Source of the DNA: Polycladomyces zharkentensis
GTDB lineage: Bacteria; Bacillota; Bacilli; Thermoactinomycetales; JIR-001
Direction: 5' to 3'
Assembly (NCBI RefSeq): GCF_016938855.1
Contig: NZ_JAFHAP010000014.1
Coordinates: 1-64,000 of the forward strand
Length of the DNA stretch: 64,000 bases
Below, one piece after another: positions 1-64,000 of this stretch; the first letter of the stretch is position 1, and every line of letters starts with the position of its first letter. Both the position numbers and the translations under genes were made by a program. A model generated the notes under the pieces. That model was not told the DNA's origin. It worked only from the letters and a program-made list of their open reading frames with translations, and did not search any database.

Positions 1-195
1 TTCAGGCATCCCTTTTGGGAGTGTTTGTATACGGATTTCAACCAATTGACCGAAACAAGGTGGTTAGAAATCATCCCTATCGCTCTCTTTTTCGTGGTGG
101 GGATTATCATCCTAGCTTTGTGGATCTGGAGAAAGATCGTGTACAAGCGTTGTGAGTTAAAAAAATACCGCTTAATCCCGTCGGGCCCGGGGTGA
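1..195 (+). CDS. C-terminal end of a membrane protein (partial)
   Basis: An open frame runs from the window edge to a TGA at 193-195, giving 64 visible residues. It contains one strongly hydrophobic helix (about residues 31-47, IPIALFFVVGIIILALW) followed by a short basic tail (RKIVYKRCELKKYR), as in a protein anchored by a last membrane helix with a cytoplasmic tail. It runs convergently towards the Tad locus. The family cannot be recognised from this fragment, and the start lies outside the window. Confidence 0.5.
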   Translation, partial: FRHPFWECLYTDFNQLTETRWLEIIPIALFFVVGIIILALWIWRKIVYKRCELKKYRLIPSGPG

Positions 196-241
196 TTGGG
201 TAATATACGGGATATGAAATGGGAAATAAGTAGTGGCAATT

Positions 242-273
242 GACAGACCCAGTGAAACAACCACTGGTCTGTC
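242..273. repeat. hairpin at the breakpoint of the tadG remnant
   Basis: GACAGACC(C)AGTG at 242-254 pairs with CACTGGTCTGTC at 262-273, leaving one bulged base. One arm overlaps the truncated tadG start (264-287). The inverted repeat may therefore have formed at the end of the duplicated segment, and it may also act as a weak transcript end between the convergent genes. No T-tract follows on either strand. Confidence 0.45.
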
Positions 274-287
274 AACTTCTTAAACAT
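264..287 (-). pseudogene. first eight codons of a duplicated tadG-like gene
   Basis: On the minus strand ATG at 287-285 opens the codons MFKKLTDQ, the same eight residues that begin the intact tadG-like gene at 5041. The sequence just upstream also matches (GGTACC and the spacing to the ATG). Identity stops after codon 8. This is the scar of a duplication that copied a VWA gene together with its following intergenic region and the start of the next gene. Confidence 0.7.
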
Positions 288-314
288 GCATGGTACCCCC
301 TATGAATTTGGAGA

Positions 315-335
315 ATGGCCCTTAATCAGGGCCAT
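315..335 (-). repeat. intercistronic hairpin downstream of vwa copy 1
   Basis: ATGGCCC at 315-321 and GGGCCAT at 329-335 form a perfect 7-bp stem just after the stop of the VWA gene. The equivalent hairpin follows VWA copy 2 at 5068-5086. It lacks a T-tract, so mRNA stabilisation or processing is more likely than termination. Confidence 0.5.
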
Positions 336-341
336 CAACGC

Positions 342-1667
342 CTATTGGTTGCTTTGTTGATTGATTTTGTTTTTAGCATCTTCGTAGACCTTGGTCCCTT
401 CTTTAAGTCTATTAGTAGAATTACTATTTAATTCGTCCAAAAGTTGTTCATACTTTTGGGTAATGAAATTTTGAATCATATTTTGTCTATCAGTTATATA
501 GGAATATAACAACATACCATCAATTTTCCCTTTTTCACTCAGATAATTTTTAGCATCTATAATATGTTGAGTCTCTGTATTTAAAGTACTTGTACCTAAA
601 TCCAATAATTTCCCAAGAGTGTCCAGTTTATTAGTGCTTTCTTTTAGTACATTATCTGTATCTTTTGATAACCACTCGCCCCATTTTTTGCTTAATTCAT
701 CATACTGCTGATTAAAATACGCTTTCAGATCCTCTTGATTGTTAACCGTATAATAGGTTCCCCCGCCGGACTGGGCCACTTGCTGAAGTGCTTTTTGACC
801 CGCATTGTCTACATCGAAACCGATAATATTGACAACTGCTTTGACGTTGGAGTTATGTAGTTGTTGAGCCTCTTGCACCGGATTTCCTCCACAGGTTTCA
901 ACGCCATCACTTACGATATAGATGATGTTTTCTGCATTTGACTGTGCGCTTAAATCTTGTTGGGCAGAACGAATCGCCAATGCCAGTGGTGTCCATCCCG
1001 TTGGTGTAAATTTGTTAAGTGAGCTTTGGAACTTTTGGTTATCGTATGCTCCCAGAGGGTACACCACCTCAGAACTATTACAGGAGATTGCTTTATCCTT
1101 ATTTTGATTACTCCCTTTGTGTCCATATACACGAAGTGCGACACTGGCACCTTGTGGCATTGAAGCAACAAATTGATTGATCGCTTCTTTGGCAAGGTCC
1201 ATCTTTGTTTTTCCGCCAATTTGCTCAGCCATGCTCCCACTGGAATCCAGGAGAACTTCAATGTTTATTTTTTTATTTAATTTTAAATCAGGATTTTTTA
1301 TATCACCTCGTGGACCTGCTGTAGGTCCTTTAAAACTGGTATCCAACTGATTCATTTTTTCTATGACAGGATTATAATCTTCAGCCAACAACGCAACTAA
1401 ATAATTATACACCTTTTCAGGGGGCAGATTTGGGGGTAATTTATCTAACTCTGCCTGTACCTTCGCTTTATCATACTTGCTTCCCCCATATTTCCCCGGT
1501 CCACGCTTTAGTACTTCTTTAAAAGTTGTCGGTGCTTTTGGAGCAGTAGCTGGAGTAAGCTTCTCATTTACTGTATTTCTATTATTCATTTCTTTATTTG
1601 TCGTTGGTTGTTGGGAACAACCAACCACCAAAAAAAGGGATATTATCGTGATAATGATTTTTTTCAT
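342..1667 (-). CDS. VWA-domain lipoprotein, copy 1 (YwmC/YwmD-like)
   Basis: The product has 441 residues. A lipoprotein signal peptide ends in the lipobox VVGC with lipid Cys17, so it is a membrane-anchored extracellular protein. A low-complexity linker and a helical region precede a von Willebrand A domain (about 133-325). The metal site looks complete: DSSGS at 141-145, Thr226, and Asp254 in VSDG. The C-terminal 110 residues are predicted helical. From memory it resembles B. subtilis YwmC/YwmD. VWA proteins are frequent partners in Tad loci, where they may bind pilins or the envelope; that role is inferred. It is the last gene of the Tad cluster and a paralogue of the gene at 5096. The VWA cores are almost identical, while the C-terminal thirds are much more diverged. 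Confidence 0.85.
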   Translation of the reverse strand: MKKIIITIISLFLVVGCSQQPTTNKEMNNRNTVNEKLTPATAPKAPTTFKEVLKRGPGKYGGSKYDKAKVQAELDKLPPNLPPEKVYNYLVALLAEDYNPVIEKMNQLDTSFKGPTAGPRGDIKNPDLKLNKKINIEVLLDSSGSMAEQIGGKTKMDLAKEAINQFVASMPQGASVALRVYGHKGSNQNKDKAISCNSSEVVYPLGAYDNQKFQSSLNKFTPTGWTPLALAIRSAQQDLSAQSNAENIIYIVSDGVETCGGNPVQEAQQLHNSNVKAVVNIIGFDVDNAGQKALQQVAQSGGGTYYTVNNQEDLKAYFNQQYDELSKKWGEWLSKDTDNVLKESTNKLDTLGKLLDLGTSTLNTETQHIIDAKNYLSEKGKIDGMLLYSYITDRQNMIQNFITQKYEQLLDELNSNSTNRLKEGTKVYEDAKNKINQQSNQ

Positions 1668-1689
1668 TCTTCTTCACTTCCTTTAATAA

Positions 1690-1722
1690 GTACGACATAT
1701 GGCCATAGGCCATATGTCGTAC
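1690..1722 (-). repeat. perfect 15-bp intercistronic hairpin, copy 1
   Basis: GTACGACATATGGCC at 1690-1704 is followed by ATA and its exact complement to 1722. The hairpin lies between the upstream membrane-protein gene and VWA copy 1. A near-identical hairpin occupies the same position before VWA copy 2 (6441-6472), so it was copied with the duplicated unit and kept. It is probably an mRNA-processing or attenuation structure. Confidence 0.7.
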
Positions 1723-1774
1723 AAAAGGTTTGCCCATACCGGCAGACTCAGCAGCCTTACAAGCCAATCATTTA

Positions 1775-2812
1775 TTATTTGACCTCTCTAAAGTGTTGAT
1801 CAAGATCATCAACTGTTTGTACCTTTTTTATATCATATTCGTTGGGATCACAAATATAGGTCTGGTACGGAAAATATTTTAATTGTGTATCAAAGTTTAC
1901 TGAGGATACCCCTTTTTTTAGCAATACAGGATCAAAGTATTGGGCAATCAACCGAAGCTCCGTTATACCATGTTTTCTCAATTCTGTAATTAACCGAAAC
2001 AAATTTTCTTTCTCTTCTGTTGGGTTCACAGTTTTAATGACATATATACGGAGATCGTGAACATATCCTTTGTTTTCTTTCCGATATTCCTTGTAAGTTA
2101 ATACTTTATTTAGTTTAACAGCCTTTTTTTCATCTGTTTCATCGATAGCGACAGCCGATTCAATTGTTACATGTTCTGGATAGATACTTTTCACTATGGG
2201 TGTAACTTCCTCTGTTGATTGTTTTACCCATAATCTTTGAATATAACCATCCACAATCCCATAAACTTCATCTTTCGTCACCGGAAAAAACAGTTTTGGA
2301 TCATCAGCAGGATGAACAACTAATTGGTACGCTCCCGTCTGCCAAATGTACTTCTCCTGATCCACCACAAACTTCTTATGATACTTTTTTTCCAGATAGG
2401 ATTGAACTTCCGATTTGATGCTGGGTGCTTGTTGTTGCATACCCATTTGAAGAGGGGAGAACAAAGCTGTTCCAAGCAGATAGGCAATTCCATAATGCAA
2501 CAGATAAGCTACAACTGTAGTGACTGCAATCAAAACCCATGGTCTCTTTTTACCTTCGGTATCTTCTGTTTCATCCAAATCATGTTTGGCTCTTTTCTCC
2601 TTTATAATCGCAAATACGAATGCATCTATAATACCAATAACCCAAATACTGTTATATAGAAGGTTCATTTTTCCCAACGCTAAAATATTTAATACTGCCA
2701 GAATTAATTGGATCACCACAAAGATGAACCCTTTGATCTTTTGTCGATTATAGATCTGACCAATCCCCGGATAAACAATGGAGAGCACAGTGGCTAAAAT
2801 CACGTTCTTCAA
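1775..2812 (-). CDS. four-helix membrane protein with large C-terminal soluble domain
   Basis: The product has 345 residues. The start is TTG at 2812, chosen because GGAGG sits 7 nt upstream and the preceding gene ends at 2825. The N-terminal motif PGIGQIYN, followed by a helix, resembles the opening of TM2/DUF5683-like small membrane domains. Hydrophobic segments lie near residues 4-18, 29-48, 53-72 and 93-118. The remaining 220 residues are soluble, rich in Lys/Glu/Tyr, and match no family I can name. It sits between the pilin-lipase and VWA copy 1, so a role in the Tad envelope apparatus is inferred from position only. Confidence 0.75.
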   Translation of the reverse strand: MKNVILATVLSIVYPGIGQIYNRQKIKGFIFVVIQLILAVLNILALGKMNLLYNSIWVIGIIDAFVFAIIKEKRAKHDLDETEDTEGKKRPWVLIAVTTVVAYLLHYGIAYLLGTALFSPLQMGMQQQAPSIKSEVQSYLEKKYHKKFVVDQEKYIWQTGAYQLVVHPADDPKLFFPVTKDEVYGIVDGYIQRLWVKQSTEEVTPIVKSIYPEHVTIESAVAIDETDEKKAVKLNKVLTYKEYRKENKGYVHDLRIYVIKTVNPTEEKENLFRLITELRKHGITELRLIAQYFDPVLLKKGVSSVNFDTQLKYFPYQTYICDPNEYDIKKVQTVDDLDQHFREVK

Positions 2813-2824
2813 TGCTAAGCCTCC

Positions 2825-4015
2825 TCATCTTGGCATTAGGTTTTTATCTGGGCTCCCGCTGAAATAGGGTGCAAAACCTTTTAGTGGATGTCTGCTGTAA
2901 GTGGATGGTGCTGTAAACAACAAATATGTTGAGCTGTCTTTTAATGTTTCAAGATACGACCGGTCATTCTTCTTGGTAATAGATCCGTCATATCCAATCT
3001 CATACTGTGAACCCTGTGGTTTTACTCCGAATTCGGAAACCATGTCACCTGATAATGTATAGTTTCGAATCTGATTGGAGTAATCTTTGCTCATCTGTTC
3101 CTTGGTCATATTGGGATTATCATCACCGGTTTTAAAAGGATTTCTTCCATGAACAAGATCATTAACCACATCAAGTACTACCTTGCCTCGTGCAATGGGA
3201 TTTGGATTAGCCATATCTATCGCCATTTTCCCTGCACTCTTATGAGGCATTTCACCCGGGCCACTAAAGCCAACTGCAGGTAAATTTTCTTCCATAGCCT
3301 GATGTTGGGCTATGGCCATTCCCAACGAATGCCCTGAATGAACAAACGATTTTGCTTTCCCTCCATGTCTACGCTTCACAAAATCTGTAAATTTCTTCGC
3401 ATCATTAAATTGTGGGTTTTGGCGTTCAAAAACCAAAGTTGCATCAGCTACAATGTCTTTCTTATCATCTGTACCTCTGTGTACTACTACTATTTCTCCC
3501 GTTTTCTGATTCTTAAAAGCTATTCCATGATATCCTGTTTTCGGATTGTCATATGTCTCCAATACATCCCATTCTTTACCACCGTTTAATATTTTCATCG
3601 CTAGTGCGTATTGTCGCTTTTCATCCTCATCTTTTCCTGGATCAAACTTAAAATCCCCTTTGTAATCATAATATGATAAAGTACATAAAGCATAAAACTC
3701 TGCATCGGATGTCTTTACTCCTTTTAGATCCTTTGGCCAATTGGGTTTGCTTGGTTTATTGCCACTAGAGCCTTTATGCAATGGCCCTTTTACAGCAATC
3801 GGCTGCTGTTTAATGGGCACCGGTTCACCTCTTAATATCTTAGCAACAGTATTTTGTACAATTGAAGCACCGTCATCTTTTAGAGTCAAATAAAGTACAG
3901 TGGCTAAAACAATGGCTCCTAACAAAATTACCACATATTCCAGTGTGGATCCACCGGATCGATCTGTAAAACACTTTCTGATGCCCGACATTAGTCTCTT
4001 TATTCCATGCCCCAT
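2825..4015 (-). CDS. Flp-type prepilin N-terminus fused to a class 3 lipase-like domain
   Basis: The product has 396 residues. Residues 19-27 (RSGGSTLEY) and the following hydrophobic stretch reproduce the class III prepilin signal of the flp product at 6477: cleavage is predicted after Gly21, with Glu26 at mature position +5. After a Pro/Lys-rich linker (60-100) comes an alpha/beta-hydrolase of the lipase class 3 type. It has an oxyanion-like HRGT at 179-182, a nucleophile elbow GHSLG at 228-232 with Ser230, and plausible triad partners Asp324 (GDMVS) and His376. Prepilin peptidase processing would place a hydrolase in or on the pilus, or tether it to the membrane. Substrate is unknown; lipids or esters are likely from the family. 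The gene follows the TadE-like gene with a 34-nt gap. An alternative is a membrane-anchored lipase that borrowed only a TM helix. Confidence 0.85.
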   Translation of the reverse strand: MGHGIKRLMSGIRKCFTDRSGGSTLEYVVILLGAIVLATVLYLTLKDDGASIVQNTVAKILRGEPVPIKQQPIAVKGPLHKGSSGNKPSKPNWPKDLKGVKTSDAEFYALCTLSYYDYKGDFKFDPGKDEDEKRQYALAMKILNGGKEWDVLETYDNPKTGYHGIAFKNQKTGEIVVVHRGTDDKKDIVADATLVFERQNPQFNDAKKFTDFVKRRHGGKAKSFVHSGHSLGMAIAQHQAMEENLPAVGFSGPGEMPHKSAGKMAIDMANPNPIARGKVVLDVVNDLVHGRNPFKTGDDNPNMTKEQMSKDYSNQIRNYTLSGDMVSEFGVKPQGSQYEIGYDGSITKKNDRSYLETLKDSSTYLLFTAPSTYSRHPLKGFAPYFSGSPDKNLMPR

Positions 4016-4049
4016 TCCTATTTCCCCTTTTCAAAGAACAGTACTCTTT

Positions 4050-4436
4050 TTATCTCACAATCGGAGCCTCAGCAGTTTGATCGTAATCAAACGGATTGGA
4101 TGACATAAACAATACATCAATCTTTGTGTGTGCTTTGGCTACCACTTTATCCTCATAAAATGTAATATCGAATTGGCTGAGACGGTAAAATCCGGACCCG
4201 CCAAAAGAGGCTTTCCCTTGTTGAATGGCTTTTTCTTTATCACCTGTAACTGACGCCACGCGAACCGCATCTCGTAACGCTGCTTGTGTATCCATAATAG
4301 CTAATCCGGCAATCGCAAACTGAAATACAAAAAAAGCCATCATCAAAAAGAGGGGTAAAATGATGACAAATTCAACGGTGGAACCACCACTGCGGTGTTG
4401 ACGGCTAAACTTCACAACCTTTTTCATCCACTTCAT
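4050..4436 (-). CDS. tadE: TadE-like minor pseudopilin
   Basis: The product has about 128 residues. I chose the second ATG (4436) because GGGAG lies about 9 nt upstream; 4442 is also possible. It has a basic N-terminus, then the motif RSGGSTVEF and a long hydrophobic helix (IILPLFLMMAFFVFQFAIAG), which is the TadE/class III prepilin layout with Glu at mature +5. A soluble tail of about 75 residues follows. TadE-type pseudopilins are cleaved by the Tad prepilin peptidase and help pilus assembly at the membrane. It lies directly after the TadG-like gene (14-nt gap) and before the pilin-lipase. Confidence 0.8.
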   Translation of the reverse strand: MKWMKKVVKFSRQHRSGGSTVEFVIILPLFLMMAFFVFQFAIAGLAIMDTQAALRDAVRVASVTGDKEKAIQQGKASFGGSGFYRLSQFDITFYEDKVVAKAHTKIDVLFMSSNPFDYDQTAEAPIVR

Positions 4437-4456
4437 GGTCATTCTCTCCCGCGAGT

Positions 4457-5041
4457 TTAATAGTTGATTTCAATAGATTTCTCCGGCAATAATTTTAAGT
4501 ACAGCCGACTGGGGCCATAACCTGTTCCCTCGATATATCCACTTACATAATCCCAGTCCAATGGTTCATATTTCTTTCGCGCCTCTACCTGAATCCGCCC
4601 ATAAACAGGAAAGATAATTTTCCCTTTGCTATCCCCTCCATTTTTCACTACATAATAACGAACCGTGTTGGCGATCTCATCTCTGTGCTCATCCAATATA
4701 AACTGAACAAACCTCTCTTTGATGACAGGATTGGATAACAGTTTATTCATGATTTGTTCCATCTTCTTTTCGTTATTCAGATCATGTTCTGAGTCTTTTA
4801 GTTCATCGGGGATCGGGATGGCTTCGTTTTTTAGGAAGGGGAAAAAATCTGCCATGATGAGTTCATCCAATTTCTTGGTCGCTGCCAAACTCCCTGCATC
4901 AGCAGCGACCTGAGCAGAGGAGTGGGTAGCCCAGGCCAGCATGGCGCTTCCCATAAAAAGTGCTAAAATGATGAATCCGGGGAGGATCGCTACCCAAGCC
5001 ACTGTGACATTTCCCCGCTGATCTGTCAACTTCTTAAACAT
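4457..5041 (-). CDS. TadG-like pilus protein (TadG N-terminal domain)
   Basis: The product has 194 residues. AGGAGG lies upstream of ATG 5041. The N-terminus DQRGNVTVAW plus a hydrophobic helix matches the short TadE/G-like N-terminal region, but the prepilin Glu+5 is replaced by Ala15, as expected for TadG-type proteins that are anchored rather than polymerised. The next stretch (HSSAQVAADAGSLAATKK) is the classic helix after the TadG membrane segment. The soluble domain is shorter than proteobacterial TadG and carries no VWA domain. In this locus the separate VWA lipoproteins may supply that function, which is inference. Confidence 0.78.
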   Translation of the reverse strand: MFKKLTDQRGNVTVAWVAILPGFIILALFMGSAMLAWATHSSAQVAADAGSLAATKKLDELIMADFFPFLKNEAIPIPDELKDSEHDLNNEKKMEQIMNKLLSNPVIKERFVQFILDEHRDEIANTVRYYVVKNGGDSKGKIIFPVYGRIQVEARKKYEPLDWDYVSGYIEGTGYGPSRLYLKLLPEKSIEINY

Positions 5042-5067
5042 GCAGGGTACCTCCTATAAATTTGGAG

Positions 5068-5086
5068 ATGGCCCTTAATGGGCCAT
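5068..5086 (-). repeat. intercistronic hairpin downstream of vwa copy 2
   Basis: ATGGCCC at 5068-5074 pairs with GGGCCAT at 5080-5086 around a 5-nt loop, between VWA copy 2 and the TadG-like gene. It is the counterpart of 315-335. Confidence 0.5.
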
Positions 5087-5095
5087 TTATCGTCA

Positions 5096-6415
5096 CTATT
5101 TGCGCTTTTGATTGATTTGGTTTTGCGCATCTTCATATTGGTTTCTTGACTCACCATACCTATCAACAGCGTTTTGCCCTATCTCATCTATAAGCTGTCC
5201 ATGCTTTTTCACAATGTAGTCATGAATTAAATTTGATCTATCTTTAATAAATTGTTCCAGTGACGGAACATCTGATACTTTCTGTTTTGTAACTAAATAT
5301 TCTTTAGCATCCATAAAATGGTTATATTCAATATCTACTTTATTCACTCCATCATTGAGCAGTTTACCTATAGCATCTAATTTTTTACTTGTTTGCTGAC
5401 CAACATCATTTGTATCTTTTGACAACCACTCACCCCATTTTTTGCTTAATTCATCATACTGTTTATTAAAATACGCTTTTAGATCCTCTTGATTGTTAAC
5501 CGTATAATAGGTTCCCCCACCGGACTGGGCCACTTGCTGAAGTGCTTTTTGACCCGCATTGTCTACATCGAAACCGATAATATTGACAACTGCTTTGACG
5601 TTGGAGTTATGTAGTTGTTGTGCCTCCTGCACCGGATTTCCTTCACAAGTTTCAACGCCATCACTTACGATATAGATAATGTTTTCTGCATTTGACTGTG
5701 CGCTTAAATCTTGTTGGGCAGAACGAATCGCCAATGCCAAAGGTGTCCATCCCGTCGGTTGAAATTGGTTAAGCGAGCTTTGGAACTTTTGGTTATCGTA
5801 TGCTCCCAGGGGGTACACCACTTCAGAGCTATTACAGGAGATGGCTTTATCCTTGTTTTGATTACTCCCTTTGTGCCCATATACACGAAGTGACACGTTG
5901 GCACCTTGTGGCATCGAAGCAACAAATTGATTGATGGCTTCTTTGGCAAGATCCATCTTTGTTCGCCCATCAATTTGTTCAGCCATACTTCCACTAGAAT
6001 CCAGGAGAATCTCAATATTCACTTTCTTATTCAACACGCCTGGTGTTTTAATGCTACCTTGAGGACCAACTGGTTTACTAAAGCCAGTATCAAAGTTGTT
6101 CATCTTTGGTATGATTGGATTATAGTCCTCAGCCAGCAATGCCACCAAATAATTGTATAATTTCTCAGGTGGTAGATTTGGGGGGACTTTGTCCAATGCC
6201 GCGTATACTTTCTGTTTGTCGTACTTACTACCACCATATATACCAGGGCCTTGCTTCACTATCCCATCTATTGTTGTTGCCGCTTTTGGTGCTGTAGTCG
6301 GAGTCAGTTCGCTTTTTCTTTCATTCTCTTGATTTGATCCTTTGCTCGATAAGGGTTGTTGGGAACATGCTGCTAATAAAATAAGAGATAACAATAAGGC
6401 GATCATTTTTTTCAT
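5096..6415 (-). CDS. VWA-domain lipoprotein, copy 2 (YwmC/YwmD-like)
   Basis: The product has 439 residues. The signal peptide ends in LAAC with lipid Cys17. The VWA domain spans about 132-325 with metal-binding DSSGS at 139-143 and Asp in VSDG near 252. Across about 205 residues of this core it differs from copy 1 at only about ten positions, whereas the last 105 residues share perhaps a third. It lies between the flp pilin gene and the TadG-like gene, the more typical place, so it is probably the ancestral copy. It is presumably an outer-membrane-leaflet lipoprotein working with the Tad pilus; its ligand is unknown. Confidence 0.85.
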   Translation of the reverse strand: MKKMIALLLSLILLAACSQQPLSSKGSNQENERKSELTPTTAPKAATTIDGIVKQGPGIYGGSKYDKQKVYAALDKVPPNLPPEKLYNYLVALLAEDYNPIIPKMNNFDTGFSKPVGPQGSIKTPGVLNKKVNIEILLDSSGSMAEQIDGRTKMDLAKEAINQFVASMPQGANVSLRVYGHKGSNQNKDKAISCNSSEVVYPLGAYDNQKFQSSLNQFQPTGWTPLALAIRSAQQDLSAQSNAENIIYIVSDGVETCEGNPVQEAQQLHNSNVKAVVNIIGFDVDNAGQKALQQVAQSGGGTYYTVNNQEDLKAYFNKQYDELSKKWGEWLSKDTNDVGQQTSKKLDAIGKLLNDGVNKVDIEYNHFMDAKEYLVTKQKVSDVPSLEQFIKDRSNLIHDYIVKKHGQLIDEIGQNAVDRYGESRNQYEDAQNQINQKRK

Positions 6416-6440
6416 TGTCTTTCACTCCTGATAATAAAGG

Positions 6441-6472
6441 TACGACATATGGCCCACGGGCCATATGTCGTA
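6441..6472 (-). repeat. perfect 15-bp intercistronic hairpin, copy 2, after the flp gene
   Basis: TACGACATATGGCCC at 6441-6455 and its exact complement at 6458-6472 leave a 2-nt loop. The hairpin starts 4 nt after the flp stop. A strong hairpin right behind a pilin gene commonly protects or partly terminates the abundant pilin mRNA, which would give pilin in excess over downstream products. No T-tract follows on the minus strand. Confidence 0.7.
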
Positions 6473-6476
6473 ATGC

Positions 6477-6701
6477 TTAGCTTTTGATTTGGTTAAAGAC
6501 ATTTTGAATTTTTTGCTGCAGGAGACTCTGACCTCCCCCATTTTTAACGTAATTATACAATACTCCGGCCAATGCCACCGCAGCGGCCAATACGACCACA
6601 TACTCAACCGTAGAACCACCTTTACGATCAATCAGCACTTTTTTGAACGCTTCTTTTACGTCTTCCACAGCATGAAATCCTTTGGCCATCCATTTGTTCA
6701 T
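6477..6701 (-). CDS. flp: Flp-type major pilin
   Basis: The product has 74 residues, the usual Flp size. AGGAGG precedes the ATG. A 28-residue basic leader ends in DRKG, then GSTVEY and a hydrophobic stretch (VVVLAAAVALAGVLY). Cleavage is expected after Gly28, leaving Gly29 at +1, Glu33 at +5 and Tyr34. The mature peptide would be 46 residues, typical for Flp filaments. It is encoded after tadC and before VWA copy 2, with an intercistronic hairpin immediately downstream. It is the only complete Flp-like pilin in the locus. Confidence 0.88.
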   Translation of the reverse strand: MNKWMAKGFHAVEDVKEAFKKVLIDRKGGSTVEYVVVLAAAVALAGVLYNYVKNGGGQSLLQQKIQNVFNQIKS

Positions 6702-6783
6702 TTGCCATAACCTCCTATGAATTATTCCTTCTTTCCAATAACAACGAATTAGACTACTTACCTATACTCCTCGCATCACCTCC

Positions 6784-7710
6784 TTAAAAACCTCCTCCTT
6801 CATTGTAAAAGAATTTCAAAGCAAAGCTCCCTAGAATGATTAACATAATCGATGGCGCAATAATCAAACCGCCAATAATGGATATTTTCGGTTCCGCTTT
6901 CCCGGCGGCTTCCTTCGCTTTTTCGGCTCGCATCCTTCTCATTTCTTCGGATTGCTGTGCAAATGTTTGGGAGATGGGCGTTCCCAAACGATGGGCTTGA
7001 ATCAGCGACTGGATCAGTGCTTCCAGCTCGGGTGATTCCGTTCGTTGCAACAACCCCCGATAAGCCGCCTCTCTCTGAACACCAAAATGAATTTCCTGAA
7101 GCATTCGCTTGATCTCTTCACTCAAAGGTCCCTTAGTGGTTTGAACATAATATTCCAGAGCCGTATCCATCCCCATCCCGGCCTGCAAGGTAATACTCAT
7201 CATATCCAAGAAGTCAGGTAATTCATATTGAATCTCTTCCTGCCTTTTCTTGGCCAAGGATCGGATATGAAATATCGGAGCCATATAACCCAAAATGGGG
7301 CCAAAAACCAGCAACATCGGTGCCAATGGCAGTCCCAGTAGGAAGTAGAAAAATCCAATAATCGCTCCTGCCATTGCTCCCACGATCTTGGCACCTTGCA
7401 ATTGTTTCAACGTCAACCCGTACGGATAATTGGCCTTGATCAAATAATCTTCCAACTCAATCGGGTTGCTGAACAACTGAATTTTTTCCCCTACGGGAGC
7501 AAAATGATCAAACCAACCGACTAACCAATCCCACTTATTATGATTGGTTTGGGCATCCAGCTGAGTAATTTGCTCATCTGACAAATACTCGTTGATTTCC
7601 ACCTGTTGTTTCCGGTACTGCACATAGTAATAGCCCGCAATCCCTACGAAAACCCATGCGGCAAACACCAGTATCAACAGGATCATATGCTGATCCATCC
7701 TCAGCCACAT
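6784..7710 (-). CDS. tadC: TadC-like inner-membrane platform protein (T2SSF domain)
   Basis: The product has 308 residues. The N-terminal helix (MILLILVFAAWVFVGIAGYYY) is followed by a cytoplasmic region, a pair of helices (about 115-155), the T2SSF/GspF domain containing the conserved QAGMGMDTALEYY type segment, and a C-terminal helix (IIGGLIIAPSIMLIILGSFALKFF). It would form the membrane platform with TadB under the CpaF ATPase. The stop of tadB lies 2 nt upstream, so the two are translationally coupled. An alternative start is the second Met, 12 nt in. Confidence 0.85.
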   Translation of the reverse strand: MWLRMDQHMILLILVFAAWVFVGIAGYYYVQYRKQQVEINEYLSDEQITQLDAQTNHNKWDWLVGWFDHFAPVGEKIQLFSNPIELEDYLIKANYPYGLTLKQLQGAKIVGAMAGAIIGFFYFLLGLPLAPMLLVFGPILGYMAPIFHIRSLAKKRQEEIQYELPDFLDMMSITLQAGMGMDTALEYYVQTTKGPLSEEIKRMLQEIHFGVQREAAYRGLLQRTESPELEALIQSLIQAHRLGTPISQTFAQQSEEMRRMRAEKAKEAAGKAEPKISIIGGLIIAPSIMLIILGSFALKFFYNEGGGF

Positions 7711-7712
7711 CC

Positions 7713-8639
7713 TTACACACGGATATCGGAGATCTTCCGAACCAACAGCACCCCGATCACCTGTAATCCGACAAACAGAGCAAATATGATCATGCCCGGG
7801 ATCGTGGTAAATAGGTTATAAAATCCGTCAATCATCTTACTCAACATAAAAACGACCAGTACCGATATCAAAGGCAAGCTATAAGCCGAGTATCTGGCTT
7901 GAGAAGTGACAGCTAAAATATTTTGGTGAATGATCTTCCGCTCCTCCATCGTGTTGGCCATCTCGCTCAACACCTTGGCCAGGTCGCCCCCGGCCCGACG
8001 CTGGATGATCAGTGCATTGACAAACACTTGGATGTCCTTGCTGTGAACCCGTTTTAAGAAATCGCGTAAAGCTGCTTCCAAATTTCGACCCAGCTGCACC
8101 TCTTTGACGACAATTCCCAGCTCTTTGCTGATCGGGGCTGGCATTTCCTTCACCACCAGCTCCAATCCTTGTGGAACGGACAATCCCGCTCTGGCGGCGC
8201 TGCTCAACAAGCGGCATGCTTCCGAGAGCTGGGCATTGATCCGGTTGACGTAGATATGCTTGCGCGAACTGAGGAAGAACTTGGACCCGATGGGCACCAA
8301 AGGTACAGCGATCAGAATGCCGACCGGCCACGGTGCGCCCAGTCCGATCTTTAAGATGAATGCAATGCCCAATCCCGCACCGAACAAGATCGCCATGTAA
8401 TCGGACGGGTCCATGTCCAAGCTGGCTTGCTCCAGCTGGGGACGAAGCTTCTTGCCGAGATTGGAGTTGTCCAGTTTTTTGGAAAGGGAGTCGGACCAGC
8501 TTTCGGAGTCACCCTCCGTCTGATGCACCCACTCCCCCACACGCTCCAGCACTTCCTGTTTTTGCTGTCTGGCCATCAGGGCGTAGTAGACAGCCCAGAC
8601 CGCACAGGCGACCGCTCCCGCTCCGAGTAATGCGATCAT
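7713..8639 (-). CDS. tadB: TadB-like inner-membrane platform protein (T2SSF domain)
   Basis: The product has 308 residues. Its ATG overlaps the cpaF stop (ATGA at 8636-8639), so expression is coupled. It has an N-terminal helix, two central helices (about 85-125) and a T2SSF domain with RAGLSVPQGLELV and QRRAGGDLAKVLSEMA, ending in two further helices. Together with TadC it makes the heteromeric Tad platform. Codon use is GC-richer than in genes below 7.7 kb, so the compositional shift begins around here. Confidence 0.87.
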   Translation of the reverse strand: MIALLGAGAVACAVWAVYYALMARQQKQEVLERVGEWVHQTEGDSESWSDSLSKKLDNSNLGKKLRPQLEQASLDMDPSDYMAILFGAGLGIAFILKIGLGAPWPVGILIAVPLVPIGSKFFLSSRKHIYVNRINAQLSEACRLLSSAARAGLSVPQGLELVVKEMPAPISKELGIVVKEVQLGRNLEAALRDFLKRVHSKDIQVFVNALIIQRRAGGDLAKVLSEMANTMEERKIIHQNILAVTSQARYSAYSLPLISVLVVFMLSKMIDGFYNLFTTIPGMIIFALFVGLQVIGVLLVRKISDIRV

Positions 8640-10003
8640 CGGGCATTGCCTCCTCTGACCGGGGTGAAGATTTTCGGGTCCACTGCGTTGCCGTAGGCTT
8701 TGAGTCGTTGCAGGCAGTTGGGAAGGATGCCGGTGGCGGTATGATAACCCTGGACCGTCCCTTCCTCGTTCACCCCTGTCTGGTTGAACCGGAAAATTTC
8801 CTGCATCTCCACTTTGCCGCGCTGGTCCTTTTTGATCTCCGCGATGGAGAGCATTTTCCGCTGACCGTCAGGCAGACGACCGATCTGGATGATAAAGTCG
8901 ATCGCGCCCACCAGGTATTCCCGGATAATGGCCGGCGGCAGGTCGGCGGAGGACATCATCACCATCGCCTCAAGACGGTTGATCGCATCTTCGGGCGAGT
9001 TGGCGTGGACGGTGGTCAACGACCCTTCGTGACCGGTGTTCATCGCCTGCAACATGTCGAACGCTTCGGCTCCCCGCACCTCACCGACGATAATCCGGTC
9101 GGGCCGCATCCGCAGGGCGTTTTTCACCAATTGGCGGATGGTGATCTCCCCTTTGCCTTCCACGTTGGCGGGACGAGCTTCCAACCCGGCGACGTGTCCG
9201 TGGGGAATACGGAGCTCGGCCATGTCCTCGATGGTGATAATCCGTTCGTTTTCCGGGATGAAACAGGCCAATGCGTTCAACAGGGTCGTTTTCCCGCTGC
9301 CCGTTCCCCCTGAGATAATGATGTTCAGCTTGGATTTGACGACACTGGCCAGGAACGTGGCCATCTCGGGCGTCAAGCTGCCGAAGCCGATCAGGTGCTC
9401 CATCCGGATCGGGTCTTTGCGGAATTTCCGGATGGACAACAGCGAGCCTTTCAAACTGATCGGCGGGATCACGGCGTTCACCCGGCTGCCGTCAGGGAGA
9501 CGCGCGTCCACCATCGGTGAGCTGACGTCGATCCGTCTGCCGAGCGGTGCCACGATCCGGTCGATGACGTGCCGCAGAGCCTCTTCGTCACGAAACTGGA
9601 TATCCGTCTTGTACAAGCGCCCCTTCTTCTCGTAGTAGACTTCGTAGGGGCCGTTCACCATGATCTCGGTGATCTCGTCGTCTTCCAGCAGAGGTTCGAG
9701 CGGACCGTATCCGACCGACTCGTCGATGATCCGCGTGATGAGCCGGTCCCGTTCATGACGCGGGATCACCACTTGTTCATCGGCCAAATAGCGTCCGATC
9801 AACCGGTCGAGTGTCACCCGCAACTCGGCGGACGGCATCTGGGTCAGCTTTTCGAGGTCCGTCTCACGCAACAAACGGGCTTTGAAGTGCTGTGCCAATT
9901 GTTCGATGCGTGAGTTTTCCTCAGTAGACCGACGCGATTCGGAACGGCGAGGTGTCCGGGTGGGAGCCGGTATGGATTTGTTGCTTCGTTGAAACAAGGA
10001 CAT
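8636..10003 (-). CDS. cpaF: Tad secretion ATPase (CpaF/TadA family)
   Basis: The product has 455 residues. AGGAGGG lies 8 nt before the ATG. It has an N-terminal all-alpha region (30-100), the CpaF N-domain with DDEITEIMVNGP, Walker A SGGTGSGKT at 231-239, then the Asp-box/Walker B region IIVGEVRG and the His box TTVHANS typical of type II/IV secretion ATPases. It powers pilin extraction and polymerisation from the cytoplasmic face of TadB/TadC. The length fits the family. It is followed by tadB with a 4-nt overlap. Confidence 0.93.
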   Translation of the reverse strand: MSLFQRSNKSIPAPTRTPRRSESRRSTEENSRIEQLAQHFKARLLRETDLEKLTQMPSAELRVTLDRLIGRYLADEQVVIPRHERDRLITRIIDESVGYGPLEPLLEDDEITEIMVNGPYEVYYEKKGRLYKTDIQFRDEEALRHVIDRIVAPLGRRIDVSSPMVDARLPDGSRVNAVIPPISLKGSLLSIRKFRKDPIRMEHLIGFGSLTPEMATFLASVVKSKLNIIISGGTGSGKTTLLNALACFIPENERIITIEDMAELRIPHGHVAGLEARPANVEGKGEITIRQLVKNALRMRPDRIIVGEVRGAEAFDMLQAMNTGHEGSLTTVHANSPEDAINRLEAMVMMSSADLPPAIIREYLVGAIDFIIQIGRLPDGQRKMLSIAEIKKDQRGKVEMQEIFRFNQTGVNEEGTVQGYHTATGILPNCLQRLKAYGNAVDPKIFTPVRGGNAR

Positions 10004-10017
10004 TCGCTCGTCCCTCC

Positions 10018-11193
10018 TTACGACGCCGATTTATCCGCATTTTTGCCCAGAAGAACACCGGCCAGCTTTTGCACATCGCGGGCAAACACCGGCAGACCGC
10101 GCTCTTTGCGGGATTTGCGGATGGGTTTGCCGCGGTTGATGAACTGCTGAATTTTCTTGGCATCTTCGTGCAGTTCCCCGATCACCGGGTATGGGAAATG
10201 CTCGCGCACGTCTTTTGCCGAAATTTCACTGTCCCGACTGATCCGGTTCAAAATCAGCTCAAATCGATCCGTCGGGTCTACACCGATCTTGTCGAACAGA
10301 TCCAACACCCGGCCCAACGTACGCATGGCAGGCGCATCAGGCGTCAGCACGTAAAAGAGGTGATCCGCTTCTTCCAACGCCGTATACGACAACGTGGTCA
10401 TCTCCGTCGGCAGATCCACCAGGATGTAGTCGTAGTACAGGCGAGCCGCCCGCAGGACACGCTCCACATGCTCCTCGGTGATCTGCTCCGCGATCTCCGC
10501 ATCAGCCGGGCTGGCCAACAGCTCCACCTGGGAGTTGGGTTCCACCACCGTGACGCTCCGGATGTGGTTGTCGTTCAGCTCATTCAACACCGGGGTGAGG
10601 TCATACAAGGAACGGTCGCTGGTCACGTTCATGTAGGTTTCCAATCCCCCGTACTGGAGGTTGAGATCCACCAACAGCACCCCGGCAGTGGAGTCCAACT
10701 GCAGCGTCTGGGCCAACGTTGCGGCGATCAGGCTGCGACCGCTGCCTCCCTTGCCGCTGTAGAATGTGATGACGTTCCCCCGTCCCCAGGTGAATGCGGT
10801 TGCTGTATCCCGCTTCACGTTTTTCTCCTGCAACACTTTGACCGCCCGGTTTAACACGTCTTCCAGCGCAGTGATTTCATCCGGCAAGAAAAGGATGTCA
10901 AAAGCGCCGGAACGGTTGGCGTCCCGTGTGCGGATCGGGTCGCGCCGCTCGGTGAGAAAGACGACGAGGGCATCCGGCACTTCCCGTGCGATGTAGGGCA
11001 ACAACTGAAGTCCCATCCCGTCTTTGGTCTCGTGCAACACGACCAAGTCGGGTTGCAGACGGGAGATCTCCCGGCGCACCTCTTTGGGCAGGATGTGCAG
11101 AAACTGGGGGAAGGTTTGTCCCACCCGATTGCGGATATCCTCCGCTTGTGTATGATCCTCCGTCACAACAAGTAATTTCGCATCAACGGCCAT
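10018..11193 (-). CDS. cpaE: CpaE/TadZ-like ATPase with degenerate receiver domain
   Basis: The product has 391 residues. Residues 1-120 fold like a response-regulator receiver, but the usual phospho-acceptor position after PDLVVL reads His-Glu instead of Asp, as in many TadZ/CpaE proteins. Residues 138-390 are a MinD/ParA-type ATPase with the deviant P-loop SGKGGSGRS (146-154), where the signature Lys148 is kept but the second P-loop Lys is Arg153. DLNLQYGG and DLPTEM supply the switch regions. In other species the protein localises Tad machinery, often to a cell pole. It lies 14 nt upstream of cpaF. Confidence 0.85.
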   Translation of the reverse strand: MAVDAKLLVVTEDHTQAEDIRNRVGQTFPQFLHILPKEVRREISRLQPDLVVLHETKDGMGLQLLPYIAREVPDALVVFLTERRDPIRTRDANRSGAFDILFLPDEITALEDVLNRAVKVLQEKNVKRDTATAFTWGRGNVITFYSGKGGSGRSLIAATLAQTLQLDSTAGVLLVDLNLQYGGLETYMNVTSDRSLYDLTPVLNELNDNHIRSVTVVEPNSQVELLASPADAEIAEQITEEHVERVLRAARLYYDYILVDLPTEMTTLSYTALEEADHLFYVLTPDAPAMRTLGRVLDLFDKIGVDPTDRFELILNRISRDSEISAKDVREHFPYPVIGELHEDAKKIQQFINRGKPIRKSRKERGLPVFARDVQKLAGVLLGKNADKSAS

Positions 11194-11229
11194 TCTGAAT
11201 ATGTACCTCCCGTTCGGTCTCCGGTCATG

Positions 11230-11952
11230 TTATCGCTTCGCCTGTTTTCCTTGGGTTTGTTTGCCGCTCTTGTCACTGCCCGTTTGAGGAGACTCGCCGT
11301 CCCCGTCTCCCTCTTCGCCACCGGAAGAGAAGCTTGGCTGCTCATTTTGCGGCGCCTTCAACACCCGAATCGAGGTGGCAAAGTTTTGGTAGTTGATCAG
11401 TTTGGCCGCGTCATCCAACGGCAGCTCCACCCAGATCGCTTTTTGCTTGTCCGCCACCTGCCAAACCGGTACGCCTTTCCATTCGACGGTTGTCGTGCCG
11501 TTCTTGTCATCCTTGGAAACAGTGATGAGAATGTCCACTTTGTCCTGCGCCGTCAACGGAACATCAAACCCGACCCGCTCCGAAGCGGAGAGCTGAACCA
11601 ATCGGTGATTGGAGTCCGTCAGGTCGGTTGCCATTCTTAAAACATTATTGGTGAGCAATTCCCCTTCTTTCAAAGCAATGACTGAAACTTTTCCCTGTAC
11701 TTGGTTGATATTTTGTACGACGGAAGACTTGATCTTCTCATAGTACGCTTCCGGGATTTGCTCTTCCTTAAAGAAATCGGGTCTCAGCGGTGTCAGCTCA
11801 TTGATGGGGCGTGCTGCCACATAGACCGTCCGCATGCCTCCCAATTGCCCCTGCACCGCATTGACTTCCTGCAAAAACAAGATCCCGGCCATCCCGGCCA
11901 AAACAACGGAAATGACGGTAAAAATAATGGCTCTCCGTTTTGCATCCTGCAT
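11230..11952 (-). CDS. cpaB: CpaB/RcpC-like SAF-domain pilus assembly protein
   Basis: The product has 240 residues. One N-terminal membrane helix (about 8-28) is followed by an SAF domain (about 42-105) containing the typical AARPINELTPLRPDFF segment. A second beta-rich region ends near 200, and about 40 residues of Gly/Ser/Lys-rich tail follow. In Gram-negatives CpaB/RcpC helps the secretin. Here, without an outer membrane, it may contact peptidoglycan or the pilus channel; that is inference. It is the first gene after the internal promoter at 12038-12066. Confidence 0.8.
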   Translation of the reverse strand: MQDAKRRAIIFTVISVVLAGMAGILFLQEVNAVQGQLGGMRTVYVAARPINELTPLRPDFFKEEQIPEAYYEKIKSSVVQNINQVQGKVSVIALKEGELLTNNVLRMATDLTDSNHRLVQLSASERVGFDVPLTAQDKVDILITVSKDDKNGTTTVEWKGVPVWQVADKQKAIWVELPLDDAAKLINYQNFATSIRVLKAPQNEQPSFSSGGEEGDGDGESPQTGSDKSGKQTQGKQAKR

Positions 11953-12037
11953 GTTTGTTTAACACCTGCTTATTGTGAGATGGGAAAAGTGTTGGTGGAT
12001 GAGACTAGAATTATTACAATTGCTGTTGCTAGTCAAT

Positions 12038-12066
12038 ATAATAGCAACTCTTTCCACCTATGACAA
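12038..12066 (-). promoter_or_regulatory. sigma-A-type promoter for the Tad assembly genes
   Basis: On the minus strand TTGTCA (12066-12061), a 17-nt spacer and TATTAT (12043-12038) lie in the 125-nt gap between the J-like TPR gene and cpaB. The stretch is much more AT-rich than its neighbours. It would let the assembly and pilin genes be transcribed apart from the upstream chaperone genes. Confidence 0.6.
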
Positions 12067-12077
12067 TACTCATTTTT

Positions 12078-13418
12078 TCATAACTCTCTTTTTTTCGACA
12101 TGGATTTCCTTTTCCAGCGGGCGAATACGACATCCAACCATCTTTTCACAGGGTAGTTATGGTAGAAGTTGTACAACGTCACCGCCAGCATCACCCACGG
12201 CATGAAATAGATGCCGAGGATGACAAAGACGATGACCGATCCGATGCGACGAATCCGTTTGCTCAGCCATTCGTCCGCCAAGGCCAGATCGGAATGCGGG
12301 GTGCCGTGACGGATCAGGCTTTGGTACATCTTGTACTTGGGCGTCAACGCCGAGGCAATGTAGAAAGCCGGCAACAGGAACAAAAACACCCGCGCGCCGA
12401 CGGTGGCGTCGACAAACAGGCTGTAGATCGCCAATGCCCAGACGATGCCGATGGACAGCTTGCTGCCGGTGAACAGGCGGGTACCCTCTTTCTCCACCTT
12501 TTTCAGCGTCTCGCGCAGGCTCTGCCGCAACTGGGGGTTGTCGAACCGCAGTGCCAATGCTTTGCTCAGGTAGCGCAGGGCAGTGCGGTACTGCTGATAG
12601 GTGGTGGGGTATCGTCCCTCCGCCATCATCGGGTGACCGGCGGGCACTTCGGTCCAGCTGTAGTAGGCTTTGGCCTGGTAACCGAGCGCCAGGCTCTCCT
12701 GGTATGCCGGATTGTCCGGTTCGGCTTGCACGCACTGTTCCAGCAGTGCCAACCCCTCATCGAATTGCTCCGTTCGGATCAGCGCCATGCCGAGGACGAC
12801 CCGGTACTGATGATTGTCCGGGTCCGTTTGGCTGGCACGCCGGTACTGGGTGACGGCTTCCTCCCAGCGGTTCAATTGTTCCAAGGTTTGGCCGAGACCG
12901 TAGTAGTACCGTCCGTCATTGGGTTTCAGCTCAATCGCCCGCCGGAACGCTTCCACTGCCTGTTCCGGTTCGCCCCACTCCTTCTTGGCGTGGGCCAGCA
13001 GTGCCCATGCGTCGGGGTTGTGCGGGTCCTGCTCGGTGGCTTGGCGCGCGAGGACGATCGTATCCGCCACCCGGTTTTGCTCCAACAGTTCCGTTCCCCG
13101 GGAAATGATGGTTTCCACCGGAGTGACCGTACCGGTTCCCGTCCGGGAGGCAGTGGATGCCTGTTCCCGGCGTGCAGACGTCTGGAGGCGGGAAGCGGCG
13201 GCCAACTGCCGGTCATAGGCCGCCCGCTTGTCAGGGTCGAGCAAGATTTCCTCCGCTTCCTCCAGCAGCTGCACCATCCGCTCCGCCTCTTGGCGGCGCT
13301 CCATCTGCGGGGCGTTGGTTCGGTTGCTCCATTTACGCAGTTCCTGGTGAATCCGTTTGCGGATTTCCCCCTCGTCCGCATCGCGGGGAATCCCGAAGCG
13401 TTCGTAGTAGTTTTCCAT
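12078..13418 (-). CDS. J-like TPR membrane protein with degenerate J domain
   Basis: The product has about 446 residues. ATG 13418 was chosen over an upstream TTG because AAAAGGG lies 9 nt before it. Residues 1-70 resemble a J domain (NYYERFGIP at the start, DPDKRAAYDRQL at the end), but the HPD tripeptide is missing; the corresponding loop reads KWSNRTN. Residues 110-300 carry several TPR units (NPDAWALLAHAKKEWG, GRYYYGLGQTLEQ and others). Two to four hydrophobic helices follow near 315-350 and 385-415. It sits next to two Hsp70s and GrpE, so a membrane-tethered Hsp70 scaffold for pilus assembly is inferred. Without HPD, classic ATPase stimulation is doubtful. Confidence 0.8.
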   Translation of the reverse strand: MENYYERFGIPRDADEGEIRKRIHQELRKWSNRTNAPQMERRQEAERMVQLLEEAEEILLDPDKRAAYDRQLAAASRLQTSARREQASTASRTGTGTVTPVETIISRGTELLEQNRVADTIVLARQATEQDPHNPDAWALLAHAKKEWGEPEQAVEAFRRAIELKPNDGRYYYGLGQTLEQLNRWEEAVTQYRRASQTDPDNHQYRVVLGMALIRTEQFDEGLALLEQCVQAEPDNPAYQESLALGYQAKAYYSWTEVPAGHPMMAEGRYPTTYQQYRTALRYLSKALALRFDNPQLRQSLRETLKKVEKEGTRLFTGSKLSIGIVWALAIYSLFVDATVGARVFLFLLPAFYIASALTPKYKMYQSLIRHGTPHSDLALADEWLSKRIRRIGSVIVFVILGIYFMPWVMLAVTLYNFYHNYPVKRWLDVVFARWKRKSMSKKREL

Positions 13419-13460
13419 CGCCAACAACCCTTTTCTGTTTCAAAATGCCGAAGGTGCGCC

Positions 13461-14984
13461 TCAGCCGATGGCCAGTTTGCCGAGGCGTTGTTGTTTTTCC
13501 GCCACTTCTTCTTCGGTCAGGTTGGAGACGCGCTCGATCTTCAGCTCACCCAACCGCTGGCCGGCGGTCAAATCGACGACGGAGACGTGGATGATCCCGT
13601 CACGGTCGTACTCGAAGATCACTTCCAACGGCGAACCTTTCGGACGCGGCGGCAGATCCATCACGCCTTCGCCCACGATCTTCACGTAGTTGAGGTCGGT
13701 GTCCTCTCCTTCCGTCACCTGCACATGAAGCTGAGTTTGGTTGTCCACGCTGGTGACGTAGCGGCCGCTCACCTTGCACGGGATGGGGGTGTCCTTTTTC
13801 AACACGATCGAGTTGACTTCCCGGTCGTGTTCGTCCAAGGCGACGACACCCAAACTGTGGGAGTTGACATCCTGCACCTCCACGATCGGGAAATCCGCCG
13901 CTTCGTGCAATTGGGCCGTGCCCTGTTGCACCTGGATCAGCGTGCCCTGAATGGCCGCTCCCATCGCCACCACTTCGTCCGGGTTGACGTCCATCGACGG
14001 TTTGATCCCCGTCACGCGCTCGATCATGGCCGGAACGGCCTTCATGCGAGTGGATCCGCCGACGAGCAGGATCCTGTCGATATCCTTCCACTGCATGCCC
14101 GCATCTTCCAGTACAAACTCCATGATGCTCTGCGTCTGGCGCAACAGATGGCGCGTGATCGTCTCAAACGTTTCGCGTGTCAGCGTGATGGAGGCGGTCA
14201 CCCCGCCGGCGGAGAGAAAGACGTTGGTCTTTTCGCGCGAGGAAAGGGTGCGCTTGGCCATCTCCGCTTTGTCGCGCAGATCCTGTTCCATCACCGGGTC
14301 GTCGAACAGATTGGGGCCGCCTTGTTTTTGAAACTCCTCATTCAGATACTTCATGATCTCGTTGTCCCAGTCGAAGCCGCCCAGGTTTTTCGCCCCGCCG
14401 GTGGCGACCACCTCGATGCGCTCTCCGTTCAAACGCATGATGGTAACGTCAAACGTGCCGCCGCCCAAGTCATAGACGAGGATGGTCTGCTCTTCTCCCA
14501 CCTTGTTCAGCCCGTAGGCGAGGGCGGCCGCGGTCGGCTCGTTGATGATGCGCAATACATTGAGCCCCGCGATTCGTCCGGCGTCCAGCGTCGCTTTTCG
14601 CTGCGCGTCATCGAAATAGGCGGGAACGGTGATGACGGCATCCCGGATCTCCTCGCCCAGGAGCATTTCCGCATCTTCTTTGAGCCGTTTCAAAATGATG
14701 GCGGAAATGTCCTCCGCGTTGTAAATCTCGCCGGTCTCCGTGCGGAACTTCCAGGATTTCACGCCCATCTGCCGTTTGGCAAACTGCACGACGTTGAGCG
14801 GCGACATCACCGCCGACCGTTTGGCGATACTGCCGACAATCGGCTCGTTGCCCTCAAACAACACGACGGAGGGGGTGATGCGTTCCCCCTCGCGGTTGAC
14901 CAAAATCTCCGGCTTCCCGTAAGGGTTGACGACGGCGATCGCCGAGTTGGTCGTGCCGAGATCGATGCCCACAACCTTGCTCAT
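13461..14984 (-). CDS. Hsp70/DnaK-like chaperone lacking the C-terminal lid, copy 2
   Basis: The product has 507 residues, about 100 fewer than housekeeping DnaK. The nucleotide-binding domain is complete: GIDLGTTNS at 6-14, VYDLGGGTFDV, and LLVGGSTRM. The beta-sandwich substrate domain is present (PIPCKVSGRYVT, VTEGED). It stops shortly after LTEEEVAEKQQRL, where the helical lid would begin. The interdomain linker reads FPIVEVQDV instead of the usual LLLDV pattern. It follows copy 1 with a 43-nt gap. It is presumably a pilus-dedicated chaperone; the true DnaK is expected elsewhere in the genome. Confidence 0.88.
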   Translation of the reverse strand: MSKVVGIDLGTTNSAIAVVNPYGKPEILVNREGERITPSVVLFEGNEPIVGSIAKRSAVMSPLNVVQFAKRQMGVKSWKFRTETGEIYNAEDISAIILKRLKEDAEMLLGEEIRDAVITVPAYFDDAQRKATLDAGRIAGLNVLRIINEPTAAALAYGLNKVGEEQTILVYDLGGGTFDVTIMRLNGERIEVVATGGAKNLGGFDWDNEIMKYLNEEFQKQGGPNLFDDPVMEQDLRDKAEMAKRTLSSREKTNVFLSAGGVTASITLTRETFETITRHLLRQTQSIMEFVLEDAGMQWKDIDRILLVGGSTRMKAVPAMIERVTGIKPSMDVNPDEVVAMGAAIQGTLIQVQQGTAQLHEAADFPIVEVQDVNSHSLGVVALDEHDREVNSIVLKKDTPIPCKVSGRYVTSVDNQTQLHVQVTEGEDTDLNYVKIVGEGVMDLPPRPKGSPLEVIFEYDRDGIIHVSVVDLTAGQRLGELKIERVSNLTEEEVAEKQQRLGKLAIG

Positions 14985-15027
14985 CGCTTGTCCACTCCTT
15001 CATCCGGTTCCATCCGGTTCTCTCTTT

Positions 15028-16572
15028 TTACAACCTGACTGAATCCAGCAGCCGTTTCCGTTCCTCCAACACGTCTTCGGACAGGCTGTTCGTTTTCTGC
15101 ATGACGACTTCGCGCGTTTTCTGCCCGCTCTTCAGTTCCTTGGCCACCACTTCGATCACGCCGTCGGCGTCATAGCGCAGCGTCACCTCGATCACCAGCT
15201 CCCCGGCCTTATGCGGGGGCAGGTTGCGCAAGCCCGCTTTGCCGATCAGCTGCACATTGGGGGAGTTGGGATCTTCGTCCTCTCCCTGCAACACCTCGAT
15301 CTCCACCCGCGGTTGGTTATCCTCGCCGGTGACGTAGGTACGGGTCCGTTCGCAGGGGATCGGCGTGTGTTTGGGAATGATGATGCTGTTGACATAGCGC
15401 GTTTTGTCCGAGGACAGGGCCTTGACGCCCAAACTGTGGGACGCCACGTCCTGAACGACGATGTCTGCGGCCCCATCCAGCGGCGGTGCGAATTCCTGCT
15501 CCCCTTTTTCCATCATGGAAACGACCGCCTGGATCGCCGCGCCCATCGCCACACATTCGTCCGGGTTCATGTTGCGTGCCGCATCCTTGCCGGTGACGCG
15601 CTTGATCATCTCCTTCACGGCGGGAATCCGGCTGGAACCTCCGGCGAGCAGAATCGTGTCGATCTGGTCCCACGTCAAACCGGCCGACTGGATCACCCGT
15701 TGCATGCAGACTTCCGTCCGGGCAATCAAATCGAGGGTCAACTCCTCAAACAGCTCCCGGTCGATATCCACCCGCAACGCTTTGTCCCCGGTGGCCAGCG
15801 TGACGGCCAATTGGTTGCGGAAGGAGAGATCCTTTTTGGCAATCTCCGCCTTGTCCCACAAATCCTGCAAGGTGTGCGGTTCCTGGCGGAGATCCATCCA
15901 GTAGGCCCGCATGAATTCCTCCGCGAAATAATCGACCAACCGCTCGTCAATGTCCTTGCCGCCCAAGTGGGAATCCCCGTCGGTGGCCAGGATGGTGAAG
16001 CGTTGCCCCTCGACTCGCATCACCGTCACGTCAAACGTCCCGCCGCCGAAGTCGTACACCAAAATGGTCTGGTCGCCCTCGGCCTTGTCCAACCCGTAGG
16101 CGAGCGCGGCCGCGGTCGGTTCGTTGATGATGCGGATCACATCCAGTCCGGCGATTTTGCCCGCTTGGCGGGTGCACTCGCGCTGGGCGTCCTTGAAGTA
16201 GGCCGGCACGCTGATGACGGCTTTGTTCACCGGTTTGCCCAAATAGGCTTCCGCGTCCGCCTTCAGTTTTTTCAGGATCAATGCGGAGAGATCCTCCGGG
16301 AAATAGTCCTGTCCGTTCACATTGAAACGATAGGAGGGATTCCCCATCTCCCGTTTGATGAAACGAACCGCCCGGCGCGGGTCCACCAACGCCTGATGGC
16401 GCGCTTCCTTGCCTACGATCGGGGTACCGTCCGGTTCGAAAAAGATGACGGACGGAGTGGTCCGATCCCCTTCGCGGTTGGGAATCACCTCCGGCTTCCC
16501 GTATGCGTTGACGTAGGCGATCGCCGAAAACGTCGTCCCCAAATCGATCCCGACAATCACTTCTTCACTCAA
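15028..16572 (-). CDS. Hsp70/DnaK-like chaperone lacking the C-terminal lid, copy 1
   Basis: The product has 514 residues. TTG 16572 is preceded by AAAGGAG about 10 nt upstream. Nucleotide-binding motifs are intact (GIDLGTTFS, VYDFGGGTFDV, LLAGGSSRI). The substrate-binding beta domain is present and the protein ends near LSEDVLEERKRLLD, so the lid helices are absent. The linker region reads IVVQDV. It is clearly a paralogue of the next gene, and the pair may work as a heteromer or serve different clients. It lies 42 nt after the GrpE-like gene, probably in one operon. Confidence 0.88.
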   Translation of the reverse strand: MSEEVIVGIDLGTTFSAIAYVNAYGKPEVIPNREGDRTTPSVIFFEPDGTPIVGKEARHQALVDPRRAVRFIKREMGNPSYRFNVNGQDYFPEDLSALILKKLKADAEAYLGKPVNKAVISVPAYFKDAQRECTRQAGKIAGLDVIRIINEPTAAALAYGLDKAEGDQTILVYDFGGGTFDVTVMRVEGQRFTILATDGDSHLGGKDIDERLVDYFAEEFMRAYWMDLRQEPHTLQDLWDKAEIAKKDLSFRNQLAVTLATGDKALRVDIDRELFEELTLDLIARTEVCMQRVIQSAGLTWDQIDTILLAGGSSRIPAVKEMIKRVTGKDAARNMNPDECVAMGAAIQAVVSMMEKGEQEFAPPLDGAADIVVQDVASHSLGVKALSSDKTRYVNSIIIPKHTPIPCERTRTYVTGEDNQPRVEIEVLQGEDEDPNSPNVQLIGKAGLRNLPPHKAGELVIEVTLRYDADGVIEVVAKELKSGQKTREVVMQKTNSLSEDVLEERKRLLDSVRL

Positions 16573-16614
16573 GATCGGTACGCTCCTTTCCCAAAATGTC
16601 TTGAAACGGACTGT

Positions 16615-17220
16615 TCATCTTTCCACCAACGACATGGACGACGACCGATACCGCTTCACGATCACTTCCTCCGGTCGCAGCACCGTGTCCCGATACAGAA
16701 ACCCGTGCCGGACCACCCTGGCTACCCGGTTGTTCTCCGCCGGATCATCCGTGGGCTCCACTCCGATCGCATGCTGCAGTCGCGGGTCGAAGACGTCGGA
16801 ACCCGTACGCAACAGCTGAACCTCCCGACGGTAGAGAATCTCCAGCACCTCGTCCCTGAGCGTGTCCAACAGACGAGCAAACGTGCGCCCGACCTCCGAG
16901 TCGGTATCAATCTCCCGACTCATGTTATCCAACCGGTCAAACAACAGGATCAGATCTATGTATAATGGCTTGTTTTGCCGAAACGCCGCATCCTGCTTCA
17001 GTTCTTCCAGCTCGGCATACAGGCGGTCGAACGCTTCTTCTTTGGTTTTGTCGTAGCGGATCCGTTTTTCGATGATATGATTGAGCGAGGAAAATTCCTT
17101 GTTCAAATGGGTCAGGGAAGCGAGGAGTTGTTGAAGCGTGTGTTGGTCGGATTCGGTTTTGCCCGCGGAACGGTTCTCCTGCCAAAACCAGTGTTTCCCG
17201 GTTCGTTGTTTGTCTTTCAC
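16615..17220 (-). CDS. GrpE-like nucleotide exchange factor
   Basis: The product has 201 residues with a GTG start behind GGGAGG. It has a long N-terminal coiled coil (about 30-130) and a C-terminal beta domain with the GrpE signature pattern (HAIGVEPTDDPAENNRVARV, then RHGFLYRDTVLRPEEVIV). It would release ADP from the neighbouring Hsp70s. It is divergent from housekeeping GrpE and sits 18 nt after the prepilin peptidase gene. Confidence 0.8.
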   Translation of the reverse strand: MKDKQRTGKHWFWQENRSAGKTESDQHTLQQLLASLTHLNKEFSSLNHIIEKRIRYDKTKEEAFDRLYAELEELKQDAAFRQNKPLYIDLILLFDRLDNMSREIDTDSEVGRTFARLLDTLRDEVLEILYRREVQLLRTGSDVFDPRLQHAIGVEPTDDPAENNRVARVVRHGFLYRDTVLRPEEVIVKRYRSSSMSLVER

Positions 17221-17238
17221 GCGCGGCTTCCTCCCGGT

Positions 17239-17682
17239 TCAAAATAGATACAACACGTATGTGACGAGAGTTCCGGTAAAAATGAAAGGTGCCATCGGCA
17301 GTGTCGATTTCCAGTCTGCCTTTCGGCTGAACAGTTTCATCGGAATCGCCACCAAGGCCGCCAAAACGTGGGAGATAAGGAAAATGACGAAAAATTTCTC
17401 CCAGCCGACACATAAACCAATCATTGCAAAGAGTTTGATATCTCCCCCGCCGATGGCGGTCGCCCCGGTCAACGCTCCGATCGTCGCCAGCACGAACAAC
17501 ACGCCGAAACCGGTGAGCAGGTAGTCCCACCACGGCTCCACCCGGTACCAGAGGCGAAACATGATGGCAAACGCCGCTCCGACCAACACGACGCGGTCGT
17601 AGATGAGCCGCTCGCGCAGATCGGTGACGCTCGCAATCCCGGTCAAGATCAACAACACGATAAAAACAATATGTTCCCCCAC
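17239..17682 (-). CDS. cpaA: Tad prepilin peptidase (A24 family, CpaA/TadV)
   Basis: The product has 147 residues with a GTG start. It is a short, membrane-only A24 peptidase without the methylase domain, as in TadV/CpaA. Both catalytic aspartates are present: Asp21 in TDLRERLIYD and Asp81 in GGGDIKL. Several hydrophobic helices cover the length. It should process Flp, the TadE-like protein and the pilin-lipase. It is the first recognisable gene of the locus, with a promoter candidate about 200 nt upstream. Confidence 0.88.
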   Translation of the reverse strand: MGEHIVFIVLLILTGIASVTDLRERLIYDRVVLVGAAFAIMFRLWYRVEPWWDYLLTGFGVLFVLATIGALTGATAIGGGDIKLFAMIGLCVGWEKFFVIFLISHVLAALVAIPMKLFSRKADWKSTLPMAPFIFTGTLVTYVLYLF

Positions 17683-17691
17683 GTTTTGGTT

Positions 17692-17859
17692 TCACCCTTT
17701 TCTCCGAACAGTGACGCTCCTGCCTGTTTGGAATCCCTTTGAACGGTACCTCTCCCGTTGGGTTGCCGTTCCTTCGAACATGATGACAGGGGGCTGCAGT
17801 AACCGATCCTGATCATTCGGGAAACCCACTGTTTCAAAAAATCCCACGGATTGAGCCAT
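17692..17859 (-). CDS. possible 55-residue leader peptide gene
   Basis: An open frame starts with ATG 17859, about 18 nt after the -10 box of the candidate promoter at 17877, and ends 9 nt before the GTG of the prepilin peptidase. The product would be polar and basic at its end (TGRSVTVRRKG). There is no good ribosome binding site and no family match I know. It may be a real leader ORF or chance. Confidence 0.25.
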   Translation of the reverse strand: MAQSVGFFETVGFPNDQDRLLQPPVIMFEGTATQRERYRSKGFQTGRSVTVRRKG

Positions 17860-17876
17860 GGTGAATCTCAAATCAC

Positions 17877-17906
17877 ATTATACTCATAAACTTCCAAGCC
17901 GGACAA
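17877..17906 (-). promoter_or_regulatory. candidate promoter for the chaperone/prepilin-peptidase operon
   Basis: The minus strand reads TTGTCC (17906-17901), 18 nt, TATAAT (17882-17877). It is the only good sigma-A match in the 980-bp gap upstream of the Tad locus. Confidence 0.55.
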
Positions 17907-17943
17907 GGAGAAAAATACGATTCTGGCAGACTTTCGTCGACTT

Positions 17944-18144
17944 TTGGCAGACACTTATGATCCCTTGATACACTGTGGATGTGTCGGATCTTGTAATCCG
18001 AGTCAACAGGTTGCGGTATACGAACACAGTACTATATATAATGGAAGAAACACTACGAAAAAGGTTATAGGAAACTGGATCGGATTCACTGTACCCATCG
18101 TTTTGATCGGTTTGATCATCACACGAATCATCAGAACCGGATGA
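17944..18144 (+). CDS. possible small protein with C-terminal membrane helix
   Basis: An open frame with TTG start encodes 66 residues ending in a clear hydrophobic helix (IGFTVPIVLIGLIITRI). No ribosome binding site is visible before the TTG, and no family is recognised. It may be a remnant of a larger gene. Confidence 0.2.
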   Translation: MADTYDPLIHCGCVGSCNPSQQVAVYEHSTIYNGRNTTKKVIGNWIGFTVPIVLIGLIITRIIRTG

Positions 18145-18386
18145 TGTGCATCCTTTAATCCAGGAAATGGACATCCAAAAATCAAAGACTCTCCAAGTAG
18201 ACGAAAACCCAAGATCATCCCAGATAGATCCAAGTGATTCCCGCATTCTCTCTCCCTCTTTTCTTTTTTAAAAACCAAACCGCCTCCCCGTCCCGTAGCG
18301 GTACGAAAAGGCGGCAGGTGGCATCGGTCAAACCGGCTGAATCCCTGAATCGGTGTTGAGCCATGTAATCGGACAACCCCCTGGGT
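18145..18386. other. non-coding gap
   Basis: No convincing gene. It ends in a perfect hairpin, GGACAACCC at 18371-18379 with GGGTTGTCC at 18383-18391, whose right arm runs into the dispersed repeat. Confidence 0.5.
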
Positions 18387-18640
18387 TGTCCGGTCATTTC
18401 CGCAAGGGGGCAATGTTTTCTCTCTGAATGTCGGCCACCGCGGCTTATCCGGTTATGCACCGGAGCAGGTGAGCAAAGACTTTAGCCCGGGCGAACGAAG
18501 ACCGGGAAACCGCAGGAACGGAATCTCGGACAATTTCCCGTGAATGAAACGTACTTTGCCCGCGTCCTTGACTCCCGGTCGGGGCGGTCATGATCTGCTT
18601 CCCTGAATGGTGCAGGCGGAGCGAACCGGGAAAACGATGT
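18387..18640 (+). repeat. dispersed intergenic repeat, copy A, with a glpQ fragment inside
   Basis: It shares four blocks with the copies at 45014 and 56386: TGTCYGG...GGGGGC..TGTTTTC at the start; CGAAGACC...GGAA.CGCAG; CGTACTTT.CCCGCGTCC; and CATGATCTG.TTCC...GCAGGCGGAGCGA. Positions 18427-18467 match the downstream phosphodiesterase gene (20937-20977) at 38 of 41 bases, so this copy has picked up a scrap of glpQ coding for NVGHRG.SGYAPE. No protein is encoded across the whole element. Confidence 0.7.
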
Positions 18641-18662
18641 GGACAGTATTTCACCCGTCGCC

Positions 18663-20438
18663 CTAGTTCAAGCCAACCGCCCAACCTTCACGGGATGAGT
18701 CTGCCGCTCCGGTATAGGCACCCGTGACGGGGTCGATCACGATGCTTTGCACGTTGCCAATGCTTTGCGGACTGCTTTCAAATTGATGCCCCATTTGCGC
18801 CATTCGTTCACGCGCGGCATCCGGCACACCGGTCTCCCAAAGGATCATGGGGTATTTGTTGCTGTAGATGCGTGGCTCTTCAATCGCCGATTTGATGTCC
18901 AGGCCATCCACCAGTGTATACATCAGCACTTGGAACACCGACGCGATGATCGTCGGACCTCCCGGTGAACCGACGGTCATCACCGGTTTGCCGTCTTTGA
19001 ACACAATCGTCGGGCTCATGCTGGACATCGGCCGTTTGTCGGGCTCCGCTTGGTTGGGTCCGCCCGGTACGGCGTCAAAGTCGGTCATTTCGTTGTTCAA
19101 CATGAAGCCGTAGTCCGGCACCATGATCCCCGTACCGAACTCCTGCTCGATGGTGGTGGTGTAAGAGACGAGGTTGCCCCAACGATCGGCCACAGTAAAA
19201 TGTGTCGTTTGTCCGATGCGCTTGTCGTCCGGCTGTTTCACCGTCCGCTTCGGAGCGCCCGTTTGCTGGTATTTCCACGGATCACCCGGTCGGACGTCGG
19301 AGTTTGCCTTGTTTGGATCAATCAACGCGGCGCGTTCCTTGATGTAGCGCGGGTCCAACATACCCTGCACCGGTACGTCCACGAATTCCGGATCACCGAT
19401 GTACGCCCCGCGGTCCGCATAGGCGAGATGCATCGACTCCGTCATCAGGTGATAACGTTCCGGCGAGCGGAGCGCGGTTTGCCAAGCGTTTTTCTCTTCC
19501 AGCAGTTTCAGAATGTACAGGACAGTTACGCCGCCGGAGCTGGGCGGCGGCATCGTCGCCACACAATACCCGCGGAAATCCGCTTCCAACGGCTTGTCCA
19601 CCGTGATGTGGTAGCGCTTCAAATCGCTCATCGACATATGTCCGCCGTACGCGTTCACTGTTTTGACGAGGGCCTAGCCGATTTTCCCGTGGTAAAACAC
19701 GCTGGGGCCGAAAGCTTGAATCAGGCGAAACGTCTTGGCCAGATCCTTCTGCACCAGGAGGTCGCCTTCTTTCAAAGGCTCACCGTTCGGGAGGAACACG
19801 TCTTTGGCCGCCGATCGGGACAGCCTTTCCTTACTCGCTGCGATGTCACGGGCAAGTACCCAGTTTACCTTCACCCCGCGTTCCGCCAAGAGAATGGCCG
19901 GCTGAATCAACTCGGCCATCGGTTTGGTGCCCCATTTGTCCAGAGCCGCCTGCAATCCTTTCAGCGTTCCGGGCACCCCGACAGCATATCCTTGCGTGGA
20001 GCGTACCGGGAACGGGATCACCCGACCGTTTTCATCGAGGAACATGTCCGGCCGTGCCGATTGCGGCGCCCGTTCGCGACTGTCGATGATGGAGACTTTT
20101 TTCGTTTTGGCATCGTACACCATCATAAATCCGCCGCCACCGATCCCGGACATCTGCGGTTCAACGACGTTTAAGGCAAATTGAATGGCTACTGCCGCGT
20201 CCACCGCATTGCCGCCGTGTTTGAGCACTTCGGCCCCCACCTTGGAAGCAACGGGATGCGCGGTCGCCACCATGCCGTATTTCCCTCGGGCCACCTGTCC
20301 TTCATCCGTCGACCAACCGGGATGAACCGACGCCGGTGCTTCGGCGGTCGTCTGCGCCCACACTCCCGCAGGCAGGGCCAACGTCAACGCCAACAGCAAA
20401 CTGAGCCAAGCTGCCCGCCACGCGCGCCGTTTTCTCAT
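18663..20438 (-). pseudogene. ggt: gamma-glutamyltransferase gene interrupted by one in-frame TAG
   Basis: The reading frame is continuous from ATG 20438 to 18663 except for TAG at 19676-19674 (GKIG-stop-ALVKTV), where the family usually has Glu or a similar residue; GAG to TAG is the simplest explanation. The first part (254 codons) has a signal peptide (LLLALTLALPAGVWA) and the start of the large subunit. The second part holds the rest of the large subunit, the autoprocessing/catalytic Thr of TTHFTV, and the small subunit with PSSGG and GSPGG. It closely resembles B. subtilis Ggt, which degrades extracellular gamma-glutamyl compounds. The stop lies inside the large subunit, not at the processing site, so the two pieces are not natural subunits. 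Suppression, a sequencing error or loss of function are all possible. Confidence 0.85.
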
Positions 20439-20498
20439 TTCCTGATTCCCTCCTTCAGCCGGAATATATTGAATTATCTATCTATTAACGATAGCATA

Positions 20499-20528
20499 AT
20501 TGTACACATGGAAAAAAATATTTGGCAA
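20499..20528 (-). promoter_or_regulatory. candidate promoter of ggt
   Basis: The minus strand reads TTGCCA (20528-20523), 18 nt, TACAAT (20504-20499), about 60 nt before the ggt ATG. AAGGAGGG provides the ribosome binding site. Confidence 0.45.
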
Positions 20529-20545
20529 GCGATTCTTGATCGGAT

Positions 20546-20588
20546 TTAACGGCAGGTTCACATATGATTCACATCGTTCCGTTACGAT
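20546..20588 (+). promoter_or_regulatory. candidate PhoP box and promoter of glpQ
   Basis: Three hexamers TTAACG (20546), TTCACA (20557) and TTCACA (20568) are spaced exactly 11 nt apart, matching the TT(A/C)ACA direct-repeat pattern bound by PhoP. They are followed 9 nt later by a possible -10 TACGAT (20583-20588). The position fits activation of the phosphodiesterase gene starting at 20799. The leader of about 200 nt contains one end of the GTGTCCGGTCATT repeat near 20670. Confidence 0.5.
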
Positions 20589-20798
20589 AAACACGTACAG
20601 GAAGTACATAAAAGTCGAATTGTGCTGAAGACAAAACAACTCGACGCTTCACACGAGAGCGTGTCCGGTCATTTTGTACCACAGAGCGTGTCTGATCGAT
20701 CTCGTTCGTATTAGTTTTCCCGGACTGGCTCCATCCGCGAAAACATTGATCCTTACGGACAGCCCGAAAGACAATCCCGGCATGGAGGAGTGAGACGC

Positions 20799-21710
20799 AT
20801 GAAACATGGGTTGCATCGGCTGCTGGCCGTCGTCGGCGTGTGGACGATGGTAGCGTTATTGACGATTCCGACCGTATTGGCCGCCGATCTCCCGCAAGTG
20901 AAACGAACGGGGTTGCTCTCCCCCGACCGCATTTTGAATGTCGGTCACCGCGGCGCATCCGGTTATGCACCGGAGCACACGATCCCGGCCTATGAACTGG
21001 CAAAAGACATGAAGGCTGATTACATCGAGCTGGATTTGCAAATGACCAAAGACGGTCACTTAATCTGCATGCACGATGAAACGCTGGATCGGACCACGAA
21101 CGGCACCGGATACGTCAAAGAGCACACGCTGGCAGAGATCAAACAACTGGACGCCGGTTCCTGGTTCAACGAAGCCTATCCGCAATACGCCAATCCGGAG
21201 TACAAAGGCTTGAAGGTGCCCACTCTGGAAGAAGTGCTGGATCATTTCGGACACAGCGTCAACTATTATATCGAGACCAAATCGCCGGAAACCTATCCGG
21301 GTATGGAAGAGAAGCTGCTGGAAACACTGAAACGGCACCATCTGATCGGACCGAACGCCAAGCCGGGACAAGTGATCATCCAATCCTTCAGCCCCGACAG
21401 CCTGAAAAAAGTACATCACCTGGACCCCGGCATCCCGCTGGTACAACTGTTGTGGTACGAGCAACCGGCGCAAATCACCGATCGGGAACTGAGCGAAATC
21501 CACACCTACGCGATCGGTGTGGGTCCCAACTTCAACAAAATCGACCGTGCATACGTACAAAAAGTACGTCAACACGGCCTGCTGATCCATCCGTACACGG
21601 TCAACGAGAAAGCAGATATGAAGCGCCTGATCGACTGGGGCGTAACGGGCATGTTCACCAACTTCCCGGACCGGTTGCACGAAGTGTTGAAAGAACGGAA
21701 AGGAAAATAA
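20799..21710 (+). CDS. glpQ: secreted glycerophosphodiester phosphodiesterase
   Basis: The product has 303 residues. ATG 20799 is preferred to GTG 20790 because GGAGG lies 10 nt upstream. A signal peptide (about 1-29, ending VLAAD) leads to a GDPD TIM-barrel. NVGHRG and PEHT supply the catalytic His/Arg/Glu, [10 protein letters not shown] the metal ligands, and [15 protein letters not shown] the second catalytic His. It hydrolyses glycerophosphodiesters or teichoic-acid-derived units to glycerol-3-phosphate outside the membrane. A Pho-box-like promoter suggests induction by phosphate starvation. A 41-bp piece of this gene is found inside the repeat at 18387. Confidence 0.92.
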
Positions 21711-21745
21711 TCGATTCGCGAGCGATACCCGTTTTTCTCATCAAC

Positions 21746-21774
21746 AAGGCCAGTGCCTTTTGGACACTGGCCTT
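21746..21774. terminator. hairpin terminator between glpQ and the small membrane gene
   Basis: AAGGCCAGTG (21746-21755) pairs with CACTGGCCTT (21765-21774) around a 9-nt loop. It lies 36 nt after glpQ. The T-tract is weak, so it may serve both converging genes. Confidence 0.6.
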
Positions 21775-21879
21775 TCACTATTTGCCGGTCTGGAGAGGGA
21801 AGGCATGTGGGGTACAATGTCGAATCTTGACCCCGTTTCAGCTTCAATCAGAGATAACGATCTATGTACAGATTTAATA

Positions 21880-22080
21880 TTAATAATAGGTGTAGATTAG
21901 AGCTACACCAATAAGAACCGCTACTCCATAAATAACAATTAATAACAATACCGTTTTACGTCTGTTTTGATTATACTTCTCATTCTGTGCCGGGTTTTGT
22001 GCCACTCCTAATTTAAATGTAAGTACGAAAGAAATAGCTATACATAATATACAAAAGATAATGATTACATAATTAAGCAT
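21880..22080 (-). CDS. small two-helix membrane protein
   Basis: The product has 66 residues with AAGGAG 7 nt before the ATG. Two hydrophobic helices (about 3-24 and 44-64) are separated by a polar loop rich in Asn/Gln/Lys. The gene is AT-rich compared with its neighbours. No family is recognised. A good ribosome binding site and clean helix-loop-helix layout support a real gene. Confidence 0.6.
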   Translation of the reverse strand: MLNYVIIIFCILCIAISFVLTFKLGVAQNPAQNEKYNQNRRKTVLLLIVIYGVAVLIGVALIYTYY

Positions 22081-22272
22081 GTAATCTCCTTCTTCCTTTT
22101 ACATTGTTTGATGTATCAGCGTATCGTCTAGCTCTGTAGCCACGGCCTCCTCGTCCGACGGGGGCGGATCTCTCGGCTTATGTCAGCAGTAGTGCGGGGA
22201 GCATGATCCAATATTATTATACCATTTATTACTCAGCACTCTTCTTCAAACATCTTGGACACATCCTGCACA
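22081..22272. other. non-coding gap
   Basis: No convincing ORF or RNA gene seen apart from the dinB terminator at its right end. Confidence 0.4.
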
Positions 22273-22311
22273 ACAAAAACAAACGATCCACCCGTTTCAA
22301 CGAGCGGATCG
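22273..22311 (-). terminator. terminator of the DinB-like gene
   Basis: On the minus strand an 11-bp stem (CGATCCGCTCG / CGGGTGGATCG, one mismatch) with loop TTGAAA is followed by TTTGTTTTTGT. Confidence 0.75.
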
Positions 22312-22370
22312 TCGACCGAATGATTCCGCGTGATCACATGCCTATTGCCCCCAAACAACGAATACCTCTC

Positions 22371-22844
22371 TCACACCTCATCCCTGGACGGACCGTACAC
22401 GCCGGGCAAGCGGAGTCCGGCCTGGCGCATCAAAACGGTCATCTGACCGCGATGATGAATCTCGTGTCGGATGAGGATGGACAACGTGAAGGCGTTGGTC
22501 CACTGCATCCCGTACATGTCAGTCGTTTCCTGCAACGTCTCATCGGTCCATTGCTGTCGGATCGCCTCTGCCATCGCTTCACTCGCTTGCCGATAACGTT
22601 CGGCGATGGTTTGGGCCGACGACGGAACAGGCGCGTCCTTTTTCGGCGCATCAAACACCAGCCCGGTTCGGGACATCATTTCATGAAGGGTGGTCACGAT
22701 GTGCCAGGCAATCTCGCCCAGTGTCCGGTCTTGCGGAGAGACGACTTGTCCCAACGATTCATCGGTCAATGCCTGCAATACCTTATACGTGGAATCGCTT
22801 TCCATTTTCCAATCGGTCAAGAACTCGTCAATCGTGCGGTACAT
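22371..22844 (-). CDS. DinB/YfiT-like four-helix putative metalloenzyme
   Basis: The product has 157 residues with GAGGAGG upstream of ATG. The three-histidine metal site typical of the DinB superfamily is visible: one His in AWHIV and two in the C-terminal HEIHHRGQM motif. Members bind divalent metals and include thiol-dependent transferases, but most are uncharacterised. It is a single-gene unit with its own terminator and a palindromic operator candidate upstream. Confidence 0.8.
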   Translation of the reverse strand: MYRTIDEFLTDWKMESDSTYKVLQALTDESLGQVVSPQDRTLGEIAWHIVTTLHEMMSRTGLVFDAPKKDAPVPSSAQTIAERYRQASEAMAEAIRQQWTDETLQETTDMYGMQWTNAFTLSILIRHEIHHRGQMTVLMRQAGLRLPGVYGPSRDEV

Positions 22845-22875
22845 TCCAATACCTCCTCTTTTGGATCAGTTAATG

Positions 22876-22891
22876 GCAAACATATGTTTGC
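22876..22891. promoter_or_regulatory. perfect 16-bp palindrome upstream of the DinB-like gene
   Basis: GCAAACATATGTTTGC is a perfect dyad about 32 nt before the ATG and just downstream of a TATA-rich stretch (about 22893-22906) that could be the -10 region. The position fits a repressor operator. Confidence 0.4.
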
Positions 22892-23118
22892 TACTCTATA
22901 TTCTATACCATCCACCCCTCTTCCTGCATATGACAGAATTTTTAAAGGTACAGGAGGACGGAAATTACGCCCAAACGGCTTTCATCGTATTCGGGATACC
23001 TCGGTTGTCGGGGATCGCACCCGTTTCCCACCTGTTGTGATTCGCACTTGACGCTCATTTTTGTTCCGGTCATCACGGCGTATACACTGTAGTATTATGG
23101 ACGAAAGTTTCGGGCGAA

Positions 23119-23166
23119 CAAAAACAAACAGGACGCTCCCCATCCATGAAAGGGGAAACGTCCTGT
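23119..23166 (-). terminator. terminator of lysS
   Basis: ACAGGACG...CGTCCTGT (23128-23166), with an inner CTCCCC/GGGG pairing, forms the stem, followed on the minus strand by TTGTTTTTG. It lies 7 nt after the lysS stop. Confidence 0.8.
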
Positions 23167-23172
23167 CCGTCC

Positions 23173-24732
<1,560 letters not shown>

Positions 24733-24768
24733 TCAGTCTCCTACTCTTTCGTTCGGTTCGTCCAGAGC

Positions 24769-24922
24769 GTGTCCGGCAAATTGCTTTTCATGCGGGCGAG
24801 CCGAGCGGGCCGTTTCCTTGAAACGAAATATTTTCGCCCGCATTTTTCGCTTTGCATCGCCGGCTCATAAGGTCGCCGGGGCAACCTGCCACCCTGATTC
24901 GATTCTGCGAATGACCGGACAC
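24769..24922. repeat. short intergenic element with GTGTCCGG inverted ends
   Basis: GTGTCCGG at 24769-24776 and its complement CCGGACAC at 24915-24922 bound a 154-bp segment in the 273-bp gap between lysS and dusB. It contains an internal inverted repeat (ATGCGGGCGA ... TCGCCCGCAT). The ends match those of the larger repeat family; the interior is only loosely similar. Confidence 0.5.
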
Positions 24923-24942
24923 ATCCTGTCATTGACATACGC

Positions 24943-25944
24943 TCAAGCGGTTTGTCCCATCTGTTCAGCTTCCAGTTGCTCCACGAATTGAAGCAGGACA
25001 CGCGCCATCCCTTCCCGGGTCTCCTGCTCGTTGATTCGATCTTTCACCTTGGCCGCGCCACGCATACCTTTCAAGTACCAGGATGCGTGTTTGCGCATTT
25101 CGCGGATGGCCACTTTTTCACCCTTCAGCTTGATCAGCCGGTCCATGTGCAACAACGCAATCTCTACCTTTTCACGTGGCGTCGGTTCGGGAAGCAGTTC
25201 TCCCTTGGTCAAGTAATGCACTGTCCGGTAGAGCATCCACGGATTCCCCAAAGCGGCCCGGCCGATCATGACGGCGTCGCAACCCGTTTCATCCAGCATG
25301 CGACGGGCATCTTCGGGCGTGAAGACGTCCCCGTTGCCGATGACGGGAATCTTCACCGCTTCCTTCACCTGCCGGATGTATTCCCAGCGCGCGCGGCCGG
25401 TGTACATCTGCGCCCGCGTCCGTCCGTGAACGGCCACTGCCTGCGCGCCACCCCGTTCCGCCGCCAGCGCGTTGTCCACGACGTAAATGTGCTCTTCGTC
25501 CCAACCGATCCGCATTTTGACAGTGACCGGCTTTTTCACCACCGCCACCACTGCGGACACCATTTCCTCGATTTTGTTGGGATCGAGCAACCATTTGGCC
25601 CCGGCGTCGCACTTGACGACCTTGGGAGCCGGGCATCCCATGTTGATGTCGATAATGTCAGCATTGGTGTATTGATCCACGTATTTGGCGGCCTCCACCA
25701 GCGTTTCCTTGCTGCCGCCGAAAATCTGCAGGCTGAGCGGTTTTTCCCGTTCATCCACGTACAGCATCTGTTTGGTCCGCTCGTTTCCGTGCAGAATCGC
25801 CTTGTCGCTCACCATCTCCGCACAGACCAGCCCGGCACCAAACTCCTTGGCGATCAGGCGAAAGGCCGGATTGCACACACCGGCCATCGGTGCCAGCACA
25901 ACTTGGTTTGCCAATTCCACCGGTCCAATCCGAAACTTGGCCAT
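24943..25944 (-). CDS. dusB: tRNA-dihydrouridine synthase
   Basis: The product has 333 residues. Start ATG 25944 is placed after AGGAGGAG; an upstream in-frame ATG inside the folK end is less likely. It is an FMN-binding TIM barrel with APMAGV near the start, NMGCP with the catalytic Cys, and VHGRTR / GNGDV for FMN and tRNA contacts. A C-terminal helical tRNA-binding domain follows ([11 protein letters not shown]). It reduces uridines in the tRNA D-loop. It follows folK directly. Confidence 0.93.
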
Positions 25945-25961
25945 GCTCTCCTCCTCCTTTC

Positions 25962-26501
25962 TCATACGGTATCCGGTTCTTTTTTCCGTTCGGGAAGAGA
26001 AATCCGTCCTTCAAACAGCCGAATGCCTTCTTCTGCCGGCAACCGGGTGATCCATTCACCCACCGTGGCGTCCGTTCCGGGAATCGGGTGATTCCCCGCC
26101 AATTCCCCGAGCGGAATCAAAACAAAAGCGCGCTCCGTCATCCGGGGATGAGGAACGGTCAACGAAGGACGGTTGATCGTTTCTTCCCCGTACAGGAGCA
26201 AATCCAGGTCGATCGTGCGCGGTCCCCACCGCACCAGGCGGACCCGGCGGAGTGACCGCTCCACAGAGAGAAGCACATCCAGTATCGTTTCCGCTGACAG
26301 TGTGGTCCGCACTTCGGCGACCAGATTGAGAAAGTCCGGCTGTTCGGATAACCCGACCGGTGCTGTCTCATAGACGCGGGATACCCGCGTGACGCGAATC
26401 CCGTCCGTCTCGTGCAGACAATCCACCGCCGACTGCAGGTAGCCGAGCCGATCACCCAAATTGGAGCCCAATCCGATATATGCCGTGACTTCGCGTTTCA
26501 T
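25962..26501 (-). CDS. folK: HPPK, 6-hydroxymethyl-dihydropterin pyrophosphokinase
   Basis: The product has 179 residues. Its ATG overlaps the folB stop by 4 nt. Motifs are [11 protein letters not shown] at the N-terminus, [14 protein letters not shown] in the middle and [13 protein letters not shown]. It transfers pyrophosphate from ATP to the pterin before the DHPS step. It is part of the pabA-pabC-folP-folB-folK run. Confidence 0.95.
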
Positions 26502-26857
26502 CGGCGTTTCCGGCGGATTTCCACACCCACCGCATCATAATGTCCCGGAATCGGGGGATCGGGCTTGGTGACGCGCACCCATACTTCTTCTACCGGAAAG
26601 GCGGCGAGCAACGCTTGTGCGATCGATTCGGCCAGCGACTCCACCAATCGGTACGTGCGCTCCTCTACAAGCTCCCGGACCGTTTCGTACACTTTCGCAT
26701 AATCCACCGTCCGGTTCAAATCATCCGTCTCCGCCGGTACGGACAAGTCCAACATCAACTCCAGATCGACGTAAAAGCGTTGACCCAGTTTGTTTTCTTC
26801 GGAATACACGCCATGATAGCCGTAAAATTGCATCCGGCGGAAAAAGATCTTGTCCAC
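26498..26857 (-). CDS. folB: dihydroneopterin aldolase
   Basis: The product has 119 residues. GTG 26857 is chosen because it begins DKIFFRRMQFYGYHG, the standard FolB start, and lies 4 nt after the folP stop with GGGGGTG upstream. Catalytic residues are in YHGVYSEE and VTKPDPPIPG. It makes 6-hydroxymethyl-dihydropterin for FolK. Confidence 0.93.
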   Translation of the reverse strand: MDKIFFRRMQFYGYHGVYSEENKLGQRFYVDLELMLDLSVPAETDDLNRTVDYAKVYETVRELVEERTYRLVESLAESIAQALLAAFPVEEVWVRVTKPDPPIPGHYDAVGVEIRRKRR

Positions 26858-26861
26858 GCCT

Positions 26862-27746
26862 TCACCCCCTCGGCGCGTCGGGACCGTACAACATCGCATC
26901 CATCATCCGGGCGACGCGGACCATCGGCTGAACGTCGTGGACGCGAATGATGCTGCATCCTTTGGCGATGCCGAGCGCCACGGTCGCCGCCGTGCCTTCC
27001 ACCCGCTCATTCACCGGCAGATCCAGCGTTTTTCCGATCATCGACTTGCGCGACGTACCGAGCAATACGGGGTAACCCAATGACGTGACCGTTTCCAGAT
27101 GCCGCATCACCGTGAGGTTTTCCTCATAGGTTTTGGCGAATCCGATCCCGGGGTCCAATATGATCTGTTCCTCCCGCACCCCGTGGGTATGGCCGATCCG
27201 GATACTATCCCGCAAATCTTCGACGATGTCGTCCAATAGCGAATCGTACGTCGCCTGTTTGCGGTTGTGCATGAGGATGACCGGCACGCCGAATTCCGCC
27301 ACCACCTTCGCCATGTCAGGGTCCCGTTTGAACCCCCACACATCGTTGACGATGTGGGCACCTGCTTTCAGTGCTTGCCGAGCAGTCTCCGCTTTATACG
27401 TGTCAATGGAAATCGGCACATTTACCTCCCGGGACACACGCTCGATCACCGGGATCACGCGCTTCAGCTCTTCTTCAACGGGGACCGGTTGGTGACCGGG
27501 GCGCGTCGATTCTCCGCCGATATCGATGATGTCCGCACCTTCGGCCACCATTTGCCGCGCGTGTGCAACGGCGCGATCCAAGTCGACGTATCGTCCGCCG
27601 TCGGAGAACGAATCCGGCGTGACGTTGAGGATGCCCATCACCACCGTGCGCCGATGAACCGGAATTTCATGGCCGCCGACGATGATCGGGCGTTCCGGCC
27701 GTTTCCACGCCGCAACCGAAACCGGTGTCGCCGTCATCAATGACAT
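26862..27746 (-). CDS. folP: dihydropteroate synthase
   Basis: The product has 294 residues. ATG 27746 has GAGAGGAGG 8 nt upstream; earlier in-frame starts lack one. It is a TIM-barrel DHPS with MGILNVTPDSFSDGG (pterin loop), DIGGESTRPG (second loop) and LLGTSRKSMIG (the KS pterin/phosphate site). It joins p-aminobenzoate to the pterin and is the sulfonamide target. Confidence 0.96.
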   Translation of the reverse strand: MSLMTATPVSVAAWKRPERPIIVGGHEIPVHRRTVVMGILNVTPDSFSDGGRYVDLDRAVAHARQMVAEGADIIDIGGESTRPGHQPVPVEEELKRVIPVIERVSREVNVPISIDTYKAETARQALKAGAHIVNDVWGFKRDPDMAKVVAEFGVPVILMHNRKQATYDSLLDDIVEDLRDSIRIGHTHGVREEQIILDPGIGFAKTYEENLTVMRHLETVTSLGYPVLLGTSRKSMIGKTLDLPVNERVEGTAATVALGIAKGCSIIRVHDVQPMVRVARMMDAMLYGPDAPRG

Positions 27747-27775
27747 GTCGCCTGCCTCCTCTCTCGTGATCATCC

Positions 27776-28669
27776 TCACAAATACGCATCTGATGCCACG
27801 TCCAACTCACGGACGCTCCACAACCGGCCGGTCCACTGCCGATAGGCGGCCAACAATCCGGCGGCTACAGGTCCGACACCTTTGTCGAACCAACCCGGTA
27901 TCTTTCGGACCGGCACGATTTCCTGCAAGGAGTTGGTGAGAAAAATCTCATCCGCTTCTGTCAATACCGATAAGGGATACCGGCCTTCTTCCACCGGTAA
28001 TCCCGACTGCCGGGCGAGTTCCAGTACGAATCGTCTTGTCACGCCGGGCAAAATCCCGGTTTCCGTCGACGGAGTACAGATCGTGCCATCCCGCACAAAA
28101 AACAGGTTGGTGACGATCCCCTCGGCAATCCAACCGCCGGGACTGAGTTGCAATCCCTCATGCGTGGGAAACCGCTCCCCCATTTCCAGACGGGCCAGCA
28201 CGGAATTGAGGTAGTTATGCGATTTGAGTGATTCCGTCCCGCCCGGCACTTGACGGGGAATGTCCAACACTTCCACCGTTTTGCCTTCCGTATACATCTG
28301 TTCCGGCCATTTCGGCAACGGGCGGACAAAGATCACCGTCGTCGGCTCATCGTAATGTCGGGCGGACAATCCCGGTCCGACCGCTCCACCGGTGACGCTG
28401 ATCCGCACGTACGCGTCACGCAATTCGTTGGCATCCAACAGTCGCCGGATCGCCTCCGTCCACTCATTCAAAGATAGAGGCGGACGGATGCGCAACAATT
28501 GTAACCCGCGGGACAAACGATCCACATGATCCTTCAACAGAAACGGATGACCCGCATACACCCGCAGCGTTTCAAAGACGCCCACTCCGTATAAAAAGCC
28601 GTGATCCATCACAGAGACGACGGCTTCGTTTTCCGGTACCAGTTTCCCGTTCAACCAAACACAGTTCAT
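27776..28669 (-). CDS. pabC: 4-amino-4-deoxychorismate lyase
   Basis: The product has 297 residues, a PLP fold type IV enzyme. It has DHGFLYGVGVFET near the start, the Schiff-base Lys in ESLKSHNYL, and EGIVTNLFFV/PGVTR for the cofactor phosphate. It releases p-aminobenzoate and pyruvate from aminodeoxychorismate. Its ATG overlaps the pabA stop by 4 nt. Confidence 0.93.
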   Translation of the reverse strand: MNCVWLNGKLVPENEAVVSVMDHGFLYGVGVFETLRVYAGHPFLLKDHVDRLSRGLQLLRIRPPLSLNEWTEAIRRLLDANELRDAYVRISVTGGAVGPGLSARHYDEPTTVIFVRPLPKWPEQMYTEGKTVEVLDIPRQVPGGTESLKSHNYLNSVLARLEMGERFPTHEGLQLSPGGWIAEGIVTNLFFVRDGTICTPSTETGILPGVTRRFVLELARQSGLPVEEGRYPLSVLTEADEIFLTNSLQEIVPVRKIPGWFDKGVGPVAAGLLAAYRQWTGRLWSVRELDVASDAYL

Positions 28670-29271
28670 ATCCGTATCCCCCGTTTTTGCGGCACCGGTC
28701 GCCGGAGATACGTATCCAGAAACTGCAACAGCAGGGATAATCCATATTCGGTCAAAACCGATTCGGGATGAAACTGCACCCCTTCAAGAGGATACTGCCG
28801 ATGGCGGATGGCCATCACTTCTCCCTCCGCCGTCCACGCGCTGATTTCAAATGGCGGTGGCAAGCTGTCCCGCTCCACCACCAGCGAATGATAGCGCATC
28901 GCTTGAAACGGCGAAGGCAACCCGCGAAACAACGTTTGACCGTCATGGTAAACGGGTGATGTTTTCCCGTGCATCAACCGGGGGGCATGTACCACACGAC
29001 CGCCGAAAGCTTGGGCGATGGTTTGATGCCCCAGGCAAACGCCCAAAATCGGGATGCGGCCGGCAAACCGTCGGACCACATCCAAGCAGACACCCGCCGT
29101 ATCGGGTGATCCCGGTCCCGGTGAGAGAATCAACGCGGACGGTTGCGCTGTTTCGATGTCAGACAGGGTAATCTCATCATTGCGGTACACTTCCAGCGCT
29201 TCGCCCGATGAGAGCAGATATTGCACCAAATTATAGGTAAACGAGTCATAGTTGTCGATCAGCCAAATCAT
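28666..29271 (-). CDS. pabA: aminodeoxychorismate/anthranilate synthase glutamine amidotransferase
   Basis: The product has 201 residues. It is a class I glutaminase with DNYDSFTYNL at the start, the nucleophile in GVCLGHQ, and VQFHPES carrying His and Glu of the triad. It feeds ammonia to the PabB/TrpE subunit. In B. subtilis pabB directly precedes pabA; here it is absent and a 636-bp gap with a repeat lies upstream instead. Confidence 0.94.
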   Translation of the reverse strand: MIWLIDNYDSFTYNLVQYLLSSGEALEVYRNDEITLSDIETAQPSALILSPGPGSPDTAGVCLDVVRRFAGRIPILGVCLGHQTIAQAFGGRVVHAPRLMHGKTSPVYHDGQTLFRGLPSPFQAMRYHSLVVERDSLPPPFEISAWTAEGEVMAIRHRQYPLEGVQFHPESVLTEYGLSLLLQFLDTYLRRPVPQKRGIRI

Positions 29272-29589
29272 GTCCGGGAACCCCTCGGATTTTCACCCAT
29301 GATCTCTTCATCAGTTTACAACAAAACCCCGTCGGATAAAAGCGATGAAAAACAGGAAAAAAGCTGCCCTCCGAAAGCGATGGATGATCACTTCCGCCGG
29401 CGGATCAGGTGATTTTATACATCCAAGTCATCAACGCTTCCCGGTTGAGTGAAAACCTTTGACCGTCGGAGAGAACCCTCTAAAACGCGAGGGCCGATGT
29501 GCGGGCAATACCCTCCAAAGCAATGACCCTTTGCCAATCTGCAGGATCGGATGGATCAATTCTCATCACTATGAATAAAAATGCGGCAG
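29272..29589. other. non-coding gap upstream of pabA
   Basis: No gene recognised. It should hold the pabA promoter, but no strong sigma-A match stands out. Confidence 0.35.
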
Positions 29590-29754
29590 AGCGAAGGTTT
29601 TCCGGGTGAACGACCCAGAGAAGCCCTGCGAAGCAAAGAAATCGCTGCCAGATGTTGGAGCGATGGCGATTTTTGCCCGCACTCGTGGCCGTTTCAAAGC
29701 GCACTTGCTTGCTTCCTTGCGGATCGACTGTCGAGCGAGCCGGGAAAACGAGCG
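29590..29754 (+). repeat. dispersed intergenic repeat, copy D (diverged)
   Basis: It keeps the family order: GGTTTTCCGGGTGA, then CGACCCAGAGAAGC...GAAATCGC, TTTTTGCCCGC, GCTTCCTTGC and GAGCGAGCCGGGAAAACG. It is more diverged than copies A-C, and the GTGTCC ends are not visible. Confidence 0.45.
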
Positions 29755-29835
29755 TAAGACGACGCAAGAAAACACGGATGACGATTTTTGAAATGAGTGC
29801 TACTGATCTATACTCCACAGACGCATATTCCTTCA

Positions 29836-29874
29836 CAAACAAAGCCCGTCTTCCCATGCACGGGAAGACGGGCT
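29836..29874 (-). terminator. terminator of cysK
   Basis: AGCCCGTCTTCCC (29843-29855) pairs perfectly with GGGAAGACGGGCT (29862-29874). On the minus strand the stem is followed by TTTGTTTG. Confidence 0.85.
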
Positions 29875-29907
29875 CCGCTTTCGAACGAAACCAAACCATT
29901 CGGATCT

Positions 29908-30834
29908 TTACTCTTCAAATTGGAACAGCGGGGTGGTCAGATAACGTTCGCCGTTGCTCGGCACGACGGCCACCACTTTTTTGCCTTGTCCCAAACGCCG
30001 TGCCACTTTGATCGCCGCCGCAACGGCCGCACCGGAAGAAATTCCGCCCAGAATGCCTTCTTCCCGCGCCATCCGACGGGCCCACTCAAATGCTTCCTCG
30101 TTTTCTACGGTGATCACTTCATCATAAATCTCCGTATCCAAAATATCCGGAACGAAACCGGCACCGATTCCCTGGATTTTGTGCGGTCCCGGTTTGCCGC
30201 CGGAGAGGACCGGAGACGCCGCCGGTTCCACTGCGGCGATGTGAACGCCGGGGATTTTCTCTTTGATCACTTTACCGACACCCGTGATCGTACCGCCCGT
30301 GCCGATCCCGGCCACGAAAGCGTCGAAATGGCCGTCCATTTGCTCCAACAACTCTTGTGCCGTCGTTTCCATATGGATTTTGACGTTGGCCGGGTTTTTG
30401 AATTGTTGCGGAACAAAATATTCCGGATGTTCTTTGGCGATCTCCTCCGCTTTGGCGATCGCTCCTTTCATGCCTTGCGCACCCGGCGTGAGTACCAGTT
30501 CTGCACCGAACGCACGCAACAGGTTGCGCCGCTCCAGGCTCATCGTGTCCGGCATAACCAGCAGTGCGCGATATCCTTTGGCCGCCGCCACCATCGCCAG
30601 ACCGATCCCGGTGTTGCCGCTGGTCGGCTCCAGAATCGTGTCACCGGGTTTCAAAATGCCCCGCTTCTCCGCGTCTTCAATCATGGAAAGGGCGATCCGG
30701 TCTTTCACACTGCCGCCCGGGTTGAAGAATTCCAGCTTCAGATACACGTCTGCGTCCGTTTTCCCGACAATCCGATTTAACTTTACAACCGGAGTTTGAC
30801 CGATGAGTTCCAAAATATTGTTGCCAACGCGCAT
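29908..30834 (-). CDS. cysK: cysteine synthase (O-acetylserine sulfhydrylase)
   Basis: The product has 308 residues with AGGAGG upstream of ATG. It is PLP fold type II: the Schiff-base Lys is in [15 protein letters not shown] forms the substrate loop and GTGGTITG the phosphate-binding loop. It makes cysteine from O-acetylserine and sulfide. It has its own promoter with a CymR-like site and its own terminator. Confidence 0.96.
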
Positions 30835-30850
30835 GGATGTGAAGACCTCC

Positions 30851-30876
30851 TAATCCCATTAATTTGGTCGGTTTTT
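30851..30876 (-). promoter_or_regulatory. possible CymR-type operator before cysK
   Basis: On the minus strand AAACCGACCAAAT...GGGATTA lies between the -10 box and the ribosome binding site. It loosely resembles the Rrf2-family CymR box that represses cysteine genes in Bacillales. Confidence 0.25.
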
Positions 30877-30888
30877 CTGCTTTTATTT

Positions 30889-30918
30889 ATCTTAACAATC
30901 GGACCAATCAGATGTCAA
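30889..30918 (-). promoter_or_regulatory. promoter of cysK
   Basis: The minus strand reads TTGACA (30918-30913), 18 nt, TAAGAT (30894-30889). Confidence 0.6.
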
Positions 30919-30987
30919 TGTAAAATCAAATCCATGCGGAAAATCCATGCGGAAAAACCCGGGGGACAGGTCCCGCCGGGTCTTGGC

Positions 30988-31863
30988 TCACAAACTTTGG
31001 ATCATCGTGGTCAATTCGTCGCGATCAAACACATACCGTTCATTGCAAAAATGGCAGTGTACTTCCGCCTGCCCCTGTTCCTCCAACAATTTTTGCAGAT
31101 CCTCCCGACCCAAACCACGCAGCACATTGGCAATCCGCTCACGGGAGCAACGGCAGGCAAACGAGAGCGGCTGACGTTGATGTACCTCTATATCAGTGTC
31201 ACCCAGTACGGCCTGAAGCAAATCCTCAGGACCGGCTCCCTGCTGGATCAGCTCGGTGACCGATGTGATTTTGGCCAGCTGTTGTTCGACAGCGGTGATA
31301 ACCGCATCGTCGGCACCGGGCATGACTTGGACGATAAATCCCCCGGAAGCGAGGATGGAAGCATCCCGGTCTACCAGCACGCCCACGCCGACAGCGGACG
31401 GGATCTGTTCCGAACGGGTGAAATAATAGGTGAAGTCGTCGCCCAGCTCACCGGAGACAATCGGAGATGCACCCCGATACGGCTCCTTGAGCCCCAGATC
31501 CTTGATCACATAGAGCATTCCTTTCCCCACCGCACCCGCTACATCCAGTTTCCCGGCGGCATTGAGCGGCAAATCGACGGCGGGATTGTCCACATACCCC
31601 CGGACATGTCCCTGTGCATCGGCATCCACGACGATCTGACCCAACGGGCCGTCCCCTTTGATCTGGATCGTCAACCGGTCCCGTTCACTTTTCAGCATCA
31701 GCCCCATCATGGCCCCGACCGTGGCCGTACGGCCCAATGCGGCACTTGCCACCGGCCAGGTGTGATGCCTTCTCTGCAATTCTCCCACCAATCCGGTGGT
31801 CAATGCGGCAAATCCGCGCAATTGGCCATTGGCCGCTGTGACTCGAATGGCGTAATCGCTCAT
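30988..31863 (-). CDS. hslO: Hsp33 redox-regulated chaperone
   Basis: The product has 291 residues. ATG 31863 follows GGGAGG. The N-terminal domain holds RTATVGAMMGLMLK and a C-terminal zinc region has the redox switch cysteines CRC and CHFC near the end. When oxidised, zinc is released and it becomes a holdase. It lies after coaX as in B. subtilis. Confidence 0.95.
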   Translation of the reverse strand: MSDYAIRVTAANGQLRGFAALTTGLVGELQRRHHTWPVASAALGRTATVGAMMGLMLKSERDRLTIQIKGDGPLGQIVVDADAQGHVRGYVDNPAVDLPLNAAGKLDVAGAVGKGMLYVIKDLGLKEPYRGASPIVSGELGDDFTYYFTRSEQIPSAVGVGVLVDRDASILASGGFIVQVMPGADDAVITAVEQQLAKITSVTELIQQGAGPEDLLQAVLGDTDIEVHQRQPLSFACRCSRERIANVLRGLGREDLQKLLEEQGQAEVHCHFCNERYVFDRDELTTMIQSL

Positions 31864-31975
31864 GATGACCTCCCAGTTCCAACACGACAAAGATGAAAGA
31901 AGGTTATGTTTGAGGATTTATAGATACCGATTTTTTCGGAAGCGTTCCCGTTTCGCTGCTCACGGTTCCCGAAGC

Positions 31976-32080
31976 GTATCCGGTCATTCATCCGCTTCCA
32001 GGTCGTTTCTGACATCGTGTGCAACGTTTTCCCGCCCGCTCCACTCTGCGCACTTCCAAAAAGGGAAGCAAGGCCGCAAA
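31976..32080 (-). repeat. dispersed intergenic repeat, copy F (partial)
   Basis: It carries the family end GTATCCGGTCATT at 31976-31988. On the minus strand it contains CTTCCC...GCGCAG.GTGGAGCGGGCGGGAAAACG, equal to the 3' part of copies A-C. It fills most of the 244-bp gap between coaX and hslO. Confidence 0.5.
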
Positions 32081-32107
32081 GTGGGTCGGCTGACGGATGC
32101 CGATTTG

Positions 32108-32878
32108 TCACCTGCTCCGGTTGCGTTCGTAGATCAACCGCAACCCTTCCAGCGTGAGGAACGGATCGACCACATCGATCGTCTCCGCATCGCCGCAGAT
32201 CAGTTCGGCCAAGCCTCCGGTGGCCACAACGGTCGGCCGCTTGTGGAGCAGTTGTTTCATACGGGTGACGATCCCATCCACCACACCGACGTAGCCATAA
32301 AAAATACCCGACTGAATCGCCTGCACCGTATTGCGCCCCACTACGCTTTCCGGCTTGACAATCTCCACCCGTGTCAGTTTGGCCGTCCGTTGGTACAACG
32401 CTTCACTGGAAACCATGACGCCCGGTGTGATCGCCCCACCGACATAGTGCCCTTGCTCGTTGACAAAACAGAAGGTGGTTGCCGTACCGAAATCGACGAT
32501 AATCACGGGAGCGCCGTATTGCTCGATGGCTGCCACGGCATTGGCGATTCGGTCGGCCCCTACTTCCCGCGGGTTTTCGTACAGGATGTTGAGGCCCGTT
32601 TTGACGCCGGGACCCACCACCAGCGGAGACAGTCCCATATATTTTTTGACGAAGTTGCGCAATACATGGGTGATCGGAGGGACAACGGAAGAGATGATCG
32701 CACCGTCCACCAGTTCAAAACGCAAACCGGCGTGATCGAACAAATTTTTGAGAAGCATGCCGTATTCGTCTTCAGTGGAATTTCGATTCGTATGAATCCG
32801 CCAATGATGCACCAATTCCTTGCCCTGGTACAGTCCGGCCACGATGTTGGTATTGCCGACGTCCATTACCATTAACAT
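32108..32878 (-). CDS. coaX: type III pantothenate kinase
   Basis: The product has 256 residues. ATG 32878 is preferred (AGGTGG 7 nt upstream). It is of the ASKHA fold with MDVGNTN (phosphate loop), [10 protein letters not shown] and FGTATTF motifs. It starts coenzyme A synthesis and is not feedback-inhibited by CoA. It normally follows ftsH directly; here an island of about 8 kb separates them. Confidence 0.95.
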
Positions 32879-33175
32879 GCCCATCCACCTGCTTTTTCAA
32901 AAAAAGTTCACATTCATCATAGCAAGGCACCCTTGCAAATTCAACGGAAAAGACCTGCAACGCCCTCTGGTAATAGGCGTGACCGGACATCACCCTTGCC
33001 TTAGCAAGCATATTACACATATCACCACAAACGAGACTGAAGAACACCGATTATCTCCAACCAGCTTGGAACGGTTACCCATCGGTGGGTGTGAAATCCC
33101 CTGGTTGCTTGCGATTCCACGAAATAGGGCGGGTCATTTTTTCCTTCATAAAATGAAATAGCCTCTTGTTCCATC
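32879..33175. other. non-coding gap between coaX and mnaA
   Basis: No gene recognised. A GTGACCGGACATC string near 32979 is a half-match to the repeat-family end. Confidence 0.35.
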
Positions 33176-33203
33176 ACTAAGTATTCATAGTATTCATAAA
33201 ATA
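33176..33203 (+). promoter_or_regulatory. possible sigma-K-type promoter upstream of mnaA
   Basis: AC at 33176-33177, a 17-nt spacer and CATAAAATA at 33195-33203 fit the sigma-K pattern (AC, N16-17, CATANNNTA). It is about 100 nt upstream of the epimerase start. The motif is short and could be chance. Confidence 0.3.
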
Positions 33204-33310
33204 TAAGAACGCAAGTTTTTGCAAGGAACGGTTCTCCGATCTGAATTTCCCGAAAATATCCGCTGACAGAGGCGTGTTTTAGATCATAAACAGTTAGGAG
33301 TGTGAAGGAA

Positions 33311-34438
33311 ATGAGAAAAGAACGTATTAAAATCATGTCCATCTTCGGCACCCGACCGGAAGCAATCAAAATGGCTCCGCTTATTTTGGAAATGCAAAAG
33401 AACCCTTTGATCCAATCCATTGTAACTGTTTCGGCACAACATCGTGAGATGCTGGATAAGATATTGAATACTTTTGGGATCGTACCTGATTTTGATCTGG
33501 ATATAATGAAAAACAATCAGACATTGCCCTATATTACCAAGGAAATTATGAGTCGTTTAGAGCCGATATTGATACAAGTGAAACCGGATCTTGTATTGAT
33601 TCATGGCGATACGACCACAGCCCTGATATCGGCACTGGTCGCTTTTTACAATAAAATCCCCATCGGCCACGTGGAAGCAGGACTTCGGACGAGAAATAAA
33701 TATTCCCCGTTTCCTGAAGAGTTGAACCGACGACTGATCGGGGTTATAGCGGACTTGCACTTCGCGCCCACCGCTCAAGCAGCGGAAAACCTTCTTTCAG
33801 AAAACATCCATCCTCATGCAATATTTGTCACGGGAAATACAGTGATAGATGCCCTGAAAACCACAGTTCGACCTTCATTTCGCCACGAAATTTTAGACAA
33901 AATAGGCAATCATCGATTCATCCTTCTCACTACACACAGACGTGAAAACATAGGCACACCCATGCGCAATATCTTTCGTGCCATAAAGCGGATCGTAAAC
34001 GAAATTGATCATGTCCAAGTCGTTTATCCAGTACATCCGAATCCAGCGGTTTTGGAAGCCGCTCACCATGAGCTCGGAAACCACGCCCGCATTCATTTGA
34101 TCCCCCCTTTAAATGTGGAGGACTTCCACAATATAGCCGCGCGGTCTTATTTAATATTAACTGATTCGGGAGGGATTCAGGAAGAAGCACCTTCATTGGG
34201 GATCCCCGTGTTAGTGCTGCGTGATACGACGGAACGACCAGAAGGTGTCAAAGCCGGTACATTGAAAGTTGCCGGGACCAGTGAAGAATCGGTTTATGAA
34301 TCAATTAAGGAATTGTTAAACAACAGGCAACTATATGATCGCATGGCAAATGCACCAAACCCCTACGGAGATGGGACGGCATCCCAGAAAATTATTCGCC
34401 ACATCATCGAATACTTCAGAGGGGACATTAGACCGTAA
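33311..34438 (+). CDS. mnaA: UDP-N-acetylglucosamine 2-epimerase, non-hydrolysing
   Basis: The product has 375 residues. ATG 33311 has AGGAG about 10 nt upstream; an in-frame GTG at 33302 is too close. Motifs are FGTRPEAIKMAPL at the start, HGDTTT, GHVEAGLRT, and TDSGGIQEEAP followed by RDTTERPEG for UDP binding. It makes UDP-ManNAc for teichoic acid linkage units or other surface glycans. It is the only plus-strand gene of the island and is AT-richer than the backbone. Confidence 0.92.
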   Translation: MRKERIKIMSIFGTRPEAIKMAPLILEMQKNPLIQSIVTVSAQHREMLDKILNTFGIVPDFDLDIMKNNQTLPYITKEIMSRLEPILIQVKPDLVLIHGDTTTALISALVAFYNKIPIGHVEAGLRTRNKYSPFPEELNRRLIGVIADLHFAPTAQAAENLLSENIHPHAIFVTGNTVIDALKTTVRPSFRHEILDKIGNHRFILLTTHRRENIGTPMRNIFRAIKRIVNEIDHVQVVYPVHPNPAVLEAAHHELGNHARIHLIPPLNVEDFHNIAARSYLILTDSGGIQEEAPSLGIPVLVLRDTTERPEGVKAGTLKVAGTSEESVYESIKELLNNRQLYDRMANAPNPYGDGTASQKIIRHIIEYFRGDIRP

Positions 34439-34585
34439 CCCGATAATTCGTTTTCGCATACCCTCGGCTCGAGCGGTGAAACGTCATCCTGTCCGCCGGG
34501 CGGTTCGACTGTGGTCAGATCGGCTGTATGGGGCAGGGTTGGTGCAGATGGTACAACAAAATTGAGATTCAGTTCCATCAAACGG

Positions 34586-34616
34586 AAAACAGCCCAAGCA
34601 AAAAACAGGCTGTTTT
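34586..34616. terminator. bidirectional terminator between mnaA and the GT4 gene
   Basis: AAAACAGCC (34586-34594) pairs with GGCTGTTTT (34608-34616), giving T-rich 3' flanks on both strands between convergent genes. Confidence 0.65.
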
Positions 34617-34645
34617 CGTTCGATTAGAAAACTTCATGATGATCA

Positions 34646-35668
34646 TCAGGCTCGACGAGCGATTTTCTCTATAATAGTATTTGCTTTCCGAGCGCGAACT
34701 TCCCAAGTATTCCTTGCGGCGAAATTGATCCGGGCCTGTTTTGACGCCGGCGAATCTTTTTGTTTCAGCATGATCCCCAATTTATTGATAAAATCAGAGT
34801 GTGATGTTGCGGTTTGGATGTATGGTTCCATCGCTATACATTCCGGCAGTGCCGTGGATAACACTCTTGCACCCCCAGCCAAGTATTCATAGGCTTTTAC
34901 AGGGTTTGTCGCCAAAGTGATGTGGTTATAGAGGAAAGGGATGAGAGCAACGTCAAAGTGTTGGATATAACTTAAAAGCTCATGGTGCTGCTTATGTCCC
35001 AGAAAATGCAAGTTGGCTCTGCGGATATTTGGGATTGCAGGGGAGCGCAACGGTAACTTTGCACCTATAACCACAAAATTTACATTTGGATACTTGTTGC
35101 ACAGAGAATCCACCAAAGGAAAATCAATCCACTTCGCCCAAGAGCCTATATACCCGACAATCGGGCCTTTCGGCAGATCTGCTGGTCGATTGTGTTTTAC
35201 CTTGCTGAAGAAACTGAGATCGGCGCCATTACGAATGAGCGATACCGGTTTACTCGGATACTGTTCCTTCAGACGATCATAAATGGTCTGTGCTGTACAA
35301 ACCACATGCTTTGATATACCAACCATGCGGCGCTCAAAGATGAGGTGCTTTGTAAATTCATCAATGCAATCGAAGACGATGCCATCGGGCTGATAATTCT
35401 GCAAAGTATGCCAAATACGCGGGATATGGGTCCAAACAATGATTTTGTCTCTTTTCTTTAAAAGGGGAATTCGTTTGGTTATGAAGTGACCGGGATCAGA
35501 AACCAAAGTAACATTTTTGCTTACTTTCATGTATTTTTTTCCTATATTCGACTTCTGTATAACAAAGACTTTGTGGCCCAGTTTGCCGAATTGTGTCATC
35601 AGTTGTTGTGGGCGCTGTTTCATAAAACTCCAAGCAAACGGAACCCGCGGGCAAATAATGAATGCCAT
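34646..35668 (-). CDS. GT4-type glycosyltransferase
   Basis: The product has 340 residues. ATG 35668 follows GGGG about 11 nt upstream; TTG 35677 is possible. The N-terminal half contains RPQQLMTQFGKLGHKV, common in GT4 enzymes. The C-terminal half contains GPIVGYIGSWAKWIDF and the sugar-nucleotide EX7E-like area around NPVKAYEYLAGG. Donor and acceptor are unknown. A CATACATT string (35708-35715, minus strand) could be a sigma-E -10 box, without a convincing -35. Confidence 0.8.
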   Translation of the reverse strand: MAFIICPRVPFAWSFMKQRPQQLMTQFGKLGHKVFVIQKSNIGKKYMKVSKNVTLVSDPGHFITKRIPLLKKRDKIIVWTHIPRIWHTLQNYQPDGIVFDCIDEFTKHLIFERRMVGISKHVVCTAQTIYDRLKEQYPSKPVSLIRNGADLSFFSKVKHNRPADLPKGPIVGYIGSWAKWIDFPLVDSLCNKYPNVNFVVIGAKLPLRSPAIPNIRRANLHFLGHKQHHELLSYIQHFDVALIPFLYNHITLATNPVKAYEYLAGGARVLSTALPECIAMEPYIQTATSHSDFINKLGIMLKQKDSPASKQARINFAARNTWEVRARKANTIIEKIARRA

Positions 35669-35716
35669 GGTAAACAAAGCCCCTTTCCTTGTTGTACGGA
35701 TATTCCAAATGTATGG

Positions 35717-36240
35717 TTAATATGGAATATGGAGTTCACACGCCATGCTTGATGTTGGCTGCCAGATCCGGATGGTTGAGGTCAATCCCCGTGTCGACCA
35801 CATCGATCCGGATTCTTTTACCTGTACGGCATCCCCTACCTCTTCCCGAACGGCAAAGCTGACATGCAGATGCGTGGTGCCGGAGGGCAACAAAAACCGT
35901 TGACTGATGATGGACACACCATCTCGGCAACAGGCTCTCTTCACACCCGCCGGATGTTCCAGGTGGACCGCGACGACCTGCTTACATCCGGCCGAAGGGC
36001 CTGTCGGGCAGAACCCCGGTGATCCGAGGCGGGCAGGATTACCGACTGCTCTCGCTTCGGCGACGATCAACTGCGGGTCTTCCAGAACCCGTTTCACTCC
36101 CCGTGAGGGATAACAGCCGACACCGTCCCGCGGTAATGGCTTTCAAGACAATCCCTCCCGCCGAGGAAATCCTCTCTTTCAATGTCGGGCCCCGGGACAG
36201 GAAAGTATGATAAACGGGAACCGTGGTCTCATAGCCTCTC
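35717..36240 (-). pseudogene. gene debris: jelly-roll repeat fragment joined to a subtilase fragment
   Basis: Read on the minus strand, a stretch near 35920-35850 codes for VSIISQRFLLPSGTTHLHVSFAV, in line with the intact jelly-roll protein encoded at 36617. In another frame, 35820-35738 codes for RIDVVDTGIDLNHPDLAANI, the catalytic-Asp motif of S8 peptidases. Farther upstream, SRGPT with RI (36220-36190) faintly recalls the subtilase PA/Ser region. Frames are broken throughout, so nothing functional is expected. Confidence 0.6.
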
Positions 36241-36574
36241 ATCACCACATACGATAAGGTATGAAAGCAATTCCGCCCCTGCTTGGACCCTTGTCAGGAG
36301 GACGATATTTTTAAGATAGAGGAAGCCCGCGTATTTCAACCGAAAGCGGGCCTCCGAGATCTGTTCAGGTATCAACTCACTCACGGGCAAAGGTCGAATG
36401 GTGACACCGAGTTTGCACCCAGTGGCTCGTGCTGTCAACGAGCCAAAACCGTACAGCATGTCTGGCTGACCACGCTCAAATGTGCTGAGGTGAGAGCAAT
36501 ACCTGTTTGATTCCCCCCTGTAAATGGTGTGTGGTAACTTCCATTACACGAATCAAACATGGGCCATTTACCCA
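36241..36574. other. non-coding or decayed sequence
   Basis: A minus-strand frame of 76 codons (36229-36459) has no ribosome binding site or known match. An AGCCCGC/GCGGGCCT inverted repeat lies near 36327-36353. I see no supported gene. Confidence 0.4.
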
Positions 36575-36602
36575 CAAAAAAAGTGAGGCTTTCGCCTCAC
36601 TT
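36575..36602 (-). terminator. terminator of the jelly-roll gene
   Basis: On the minus strand the stem AAGTGAGGC/GCCTCACTT with loop GAAA is followed by seven T. Confidence 0.9.
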
Positions 36603-36616
36603 CACTGGATGGAGCC

Positions 36617-37129
36617 TCAGTCGGTTGTCAGGACCACATTGTCGATCTGGATCCCTTGGAAGAAGTTAGTTGCGCCAATCACGTCACCCTGAAGGATGAA
36701 GCGGAGACGGGCGTAGACGGCCCCGGTCGGTTTCGGGCCGGAGACGGCGACGTAGGTCAGCCAGTCGTTGGAGTCCACGGTTACCATGCCGGCTTGCCGT
36801 GTCACCAGGGTTTCTTCCAACAAGACCGGCGTATTCGGCGCGCCCCCCAACCACTGGATGGTGACGCGCCAGGGGGCAGTGCTGGTTCCATCAATGACGG
36901 CATTTTGAACGGCAAAGCTCACATGCAGATTTTGGGTACCGGAGGGCAACAAAACCCGTTGGCTGATGATGGCCACTGCCCCATCAGCGGTGACGGGCCC
37001 CAATTGGGCTACCTTTAACCCCTCAAAAGCCTGGGGATCCCCCGGATTGCTCGTGACGCCACTTCTATCCCAGAAAGCCAGCGTCGACGCATCTTCGAAA
37101 GAAGGGTTTTTTAACAGATTGCCACTCAT
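36617..37129 (-). CDS. jelly-roll-like surface protein (carbohydrate-binding fold candidate)
   Basis: The product has 170 residues. ATG 37129 has AGGAGG about 9 nt upstream. There is no signal peptide. The start NLLKNPSFED and the beta-rich body (ISQRVLLPSGTQNLHVSFAV, APWRVTIQWLG, FFQGIQIDNVVLTTD at the end) have the layout of CBM4/9-type or NTTRR-like jelly-roll domains often found on spore or cell surfaces of Bacillales. The family call is inference. A sigma-E-like promoter precedes it and a strong terminator follows. It is paralogous to the frameshifted gene at 37354 and to debris at 35850. Confidence 0.65.
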   Translation of the reverse strand: MSGNLLKNPSFEDASTLAFWDRSGVTSNPGDPQAFEGLKVAQLGPVTADGAVAIISQRVLLPSGTQNLHVSFAVQNAVIDGTSTAPWRVTIQWLGGAPNTPVLLEETLVTRQAGMVTVDSNDWLTYVAVSGPKPTGAVYARLRFILQGDVIGATNFFQGIQIDNVVLTTD

Positions 37130-37154
37130 TCTCAATTTCACCTCCTTTATTCAC

Positions 37155-37181
37155 AATCTATGAACCTACTCTTCTCTTTGA
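37155..37181 (-). promoter_or_regulatory. possible sigma-E-like promoter, copy 1
   Basis: The minus strand reads TCAAA (37181-37177), 14 nt, CATAGATT (37162-37155). The same arrangement with the same spacing precedes the paralogue at 37887-37913, so it either matters or was copied with the gene. Confidence 0.35.
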
Positions 37182-37316
37182 CAGCAACGACAGACTAAAA
37201 TATATAAAATTCACCACATATCCCTGGATGAAGCTTGATCCGGGAGTGGGGAACGCGTTTATCCATCCCGATCGAATGCCTCTCGAGGTCCATCCACTTG
37301 CCCCGAAACCGACAGC

Positions 37317-37341
37317 AAAAAGCGAGGTATCATCACCTCGC
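37317..37341 (-). terminator. terminator of the frameshifted jelly-roll gene
   Basis: GCGAGGT/ACCTCGC stem (37322-37341), followed on the minus strand by TTTTTG. Confidence 0.8.
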
Positions 37342-37353
37342 CATGGGGAATCC

Positions 37354-37862
37354 TCAGTCGGTGGTCAAGACCACAAAGTCGATCTGGATCCCATCGAAGA
37401 AGTTATCTCCACCAATCACGTCACCTTGGAGGATGAAGCGAAGACGGCGTAGACGACCCCGGTCGGTTTCGGGCCGGAGACAGCGACATAGGTCAGCCAG
37501 TCGTTGGCGTTCTCGGTTTCCATGCCAGCTTGCCGTTGGATCAGGGTTTCTTCCAACAAGACCGGCGTCCCACTGCTCCCCAACCACTGGATGGTGACGC
37601 GCCAGGGGGCAGTGAAGATGCCACCATAGTTGGCCCTTCGAACGGCAAAGCTGACATGTAGCTGCTGGGTGCCGGAGGGCAGCAGGACCCGCTGGCTGAT
37701 GATGGCCACTTCCCCATCAGCGGTGACGTCCCCCAATTGGGCCACCTTTTCCCCCTCAAAAGCCTGGGGATCCCCCGGATTGCTCGTGACGCCACTTCTA
37801 TCCCAGAAAGCCAGCGTCGATGCATCTTTGAAGGAAGGGTTTTTTAACAGATTGATGCTCAT
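37354..37862 (-). pseudogene. jelly-roll-like protein gene with a 1-nt frameshift
   Basis: It is a paralogue of the gene at 36617 with the same start (ATG 37862 after GGAGGTG) and the same body through GPKPTGVVYA. Then TACGCC-GTC replaces TACGCCCGTC: one C is missing at about 37446, and the frame closes at 37416. The lost C-terminus (LRFILQGDVIG...DFVVLTTD) continues in another frame to 37354 and is followed by an intact terminator. Because the rest is preserved, the lesion is recent, a sequencing error, or a phase-type switch in a short C run. Confidence 0.75.
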
Positions 37863-37886
37863 TCTCAATTTCACCTCCATTGATAC

Positions 37887-37913
37887 AATCTATGAAACTA
37901 TCCCGTCATTTGA
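37887..37913 (-). promoter_or_regulatory. possible sigma-E-like promoter, copy 2
   Basis: TCAAA (37913-37909), 14 nt, CATAGATT (37894-37887) on the minus strand, 25 nt before the ATG of the frameshifted jelly-roll gene. Confidence 0.35.
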
Positions 37914-37934
37914 GCTGATAATAGACCATCCATC

Positions 37935-37959
37935 GAAAAAAGGGCGCTGATCACGCCCT
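37935..37959 (-). terminator. terminator after the CgeB-like gene
   Basis: AGGGCG/CGCCCT stem (37941-37959), followed on the minus strand by TTTTTT. It is about 110 nt past the stop. Confidence 0.7.
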
Positions 37960-38069
37960 CTATGCCATGTTTCGGCGGTCTATGCCCTTGATTCCTCGGG
38001 ATCCTTCGACACTCGCCTTCGGCTATGTGAAGACCGGTCTCGGCTCAGCATACGGGGCGGCCAGATTTT

Positions 38070-39056
38070 TTATCGCCGCCTTGAAAGGCGGTGATAAATC
38101 CCGATCTCCCGAAAAAGTTTGTGGAAACGCCGGGTCCAGGTGTGCTCTCTCCAGCAGCGTTCCCTGCCGGCGCGGGCGATTTTTTTGGCTTCCTGCAAGT
38201 GGTTCAGATAATACCGGATTTTTTTTATCAGGTCTTCCGATGAGGAATAGCCCACAATCTCTTTGCTGTACCGGAAAAACCTTCTCATCTCGGGAAAGTA
38301 TTGGGTGAATACCAGCCTTCCCGTGGCGGCGGCTTCAAATATGCCGACCTTGACGTTGGTGTAACCTTTGACCGTGCGCGGGAAGTTGACCAGCATCTTC
38401 GCCGAATAGGCTGCTCTGAACCAATCCTCGCCGCGGACCGGTCCGGGGCTGTTTTTTGGGAAGGGCCAGGAATTGCCGTACAATTTCGTATCGAAGTTTT
38501 TCACCAGCTTCCAGGCCAAGGGGTACCGATCCCTCCGTCCGTGGGCAATCACCGCCACATCGCATTTGAAACGGGAATGGACCGGCCTTTGCCGAAAGAA
38601 CCGTTCATCGATGCCAAAGGGAAAATAATGGACGTTCCGATGACCCAGCTGCTTATACCTCCGATAGGCGAGCAACGAATTGGTGGCGTGCCAGGTGAAA
38701 TGGCGGGAATAACGGGATACCGTCGGGAAGACATCGGGGTCGCTCAGCGTGATCCCCAGAACAGGGATCCCCCTTTTCTTCAGCCACAGGAAATCCTTTT
38801 TGGAAAAGGTGTAGCCGCCGGCATTACAGATGATCAGATGGGGACGAAACCGCATCAGCCGACTTCTGATCCGGCTCAGACGGATATAGACGGGTCCGTT
38901 TCCGCCCAAACATCTGTGCGGGTTGTATACCCATTCGGGGTGAGCCCCCAGATTCCATTCTTGGACGACGTGTCCCGATTTTTTAAGGGAAAGAAACATG
39001 CTACGGACGATGTCGGTGGCACCTTGGGCATAACGGCCGAAATGAGCAATTCTCAT
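38070..39056 (-). CDS. CgeB-like glycosyltransferase family protein
   Basis: The product has 328 residues. The fold suggests a GT-B enzyme: an N-terminal half with RFRPHLIICNAGGYTFS and a C-terminal half with GYTNVKVGIFEAAATGRLVFTQ followed by GYSSSEDLIKKIRYYL, as in the CgeB/DUF3880 group. CgeB of B. subtilis acts late in sporulation on the spore crust, so a spore-glycan role is plausible but inferred. The last codons (YHRLSRRR) form an inverted repeat (ATCACCGCCTT/AAGGCGGCGAT). It lies 7 nt after the pyruvyl transferase gene, in one operon. Confidence 0.8.
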   Translation of the reverse strand: MRIAHFGRYAQGATDIVRSMFLSLKKSGHVVQEWNLGAHPEWVYNPHRCLGGNGPVYIRLSRIRSRLMRFRPHLIICNAGGYTFSKKDFLWLKKRGIPVLGITLSDPDVFPTVSRYSRHFTWHATNSLLAYRRYKQLGHRNVHYFPFGIDERFFRQRPVHSRFKCDVAVIAHGRRDRYPLAWKLVKNFDTKLYGNSWPFPKNSPGPVRGEDWFRAAYSAKMLVNFPRTVKGYTNVKVGIFEAAATGRLVFTQYFPEMRRFFRYSKEIVGYSSSEDLIKKIRYYLNHLQEAKKIARAGRERCWREHTWTRRFHKLFREIGIYHRLSRRR

Positions 39057-39063
39057 AGGTTTC

Positions 39064-40185
39064 TTATACCCCCTGAAACAGAAATGGGATATTTTGTTTT
39101 TCCCTGACTTTCAGCTTCAGTACATGGGATTGGTAGTTCCTTCGCCACGAGATTGACGGTTTCATCAGTGTCAGGGCTTGTCGGGTCATTTTCGGGGTGG
39201 GAAGAGGGTGAAGGGGGTGGCAGTATGAGGACATGCGGATCGATCTCATAAACAGTGCGACCTTGGGATCGTAAGAGAGCCCCATGACCGGTACTCCCAT
39301 GGCAGCAGACAGGATCAGAGAGTGCAGACGCATACCGATCATCAGGGAAAGCCGGCCGCAGATCCCTTTCATCGCTTTGGGAGGGTAATGTTTCCTCATC
39401 AGCGTATAACTGCCGGCCGGCAGGCGTTTGGCGAGTTCATTCAAGACAGCGGCATCACCGTTACGGCTGAAAGGGAGGAGGACCAGGTGGGCCTTGCTGT
39501 TGCGGACGATGCCGGAAGCGACCTTCGCCATTGCCTCGATGAATGCTTTCCGTCCCCCCCCTTTGAATTTCCAGGGTCGCAGGGAGATGCCGACCAATGT
39601 CTTGTGTACGGGTACTCCTTCGCTACGCAGATACTTCAGAGCTGTTTTGGGTGGATCATGCTTCAAATTTAAGGCCGGATCCGCAGTTAGCCTGATGTTT
39701 CCCACGGAGCGGACCATTTTCAGCGAGTCGGCATCCCGCACCGTAGCTCTTCTGGCTCCGGCCAACAAACGGATAGCATACTGTTTCGCATGTTGGGAGA
39801 AAAAAGGCCCTGCACCGATCCCGTAGAAATAGACCGGCTTGCCAAACTTTTTGGCCAAATCGACCACCTGACCGTAATAATTCATTCCTCTCGCTTTACT
39901 TCCGAAGTTGTAGTGAGGCTCCCAACCGTTATAATCCTGTAGGATCCCACCACCCCCGAGAACGACAAAGCTGGCTTGCCGAACTGCGTTTTTAACGGCG
40001 CTGTGAGAATCGATACGGATCGTTTTCACACGGCGGGGACCCCTGTATGCCGGACAAAGTCCTTTGGAAACAACGGTGAAGGAAGCTTTCGGGAACTTCT
40101 GGGCGAAGCTGTCTATGATTGATTCCAATATGGCGTCATCCCCCAGATTGCCGGCGCCATAATAGCCGTGAAGTAAAATTTGCAT
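39064..40185 (-). CDS. csaB: polysaccharide pyruvyl transferase family protein (CsaB-like)
   Basis: The product has 373 residues. It starts LLHGYYGAGNLGDDAILES, the family hallmark, then VVLGGGGILQDYNG, YGIGAGPF and GMRLHSLILSAAMGVPVMGLSYDPK. CsaB adds pyruvate ketals to secondary cell-wall polysaccharide, the anchor for SLH-domain proteins; other members pyruvylate spore or capsule glycans. It is the first gene of the pair with the CgeB-like gene. A TTGACT string about 120 nt upstream has no clear -10. Confidence 0.88.
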   Translation of the reverse strand: MQILLHGYYGAGNLGDDAILESIIDSFAQKFPKASFTVVSKGLCPAYRGPRRVKTIRIDSHSAVKNAVRQASFVVLGGGGILQDYNGWEPHYNFGSKARGMNYYGQVVDLAKKFGKPVYFYGIGAGPFFSQHAKQYAIRLLAGARRATVRDADSLKMVRSVGNIRLTADPALNLKHDPPKTALKYLRSEGVPVHKTLVGISLRPWKFKGGGRKAFIEAMAKVASGIVRNSKAHLVLLPFSRNGDAAVLNELAKRLPAGSYTLMRKHYPPKAMKGICGRLSLMIGMRLHSLILSAAMGVPVMGLSYDPKVALFMRSIRMSSYCHPLHPLPTPKMTRQALTLMKPSISWRRNYQSHVLKLKVREKQNIPFLFQGV

Positions 40186-40420
40186 CGTGGTAAGTCTCCT
40201 TCGTGAAAAAGGTTTATTGATATATTTATTATTTGGTCTATCATTTGGCGCCGGCTAATTACCATTCTGTAGAACCTAACCAGATATTTATATAGTCAAC
40301 GCTCTATTGGCAAGAAGCCCGATGTCTGAATGAATAGTATGGATCTCCGGCTAATTGTTGGCTTTCGGCTGCATTGCGATCACCGTCCACCGTGATGTTC
40401 ACTGTCAAATCCACATAATA
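40186..40420. other. AT-rich gap upstream of csaB
   Basis: No gene seen. It should contain the csaB promoter, which I cannot place with confidence. Confidence 0.35.
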
Positions 40421-40446
40421 AGGTCGACAGCTGTCACTGTCGACCT
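40421..40446. repeat. perfect 10-bp inverted repeat overlapping the end of the TnpB fragment
   Basis: AGGTCGACAG (40421-40430) and CTGTCGACCT (40437-40446) with a 6-nt loop. It spans the stop of the transposase-like fragment and could be a terminator-like or element-end structure. Confidence 0.45.
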
Positions 40447-40755
40447 GTACTCCGACCATATTCGGGCTTCGTCAGAAGCCCCTTTTCCTTCCCACTCTGA
40501 CTAGAGACACCCCGATCCTTCCGTTTGTCCACTTGAAACTCCGTCCACATCTCAAACGTGATCGGCAAGCCAATGAACCATTTGCGCTTCTTCCTGTAGA
40601 GCTTCGCCGTTCCTTGTTTGGCCATTCCGTCGATGATCCGATCCAGCCATTGTTGCTGATACAACCGAGCCACAACCGGCACACCGATGCGCTTCTCCGG
40701 CATAAGGAACGACACCGTGTAGAAGTCGCCGTTTTTAAGGGCAGACGGCCCCCTT
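40434..40755 (-). pseudogene. IS605-type TnpB (OrfB) fragment
   Basis: The minus-strand frame reads LKNGDFYTVSFLMPEKRIGV, then ARLYQQQWLDRIIDG and GTAKLYRKKRKWFIGLPITF, the pattern of the middle N-terminal part of TnpB (the TARL..KKG.WF block). It then runs into unrelated sequence and stops. The RuvC catalytic half is absent. It is a relic of an IS200/IS605-family insertion next to the ftsH 3' end. Confidence 0.65.
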
Positions 40756-40815
40756 TTTTGGGGCCATTCTTTCTATCGAAGGGCAACAAAACCGTTTTTT
40801 GTCCGTCAAACTGAA

Positions 40816-40845
40816 AGCGGGGATGCCCGCTCAGGCATCCCCGCT
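40816..40845 (-). terminator. terminator of ftsH
   Basis: AGCGGGGATGCC (40816-40827) pairs with GGCATCCCCGCT (40834-40845); a short TTT follows on the minus strand. Confidence 0.75.
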
Positions 40846-40858
40846 GCGTTTATCATGA

Positions 40859-42838
40859 TCAATCTTCCGGATCCTTCGGGTTTTCATCAGAAGGAGACTC
40901 CGATTGGGATCGGTCGTCGTCCGGTTCGATCGGTTCTGCGGATTCCGGTTTCGCATCCGCTTGTGCTTGCTCCTTGCCCTGGATGTTGATCCGGATTTTC
41001 TCGTTCACTTCCGGATCGTCCAGTTTGCCGGTTTCCAGCAACTGTTTGATCTCGTCGGCATCCAATGTCTCTTTGACCAGCAGGGTCTGCGCCACGAGCT
41101 CCAGTTCCTTGCGTTTTTCCAGCAACAGCTTTTTCGCCCGCTCGTAGCAACGGCGGATCATCTCCTGCATCTCCTGGTCGATTTCATACGCGATCGCATC
41201 CGAATAGTTTTGCTCGTGACCCAGATCGCGACCCAGGAAAACGTGTCCCTGCGGACGGCCAAACTGCATCGGCGCCAGTTTGTCGCTCATGCCGTACTCC
41301 GTAATCATCCGGCGCACGATGGAGGTGGCCTTCTCAAAGTCGTTGTGCGCACCGGTGCTGATTTCACCGAATACGATCTCCTCGGCGACGCGCCCGGCCA
41401 GCAGTCCGGTCACTTTATCCAGCAATTCGTTTTTGGTGAGCAGGAAACGATCTTCTTTGGGCAGCATGACGACATACCCGCCTGCTTGGCCACGGGGAAC
41501 GACCGTCACCTTGTGCACGGTATCGGCATGCTCCAGGTAGTACCCCACGATCGTGTGGCCTGCTTCGTGGTAGGCGATCGTCTTTTTCTCCTTTTCACTG
41601 ATGACACGGCTTTTCTTCTGCGGTCCCGCAATCACGCGATCGATCGCCTCGTCGACCTCTTCCATGCTGATCGTTTTCTTGTTCCGCCGTGCCGCCAACA
41701 GTGCCGCCTCGTTCAACAGGTTTTCCAGATCAGCACCCGTGAATCCGGTCGTCCGCTGTGCGATCACTTCCAAATTGACGTCATTGGCCAACGGTTTGTT
41801 ACGGGCATGCACCTTCAGGATCTCTTCACGCCCTTTGACGTCGGGTCGGTTCACCGTGATCTGACGGTCGAAACGGCCCGGACGAAGCAACGCGGGGTCA
41901 AGGATGTCCGGTCGGTTGGTCGCTGCCATGATGATAATGCCTTCGTTGGCACCAAATCCATCCATCTCCACGAGCAATTGGTTCAGAGTCTGCTCACGCT
42001 CGTCATGGCCGCCACCCAATCCGGCCCCCCGCTGACGACCGACAGCATCGATCTCGTCGATAAAGATGATACACGGGTGGTTTTTCTTGGCCTGCTCAAA
42101 CAAATCCCGGACACGGGAGGCCCCCACACCGACGAACATCTCCACGAAGTCAGAACCGCTGATACTGAAAAACGGCACGCCCGCCTCCCCTGCAACAGCA
42201 CGAGCCAACAGCGTTTTCCCTGTTCCGGGCGGCCCCACGAGCAATACGCCCTTGGGAATGCGTGCACCTACAGCCGCAAATTTGCGCGGGTCTTTGAGAA
42301 ACTCGACGATTTCCACCAATTCCGCTTTTTCTTCATCCGCGCCCGCCACATCGTTAAACGTAACTTTTTTCTTCTCCTCGTTATACAGCTTGGCGCGGCT
42401 TTTGCCAAAGTTCATCACCCGACTGCCGCCGCCCTGCGCCTGGTTCAACAAAAAGAAAAAGAGCAGCAGAATGATCACGAAAGGAATGATGGACGTAAAA
42501 AAGGTCAGCCAGACAGAATCACTTTTCGCCTTTTCATAGGAGTGCCGAACTTTGTACTTCACCAGGTCTTGCACAACGGTGCTGCCGTGGAGCATCGGCG
42601 CCTCGACAACAAACGTTTTGTCCGGCTTCCCTTTCAGCTTCCCTTCGATACGGTAGGTCGTATTTCCTTCCGGTTGAACGGTGACGTTCTCAATCTGGCC
42701 CGCCGCCAGTTTGGCTCGGTATTGATCGTACGTAAGCGTTACGGTGTCGGTTCCTTGGTTTGCGATAATATTCACAATCCCGACGACGACAAGGATGAGA
42801 ATAATATATAATCCGGGAATCCGGAAGACGTTTTTCAT
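40859..42838 (-). CDS. ftsH: ATP-dependent zinc metalloprotease FtsH
   Basis: The product has 659 residues. Two N-terminal membrane helices (about 7-24 and 110-130) flank a small external domain. An AAA+ ATPase follows, with [19 protein letters not shown] and the SRH region [19 protein letters not shown], then the M41 protease with HEAGH. An acidic tail ends the protein ([20 protein letters not shown]). It degrades membrane and regulatory proteins and is needed for sporulation in B. subtilis. It lies 61 nt after hpt. Confidence 0.97.
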
Positions 42839-42899
42839 CCTTGACCTCCTCTCAATGCCACTTACATCATTTTACCACAGGGCGACGACCTGTCACAAC

Positions 42900-43442
42900 C
42901 TACTGTTGCTGGTACACCTGTTCCTTCAGAATCCCGATGTACGGCAGATTCCGATATTTCTCCGCATAGTCCAGGCCGTATCCCACCACGAAGGCGTCGG
43001 GAATCGTGAACCCGCAATAATCCGGCTGTAAATCCACCGTTCTGCGCCCCGGTTTGTCGAGCAGCGTGACCACTTTGATCGAGGCGGCGTTGCGGTGACG
43101 CAACAAATCGATCAGGTGACTCAAGGTCAATCCGCTGTCGATGATGTCTTCCACAATGATCACGTGCCGGCCTTCCACGGAGGCGTCCAGATCCTTGATG
43201 ATGCGAACCACGCCCGACGATTTCGTCGATGCGCCGTAGCTGGAGACCGCCATGAAGTCCATCTCGAGCGGAATGTCCATGCTGCGGACCAGATCGGTCA
43301 TGAACGGGGCCGCACCTTTGAGCACACAGATACAGAGCGGATTCAGACCCCTGTAATCCTCGGACAGGCGACGTCCCAATTCTTTCACTTTGGTTTTGAT
43401 CTCTTCTTCGGTATACAGGATTTCTTGGATATCCTCGTGCAT
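42900..43442 (-). CDS. hpt: hypoxanthine-guanine phosphoribosyltransferase
   Basis: The product has 180 residues with GGGAGG before ATG. The PRPP-binding motif [14 protein letters not shown] is typical, with [11 protein letters not shown] as the flexible loop start and [19 protein letters not shown] near the end. It salvages purine bases. The tilS-hpt-ftsH order is conserved in Bacillales. Confidence 0.96.
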
Positions 43443-43460
43443 GATAACCTCCCAATCATC

Positions 43461-44897
43461 CTATGTATGCTGCTGATGAGGCAACCGTTCAGGCATTCCG
43501 TCCGTCAACCATTCCAGATACAAAAAATGACGGGTGTCTGGGGCCACCGGTGCCCAATCCGATCGGCGAACGCCCGGAATCCAAACGATCGTCTCCCCAT
43601 GGAGTACCATGGGCAGACGGTCACGTTCCCTCCTGGGAATTTTGGCGGAGATCAACAGGTCCTTCACTTTGGTCGTGCCGTTCAATCCGATCGGTCGGAT
43701 GCGATCGCCGGGTCTGCGCGTGCGAACCCAGAGCGGAAATGTAAGCGCATCCGCATCAAATACTGCCCAAATCCCGCGTAAATGTTTGGCATCAAGGCGT
43801 TTGGCCGTAACACGACAGACAAACCGTCCGCCCAAACCGGGAATGATTGTTTCTCCCGGAACATGGAGCCGTACGGGCGCCAACGGTTTGACCGGTGAAT
43901 CATCCCCGACCGCGATCCGGAGCAGGTCGTATTGACGTTCCGCCCGGAAACGGCCGGGCAAGTCGATCCGCGCCGACGGTTCGGGATGGGCCGCCAGATG
44001 ACGAATCTGTTCCACCGTATCCATCGTTGCCTCGTTTGCTTCTTCTTCCAGAAGACAATTTAATATTAGTTTAATCACCCTCCTTTGTAAAGCAACGTGA
44101 AGATCCAACAAACGGTTTCGATCCAAAACGATTTCATTTTTTCCTTTTTTCCTCACAACCCGTCCCCAAGCCCGATCCATCTGTTCGCGCCACCAGTCTT
44201 CCTCCTCTCCCACCACACGGGACAGTTGGAGCAGTGCTTCCTTCACGCGGGGGTTATACCGCTGAAGCTCGGGAATGAGTTGCAAACGGACACGGTTGCG
44301 GGTATATACGTCGGAACGATTGCTTTCGTCCAAACGGGGAGACAACGCGTGGTCCGCGCAATACTTTTCAATCTCCTCCCGATACACGTCAAGCAGCGGC
44401 CGGATCAGCCTTCTTCCTTCCCACTGGCGGATATACGGCATACCGGCCAATCCGCTGACACCGGTTCCCCTCAACAAGCGCATCAAAATGGTCTCCACCT
44501 GGTCGTCGGCGTGATGCGCCAGTGCCAACGCATCCACATCCCAGTGATCTGCCGCCTGCCGGTACGCCCGATATCGCAACCGCCGCGCCACGTCCTGTTT
44601 GTTGCCCCCATGCAGGCGCAATTGGCCCGCCACATCCACCCGACTCACCCGACACGGGATTCCCCACTCCGCGCAAATTTGCTCAACAAATCTGGCATCC
44701 TCGGCACTGGCCTCCCCCCGAAGCTGATGGTCCACATGCACGGCGAACACCTGCCACTCAAACTCCGGCGCCAACCGATGGAGCGCGTGCAACAATGCGA
44801 GTGAATCCGGTCCGCCCGACACACCGATCAGCACACGATCCCCCGGGTGGAGCAGTTTGTGGTTTTGGACCGTTTTTTTCAGTGTTTCCAACAACAT
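43461..44897 (-). CDS. tilS: tRNA(Ile)-lysidine synthase
   Basis: The product has 478 residues. ATG 44897 is taken as start (MLLETLKKTV); a longer frame upstream would add an atypical tail. It has the PP-loop SGGPDS, VDHQLRG and LAHHADDQVETILMRLLRG of the N-terminal domain, a helical middle, and the C-terminal substrate-binding domain (RTRRPGDRIRP). It converts C34 of tRNA-Ile2 to lysidine. It lies between spoIIE and hpt; yabS and yabT of B. subtilis are missing from this interval. Confidence 0.95.
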   Translation of the reverse strand: MLLETLKKTVQNHKLLHPGDRVLIGVSGGPDSLALLHALHRLAPEFEWQVFAVHVDHQLRGEASAEDARFVEQICAEWGIPCRVSRVDVAGQLRLHGGNKQDVARRLRYRAYRQAADHWDVDALALAHHADDQVETILMRLLRGTGVSGLAGMPYIRQWEGRRLIRPLLDVYREEIEKYCADHALSPRLDESNRSDVYTRNRVRLQLIPELQRYNPRVKEALLQLSRVVGEEEDWWREQMDRAWGRVVRKKGKNEIVLDRNRLLDLHVALQRRVIKLILNCLLEEEANEATMDTVEQIRHLAAHPEPSARIDLPGRFRAERQYDLLRIAVGDDSPVKPLAPVRLHVPGETIIPGLGGRFVCRVTAKRLDAKHLRGIWAVFDADALTFPLWVRTRRPGDRIRPIGLNGTTKVKDLLISAKIPRRERDRLPMVLHGETIVWIPGVRRSDWAPVAPDTRHFLYLEWLTDGMPERLPHQQHT

Positions 44898-45013
44898 CCT
44901 TCCTGCATCCCTTCCTGGGACTCGCAAATTCAAAATCTCCCACTCGCCCCTGTTTCGCAAACGAAATGGTCGCTTGCAGACCCGATGCACCTGTTACAGT
45001 GCACGGCCAAGCT
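44898..45013. other. non-coding gap upstream of tilS
   Basis: No gene seen. The frame that extends tilS leftward here lacks a start signal. Confidence 0.35.
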
Positions 45014-45298
45014 GTGTCTGGTGATCCTGTCCGATTCTACTTCGGCTCGCTCCGCCTGCGCCCTGCAAGGAAACAGATCATGGCACTTCGATCCGGGGTG
45101 CAGGACGCGGGAAAAGTACGCTTCGCTCAGAGGAAATTGCCGCGATTTCATCTCTGCGCTTCCTGGGTCTTCGCTCAGCCGGGGCTTGGTTTTTCACCTC
45201 ACCTAGGGAAGTATTTGCTCCCTCACCGATTGACAAGCCATGCCCCGGTTCGTCGCTCACCGCGGAAAACATCGCCCCTTTACAGAATGACCAGACAC
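45014..45298 (-). repeat. dispersed intergenic repeat, copy B, with inverted terminal repeats
   Basis: The element is 285 bp. The ends GTGTCTGGTGAT (45014-45025) and ATGACCAGACAC (45287-45298) are inverted with one mismatch. On the minus strand it carries TGTCTGGTCATTCTGTAAAG, then GGGGCGATGTTTTC, GAGCGAAGACC..GGAAGCGCAG, GCGTACTTTTCCCGCGTCC and CATGATCTGTTTCCTTGC, all shared with copies A and C. It encodes no protein. It is the best-preserved copy and resembles a MITE or a structured mobile non-coding element. Confidence 0.7.
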
Positions 45299-45305
45299 GC
45301 CCTAG

Positions 45306-45331
45306 ACAAAAACCCGGGGGCACTCCCCGGG
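45306..45331 (-). terminator. terminator of spoIIE
   Basis: CCCGGGG (45313-45319) pairs with CCCCGGG (45325-45331); TTTTTGT follows on the minus strand. Confidence 0.8.
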
Positions 45332-45417
45332 CATCGCATTTACAATTGTCCGTTCCCTTTTATTGTACCCGCATCCCACAGCGGAATCAAACGGCCGCTC
45401 CCCCCAGATTCGGCCGT

Positions 45418-47886
45418 TCAAAATGCCGCTGCTTGCGGGCGTTCAACACGAGACACTCCGGACAGACGGATCGTCGCCCATTCCGGTGTGTAGTGATCCA
45501 CCTTGGACACGACGACCGTCATATCGTCGTCGATGTTCCCCCCATTTCCTCGTACGACCTGTTCCAGCAGGCAGTCCGCAAATGATTGCGGGTCTTTGGT
45601 ATCAATCTCGGCGATCAGGCGTTTGAGGTGCAACTCTTTGTTGTGCGCATGACGCGGCGCATCCAATACACCGTCCGTCACCATGATCAACAGATCACCC
45701 GGTTGAAGCTGCTTTTCCAACGGCTCCACATCGATATTGCGCAAAATCCCGATCGGCGGATTGCCGGCCGACAGGGTGATCACTTCTTTGCCCCGTTTGA
45801 TAAAGCCGGGTGTGGAACCGATCTTCAAAAACCGGGTGTTCGCGTCTTTCAAATCGATGATCGCCAGATCGATCGTGGCAAACATCTCGTCAGTGGATCG
45901 CAAGCCCAAGATGGCGTTGACCGTCTCCACCGCTTTTTTCTCGTCCATCCCCGCTTGCAGCAGTCGTCGGAGCAATCCGAGGGCTGCATGACTCTCTTCC
46001 TGGGCGCGCTGGCCGTTGCCCATACCGTCGCTCAAGGCCACCGCATACTTCCCTGTTCCCAGATTCATGTAGCAATAACTGTCGCCGGACAACCAGTGTC
46101 CCCCCTTGGCGGCGCCCGCCACACCGGTCTTGATCTCGTAGCGTTGGGCCGATCCCAACGTGACGACAGTTCCCGATGTCCTGCCCTGGATGACCTTTCG
46201 GTAAACGGCGATGGGTTCACCGATGATTTCCGTCAACAACGGCGCGATCAGCTTCCGGCACTCATCCAGTGCATCGCCGTGCGGCAGTGTAACTTCTATT
46301 TCCACCTTCCCTTCCTCCAAACTGATCACTTCCACCCGCTGGATGGAAAGACCCAATTCTTCCAGCGCCAGCTGTATCTGCTCTTCTTGTGCGGCGAGCA
46401 CTTGTGCTTCCCGCCGGATGTCTTCGGCCAAATCGCGCATCACACCTGCCACGCCTTCCAACTGTTCAGACACCAACCGGCGTGCTTCCCGGACCTGCTC
46501 CCGCCAATACAGGTCGTGCTCATACAAATCGTACCGCTCTTGGATCAGCGCCAACACCTTGTCCGCTTTGACGCAATGCTCGCTCCACGACCGCGGTGTC
46601 CGGAGCTGGCGATCTTTTGGATGCATTTCCACCATCGCCATCAAATCGGTCATTCCCTGATACGTTTTCATCATGTCACGCTCCCAGCATTGCCGGTATC
46701 GGTGACACGATTTGCATGTCTTTTCCGTCACATCTCCGAGAAAACGGCTGAAGTGAGCAGTCTCCTGTTGCCGCTGCAAACCGGGGTCCTCCCGGAAACT
46801 GCGGGCCAGCTCCACGAAGAGTTCGGTAAACTGATCCACTTTGGCGGCAGTCACATCGCGCAAACGGCGCACATACTCCTGTTGGGAGTGCTGATATTCG
46901 TCCGTCCCGGGGATATGACGGGAAATCACTTTGAAAAAGGCGGACGGAGTCAGCCACAACAAGACGATCGCGCTCGCCGACTCGGCAAGAGAAATCCAGG
47001 CATGCCATTTCCCTCCCGCATACAGTGACAAAATGGCGGTACCCAGTATGAACCCCACCGTCACACCCCATCGCTTGCCTTCCCGGAAAAGTCCGGCCAA
47101 CAATCCGGCGAATGCCAGCAAACTGATCTCTCCAAGCGAACGGGGGTCGGACAGGCTGAGAATCATCCCGTTCACCACTCCGACAGCCGCACCCGTCATG
47201 CCGCCACCCACCAGCGCCAGCACGAGAATGACATACCGGGACAACACATGGACCGCCGACACGCCTGCTGCCGCCCATCCCATCGCTCCCGTCATCACCG
47301 AGCCGATCAATATGACGAGGCAGATCATCTCGTCTTGGCGAAGGGCCATCCTTTTTCGGCGCACGGTGAAAAAGGGCAACGACTGAACGAAAATAAACGA
47401 GAGAATGAAGCTCAGCAATACGTCGATTCCGGCCATCATCGCTTGGTACGGTGTCCATCCGCTCCACCAGAAGCGTAACAGGTGGACCCCTGCGCTCGTA
47501 GTCAGCACGACAAAAGGGACGTAATTGATCTGTCCCCTTTTCACCCAGGCAAAGATCTTCTGAATCACCAAAAACAGAATAAGTCCTGCGGCTGTTTGTG
47601 CCGTGTGTACAGGTTCCCTGGTTGCCGCTCCCGCCATCAGTGCCACAGCCACGGCCGGCCACTGCCTGCGCGACAGTTGGTAGACAACGGCAAGATAGGC
47701 GACGGAAAACGGAGATACGGCGTCCAACATCACGGCCCGTCCGAAAAGAAAGCCCATCAGCATGAGTGGGAGGTTCCACACACGCGACCATCGCCTAAGC
47801 TTTTGCTTGGTGTCGGGGCTTAAGCGAAACGCTTTTCCGATCGGCCGCATCCAGGTCATCCCCACATCCATCCATCGCATTTGCAT
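45418..47886 (-). CDS. spoIIE: stage II sporulation protein E (PP2C phosphatase)
   Basis: The product has 822 residues, close to B. subtilis SpoIIE. ATG 47886 has AAAGG about 10 nt upstream. About ten hydrophobic helices fill residues 30-320. A regulatory region follows (about 320-590, with CKSCHRYRQCW). The PP2C phosphatase starts near 600 (VALSDGMGNG, then MVTDGVLDA). It dephosphorylates SpoIIAA to free sigma-F in the forespore and links to FtsZ at the polar septum. The promoter has the Spo0A-type wide spacing. Confidence 0.96.
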   Translation of the reverse strand: MQMRWMDVGMTWMRPIGKAFRLSPDTKQKLRRWSRVWNLPLMLMGFLFGRAVMLDAVSPFSVAYLAVVYQLSRRQWPAVAVALMAGAATREPVHTAQTAAGLILFLVIQKIFAWVKRGQINYVPFVVLTTSAGVHLLRFWWSGWTPYQAMMAGIDVLLSFILSFIFVQSLPFFTVRRKRMALRQDEMICLVILIGSVMTGAMGWAAAGVSAVHVLSRYVILVLALVGGGMTGAAVGVVNGMILSLSDPRSLGEISLLAFAGLLAGLFREGKRWGVTVGFILGTAILSLYAGGKWHAWISLAESASAIVLLWLTPSAFFKVISRHIPGTDEYQHSQQEYVRRLRDVTAAKVDQFTELFVELARSFREDPGLQRQQETAHFSRFLGDVTEKTCKSCHRYRQCWERDMMKTYQGMTDLMAMVEMHPKDRQLRTPRSWSEHCVKADKVLALIQERYDLYEHDLYWREQVREARRLVSEQLEGVAGVMRDLAEDIRREAQVLAAQEEQIQLALEELGLSIQRVEVISLEEGKVEIEVTLPHGDALDECRKLIAPLLTEIIGEPIAVYRKVIQGRTSGTVVTLGSAQRYEIKTGVAGAAKGGHWLSGDSYCYMNLGTGKYAVALSDGMGNGQRAQEESHAALGLLRRLLQAGMDEKKAVETVNAILGLRSTDEMFATIDLAIIDLKDANTRFLKIGSTPGFIKRGKEVITLSAGNPPIGILRNIDVEPLEKQLQPGDLLIMVTDGVLDAPRHAHNKELHLKRLIAEIDTKDPQSFADCLLEQVVRGNGGNIDDDMTVVVSKVDHYTPEWATIRLSGVSRVERPQAAAF

Positions 47887-47920
47887 CCATCCCACACCTT
47901 TCTTGGCTCGTGTGCCACCC

Positions 47921-47953
47921 ATTATAGCGGGGCGAGGATGGGAAAGTTTGTCA
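47921..47953 (-). promoter_or_regulatory. spoIIE promoter with 21-bp spacer
   Basis: The minus strand reads TGACAA (47953-47948), 21 nt, TATAAT (47926-47921). The unusually wide spacer is the known feature of the Spo0A-activated sigma-A spoIIE promoter in B. subtilis. Confidence 0.6.
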
Positions 47954-47964
47954 CAATGCGAAGG

Positions 47965-47988
47965 TTGTCCAAAAAAATATTCCGACAA
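47965..47988. promoter_or_regulatory. two facing Spo0A-box-like sites upstream of spoIIE
   Basis: TTGTCCAAA on the plus strand (47965-47973) and TTGTCGGAA on the minus strand (47988-47980) each differ by about one base from the 0A box TTGTCGAA. They lie 12-35 nt upstream of the -35. Confidence 0.5.
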
Positions 47989-48050
47989 CATTTGAAAAAG
48001 GCATGCTTCCCACAGCTCCGGTTGAAAACGCCGATTCGTTTTTCCTTGCG

Positions 48051-48084
48051 AAAAAAACAATCCCCCGCCATTTGTCGGCGGAGG
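48051..48084 (-). terminator. terminator of the DUF402 gene
   Basis: CCTCCGCC/GGCGGGGG stem (48062-48084, minus strand), followed by ATTGTTTTTTT. Confidence 0.8.
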
Positions 48085-48207
48085 GCGGTATTTTTATGTA
48101 TCACCTTGTCGATATCGAGGACGAATGTCTTGGCTTTGACAAAACTTCTCAATTCATACCAAAACCGCAGCGGCTGAGGGACCGGTTTGTCGAGAGGAAG
48201 CGACGGC

Positions 48208-48681
48208 TTATCCTTCTTCCAAGGGGAACATCGTGGCTTCAGCCAGGTACGTTGGAATAAACTTCTGTTGGGTCTGCAGACGGATCATTTTATCCAGGGT
48301 ACGCAATGCATGCACTTGCTGGCGTCGTTTGAGCTGTCCTTTTTCGATCGCCGTTGCAAATTCGTCAATATCGATCACATGGTAGCGACCGTCAGGATAA
48401 ACGATCACGTCCAACAACAGGTCGACCATGACGTACCGCGTGCGTCCCACCTGCCGCATATCCATCACGTCACAGTAATAGTACATGAATTCCCCGTTAC
48501 GTTGAAACACCTTGGAGATGGTGTATCCCTTGCGGACGAAATAATACGTCAGAAAAATCCGCTTGCCGTCGGGGTTGGGATATTGGGTCGCGAAGCAGTG
48601 ACGTCCCCGCCAGTCCCTCACCTTTTCTGTATAGGTTTTGTTGATTGTTGTGAATTTAATCTTCTTGATAGAGACATTCAC
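48208..48681 (-). CDS. DUF402 family protein (NtdP/FAU-1-like fold)
   Basis: The product has 157 residues. Start GTG 48681 has GGGAG 7 nt upstream. The DUF402 core is visible: YYYCDVMDMRQ and YVMVDLLLDVIVYPDG followed by HVIDIDEF, with acidic residues that bind metal in related nucleoside tri/diphosphatases and RNases. Exact substrate is unknown. It lies just after the tRNA operon and before spoIIE on the same strand. Confidence 0.8.
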   Translation of the reverse strand: MNVSIKKIKFTTINKTYTEKVRDWRGRHCFATQYPNPDGKRIFLTYYFVRKGYTISKVFQRNGEFMYYYCDVMDMRQVGRTRYVMVDLLLDVIVYPDGRYHVIDIDEFATAIEKGQLKRRQQVHALRTLDKMIRLQTQQKFIPTYLAEATMFPLEEG

Positions 48682-48762
48682 AATACCACTCCCACCAGCC
48701 GCTGTTTGACGGCCCCGGATTCCCGGCGGACGCGCCTCGGAACGGACCGGCTTTCAGGATAA

Positions 48763-48811
48763 ATAAAAAAAGGCGAATGGCGCCCTTATGATGAAGGGCC
48801 GTTCCCTCGCC
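48763..48811 (-). terminator. terminator of the tRNA operon
   Basis: A nested stem (GGCGA...TCGCC outside, GGCCCTT...AAGGGCGCC inside) is followed on the minus strand by TTTTTTTATTT. It lies 16 nt after tRNA-Met. Confidence 0.8.
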
Positions 48812-48827
48812 TTCCCCTCTCCACATT

Positions 48828-48904
48828 TGGTAGCGGCGGAGGGCCTCGAACCCCCGACCTCACGGGTATGAACCGTACGCTCTAGCCAACTGAGCTACGC
48901 CGCC
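48828..48904 (-). tRNA. tRNA-Met (CAT), elongator
   Basis: The 77-nt cloverleaf starts GGCGGCGTAGCTCAG, has anticodon CAT within GGTTCATACC, a T-arm GGGGGTTCGAGGCCC and encoded CCA. It closely matches B. subtilis elongator tRNA-Met, with a G1-U72 wobble pair. Confidence 0.95.
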
Positions 48905-48943
48905 ACATGATCAGTAAGAGGATCCCCCTTACCGGGATATGTT

Positions 48944-49019
<76 letters not shown>

Positions 49020-49088
49020 TCGGTTGCGAACAGCTTCTATTATATAAACCCTCCGCAACCTTGTCAAGCATGAAATCCCGATATTTCC

Positions 49089-50384
49089 TCAGTCAATATT
49101 TGGATCATGCGGCGGATACAATAAATACTTACTCCGCATTTGCCGGAAGGATTCCAGTCCCTTTTTCCATTGGGCGGCGATTTCACGAGCGGGAACGCCC
49201 GCGTCAATTTGCTTGCGGACCTGATCCGTTCCCGTCAGTTTGTCAATCCAGTACGGTTCCTGCGTTTCCCGCCAAGCAAACTGGTCGGGATACAGTTGCT
49301 TCACTGTTTGGATGAGTGTCAATCCGGTCAACACCGGATCAAACGTACGGGGATCCTCCACGTAAACCTGCACGCCGCCGACCGTCTTCCCCGTATATTT
49401 GGAAAACGTGGGGGTGAAATACGCCTCCCTGAACGACACCCCCGGCAAATTTGCCCGATTCAGTGCATCCGCCAATTTCCATCCTTCGATATAAGGTGCG
49501 CCGATCAACTCGAACGGACGGGTCGTGCCCCGGCCTTCCGACAGGTTGGTTCCCTCGATCAATCCCATGCCCGGATAAACCGTGGCCGTATCCAGTGTCG
49601 GCATGTTGGGGGACGGCGGAACCCAAGGCAGCCCTGTCTGATCGTACCATTGATTGCGCGTCCATCCTTTCATCCGGATCACCGTCAGTCGCGCCCGTTT
49701 TCCTCCCGTTTCCTCAGGCAGGAATTCCCCGTTGAACAACTGGGCCAATTCTCCCACCGTCATCCCGTGGCGGAGCGGGATCGGAAACAAACCGACAAAG
49801 GAACGGTATGCGGGGGCCAACACCGGCCCCTCCACCTTTTCCCCGCCGATCGGATTGGGACGGTCCAGCACGATAAACGGGATGTCTGCCTTGGCCGCCG
49901 CCTCCATGGCGTAAGCCATCGTATAGATGTAGGTGTAAAAACGGGTTCCCACATCCTGGATATCAAACACCAGCACATCGACACCATCAAACAACGGGAC
50001 CATCTCATCCGGCGTTTTACCGTACAGATTGACGAACGGCAATCCTGTTCGCGGATCTACAAAGGAGCCGGGAGTTTGACCAGCCTGCTCCGTCCCGCGG
50101 ACACCATGCTCCGGTCCATACACCTTCACGACACGGATCCCCTTGGCCAGCATGGCATCCAATCCGTGTTGGTAATCTCTGGTCATGCCAGTCGGGTTGG
50201 TGATCAGTCCGACGCGTTTCCCGGCGAGGGATTCCGGGTGTTCCAACAAGATTTCCAATCCCGTTTTCACATGACCCCGGTGATGGCTGGTCAAGGATTC
50301 TGCTCCGTCGGCCACTTCAGAACCCATCATGCCCAAGGAAAGCAAACCGATCATGGCCATGCTCAGCCAACGTTTGACGTGCAT
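49089..50384 (-). CDS. namZ: exo-beta-N-acetylmuramidase NamZ-like (DUF1343), secreted
   Basis: The product has 431 residues. ATG 50384 follows GGGGGAG. A signal peptide (about 1-29, AMIGLLSLGMM) leads to the DUF1343 domain with KRVGLITNPTG, PEHGVRGTEQAG and FDIQDVGTRFYTY, plus a C-terminal region ending near the stop. B. subtilis NamZ (YbbC) releases MurNAc from peptidoglycan fragments, so cell-wall recycling is likely. It sits where B. subtilis has yabR, between divIC and the tRNAs. Confidence 0.88.
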   Translation of the reverse strand: MHVKRWLSMAMIGLLSLGMMGSEVADGAESLTSHHRGHVKTGLEILLEHPESLAGKRVGLITNPTGMTRDYQHGLDAMLAKGIRVVKVYGPEHGVRGTEQAGQTPGSFVDPRTGLPFVNLYGKTPDEMVPLFDGVDVLVFDIQDVGTRFYTYIYTMAYAMEAAAKADIPFIVLDRPNPIGGEKVEGPVLAPAYRSFVGLFPIPLRHGMTVGELAQLFNGEFLPEETGGKRARLTVIRMKGWTRNQWYDQTGLPWVPPSPNMPTLDTATVYPGMGLIEGTNLSEGRGTTRPFELIGAPYIEGWKLADALNRANLPGVSFREAYFTPTFSKYTGKTVGGVQVYVEDPRTFDPVLTGLTLIQTVKQLYPDQFAWRETQEPYWIDKLTGTDQVRKQIDAGVPAREIAAQWKKGLESFRQMRSKYLLYPPHDPNID

Positions 50385-50792
50385 CCCACGTCTCCCCCTT
50401 CCGAACAAGACGGTGGTGTGGTTTCAGCTTATTCCGCCCGGCAGTTCCTCGAAACAGTTCTCCGTCATATGCGGGGAATCCTGCTGATTGCCAAAACCTT
50501 TCCATGATCGGTGCAGAAAACGGTCCCACTCCTTCGTCATTCTCCCCGATTTACTCCATAAAAAAACCCGCCGCGGTTTGGCAGCGGTTCGAATGATGAA
50601 GCTTCTGCATCCCCCTTTTGGGGAAAAGTCCCATTTACCATGGGAACCGTGGTTCCCACAATTGGATGGCAAACTCCATGAGGGCTCCGATTCCCGTCTG
50701 CGCTCCGCAGCAACAGCGTTCGTCGCTCCGGGACATTCGGCCTCCGCTCTTACAAGGATGTGGCCGTTTCTGCGTGACGGGATTACCCTCGC
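50385..50792. other. non-coding gap between divIC and namZ
   Basis: No gene seen. It holds a perfect palindrome TGGGAACC-GT-GGTTCCCA (50641-50658), and an A-run next to CCGCCGCGGTTTGGCAGCGG (about 50562-50590) that may form a weak terminator. No clear family repeat was found. Confidence 0.4.
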
Positions 50793-51176
50793 TCATTTCG
50801 GTGTGAGATAAAGTTCCTCCCGATCGTCTTTTGTATAGCCCAATTTTCTGGCCATCTCATCCATGTACGTATCCGTCTGCATCTGCCGGATTTGTTCCCG
50901 CAGTTGCTTCTGGCGCGCTTGCAGTGCGGAGATTTGTGCCCTCTTCTGTGCCAATGCAGCTTCGGCTTCCGAAATTCGTCCCGTCTGGATGATCAGTTCG
51001 ACGAGAAACCAGACGAGAAACGTGCACATGATCGCCAACCACGCCAATCGACGCCGTCGCGCTTTCGGGGAAATCGGCCGGTGGTCGAGACGATCGGACG
51101 ATGAAGTTTGTGCCGTTTTCTGGGGTCGAAACGTCACAACATTGTTCGCGGCAGGTTTTCGGATCATGGGCATCAT
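50793..51176 (-). CDS. divIC: septum formation initiator DivIC (FtsL/DivIC family)
   Basis: The product has 127 residues. The ATG overlaps the yabQ stop (ATGA), with GGGGG upstream. It has a short cytoplasmic N-terminus, one membrane helix (about 44-64, LAWLAIMCTFLVWFLVELII) and an external coiled coil (ISEAEAALAQKRAQISALQA...), ending in the family motif LGYTKDDREELYL. It works with FtsL and DivIB at the division septum. Confidence 0.92.
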   Translation of the reverse strand: MMPMIRKPAANNVVTFRPQKTAQTSSSDRLDHRPISPKARRRRLAWLAIMCTFLVWFLVELIIQTGRISEAEAALAQKRAQISALQARQKQLREQIRQMQTDTYMDEMARKLGYTKDDREELYLTPK

Positions 51177-51757
51177 CCCCCTTTCCCCCTGTTTATGGAA
51201 AACAGGCGAGTTATCCGGTGCCATGCCGAACGGACCCAATTCAGGCAAGGAATGATACGGGGCCGGACATACCGGGTCCAGGGACGGATCAGCCAGACAT
51301 CGGCGATCGTGATCCGCCGGATGATCCGAAGAAGCATGAGGAGCAAACGAATCGTCCAGGCCCCCGTGAAGCACAAGGCCGTCCATGCGTATGTGAGCGG
51401 CACCCAGAATGTGACATACAGCGTGCGGAGCACAATGCGGATCATCCACTCTGCCAAGCGGATCGTCCAGGAGATCAGCCGGATCATCGTCCGGCTCATC
51501 CAGAAATAGTAAAGCACAACCCCGAGGATGACAGCGAGGAAGACATAAAAGCGGAGCACACCCCAATTGCTCCACATCAGCAAGCCAAAAACCAAGCCCG
51601 CGGCCACTGTCCAATATAACAGGTCGATGAGCGAAACCACCCATCCTTTGAACCGGAACCGGCCTTTTATCACACGATAGATGTCCAGCAAGACGCCGAG
51701 GATGATCCCGGATGCGGTCATCCAGCCCATCGTCAGCCATTGCGCTTCGAGACTCAC
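51173..51757 (-). CDS. yabQ: spore cortex protein YabQ
   Basis: The product has 194 residues. GTG start overlaps the yabP stop (GTGA). Three N-terminal membrane helices carry ASGIILGVLLDIYRV, WVVSLIDLLYWTVAAGLVFGLL and LRFYVFLAVILGVVLYYF, the YabQ pattern. A longer amphipathic C-terminus follows. YabQ is a mother-cell membrane protein needed for cortex formation in B. subtilis. Confidence 0.88.
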   Translation of the reverse strand: MSLEAQWLTMGWMTASGIILGVLLDIYRVIKGRFRFKGWVVSLIDLLYWTVAAGLVFGLLMWSNWGVLRFYVFLAVILGVVLYYFWMSRTMIRLISWTIRLAEWMIRIVLRTLYVTFWVPLTYAWTALCFTGAWTIRLLLMLLRIIRRITIADVWLIRPWTRYVRPRIIPCLNWVRSAWHRITRLFSINRGKGG

Positions 51758-52044
51758 CGGAACAACCTGCCCAACAAACCTTTCGTTCTTTCCATGCGGG
51801 TAGTACCGTCATCCAGGTAGCTCATTTCGTAAAAGCTGCCTTCGATCGACACTTTGCCCTGTTCCAAATCCAAACTTTTGATGTGCAGGTTTTGTCCGCG
51901 GATGCCCAAGTAGCCGCACTCCGTATTCAACAGGAATTCCTCGCTGTCAAAACTCTCCACGCTGACCACGCCCGACACGTCCAAAGCGTTTCTCCCGCTC
52001 AGCACCACTTCGTGACGGGCGGCTGTATACAATTCGTCGACCAT
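51754..52044 (-). CDS. yabP: sporulation protein YabP
   Basis: The product has 96 residues. ATG 52044 lies about 10 nt after GAGGGGG; an earlier ATG is less well placed. It is a YabP/YqfC-family beta protein with HEVVLSGRNALDVSGVVSVE and LGIRGQNLHIKSLDLEQG. It partners YabQ in the mother cell. Confidence 0.9.
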   Translation of the reverse strand: MVDELYTAARHEVVLSGRNALDVSGVVSVESFDSEEFLLNTECGYLGIRGQNLHIKSLDLEQGKVSIEGSFYEMSYLDDGTTRMERTKGLLGRLFR

Positions 52045-52422
52045 GGCATGTACCCCCTCTCGGTACATGATATGGACGACGTCAAGATGTTAGAACCAAG
52101 GCTGTGCTTCCTCCTTGATTCAGCTGCGCCTCTTCCCTCCCGCTCCCGGATGGATGGGAGCAAGGCGCTCGCAGGATGCGGGCCGCCCTGAACAAAACCG
52201 ACGAACAACGCCGGACAGACGCGATACCAAGGGGTCTCTGCTCCAGATCGTCCGCATTCCCTTTCCGGTGAGCCCCCTCGGGAAGCCGCTCATGGCCGTC
52301 CGGTTTACTCCGTCCGGACGCGAATCGTTCCCGCACTGTTCCGGTTCTCCGCTCGATCGGGATCAAGTATTTCGTCCACCCAAGGAAAACATCACCGCCT
52401 GACCGAAAAAACAGACTCTATT
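52045..52422. other. non-coding gap between rqcP and yabP
   Basis: No gene or clear repeat copy seen. Two CCGTCCGG direct repeats lie near 52299-52317. A sigma-E promoter for yabP would be expected here, but I could not place one. Confidence 0.35.
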
Positions 52423-52713
52423 CTAAGACACTTCTTCCGTCTCGTCCGAAGATGTTTCCGACAGTGTCTCCTCCGATACGATCGTGTACATCTGGCTGGC
52501 TTCCGATTTCCGGGAGGTTTCCGCAATGGAGTCAACGCGGACCGTGAGCAGTTTTTTGCCGAAGCGAATGGTGAGTTGGTCGCCGACGGAGACGTTGGTG
52601 CCCGCTTTGGCGGGGCGGCCATTGACCTGTACGCGGCCTTGGTCGCACACTTCTTTGGCCAACGTCCGCCGCTTCACCAAACGGGACACCTTGAGAAACT
52701 TATCCAGCCGCAT
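52423..52713 (-). CDS. rqcP: S4-domain ribosome quality-control factor RqcP (YabO)
   Basis: The product has 96 residues. It is a small S4 RNA-binding domain: MRLDKFLKVSRLVKRRTLAK, then DQGRVQVNGRPAKAG and VGDQLTIRFG. A Ser/Glu-rich tail follows. RqcP works with RqcH in adding alanine tails to stalled nascent chains on 50S subunits. It starts 1 nt after the hup stop. Confidence 0.9.
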   Translation of the reverse strand: MRLDKFLKVSRLVKRRTLAKEVCDQGRVQVNGRPAKAGTNVSVGDQLTIRFGKKLLTVRVDSIAETSRKSEASQMYTIVSEETLSETSSDETEEVS

Positions 52714-52714
52714 C

Positions 52715-52987
52715 TTACTTTACGGCTTCTTTCAGCCGGCTGCCTGCACGGAAGGCAGGCACCTGGGATTCCGGAATTTCGATCGTCGCCCCCGTCTGCG
52801 GATTCCGTCCCACTCGCCCGGAACGTTTGCGCGTTTCAAATGTTCCGAAGCCGATCAGTTGGACCTTCTCACCTTCGCTGAGCGCTTGCGTGATTTCATT
52901 TAAAAAATGGTTGATGACCGCTTCAACGTCTTTTTTGGTCATTCCGCTGTTTTGTGCGATGCGGGCAATCAAATCCTGCTTGTTCAC
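52715..52987 (-). CDS. hup: HU-type DNA-binding protein
   Basis: The product has 90 residues. GTG start follows AGGAGG. HU layout: [20 protein letters not shown] helix pair, then [20 protein letters not shown] with the DNA-binding arm, and [15 protein letters not shown]. Unlike in B. subtilis, it lies inside the yabN-yabO interval. Confidence 0.95.
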
Positions 52988-53112
52988 TCCACGCTACCTC
53001 CTTTTGTCGGGTACTCACTGGTTTACCATTCTGTGCGGAGAAACAAAATCCTGCCCCATAAATGGAAAAATCCATCTATTTCGGCGGCTCACGGTAATGG
53101 TTTGCCAGAGGA

Positions 53113-54585
53113 TCATCGTTCATCATGCATTTTTTCTTTGGCTTCCTCCCACCAAGCATCCAGCTCTGCCATCGGAATCTCGGACAGCGGTCGTCCGTCC
53201 TCTCTTGCCCGTTTTTCCACCCACTGAAAACGTTTGGTAAACTTGCGGCAGGCCCCGAGCAGCGCTTGTTCGGGGTCCACATCGAAAAAGCGCGCCAGTG
53301 CGGAGATGACGAACAGCAGATCACCCAGTTCTTCTTCCCGGTGAGCGTGGTCTTCCGCCCGGAACAGCTCGTCCAGCTCTTCCATCACCTTGTCTCGAAC
53401 ATCTTCGGACGTTTCCCAATCAAATCCCACCTTGGCCGCCCGTTTCTGCAATGCCATTGAACGAAGCAGCGCGGGGAATTGGGAAGAAACACCGTCCAAC
53501 ACGGACCGGGACTCCGGTTGATCCGCCCGCTCCTGCTGCTTGATTTCGTCCCATTTCCGCTTGACGTCCTCCGCCGTTTCAGCCGAGTCGTCGCCAAATA
53601 CGTGCGGATGGCGGCGGATCAGCTTCTCTGAGAGATTCCCTATCACGTCCCGGATGTCGAATGTTCCTTCCTCCCGGGCAATCTGAGCGTGCAGGACAAC
53701 CTGCAACAGCACGTCTCCCAGTTCGTCCGCCATCGCGTCAGGGTCCTCTTCAGCCAATGCGTCCAAAAACTCATACGCTTCTTCCAGCAGATATTTGCGC
53801 AGACTTTGATGCGTCTGTTTGCGGTCCCACGGACAACCCCCCGGGCCGCGCAAGCGGGCGATGATGTCGGTCAAAGTATCGAAACGACGGTTGAGTACCC
53901 TTGCATCGTCCGTTGGCGGAATGTACAACAGGGTAAGGTTGTCGAACCGCTCCTCGCGATCCAGTTGATACAGCGGAACCGTTTCAATCCGCTCCCTCTC
54001 CTCTACTCCCAGCGCGCTCGCCACCGTAACCGGAAAGTCGTCCGGATAGACTTCCATCAACGTCAGCTTGATGTCGGAAGCGACCATCCGATCGTACACC
54101 TGCGCGATCAGCTGGTGCACCCGCGGATCGAGGCGTTCGGCGGACAGATCGGTCCCGTCCAGGAGGAGGAACCCGTCAATCGGATCAATACCCAGCCGGG
54201 CAAACGCCGCGTCGAGGAAACTGGCGCCTCCGCGTACGTCGACCCGGATGTTGTGTCGGGTGGCTTCCTCCCGCAACAGACGTACCGTCCGTTCCGCCAC
54301 CATCGGGTGTCCAGGCACCGCATACACAACCGGACGGCCCGCTTTGGCCTCGGCCAGCAACCGATCGACGATATCCCGATAGACGGATTCAAAATCGGCG
54401 TGTGCTTCATAGATGGAATCGAAGGTAGCGAAACCAAGGCCACGTTCTTTCAACCAATCGACTACCGGATGGTCTTCTGTTCGAAGCCACAATGCATCCG
54501 CGCGCTCCAAGACCTCCAATGTCCCCATCGGCAAAGCGGATGCATCACCGAAACCCAAACCGACGATGGTAATGGTTCCTTGCAA
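53113..54585 (-). CDS. yabN: fusion of tetrapyrrole-type methylase and MazG pyrophosphohydrolase (YabN)
   Basis: The product has 490 residues. Residues 1-220 are a tetrapyrrole methylase-like domain (ITIVGLGFGDASALPMG, YAVPGHPMVAERT). Residues 235-490 are two MazG modules with GGCPWDRKQTHQSLRKYLLE, AEELGDVLLQVVLHAQIA and a second EELGDLLFVISALAR. MazG hydrolyses nucleoside triphosphates. The fusion is standard in Firmicutes. It lies 13 nt after yabM. Confidence 0.94.
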   Translation of the reverse strand: MQGTITIVGLGFGDASALPMGTLEVLERADALWLRTEDHPVVDWLKERGLGFATFDSIYEAHADFESVYRDIVDRLLAEAKAGRPVVYAVPGHPMVAERTVRLLREEATRHNIRVDVRGGASFLDAAFARLGIDPIDGFLLLDGTDLSAERLDPRVHQLIAQVYDRMVASDIKLTLMEVYPDDFPVTVASALGVEERERIETVPLYQLDREERFDNLTLLYIPPTDDARVLNRRFDTLTDIIARLRGPGGCPWDRKQTHQSLRKYLLEEAYEFLDALAEEDPDAMADELGDVLLQVVLHAQIAREEGTFDIRDVIGNLSEKLIRRHPHVFGDDSAETAEDVKRKWDEIKQQERADQPESRSVLDGVSSQFPALLRSMALQKRAAKVGFDWETSEDVRDKVMEELDELFRAEDHAHREEELGDLLFVISALARFFDVDPEQALLGACRKFTKRFQWVEKRAREDGRPLSEIPMAELDAWWEEAKEKMHDER

Positions 54586-54598
54586 AGGAACTCCCCCT

Positions 54599-56215
54599 TT
54601 ACATATCAGACCGGCGCCACCGCTCCACCAGCGGAATCAGTTTGGGACCGATCTTCGGCATGTTTTCGAGATCCGCCCTGCTTACGATACCAAAGCGGAT
54701 CAAAGCAAATCCGTACACGGCCACACCGATGGACACCGAGACCAGCGCAACGACCGTCATCATCAGACGTTCCGGCAGCCACCCCGCCATCATCCACTCC
54801 AATCCCCACATCGCGGACCATGACGACAGGCTCATCACGGCCGTCGGTCCGGCAAACGGGAGCAATGCATCCCGCCATTTCCATCCATATCCCATCCGTC
54901 TCAGCGTTCGCAAGTTCAACTGGGCCGCCACGCCGTAACCCAACACTGTGGCCAAAGCGGCGCCCCGAATATCCCAGACGGGAATCAACAGCAAGTTGGC
55001 CGCCACTTTCACCGCCACACCGATCAACAAATTACGCGCGGGCACATATACGTTGCCCAACCCCTGCAACACGCCGGCCGCCGTCATTTTCACCATGGAA
55101 AACAAAGCGGCGAAAGCCAAGATGGACAGCGCGGCCGTTCCCTCTCCATCTTCATACAACATCACATTGGTCGGCCCGGCAACGATCGCCAACCCGACGG
55201 AGGCGGGCAAACCCACCATCACTGTCAACCGCAGAGCAGAATTGGAGAGACGGCGTACTTCTTTCTCATCGCGATGAACTCTTTCCGAGGCGATGGCCGG
55301 CACCAGCGACAAGGACAATGCACCGGCAAAAAAGGATGCAAATTGGATCAACGGTTGTCCGCGGTCAAAAATGCCTTTGGCCTCAACAGCTTCTGCCGGT
55401 TGCCATCCCTGATGCAACAAAATGTTGGTGACGGTAAAGGAATCCGTCAGTGACAATAACGGCAAAACCAAGGACCCCAAGCAGATCGGCAGTGACAATT
55501 CCAACAGTTGACGGGCAATTTGCCATTCATTTTCACGTTGATCGCGAGCGGGTCCCCGGTGTGCGGCTTGCCCGCGCAAATGTCGGTTCCACGTGATCAG
55601 CAGGAACACCAATGCAGCCGCCGCACCGGTAAACGCGCCAAACATTGCCCCAGCACCCGCCATCACGACACCCGCTCCGGTGGTCATAAACCACCACGCG
55701 GCAATCAAGATGGTGGCGACGCGCACCAACTGTTCCATCACCTGGGAAACCGCCGTGGGCATCATGTCCTGATGTCCTTGAAAATAGCCGCGGATGACGG
55801 ATACAACCGGTACCACCAGCAATGCAAACGACACGGTCCGGATCGGGACCGTAAGCAGTTGTTGACTCCCCATCCACGCGGCGATCATTTCTGCTCCGGC
55901 AAACAACAAGACAAACAAACAGAATCCGGTCATACTTAGGATGACCGTTGCCACGCGGAAAATCCGTCCGGCCGCATCACGATCCCCCTCAGCCAGACGT
56001 TCGGATACCATCTTGGATATCGCCGTGGGAAATCCGGCGGTGGCAAGCAACAACAAGGTACTGTACAACGGATATACCTGCTGGTAGACGAACAACCCCT
56101 CATTGCCCGTGATGTTTTGGTAGGGCACTTTGTACAATGCCCCGAGCAGTTTGGACACGAAAGCGGCGGCACCCAGAATGGCCGCCCCTCGGACGAAGGA
56201 ATAACCCCGCGACAT
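54599..56215 (-). CDS. yabM: MOP-superfamily polysaccharide/lipid II flippase-like protein (YabM/SpoVB family)
   Basis: The product has 538 residues. ATG 56215 follows AAAGGAG. About 14 membrane helices are visible, starting RGAAILGAAAFVSKLLGALY and with the family's GLFVYQQVYPLYS and AGFPTAISKMVSE. It belongs with SpoVB/MurJ-like exporters, and the sporulation-rich neighbourhood suggests cortex or spore-wall precursor transport. Confidence 0.9.
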   Translation of the reverse strand: MSRGYSFVRGAAILGAAAFVSKLLGALYKVPYQNITGNEGLFVYQQVYPLYSTLLLLATAGFPTAISKMVSERLAEGDRDAAGRIFRVATVILSMTGFCLFVLLFAGAEMIAAWMGSQQLLTVPIRTVSFALLVVPVVSVIRGYFQGHQDMMPTAVSQVMEQLVRVATILIAAWWFMTTGAGVVMAGAGAMFGAFTGAAAALVFLLITWNRHLRGQAAHRGPARDQRENEWQIARQLLELSLPICLGSLVLPLLSLTDSFTVTNILLHQGWQPAEAVEAKGIFDRGQPLIQFASFFAGALSLSLVPAIASERVHRDEKEVRRLSNSALRLTVMVGLPASVGLAIVAGPTNVMLYEDGEGTAALSILAFAALFSMVKMTAAGVLQGLGNVYVPARNLLIGVAVKVAANLLLIPVWDIRGAALATVLGYGVAAQLNLRTLRRMGYGWKWRDALLPFAGPTAVMSLSSWSAMWGLEWMMAGWLPERLMMTVVALVSVSIGVAVYGFALIRFGIVSRADLENMPKIGPKLIPLVERWRRSDM

Positions 56216-56385
56216 GATGATCTCCTTTCCCGTCCGCCTCCAGACACCCAACAAAACGAAACTGCCGACAACGGGATTGTCAGCAGTCGATCGGATCTTT
56301 GATATTGTAGCATGAAACCAACCGCCTGACTACCGAACGGAGAACCGGAACCGCATTGAAGTCCGGGCAAAACCTTTTTTACGAC
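56216..56385. other. non-coding gap upstream of yabM
   Basis: No gene seen; likely contains yabM transcription signals that I cannot assign. Confidence 0.3.
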
Positions 56386-56590
56386 GTGTCCGGCAATTCC
56401 GTTAAGGGGGCAGTGTTTTCCCGGGTGAGGACAGACCCAAGACCGACAGATCGAACAATCGGACGCAGGAACTCACCGCGTACAATTTCATCCAAGCGAG
56501 ACGCACTTTTCCCGCGTCCGATCCTCCCCGGTTACACGCGGCCATGATCCGTTTCCTTGCAAGGGCGCAGTTGGAGCGAACGGGGAAAGC
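56386..56590 (+). repeat. dispersed intergenic repeat, copy C
   Basis: Starts GTGTCCGGCAATT, then GTTAAGGGGGCAGTGTTTTC, a variable middle, CGCACTTTTCCCGCGTCC, and GCCATGATCCGTTTCCTTGC followed by GGCGCAGTTGGAGCGAACGGGGAAAG. It aligns block by block with copies A and B. The right inverted end is not clear. Confidence 0.65.
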
Positions 56591-56838
56591 ATCACGGAAG
56601 GTATTGCCAGCACGCTCCAAGCAGATCGGATACGACTTGGTCAGATACGATTCCAAGCGCAAAGAAAAAGCAGGCTGTAGCCCGCTCAGAGTGTTGGATC
56701 CACTGCCGTTACTTGCTCCACACGGCTGACACCAATGACACTCCATGTCACCGTGGGTTTCTCACTTCATCCGGGTGACCAACCCACTTCCATCCGCGAC
56801 AGCTTGGTCCCAGCCTGGATAAACGATATCCCTCCAAG
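56591..56838. other. non-coding gap between repeat copy C and spoVT
   Basis: No gene or clear terminator recognised. Confidence 0.3.
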
Positions 56839-57381
56839 TCATTGCTCCATCTGCTTACCCAAAAATCCGGCGGCCGTCCCCGCAATCTTCACTTCCAGGT
56901 CTCCCATGCGCACGCCTTCTTTTTTGGTCAGGAGGATCACGGCGCCGATCGGGTCCCCGCCCGCGATGATCGGTGCCACCACGTACGATTGATATGGTTC
57001 AGGCATGTCACGAATCAGTTCTGCCCGGGTAGGATTGGCTTCCAAAAGGGTGCGTCGCTGATCCATGCAGGATTCCACCAGGCTGCCCACCGGTTTTTCC
57101 AGATAATCTTTCTTGGAGGCGCCGGCGACGGCGATCACGCTGTCCCGATCACAGATCAAGGTGACATGTTGAAGATTTTCAAACAAGGATTCCGCATACT
57201 CTTGAGCAAAATCCCCCAACTCACCAATGGGGGAATATTTTTTCAAGATCACTTCTCCGTCACGATCCACAAAGATTTCCAATGGGTCTCCTTCCCGAAT
57301 GCGAAGCGTCCGGCGAATTTCCTTTGGAATGACCACACGACCCAAATCGTCGATGCGCCGGACGATGCCGGTTGCTTTCAT
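56839..57381 (-). CDS. spoVT: stage V sporulation regulator SpoVT
   Basis: The product has 180 residues. The AbrB-type swapped-hairpin DNA-binding domain (1-50: MKATGIVRRIDDLGRVVIPK, then RTLRIREGDPLEI) is followed by a GAF domain (about 55-178). It modulates sigma-G genes in the forespore. A sigma-G/sigma-F-type promoter lies upstream. Confidence 0.96.
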   Translation of the reverse strand: MKATGIVRRIDDLGRVVIPKEIRRTLRIREGDPLEIFVDRDGEVILKKYSPIGELGDFAQEYAESLFENLQHVTLICDRDSVIAVAGASKKDYLEKPVGSLVESCMDQRRTLLEANPTRAELIRDMPEPYQSYVVAPIIAGGDPIGAVILLTKKEGVRMGDLEVKIAGTAAGFLGKQMEQ

Positions 57382-57456
57382 CTGTCGTGATGCCTCACTT
57401 TCGTCGATGATTTTTCCGGATCAGGCCTTGAATGTCTGAAACGTCCTATCCGCCCA

Positions 57457-57486
57457 TAGTATTCATCTGCTTCCAATTAATTATGC
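57457..57486 (-). promoter_or_regulatory. sigma-G/sigma-F-type promoter of spoVT
   Basis: The minus strand reads GCATA (57486-57482), 18 nt, AATACTA (57463-57457), against the consensus GHATR-N18-CATWHTA. One base differs. It agrees with the known forespore control of spoVT in B. subtilis. Confidence 0.6.
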
Positions 57487-57862
57487 GGATAGGCCCTCAC
57501 GAAACAATACAGGAGGTATTTTCCAATAGGGCATCATTCGACTTTTCAAACCGCAAGAGGTGCCCAGATCATCGATCAGCACACCGATATCAGGCTGGGA
57601 ACGATCCAGGATAACCGGTTCCTTGCCCTGCCACTTTTCGTGCCGCGTTGATCCCGGCCATCGGTTTCTTCGTAACAGGATTGATCTGTCCGGCAGTGAA
57701 CTGGTTATCCACCAACTTGGGCTTCAAGCTGGACCACAGCCAGAGTCGCACAACGGGAAAACCACTCCCTGAAAGAGGTGGCTGTTTTCCTGCGAGCCGA
57801 TCGACCGACAGAGGAGCGGGCGGGAAACGGATCTCCTGAATCACGAACGGCTCCAACAACTA
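57487..57862. other. non-coding gap
   Basis: A minus-strand frame of 89 codons (57590-57859) has no ribosome binding site and lies downstream of the prsA terminator. I do not call it a gene. Confidence 0.35.
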
Positions 57863-57901
57863 CAAAAAAAGCCCGCAGGATTTTGTTGAAATCCTGCAGG
57901 C
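57863..57901 (-). terminator. terminator of the prsA-like gene
   Basis: GCCTGCAGGATTT/AAAATCCTGCGGGC stem (57871-57901, minus strand), followed by TTTTTTT. It also ends mfd transcription. Confidence 0.9.
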
Positions 57902-57974
57902 TCCCTTTGGATTTCATGCTTGCTTCACTGCATCCGCCATCGAATCCAGCCAACCCGGGCGACAGCCGCGGTCA

Positions 57975-59027
57975 TCATTGACTGGGGGCGGCGGGCTGAC
58001 CCTGTCCGCCGGTCGTTCCCGATCCCGGAACGGTCGGTTGCGATTCTTTCGGCAGGTTCCACTTGGACACCTTTACGTTTTTGTTCAGGTACTCCTTGTA
58101 ATACTTTTCAACCAGCATTTGTTTCACTTCGTCTTTGACCTGGTCAAACGGTTGCTTTTTCCGCTCCGTCACCTTGATGATGTGGTAACCGTACATCGTT
58201 TTGACCGGGTCGCTAATTTTGTTCAACGGGAGGGTTTTCACCGCATTGGCGAATTCCGTGGCGAAATCCTCCGGTTTGCCTTCGATGAGGCCTCCCGAAT
58301 TTTTGGAGCCGGGATCATCCGAGTACTGCTTGGCCAACTGGGTAAAGTCCCCGCCCTTCTCCAATTTCTGCTTTACTTCCAGCGCCCGCTTCTTTGCATC
58401 AGCGTCGGAACGCTTGCCGTCCTGAACGGATATCAAAATGTGATTGGCCTTCACGGTATAAAACTGATCCGATTTGTCGTATTCGGCTTTCAACTGCTCG
58501 GGTTTCAACTGCTTCTCAAAGTAGGAGGAGACCTTTTCCCCCCGAATGATGAACGCCTTCAACTGGGGTTTGGTAAACCCCGCTTTCTTCAAAATCTGAT
58601 CGAAGGATTCCTTGGGATTGCCCAAGGATTGTTTGACCTGTTCCTCCATCTTTTTCAGTGTTTCATCCGCTTTTTTCTGGAACTCCGCACTGTCCCCCAC
58701 TTGACGGGCGACCATCATTTCCCCGATGTATTGCTTGGCGATTTCCTGTTTCATGCCGGGCATTTGGATCATCATGGAGACTTGCGGCTGAAAAAAGCCG
58801 AGAATGTTCAGATACAGATTGAACTCGCCTTCGGTCACTTTTCCACCGTTGTATTCCGCGATCACCTTTTTGCTGTCCGTCTTCAGCGGGAAAGCGGCTT
58901 GTCCGGCCGGATTTTGTTTTTGTCCGGAGGTGGATTGATCTTTATCCGCTCCACATGCCGTGGCAAAGATCGACACCATCAGCAGAAGCACCAACAAGGC
59001 CGCGAGGCCTTTATTCATTCGCCGCAT
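57975..59027 (-). CDS. prsA: PrsA-like foldase lipoprotein (parvulin peptidyl-prolyl isomerase)
   Basis: The product has 350 residues. ATG 59027 follows AAAGGAG and overlaps the mfd end by 17 nt. The lipoprotein signal ends in FATAC. An N-terminal SurA-like helical region (about 45-190) precedes the parvulin domain (about 195-285: KANHILISVQDGKRSD, AKQYSDDPGSKNSGG, YGYHIIKVTERK). A Pro/Gly-rich tail closes it. It folds secreted proteins outside the membrane. The gene symbol is by similarity. Confidence 0.88.
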   Translation of the reverse strand: MRRMNKGLAALLVLLLMVSIFATACGADKDQSTSGQKQNPAGQAAFPLKTDSKKVIAEYNGGKVTEGEFNLYLNILGFFQPQVSMMIQMPGMKQEIAKQYIGEMMVARQVGDSAEFQKKADETLKKMEEQVKQSLGNPKESFDQILKKAGFTKPQLKAFIIRGEKVSSYFEKQLKPEQLKAEYDKSDQFYTVKANHILISVQDGKRSDADAKKRALEVKQKLEKGGDFTQLAKQYSDDPGSKNSGGLIEGKPEDFATEFANAVKTLPLNKISDPVKTMYGYHIIKVTERKKQPFDQVKDEVKQMLVEKYYKEYLNKNVKVSKWNLPKESQPTVPGSGTTGGQGQPAAPSQ

Positions 59028-62000
59028 TTTGAATTGCTCCTTTCGTTTTGGGAACCGCTTCATATTTTATCAGAAAACGCTCAACCATTTCCAGCGCGTC
59101 GGCCGGAGACAGGCCCGCGGTCTTGAAGATGATGCCGATCCGCTGACCGGACGACAGGCGGACGCGTCCCGGAAACTCCTGCGCCAGCCGGAACAGGCGT
59201 TGCCCATCCACCACCTGGTTTTGATCCGGATGCAGACGGATGGCGATTTCCTGTCCCTTCTGCTGAATCTCCTCGATCCCGTATTTCAACGCGTAAGCCC
59301 GGATCCGGGCGATGCGCAACAGGGTTTGTACCGGTTGGGGCAAATCTCCGAACCGGTCCTCGATCTCTTCTTCGAGATCGCGTGCTTCTTCCAACGTGTG
59401 TATGGCGCGAATCTTTTTGTACAGCTCGATCTTTTGTTTCTCGTCCGGAATGTAATCCGAAGGCAGATAGGCGTCGGCATTCAGTTCGATCTGCGGCTCC
59501 AGCGGCTGCTCCTGTTGTTCCGTGCCTTGCAATTCGGCGATCGCTTCTTTCAGCATCTGAGAGTACAATTCAAAGCCGACACTGGCGATATGCCCGTGCT
59601 GTTCAGCTCCCAACAGATTCCCCGCACCGCGGATCGCCAAATCCCGCATGGCGATTTTGAAACCGGAACCCAGTTCGGTAAACTCCTTGATTGCTTGCAG
59701 TCGCTTTTCTGCCGTTTCGGTCAGCACCTTGTCCCGCTGATAAGTGAAATAGGCGTAGGCGATCCGGTTGGACCGACCGACACGACCCCGCAACTGGTAG
59801 AGCTGCGACAAGCCCATTTTGTCCGCATCATAGATGATGAGCGTGTTGACGTTGGGGATATCCACCCCTGTCTCGATGATCGTGGTGCTGACGAGCACGT
59901 CGTATTCTCCGTCAAGGAAATCCAGCATGACGCGCTCCAGTTCCGTTTCAGGCATTTGCCCGTGCGCGACGGCCACGCGCGCTTCCGGCACCAATAACCG
60001 GATTTGCTCCGCCATTTGCTCGATTCCCTGCACTTGGTTGTAAAGGAAATACACCTGCCCGTCACGCGCCAGCTCCCGCTCGATCGCTTCCCGCACCAAT
60101 GCGGCGGAATACTCAAGGACATATGTCTGCACGGGGAAACGGTTTTCCGGCGGCGTTTCAATGACGGACAAATCGCGTACCCCCATCATCGCCATGTGCA
60201 GGGTGCGCGGAATCGGAGTGGCCGTCAGCGTGAGTACGTCGATGTTGTGCTTCATCTGTTTGATCCGCTCTTTGTGTTTGACGCCGAACCGCTGTTCCTC
60301 GTCGATGATCAAAAGTCCCAGATCCTTGAACTGCACGTCCTTGGACAACAGGCGATGCGTACCGATGACGATGTCAACCGTGCCGTTCTTGACGCCTTCG
60401 ATCGTCTCCTTTTGCTCCTTGCGCGTGCGGAACCGGCTCAGCACGCGGATTTCCACCGGAAAACCGGCAAAGCGCTCCTTGAACGTCTCATAGTGCTGTT
60501 GCGCCAAAATGGTGGTGGGTACCAGCACCGCCACCTGTTTGCCGTCCATCGTCGCTTTGAACGCGGCGCGGATGGCCACTTCCGTCTTCCCGTAACCCAC
60601 ATCGCCGCACAACAGTCGGTCCATCGGCTGGGGCTTTTCCATATCCGCCTTGATCTCGCGGATGGACCGCTCCTGATCGGGCGTCTCCTCATACGGGAAC
60701 ATCGCATCGAATTCCCGTTGATAGGGGGTGTCCGGAGAAAAGGCGAAGCCTTTGGCCGCCTGCCGTTTGGCGTACAGTTTGATCAGATCGTTGGCGATGT
60801 CTTGTACGGACGACCGTACTTTGTTTTTGACCTTGCTCCACTCGCTGCCACCCAAGCTGTACACTTTGGGCGTTTTTTCCTCTGCGCCGACATATTTCTG
60901 CACTTGGTCGATCTGATCGATCGGAACGTACAGTTTGTCGTTTCCGGCGTATTGGATCAAGAGATAATCCTTGTGCAATCCGCCCACGTTGAGCGTCTCG
61001 ATTCCCGCATATCGCCCGATGCCGTGGTTGACGTGAACGACATAGTCGCCGGGTTGGAGCTCTTGGTAATCCTTGATCTTTTCGGCGTGGCTCATTTTGG
61101 CGGGGCGGCGCATCCGGCGCTGTTTCTGGGTAAATACCTCCCCTTCGGTCACCACCGCCAGCTTGATCGCACTCAATTCAAATCCGTTTTGCAAAGAGGT
61201 GATGCGCACGACGGGCCGACCGGCAAACGGAGGTGCATCCACACGGTCGTGCTCCAGCTCCATCCCGTAATCGGCCAACACCCGCTTCAACCGTTCCGCC
61301 CGCTCCTCGCTGCTCGCGGTGAAAATGACGCGGAACTTGGACTTTTGCCACCGCTCCCACTCCGTTTTGAGCACATGCATCTGTCCGTGAAACTGTTGCA
61401 TGCTCCGACAGATGAACTGTACGACGTTTTGCGGTTGGAATCCCTGCACCTGCCGCATAAACAACGACAGAGCGATCCGCGGATGTTTCACGCGAAACAG
61501 GCATTCCTCGTAAGAGTGGGAAATTTTTAGCTGAGGCAGAAACTCTCCCTGCTGCAACAAGGCGGTCTGCCATTCCCCTTCTTCCCGCTCCATCTGACGG
61601 GCGGTCTCCATGATCCGGGCCGGTTCGTCCATTACCAGCACGGTGTCTTTGGGCATGTAGTCCAGCAAACTCTGACAATCCGGATAGATGAGCGTGATAT
61701 ATTTATAGATGCCGGTAAACCATTGTCCCGATTTCAACTGTTCGATTTCCCAACCGATTCCTTCTATGAGCTTCTTTTTAAGCGCGGGGTCCTTGACAGC
61801 CGAAAGACGTTCTTCCAGGAAGCCCGCCGCTTTTTCTCCCGCCTGATACAACCTTTCAGCATCGGCGAACAATTCGCGGGCCGGCGGGATCAACACCTCT
61901 TCCCATTTGTCGTAGGAACGTTGATCTGCTGCGGAAAACGGCCGAATCGAATCCAGTTCGTCTCCAAACCACTCCATGCGGACCGGGTCCTGGAATGTAA

Positions 62001-62556
62001 CCGGATACACGTCCAAAATCCCGCCGCGAACGCTGAATTCACCGGGTTTCTCCACCATTTCCACCCGTTCGTAACCGATTTTGACCAGTTGATCCACCAA
62101 CGGGTCAATCGGCCGTTCCTCTCCCACTTTCAACCGGATGTGACTGGCCTTCACCGTGGTTTGGGGCGGAAACAGCTTGCGCAATCCGGCAAAAGGCACG
62201 ACAAAAACGCCGGTAAATCCGCGCGAGAGACGGGACAACACATCTACCCGTTCCCCGAGCGTCTCATCTCCGGCGAGCGCGATTTCCGTCGTGACCAATT
62301 CGTTGGCGGGATACAACATCACCTCTTCTTTCGGCAACAGCTCGTACAAGTCTTCCACCGCTTTTTGCGCCTGGTTCAAGTTGTGCGTGACCACCATCAC
62401 CGGCTGTCCGATTTCACGGTACAAGGAAGCCACATACAACATCCGTGCAGTTCCCGTCAGTCCCGCGACCATTTGCTCGGACAGCCCCATTCTCAATCCT
62501 TCCACTGTGGACTGAAAATCCTTGTCCTCTCGAAACAAGTGTATCAAGGGCTTCAC
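59011..62556 (-). CDS. mfd: transcription-repair coupling factor Mfd
   Basis: The product has 1181 residues. GTG 62556 (KPLIHLFREDKDF) has AAAGGAGG about 10 nt upstream. An N-terminal UvrB-like module is followed by an RNA polymerase-interaction domain near PGDYVVHVNHGIGRYAG. A RecG-type helicase follows, with DRLLCGDVGYGKTEVA, DEEQRFGVKHKE, TATPIPRTL and RGRVGRSN. The TRCF C-terminal domain ends the protein. It removes stalled RNA polymerase and recruits UvrA. Confidence 0.97.
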   Translation of the reverse strand: MKPLIHLFREDKDFQSTVEGLRMGLSEQMVAGLTGTARMLYVASLYREIGQPVMVVTHNLNQAQKAVEDLYELLPKEEVMLYPANELVTTEIALAGDETLGERVDVLSRLSRGFTGVFVVPFAGLRKLFPPQTTVKASHIRLKVGEERPIDPLVDQLVKIGYERVEMVEKPGEFSVRGGILDVYPVTFQDPVRMEWFGDELDSIRPFSAADQRSYDKWEEVLIPPARELFADAERLYQAGEKAAGFLEERLSAVKDPALKKKLIEGIGWEIEQLKSGQWFTGIYKYITLIYPDCQSLLDYMPKDTVLVMDEPARIMETARQMEREEGEWQTALLQQGEFLPQLKISHSYEECLFRVKHPRIALSLFMRQVQGFQPQNVVQFICRSMQQFHGQMHVLKTEWERWQKSKFRVIFTASSEERAERLKRVLADYGMELEHDRVDAPPFAGRPVVRITSLQNGFELSAIKLAVVTEGEVFTQKQRRMRRPAKMSHAEKIKDYQELQPGDYVVHVNHGIGRYAGIETLNVGGLHKDYLLIQYAGNDKLYVPIDQIDQVQKYVGAEEKTPKVYSLGGSEWSKVKNKVRSSVQDIANDLIKLYAKRQAAKGFAFSPDTPYQREFDAMFPYEETPDQERSIREIKADMEKPQPMDRLLCGDVGYGKTEVAIRAAFKATMDGKQVAVLVPTTILAQQHYETFKERFAGFPVEIRVLSRFRTRKEQKETIEGVKNGTVDIVIGTHRLLSKDVQFKDLGLLIIDEEQRFGVKHKERIKQMKHNIDVLTLTATPIPRTLHMAMMGVRDLSVIETPPENRFPVQTYVLEYSAALVREAIERELARDGQVYFLYNQVQGIEQMAEQIRLLVPEARVAVAHGQMPETELERVMLDFLDGEYDVLVSTTIIETGVDIPNVNTLIIYDADKMGLSQLYQLRGRVGRSNRIAYAYFTYQRDKVLTETAEKRLQAIKEFTELGSGFKIAMRDLAIRGAGNLLGAEQHGHIASVGFELYSQMLKEAIAELQGTEQQEQPLEPQIELNADAYLPSDYIPDEKQKIELYKKIRAIHTLEEARDLEEEIEDRFGDLPQPVQTLLRIARIRAYALKYGIEEIQQKGQEIAIRLHPDQNQVVDGQRLFRLAQEFPGRVRLSSGQRIGIIFKTAGLSPADALEMVERFLIKYEAVPKTKGAIQNAANE

Positions 62557-62731
62557 GTCGTTTCGGCCTCCTTTCTGCGAGCGCCTTTTTCTCACCAATA
62601 CAAAAGAAGCCTTAGCTGGGGCAGCCAAGGCCGTTCGTTCCTTTCTATCGGCTGATTTGGCATCGTTCTCCCCGTGCCAAAACCGTTATTTTCCATCTGC
62701 GGTAATGTTCCAAGCCGACAAATGAAACTTC

Positions 62732-62962
62732 TCACTGCAATGGCCGGGGCAACAGAGACAATTCCGGTGAACGGTTCAGCATCTCCTGGCACGTTTCACA
62801 AACTACCTTTACCAGGGTGCCGCCATCCATATCATCAGATATTATATCCTTCCGTTCATCAGGGGTCAACCAATGAAACCCTAACTGCCATTCTGTAATA
62901 TTTTCTGCCGACAGTTGACCGATCGTCTGATCGCAAATTCTGCAAACGTATCTGATTTCCAT
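62732..62962 (-). CDS. fin: anti-sigma-F factor Fin (YabK)
   Basis: The product has 76 residues. ATG 62962 follows GGGAGG. Two CxxC pairs (CRIC and CETC) make a zinc-binding site, with HWLTPDERKDIISDD between them. In B. subtilis Fin shuts off sigma-F to aid the switch to sigma-G. A sigma-F-type promoter lies just upstream. Confidence 0.9.
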   Translation of the reverse strand: MEIRYVCRICDQTIGQLSAENITEWQLGFHWLTPDERKDIISDDMDGGTLVKVVCETCQEMLNRSPELSLLPRPLQ

Positions 62963-62994
62963 GTTATGCCTCCCGCTCCGAAGATATTCTGCTA

Positions 62995-63024
62995 TAGTAT
63001 CACCGGATTGGGAGGGAATCATAA
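62995..63024 (-). promoter_or_regulatory. sigma-F/sigma-G-type promoter of fin
   Basis: The minus strand reads TTATG (63024-63020), 18 nt, GATACTA (63001-62995). Each element is one base from the GHATR / CATWHTA consensus. It ends 32 nt before the fin ATG. Confidence 0.55.
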
Positions 63025-63029
63025 GCAAA

Positions 63030-63593
63030 TCATTGATTGAATTCGTTCATCGCGATCAGGAAGGAATCCGTCTCCACCCAACGCGACACAGCATCCGCCG
63101 CACGGCGTACGGCCGATAGGATGGTGTCCTGTTCACGGGGAGCAAACGGAGACAGCACATAGTCGGGAATCGGTTGCGGTGTCTCCGGTCTGCCGATGCC
63201 GATCTTGATCCGCTTGACCGATTGCGTTCCCAGGTGCTGGATAACGGACTTCACTCCGTTATGCCCTCCGGAACTGCCCTTGAGCCGGAGACGAAGTTGA
63301 CCGAGCGGCAAGTCCAGGTCATCGTAAATGATCAGGACATCTTCCACAGTGCATTTCAACCAATCCATCGCCGGGCGCACCGATTCCCCGGACAGGTTCA
63401 TGAATGTCATCGGCTTGAGCAATGTGACGGTTTCCGTCCCCACCCGTCCTGTACCGCTCAACCCGTTCCATTTGTTCTTGTTGACCGGAATCCCCCATTG
63501 CTCACTCAGCCGGTCAATCACCCAAAATCCGACGTTGTGTCTCGTATTCTCGTAACGGGGGCCGGGATTCCCCAAACCGACAATCAACTTCAC
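63030..63593 (-). CDS. pth: peptidyl-tRNA hydrolase
   Basis: The product has 187 residues. GTG 63593 gives the canonical start KLIVGLGNPGPRYENTRHNVG, whose His is catalytic. Also present are KPMTFMNLSGES and YDDLDLPLGQLRLRLKGSSGGHNG, followed by RIKIGIGRP. It recycles peptidyl-tRNA. It equals spoVC in B. subtilis and follows ctc there too. Confidence 0.95.
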   Translation of the reverse strand: MKLIVGLGNPGPRYENTRHNVGFWVIDRLSEQWGIPVNKNKWNGLSGTGRVGTETVTLLKPMTFMNLSGESVRPAMDWLKCTVEDVLIIYDDLDLPLGQLRLRLKGSSGGHNGVKSVIQHLGTQSVKRIKIGIGRPETPQPIPDYVLSPFAPREQDTILSAVRRAADAVSRWVETDSFLIAMNEFNQ

Positions 63594-63634
63594 AAACCAT
63601 CCCTGCCTTTTCATCATATCCTCCATCAATGAGA

Positions 63635-63660
63635 CAGGCGCAACCCTCAGGCTGCGCCTG
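63635..63660. repeat. hairpin between rplY and pth
   Basis: CAGGCGCA (63635-63642) pairs with TGCGCCTG (63653-63660). The T-run (TTTTT) follows on the plus strand only, so it reads as a terminator against antisense transcription, not for rplY. Confidence 0.5.
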
Positions 63661-63701
63661 TTTTTCATCCGGCACATGCAGCGGTGCGGTCACATGTTTT
63701 T

Positions 63702-64000
63702 TTAACTGTTGACAGTCGCTGTTTCCACAGCCGACTCCGCTTCGCTTTCTCCTTCGTCCGTACCCGCCACTTGCGGTCGCGTCACGGCGGCCACGACCTC
63801 ATCAGGATCAGACAACAGTTTCACACCGTCCGGCAATTTGACGGCCTGCAGGGTGACGGTGTCACCAATTTCCAGTTCGCTGACGTCCAAGGTCAAGACC
63901 TCAGGAATCCGATCAGGCAATGCGCGGATTTCCACCTCACGCAACTGCTGTTGCAGCACCCCGCCTACTTTCACCCCTTTCGGCTCCCCTTCGAGCACCA
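63702..64000 (-). CDS. rplY: 50S ribosomal protein L25/general stress protein Ctc (partial, C-terminal)
   Basis: About 99 C-terminal residues are visible; the start is beyond the window edge. The TL5/L25 C-terminal beta domain is recognisable (GVKVGGVLQQQLREVEIRAL, IPEVLTLDVSELEIGDTVTL). A Glu/Ala-rich acidic tail follows. It is the long, two-domain Ctc type that binds 5S rRNA. It is followed by pth as in B. subtilis. Confidence 0.88.
   Translation of the reverse strand, partial: VLEGEPKGVKVGGVLQQQLREVEIRALPDRIPEVLTLDVSELEIGDTVTLQAVKLPDGVKLLSDPDEVVAAVTRPQVAGTDEGESEAESAVETATVNS

Follow-up and report, generated by a model that had tools for sequence, protein, structure and literature searches.

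The DNA analysed here, called the window, is a stretch of 64,000 nucleotides from a contig of Polycladomyces zharkentensis and contains a gene for a predicted prepilin-lipase, P0001, and all of a complete Tad operon, both encoded by the minus strand. The first half of the operon encodes, in this order, an A24 peptidase, a GrpE-like protein, two Hsp70-like proteins, a J-domain/TPR protein, a CpaB/RcpC-like protein, TadZ, TadA, TadB and TadC. Behind TadC follow Flp, a vWA lipoprotein, a TadE/G-like protein, TadE, the lipase, P0006 and a second vWA lipoprotein. A gap of 34 nt separates TadE from the lipase gene, and an AAGGGG Shine-Dalgarno-like sequence lies immediately 5' of the ATG of P0001. 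The features needed below are:

1775..2812, minus strand: P0006, candidate immunity protein with membrane helices and an extracytoplasmic domain
2825..4015, minus strand: P0001, predicted prepilin-lipase toxin of 396 aa (open reading frame, Pfam/NCBIfam, alignment, AlphaFold2 model, structure search)
3953..4015, minus strand: prepilin leader, residues 1-21, predicted cleavage after Gly21 (G^GSTLEY motif common to Flp and the other toxins)
3821..3952, minus strand: Flp-like pilin module, residues 22-65, hydrophobic helix with Glu at +5
3716..3820, minus strand: low-complexity linker, residues 66-100 (low pLDDT, outside the lipase structure alignment)
2846..3715, minus strand: class-3 lipase toxin domain, residues 101-390
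3326-3328, 3044-3046 and 2888-2890, minus strand: codons of Ser230, Asp324 and His376, respectively
4050..4442, minus strand: TadE minor pilin (Pfam TadE, E=2.1e-9)
4457..5041, minus strand: TadE/G-like minor pilin (Pfam Tad, E=7.1e-6)
6477..6701, minus strand: Flp pilin (motif and Pfam)
6784..8639, minus strand: TadC and TadB (T2SSF)
8636..10003, minus strand: TadA ATPase (T2SSE)
10018..11193, minus strand: TadZ, with ParA-like ATPase domains, named from its position and family
11230..11952, minus strand: CpaB/RcpC-like protein with SAF domain
17239..17682, minus strand: A24 prepilin peptidase, presumed processing enzyme (Pfam Peptidase_A24, E=2e-17), one of two A24 peptidases in the genome

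The TadE of the window has no M23 endopeptidase. Five genera, Paludifilum, Marininema, Kroppenstedtia, Laceyella and Polycladospora, have in their Tad operons a gene for a TadE-like minor pilin that ends in an M23 cell-wall endopeptidase (L132:14573-15379, L139:13195-14028, L136:14598-15428, L143:17833-18684 and L137:17460-18320).

A prepilin module joined to a lipase domain

Residues 18-27 of P0001 read DRSG^GSTLEY, and the Flp pilin of the same operon has RKG^GSTVEY. The leader is basic and ends in Gly21 (Gly at -1), and a hydrophobic helix follows the Glu at +5. These are the features of class III (type IV-like) prepilins of the Tad/Flp type. The N-termini of Flp and P0001 are 40% identical over 58 residues (E=1.8e-7), and the module spans the entire length of Flp, beyond a mere signal. 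The class III motif close to that of Flp (GGSTLEY versus GGSTVEY, Glu at +5), which an earlier note had pointed out from the letters of the window, is borne out. A profile of the module, searched against the whole 3.3-Mb genome at E<=1e-5, found only Flp, TadE, P0001 and three further long proteins. As all three of these bear toxin domains, a chance occurrence of the prepilin motif was ruled out.

For the C-terminal part the earlier note had proposed a linker followed by a class-3 lipase-like domain with GHSLG, Asp324 and His376, and structure prediction as a check. Both the alignment and the model agree with this proposal. The GHSLG motif (residues 228-232, nucleophile Ser230), Asp324 and His376 are invariant across 23 homologues. 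The AlphaFold2 model of P0001 has a mean pLDDT of 74, with values above 90 through much of the hydrolase core, and forms a nucleophile elbow from strand 223-229, Ser230 and helix 231-243. Residues 102-383 of the model match class-3 lipases, with Thermomyces lipase (1gt6) at Z 17.4 over 210 residues and 3.0 A; a lower-ranked match is the type VI secretion lipase effector 9cys (Z 12.1). As modelled, the C-terminus of P0001 carries a GXSXG elbow and a predicted Ser-Asp-His triad on a class-3 lipase fold. Sequence profiles were less sensitive: the Pfam family Lipase_3 stayed below its cut-off for P0001 (E=0.39, 11 bits versus 22) and passed it for the relative L009 (E=1.4e-5, 25.4 bits), and partial matches were found to the NCBIfam lipase families SA1320 and Rlip. 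The PDB sequence search with P0001 gave no useful match, whereas the structure search succeeded. Lipase toxins of this kind tend toward (D/N)GNI..R at the extreme C-terminus, whether their predicted export tag is the prepilin module or a Sec signal.

One module, many toxins and their probable immunity genes

A search of the window genome with P0001 as query returned two other long proteins, which have the N-terminus alone in common with it. One carries PT-TG and a deaminase domain of the BURPS668_1122 family, the other is an EndoU nuclease with a weak PT-TG match. In total, the genome encodes four prepilin-toxins, namely the lipase, the deaminase, the EndoU nuclease and a WHH nuclease. In 42 genomes of the order, the module profile detected 62 long proteins in 17 genomes, which combine the same prepilin module with different C-termini; a few of the 62 (e.g., L100:3425, L103 and L105) seem to be incomplete or disrupted, and they enter the count as proteins with the module without being taken for intact toxins. 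For six toxins the gene finder had placed the start at an internal Met, and the full Gly/Glu motif lies upstream of it. Gly at -1 and Glu at +5 are retained in nearly all 62 proteins. Pfam assigned PT-TG to 14 of them, Colicin-DNase/WHH to 10, and AHH, EndoU and the MafB19 deaminase to two each, whereas RNAse_A_bac, Endonuclea_NS_2, Tox-GHH, CdiA_C, Toxin-deaminase and Amidase_6 were found once.

When pairs of these proteins were compared, the N-termini were mostly 86-100% identical and the likeness then fell suddenly to background. Two Paludifilum lipases have their first 60 residues in common, with 146 identical nucleotides counted from the ATG, and in other pairs the divergence sets in after roughly 270-390 similar residues. 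On contig C7 of the window genome, an array of orphan toxin fragments and immunity genes lies 3' of the EndoU prepilin-toxin and its downstream gene (L033:7997-10623). It includes an orphan deaminase cassette, in which about 105 residues are identical to the toxin on contig C13, together with a related immunity gene, and a WHH fragment followed by an SMI1/KNR4-like gene, assigned to the SUKH type by eye.

Genes for a type I signal peptidase and for one or two Yip1-domain membrane proteins lie just upstream of stand-alone prepilin-toxins (L032:3652-4907, L033:3745-5678 and L040:6642-7750; also in L035, L036, L038, L039 and L041). This pair perhaps serves toxin release.

In the available DNA, 59 of 61 relatives have a downstream gene on the same strand, in 47 of the 59 within 100 nt (median 18 nt). 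Most of the toxin genes thus have a probable immunity gene close behind them. Among the downstream genes, SUKH was matched 10 times and Imm11 twice, in addition to Imm1, Imm22, Imm70, YezG, CdiI_ImmP, CdiI_4 and CdiI_2. A membrane or lipoprotein segment was predicted for all nine lipase-linked genes that were inspected, versus one of the 46 other downstream genes, and this sole exception stands behind a cell-wall amidase toxin. The predicted compartment of the immunity proteins fits the target of the toxins.

P0006 follows the lipase gene after 12 nt, and its Shine-Dalgarno sequence overlaps the lipase stop codon (ATGAGGAGG). Every prepilin-lipase whose contig extends further is followed by a gene of the P0006 type, and two loci have tandem copies of it, two or four in number. 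Lipases with a Sec signal are followed by lipoprotein genes instead, with about nine copies at L045, and the P0006 family and the family of these lipoprotein arrays have homologous extracytoplasmic domains (hhalign 99.3%, E=6.7e-21). From its position, the tandem copies and the homology to the lipoprotein arrays, P0006 is very probably the immunity protein of the lipase toxin. Further P0006-like copies occur on contigs C7 and C16 of the window genome, where no lipase was detected nearby; these look like orphan immunity genes. In a structure search with the model of P0006, the only clear match was 4gl6 (E 9e-8), a DUF5037 protein without an assigned role. DUF576 was matched neither by P0006 nor by one lipoprotein of the arrays, and membership of P0006 in the TilA/DUF576 family was ruled out on this ground.

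Constant N-termini with variable toxins, immunity genes directly downstream and orphan cassettes, the hallmarks of polymorphic toxins, are all found here, and P0001 is almost certainly a polymorphic toxin with a prepilin tag. The module, the variety of the toxins, their linkage to immunity genes and the co-occurrence across genomes described below are established at the level of sequence comparison.

Proposed delivery by the Tad machine and alternative explanations

Taken as a whole, we consider it probable that P0001 belongs to a polymorphic toxin-immunity system as an antibacterial lipase toxin, uses a Tad (type IVc) prepilin as trafficking domain and is delivered by the Tad machine. P0001 would be inserted into the membrane like a pilin, with the toxin domain outside, and the A24 peptidase would cut after Gly21. 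TadA, TadB and TadC would then pull it out of the membrane to become a minor, rare or tip subunit in or on the Flp pilus, and the pilus would offer the toxin to a touching cell. The lipase may attack the membrane of the target cell from outside, while siblings would be shielded by the membrane-anchored, extracytoplasmic P0006. Nuclease toxins of the same family would have to travel further, into the target cytoplasm.

With TadB at E below 1e-50 as the mark of a Tad-positive genome, module-bearing toxins occur in 17 of 27 positive but in none of 15 negative genomes of the order (Fisher p=4e-5), and within one family in six of 10 positive versus none of 13 negative genomes (p=0.002); as the genomes are related, these p-values overstate independence, and two of the Tad-negative genomes are about two-thirds complete. 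That toxin delivery depends on the Tad machine is likely in our view. Several points count against the reading as a whole. Ten Tad-positive genomes are without the toxins and many toxin genes sit away from the Tad operon. In addition, a folded domain of at least 300 residues is large for an Flp-type filament and would fit only rare or tip positions, and for the P0006 model the match to the DUF5037 protein gives no hint of an immunity function.

In other Tad loci, which were found through TadB, the same architecture recurs, a point that the earlier note had proposed to check: the Tad operons of Paludifilum and Marininema include prepilin-lipases, and those of Lihuaxuella and Marinithermofilum a Sec-signal form of the lipase. 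Since these Sec-signal forms exist, one lipase toxin can exchange its predicted export tag. As some lipases within Tad operons carry a Sec signal and not the module, Tad would not be needed for every relative.

The Sec-signal forms also agree with a simpler explanation, according to which the prepilin module merely anchors the protein in the membrane or signals its export, perhaps with cleavage by the A24 peptidase or by signal peptidase, and the toxins are released or shown on the surface without a Tad pilus. The frequent distance of toxin genes from the Tad operon points the same way, and the signal peptidase and Yip1 genes upstream of many stand-alone toxins could free the toxins from the membrane. 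However, the toxins are strictly limited to Tad-positive genomes, the module covers the full length of Flp and not just the signal, and a plain anchor would need neither the Gly at -1 nor the Glu at +5 that nearly all of the 62 proteins keep. We regard this explanation as rather unlikely.

The earlier note had suggested an enzyme displayed on the pilus. The prepilin-lipase fusion, its Tad context and the predicted catalytic triad stand, but the suggestion was too narrow, as the lipase is one interchangeable cassette among many and has a candidate immunity gene downstream. As an explanation of its own, a nutrient-acquiring or surface-modifying enzyme without any role as a weapon would go with a fold that is nearest to secreted fungal lipases and with the habit of a soil saprophyte, to which secreted hydrolases are suited; extra enzyme modules on pilins are known as well (PMC8179133). 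It is nevertheless very improbable, because the same module bears nucleases and deaminases, which are useless outside cells, one genome pairs a near-identical N-terminus with a different lipase, and the genes behind the lipases are of the P0006 type, in tandem at two loci and homologous to the lipoprotein arrays of other lipases. An effector of a type VII secretion system (T7SS) like TslA, suggested by the partial SA1320 and Rlip matches and by the comparable biology of TslA (PMC10730906), was rejected as highly implausible, as the window genome and 14 of the 17 toxin-bearing genomes lack the marker YukC/EssB and no LXG/WXG domain occurs among the domain matches of P0001 and its relatives.

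In 398 Bacillota genomes, the module profile found only one 77-aa pilin besides the window genome; the profile was built from this order, so that distant versions would be missed. On plasmids, the matches were distant ones of the Mbeg1-like or lipase kind, and none had the prepilin part. A role in anti-phage defence was dropped, as PADLOC gave no match.

Comparison with known systems and implications

The preferred reading, a Tad-delivered polymorphic toxin, places P0001 close to the CDI, Rhs, LXG, MafB and other polymorphic toxin systems (Zhang et al., 2012; PMC3482391), with which it has in common a constant N-terminal trafficking part, PT-TG, an exchangeable C-terminal toxin, a downstream immunity gene and orphan cassettes. 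It differs from them in having a class III Tad prepilin as trafficking part. The travel route is what polymorphic toxins are classified by, and the available parts of the 2012 survey and of a 2025 survey do not list a Tad prepilin among the routes: the word 'pilin' does not occur in the available text of the former, and the trafficking-domain examples given in the available part of the latter include no pilin.

TslA, a T7SSb lipase toxin with TilA immunity lipoproteins encoded in tandem (PMC10730906), resembles the present pair in its class-3-like lipase with a Ser-Asp-His triad and in the membrane-anchored extracytoplasmic immunity protein with tandem copies. However, TslA has a C-terminal LXG-like domain where P0001 has an N-terminal Tad prepilin, and here neither a DUF576 match nor, in the window genome, a T7SS marker was found. 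The likeness between P0006 and TilA is confined to gene position, topology and the presence of tandem copies.

Tad pili can kill by contact in Myxococcus, where the Kil pilus has large variable minor pilins that are implicated in the killing and the toxin is unidentified (PMC8460266, PMC12075869). In Kil, the tips lack recognised toxin domains and immunity genes and act together with a T3SS-like complex, whereas here the pilin itself bears the recognised toxin domain. For the ARC (CD38-like) toxin domain, the accessible part of a 2025 paper names Flp pilins among the fused elements, in one sentence and as an anchoring element (PMC12605009). An Flp pilin is joined to a toxin domain there too, but as a single architecture, and that part of the paper describes no family, immunity survey or Tad link. 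Modular type IV pilins, e.g., PilB of Streptococcus sanguinis, likewise combine an N-terminal pilin module with an added functional module (PMC8179133). These were searched as IPR012902 pilins and are mostly discussed as ligand-binding, whereas the Flp-type module here carries toxins with adjoining antidotes.

Polymorphic toxins that have a Tad prepilin for their trafficking module are apparently an undescribed system, although earlier descriptions may exist in subscription journals or preprints. It suggests that an adhesion pilus was turned into a toxin-delivery device, and should the Tad machine indeed carry the toxins, a very widespread adhesion pilus would double as a weapon system. This would bear directly on what the Kil pilus of Myxococcus delivers, with each toxin gene as a ready reporter, and with the module, toxin-immunity pairs can be sought in Tad-bearing bacteria by simple sequence comparison. 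More tentatively, the Gram-positive Tad pilus could be a general injector that polymerises exchangeable pilin-toxins at its tip and brings them into neighbouring cells, helped in several genera by the TadE-M23 fusions. If true, such a Tad toxin injector would be a new class of contact-dependent weapon.

The two Hsp70-like genes, the J-domain/TPR gene and the GrpE-like gene lie inside the Tad operon of the window (12078-17220, minus strand), and relatives of GrpE and Hsp70 adjoin the Tad genes in loci of Lihuaxuella, Thermoactinomyces, Polycladospora, Laceyella and Hazenella. This chaperone set might keep the toxins unfolded for export. The two vWA-domain lipoproteins (342-1667 and 5096-6415, minus strand) are similar to each other and lie on either side of the pilin-toxin part; relatives have up to four copies, as in the Hazenella locus L142.
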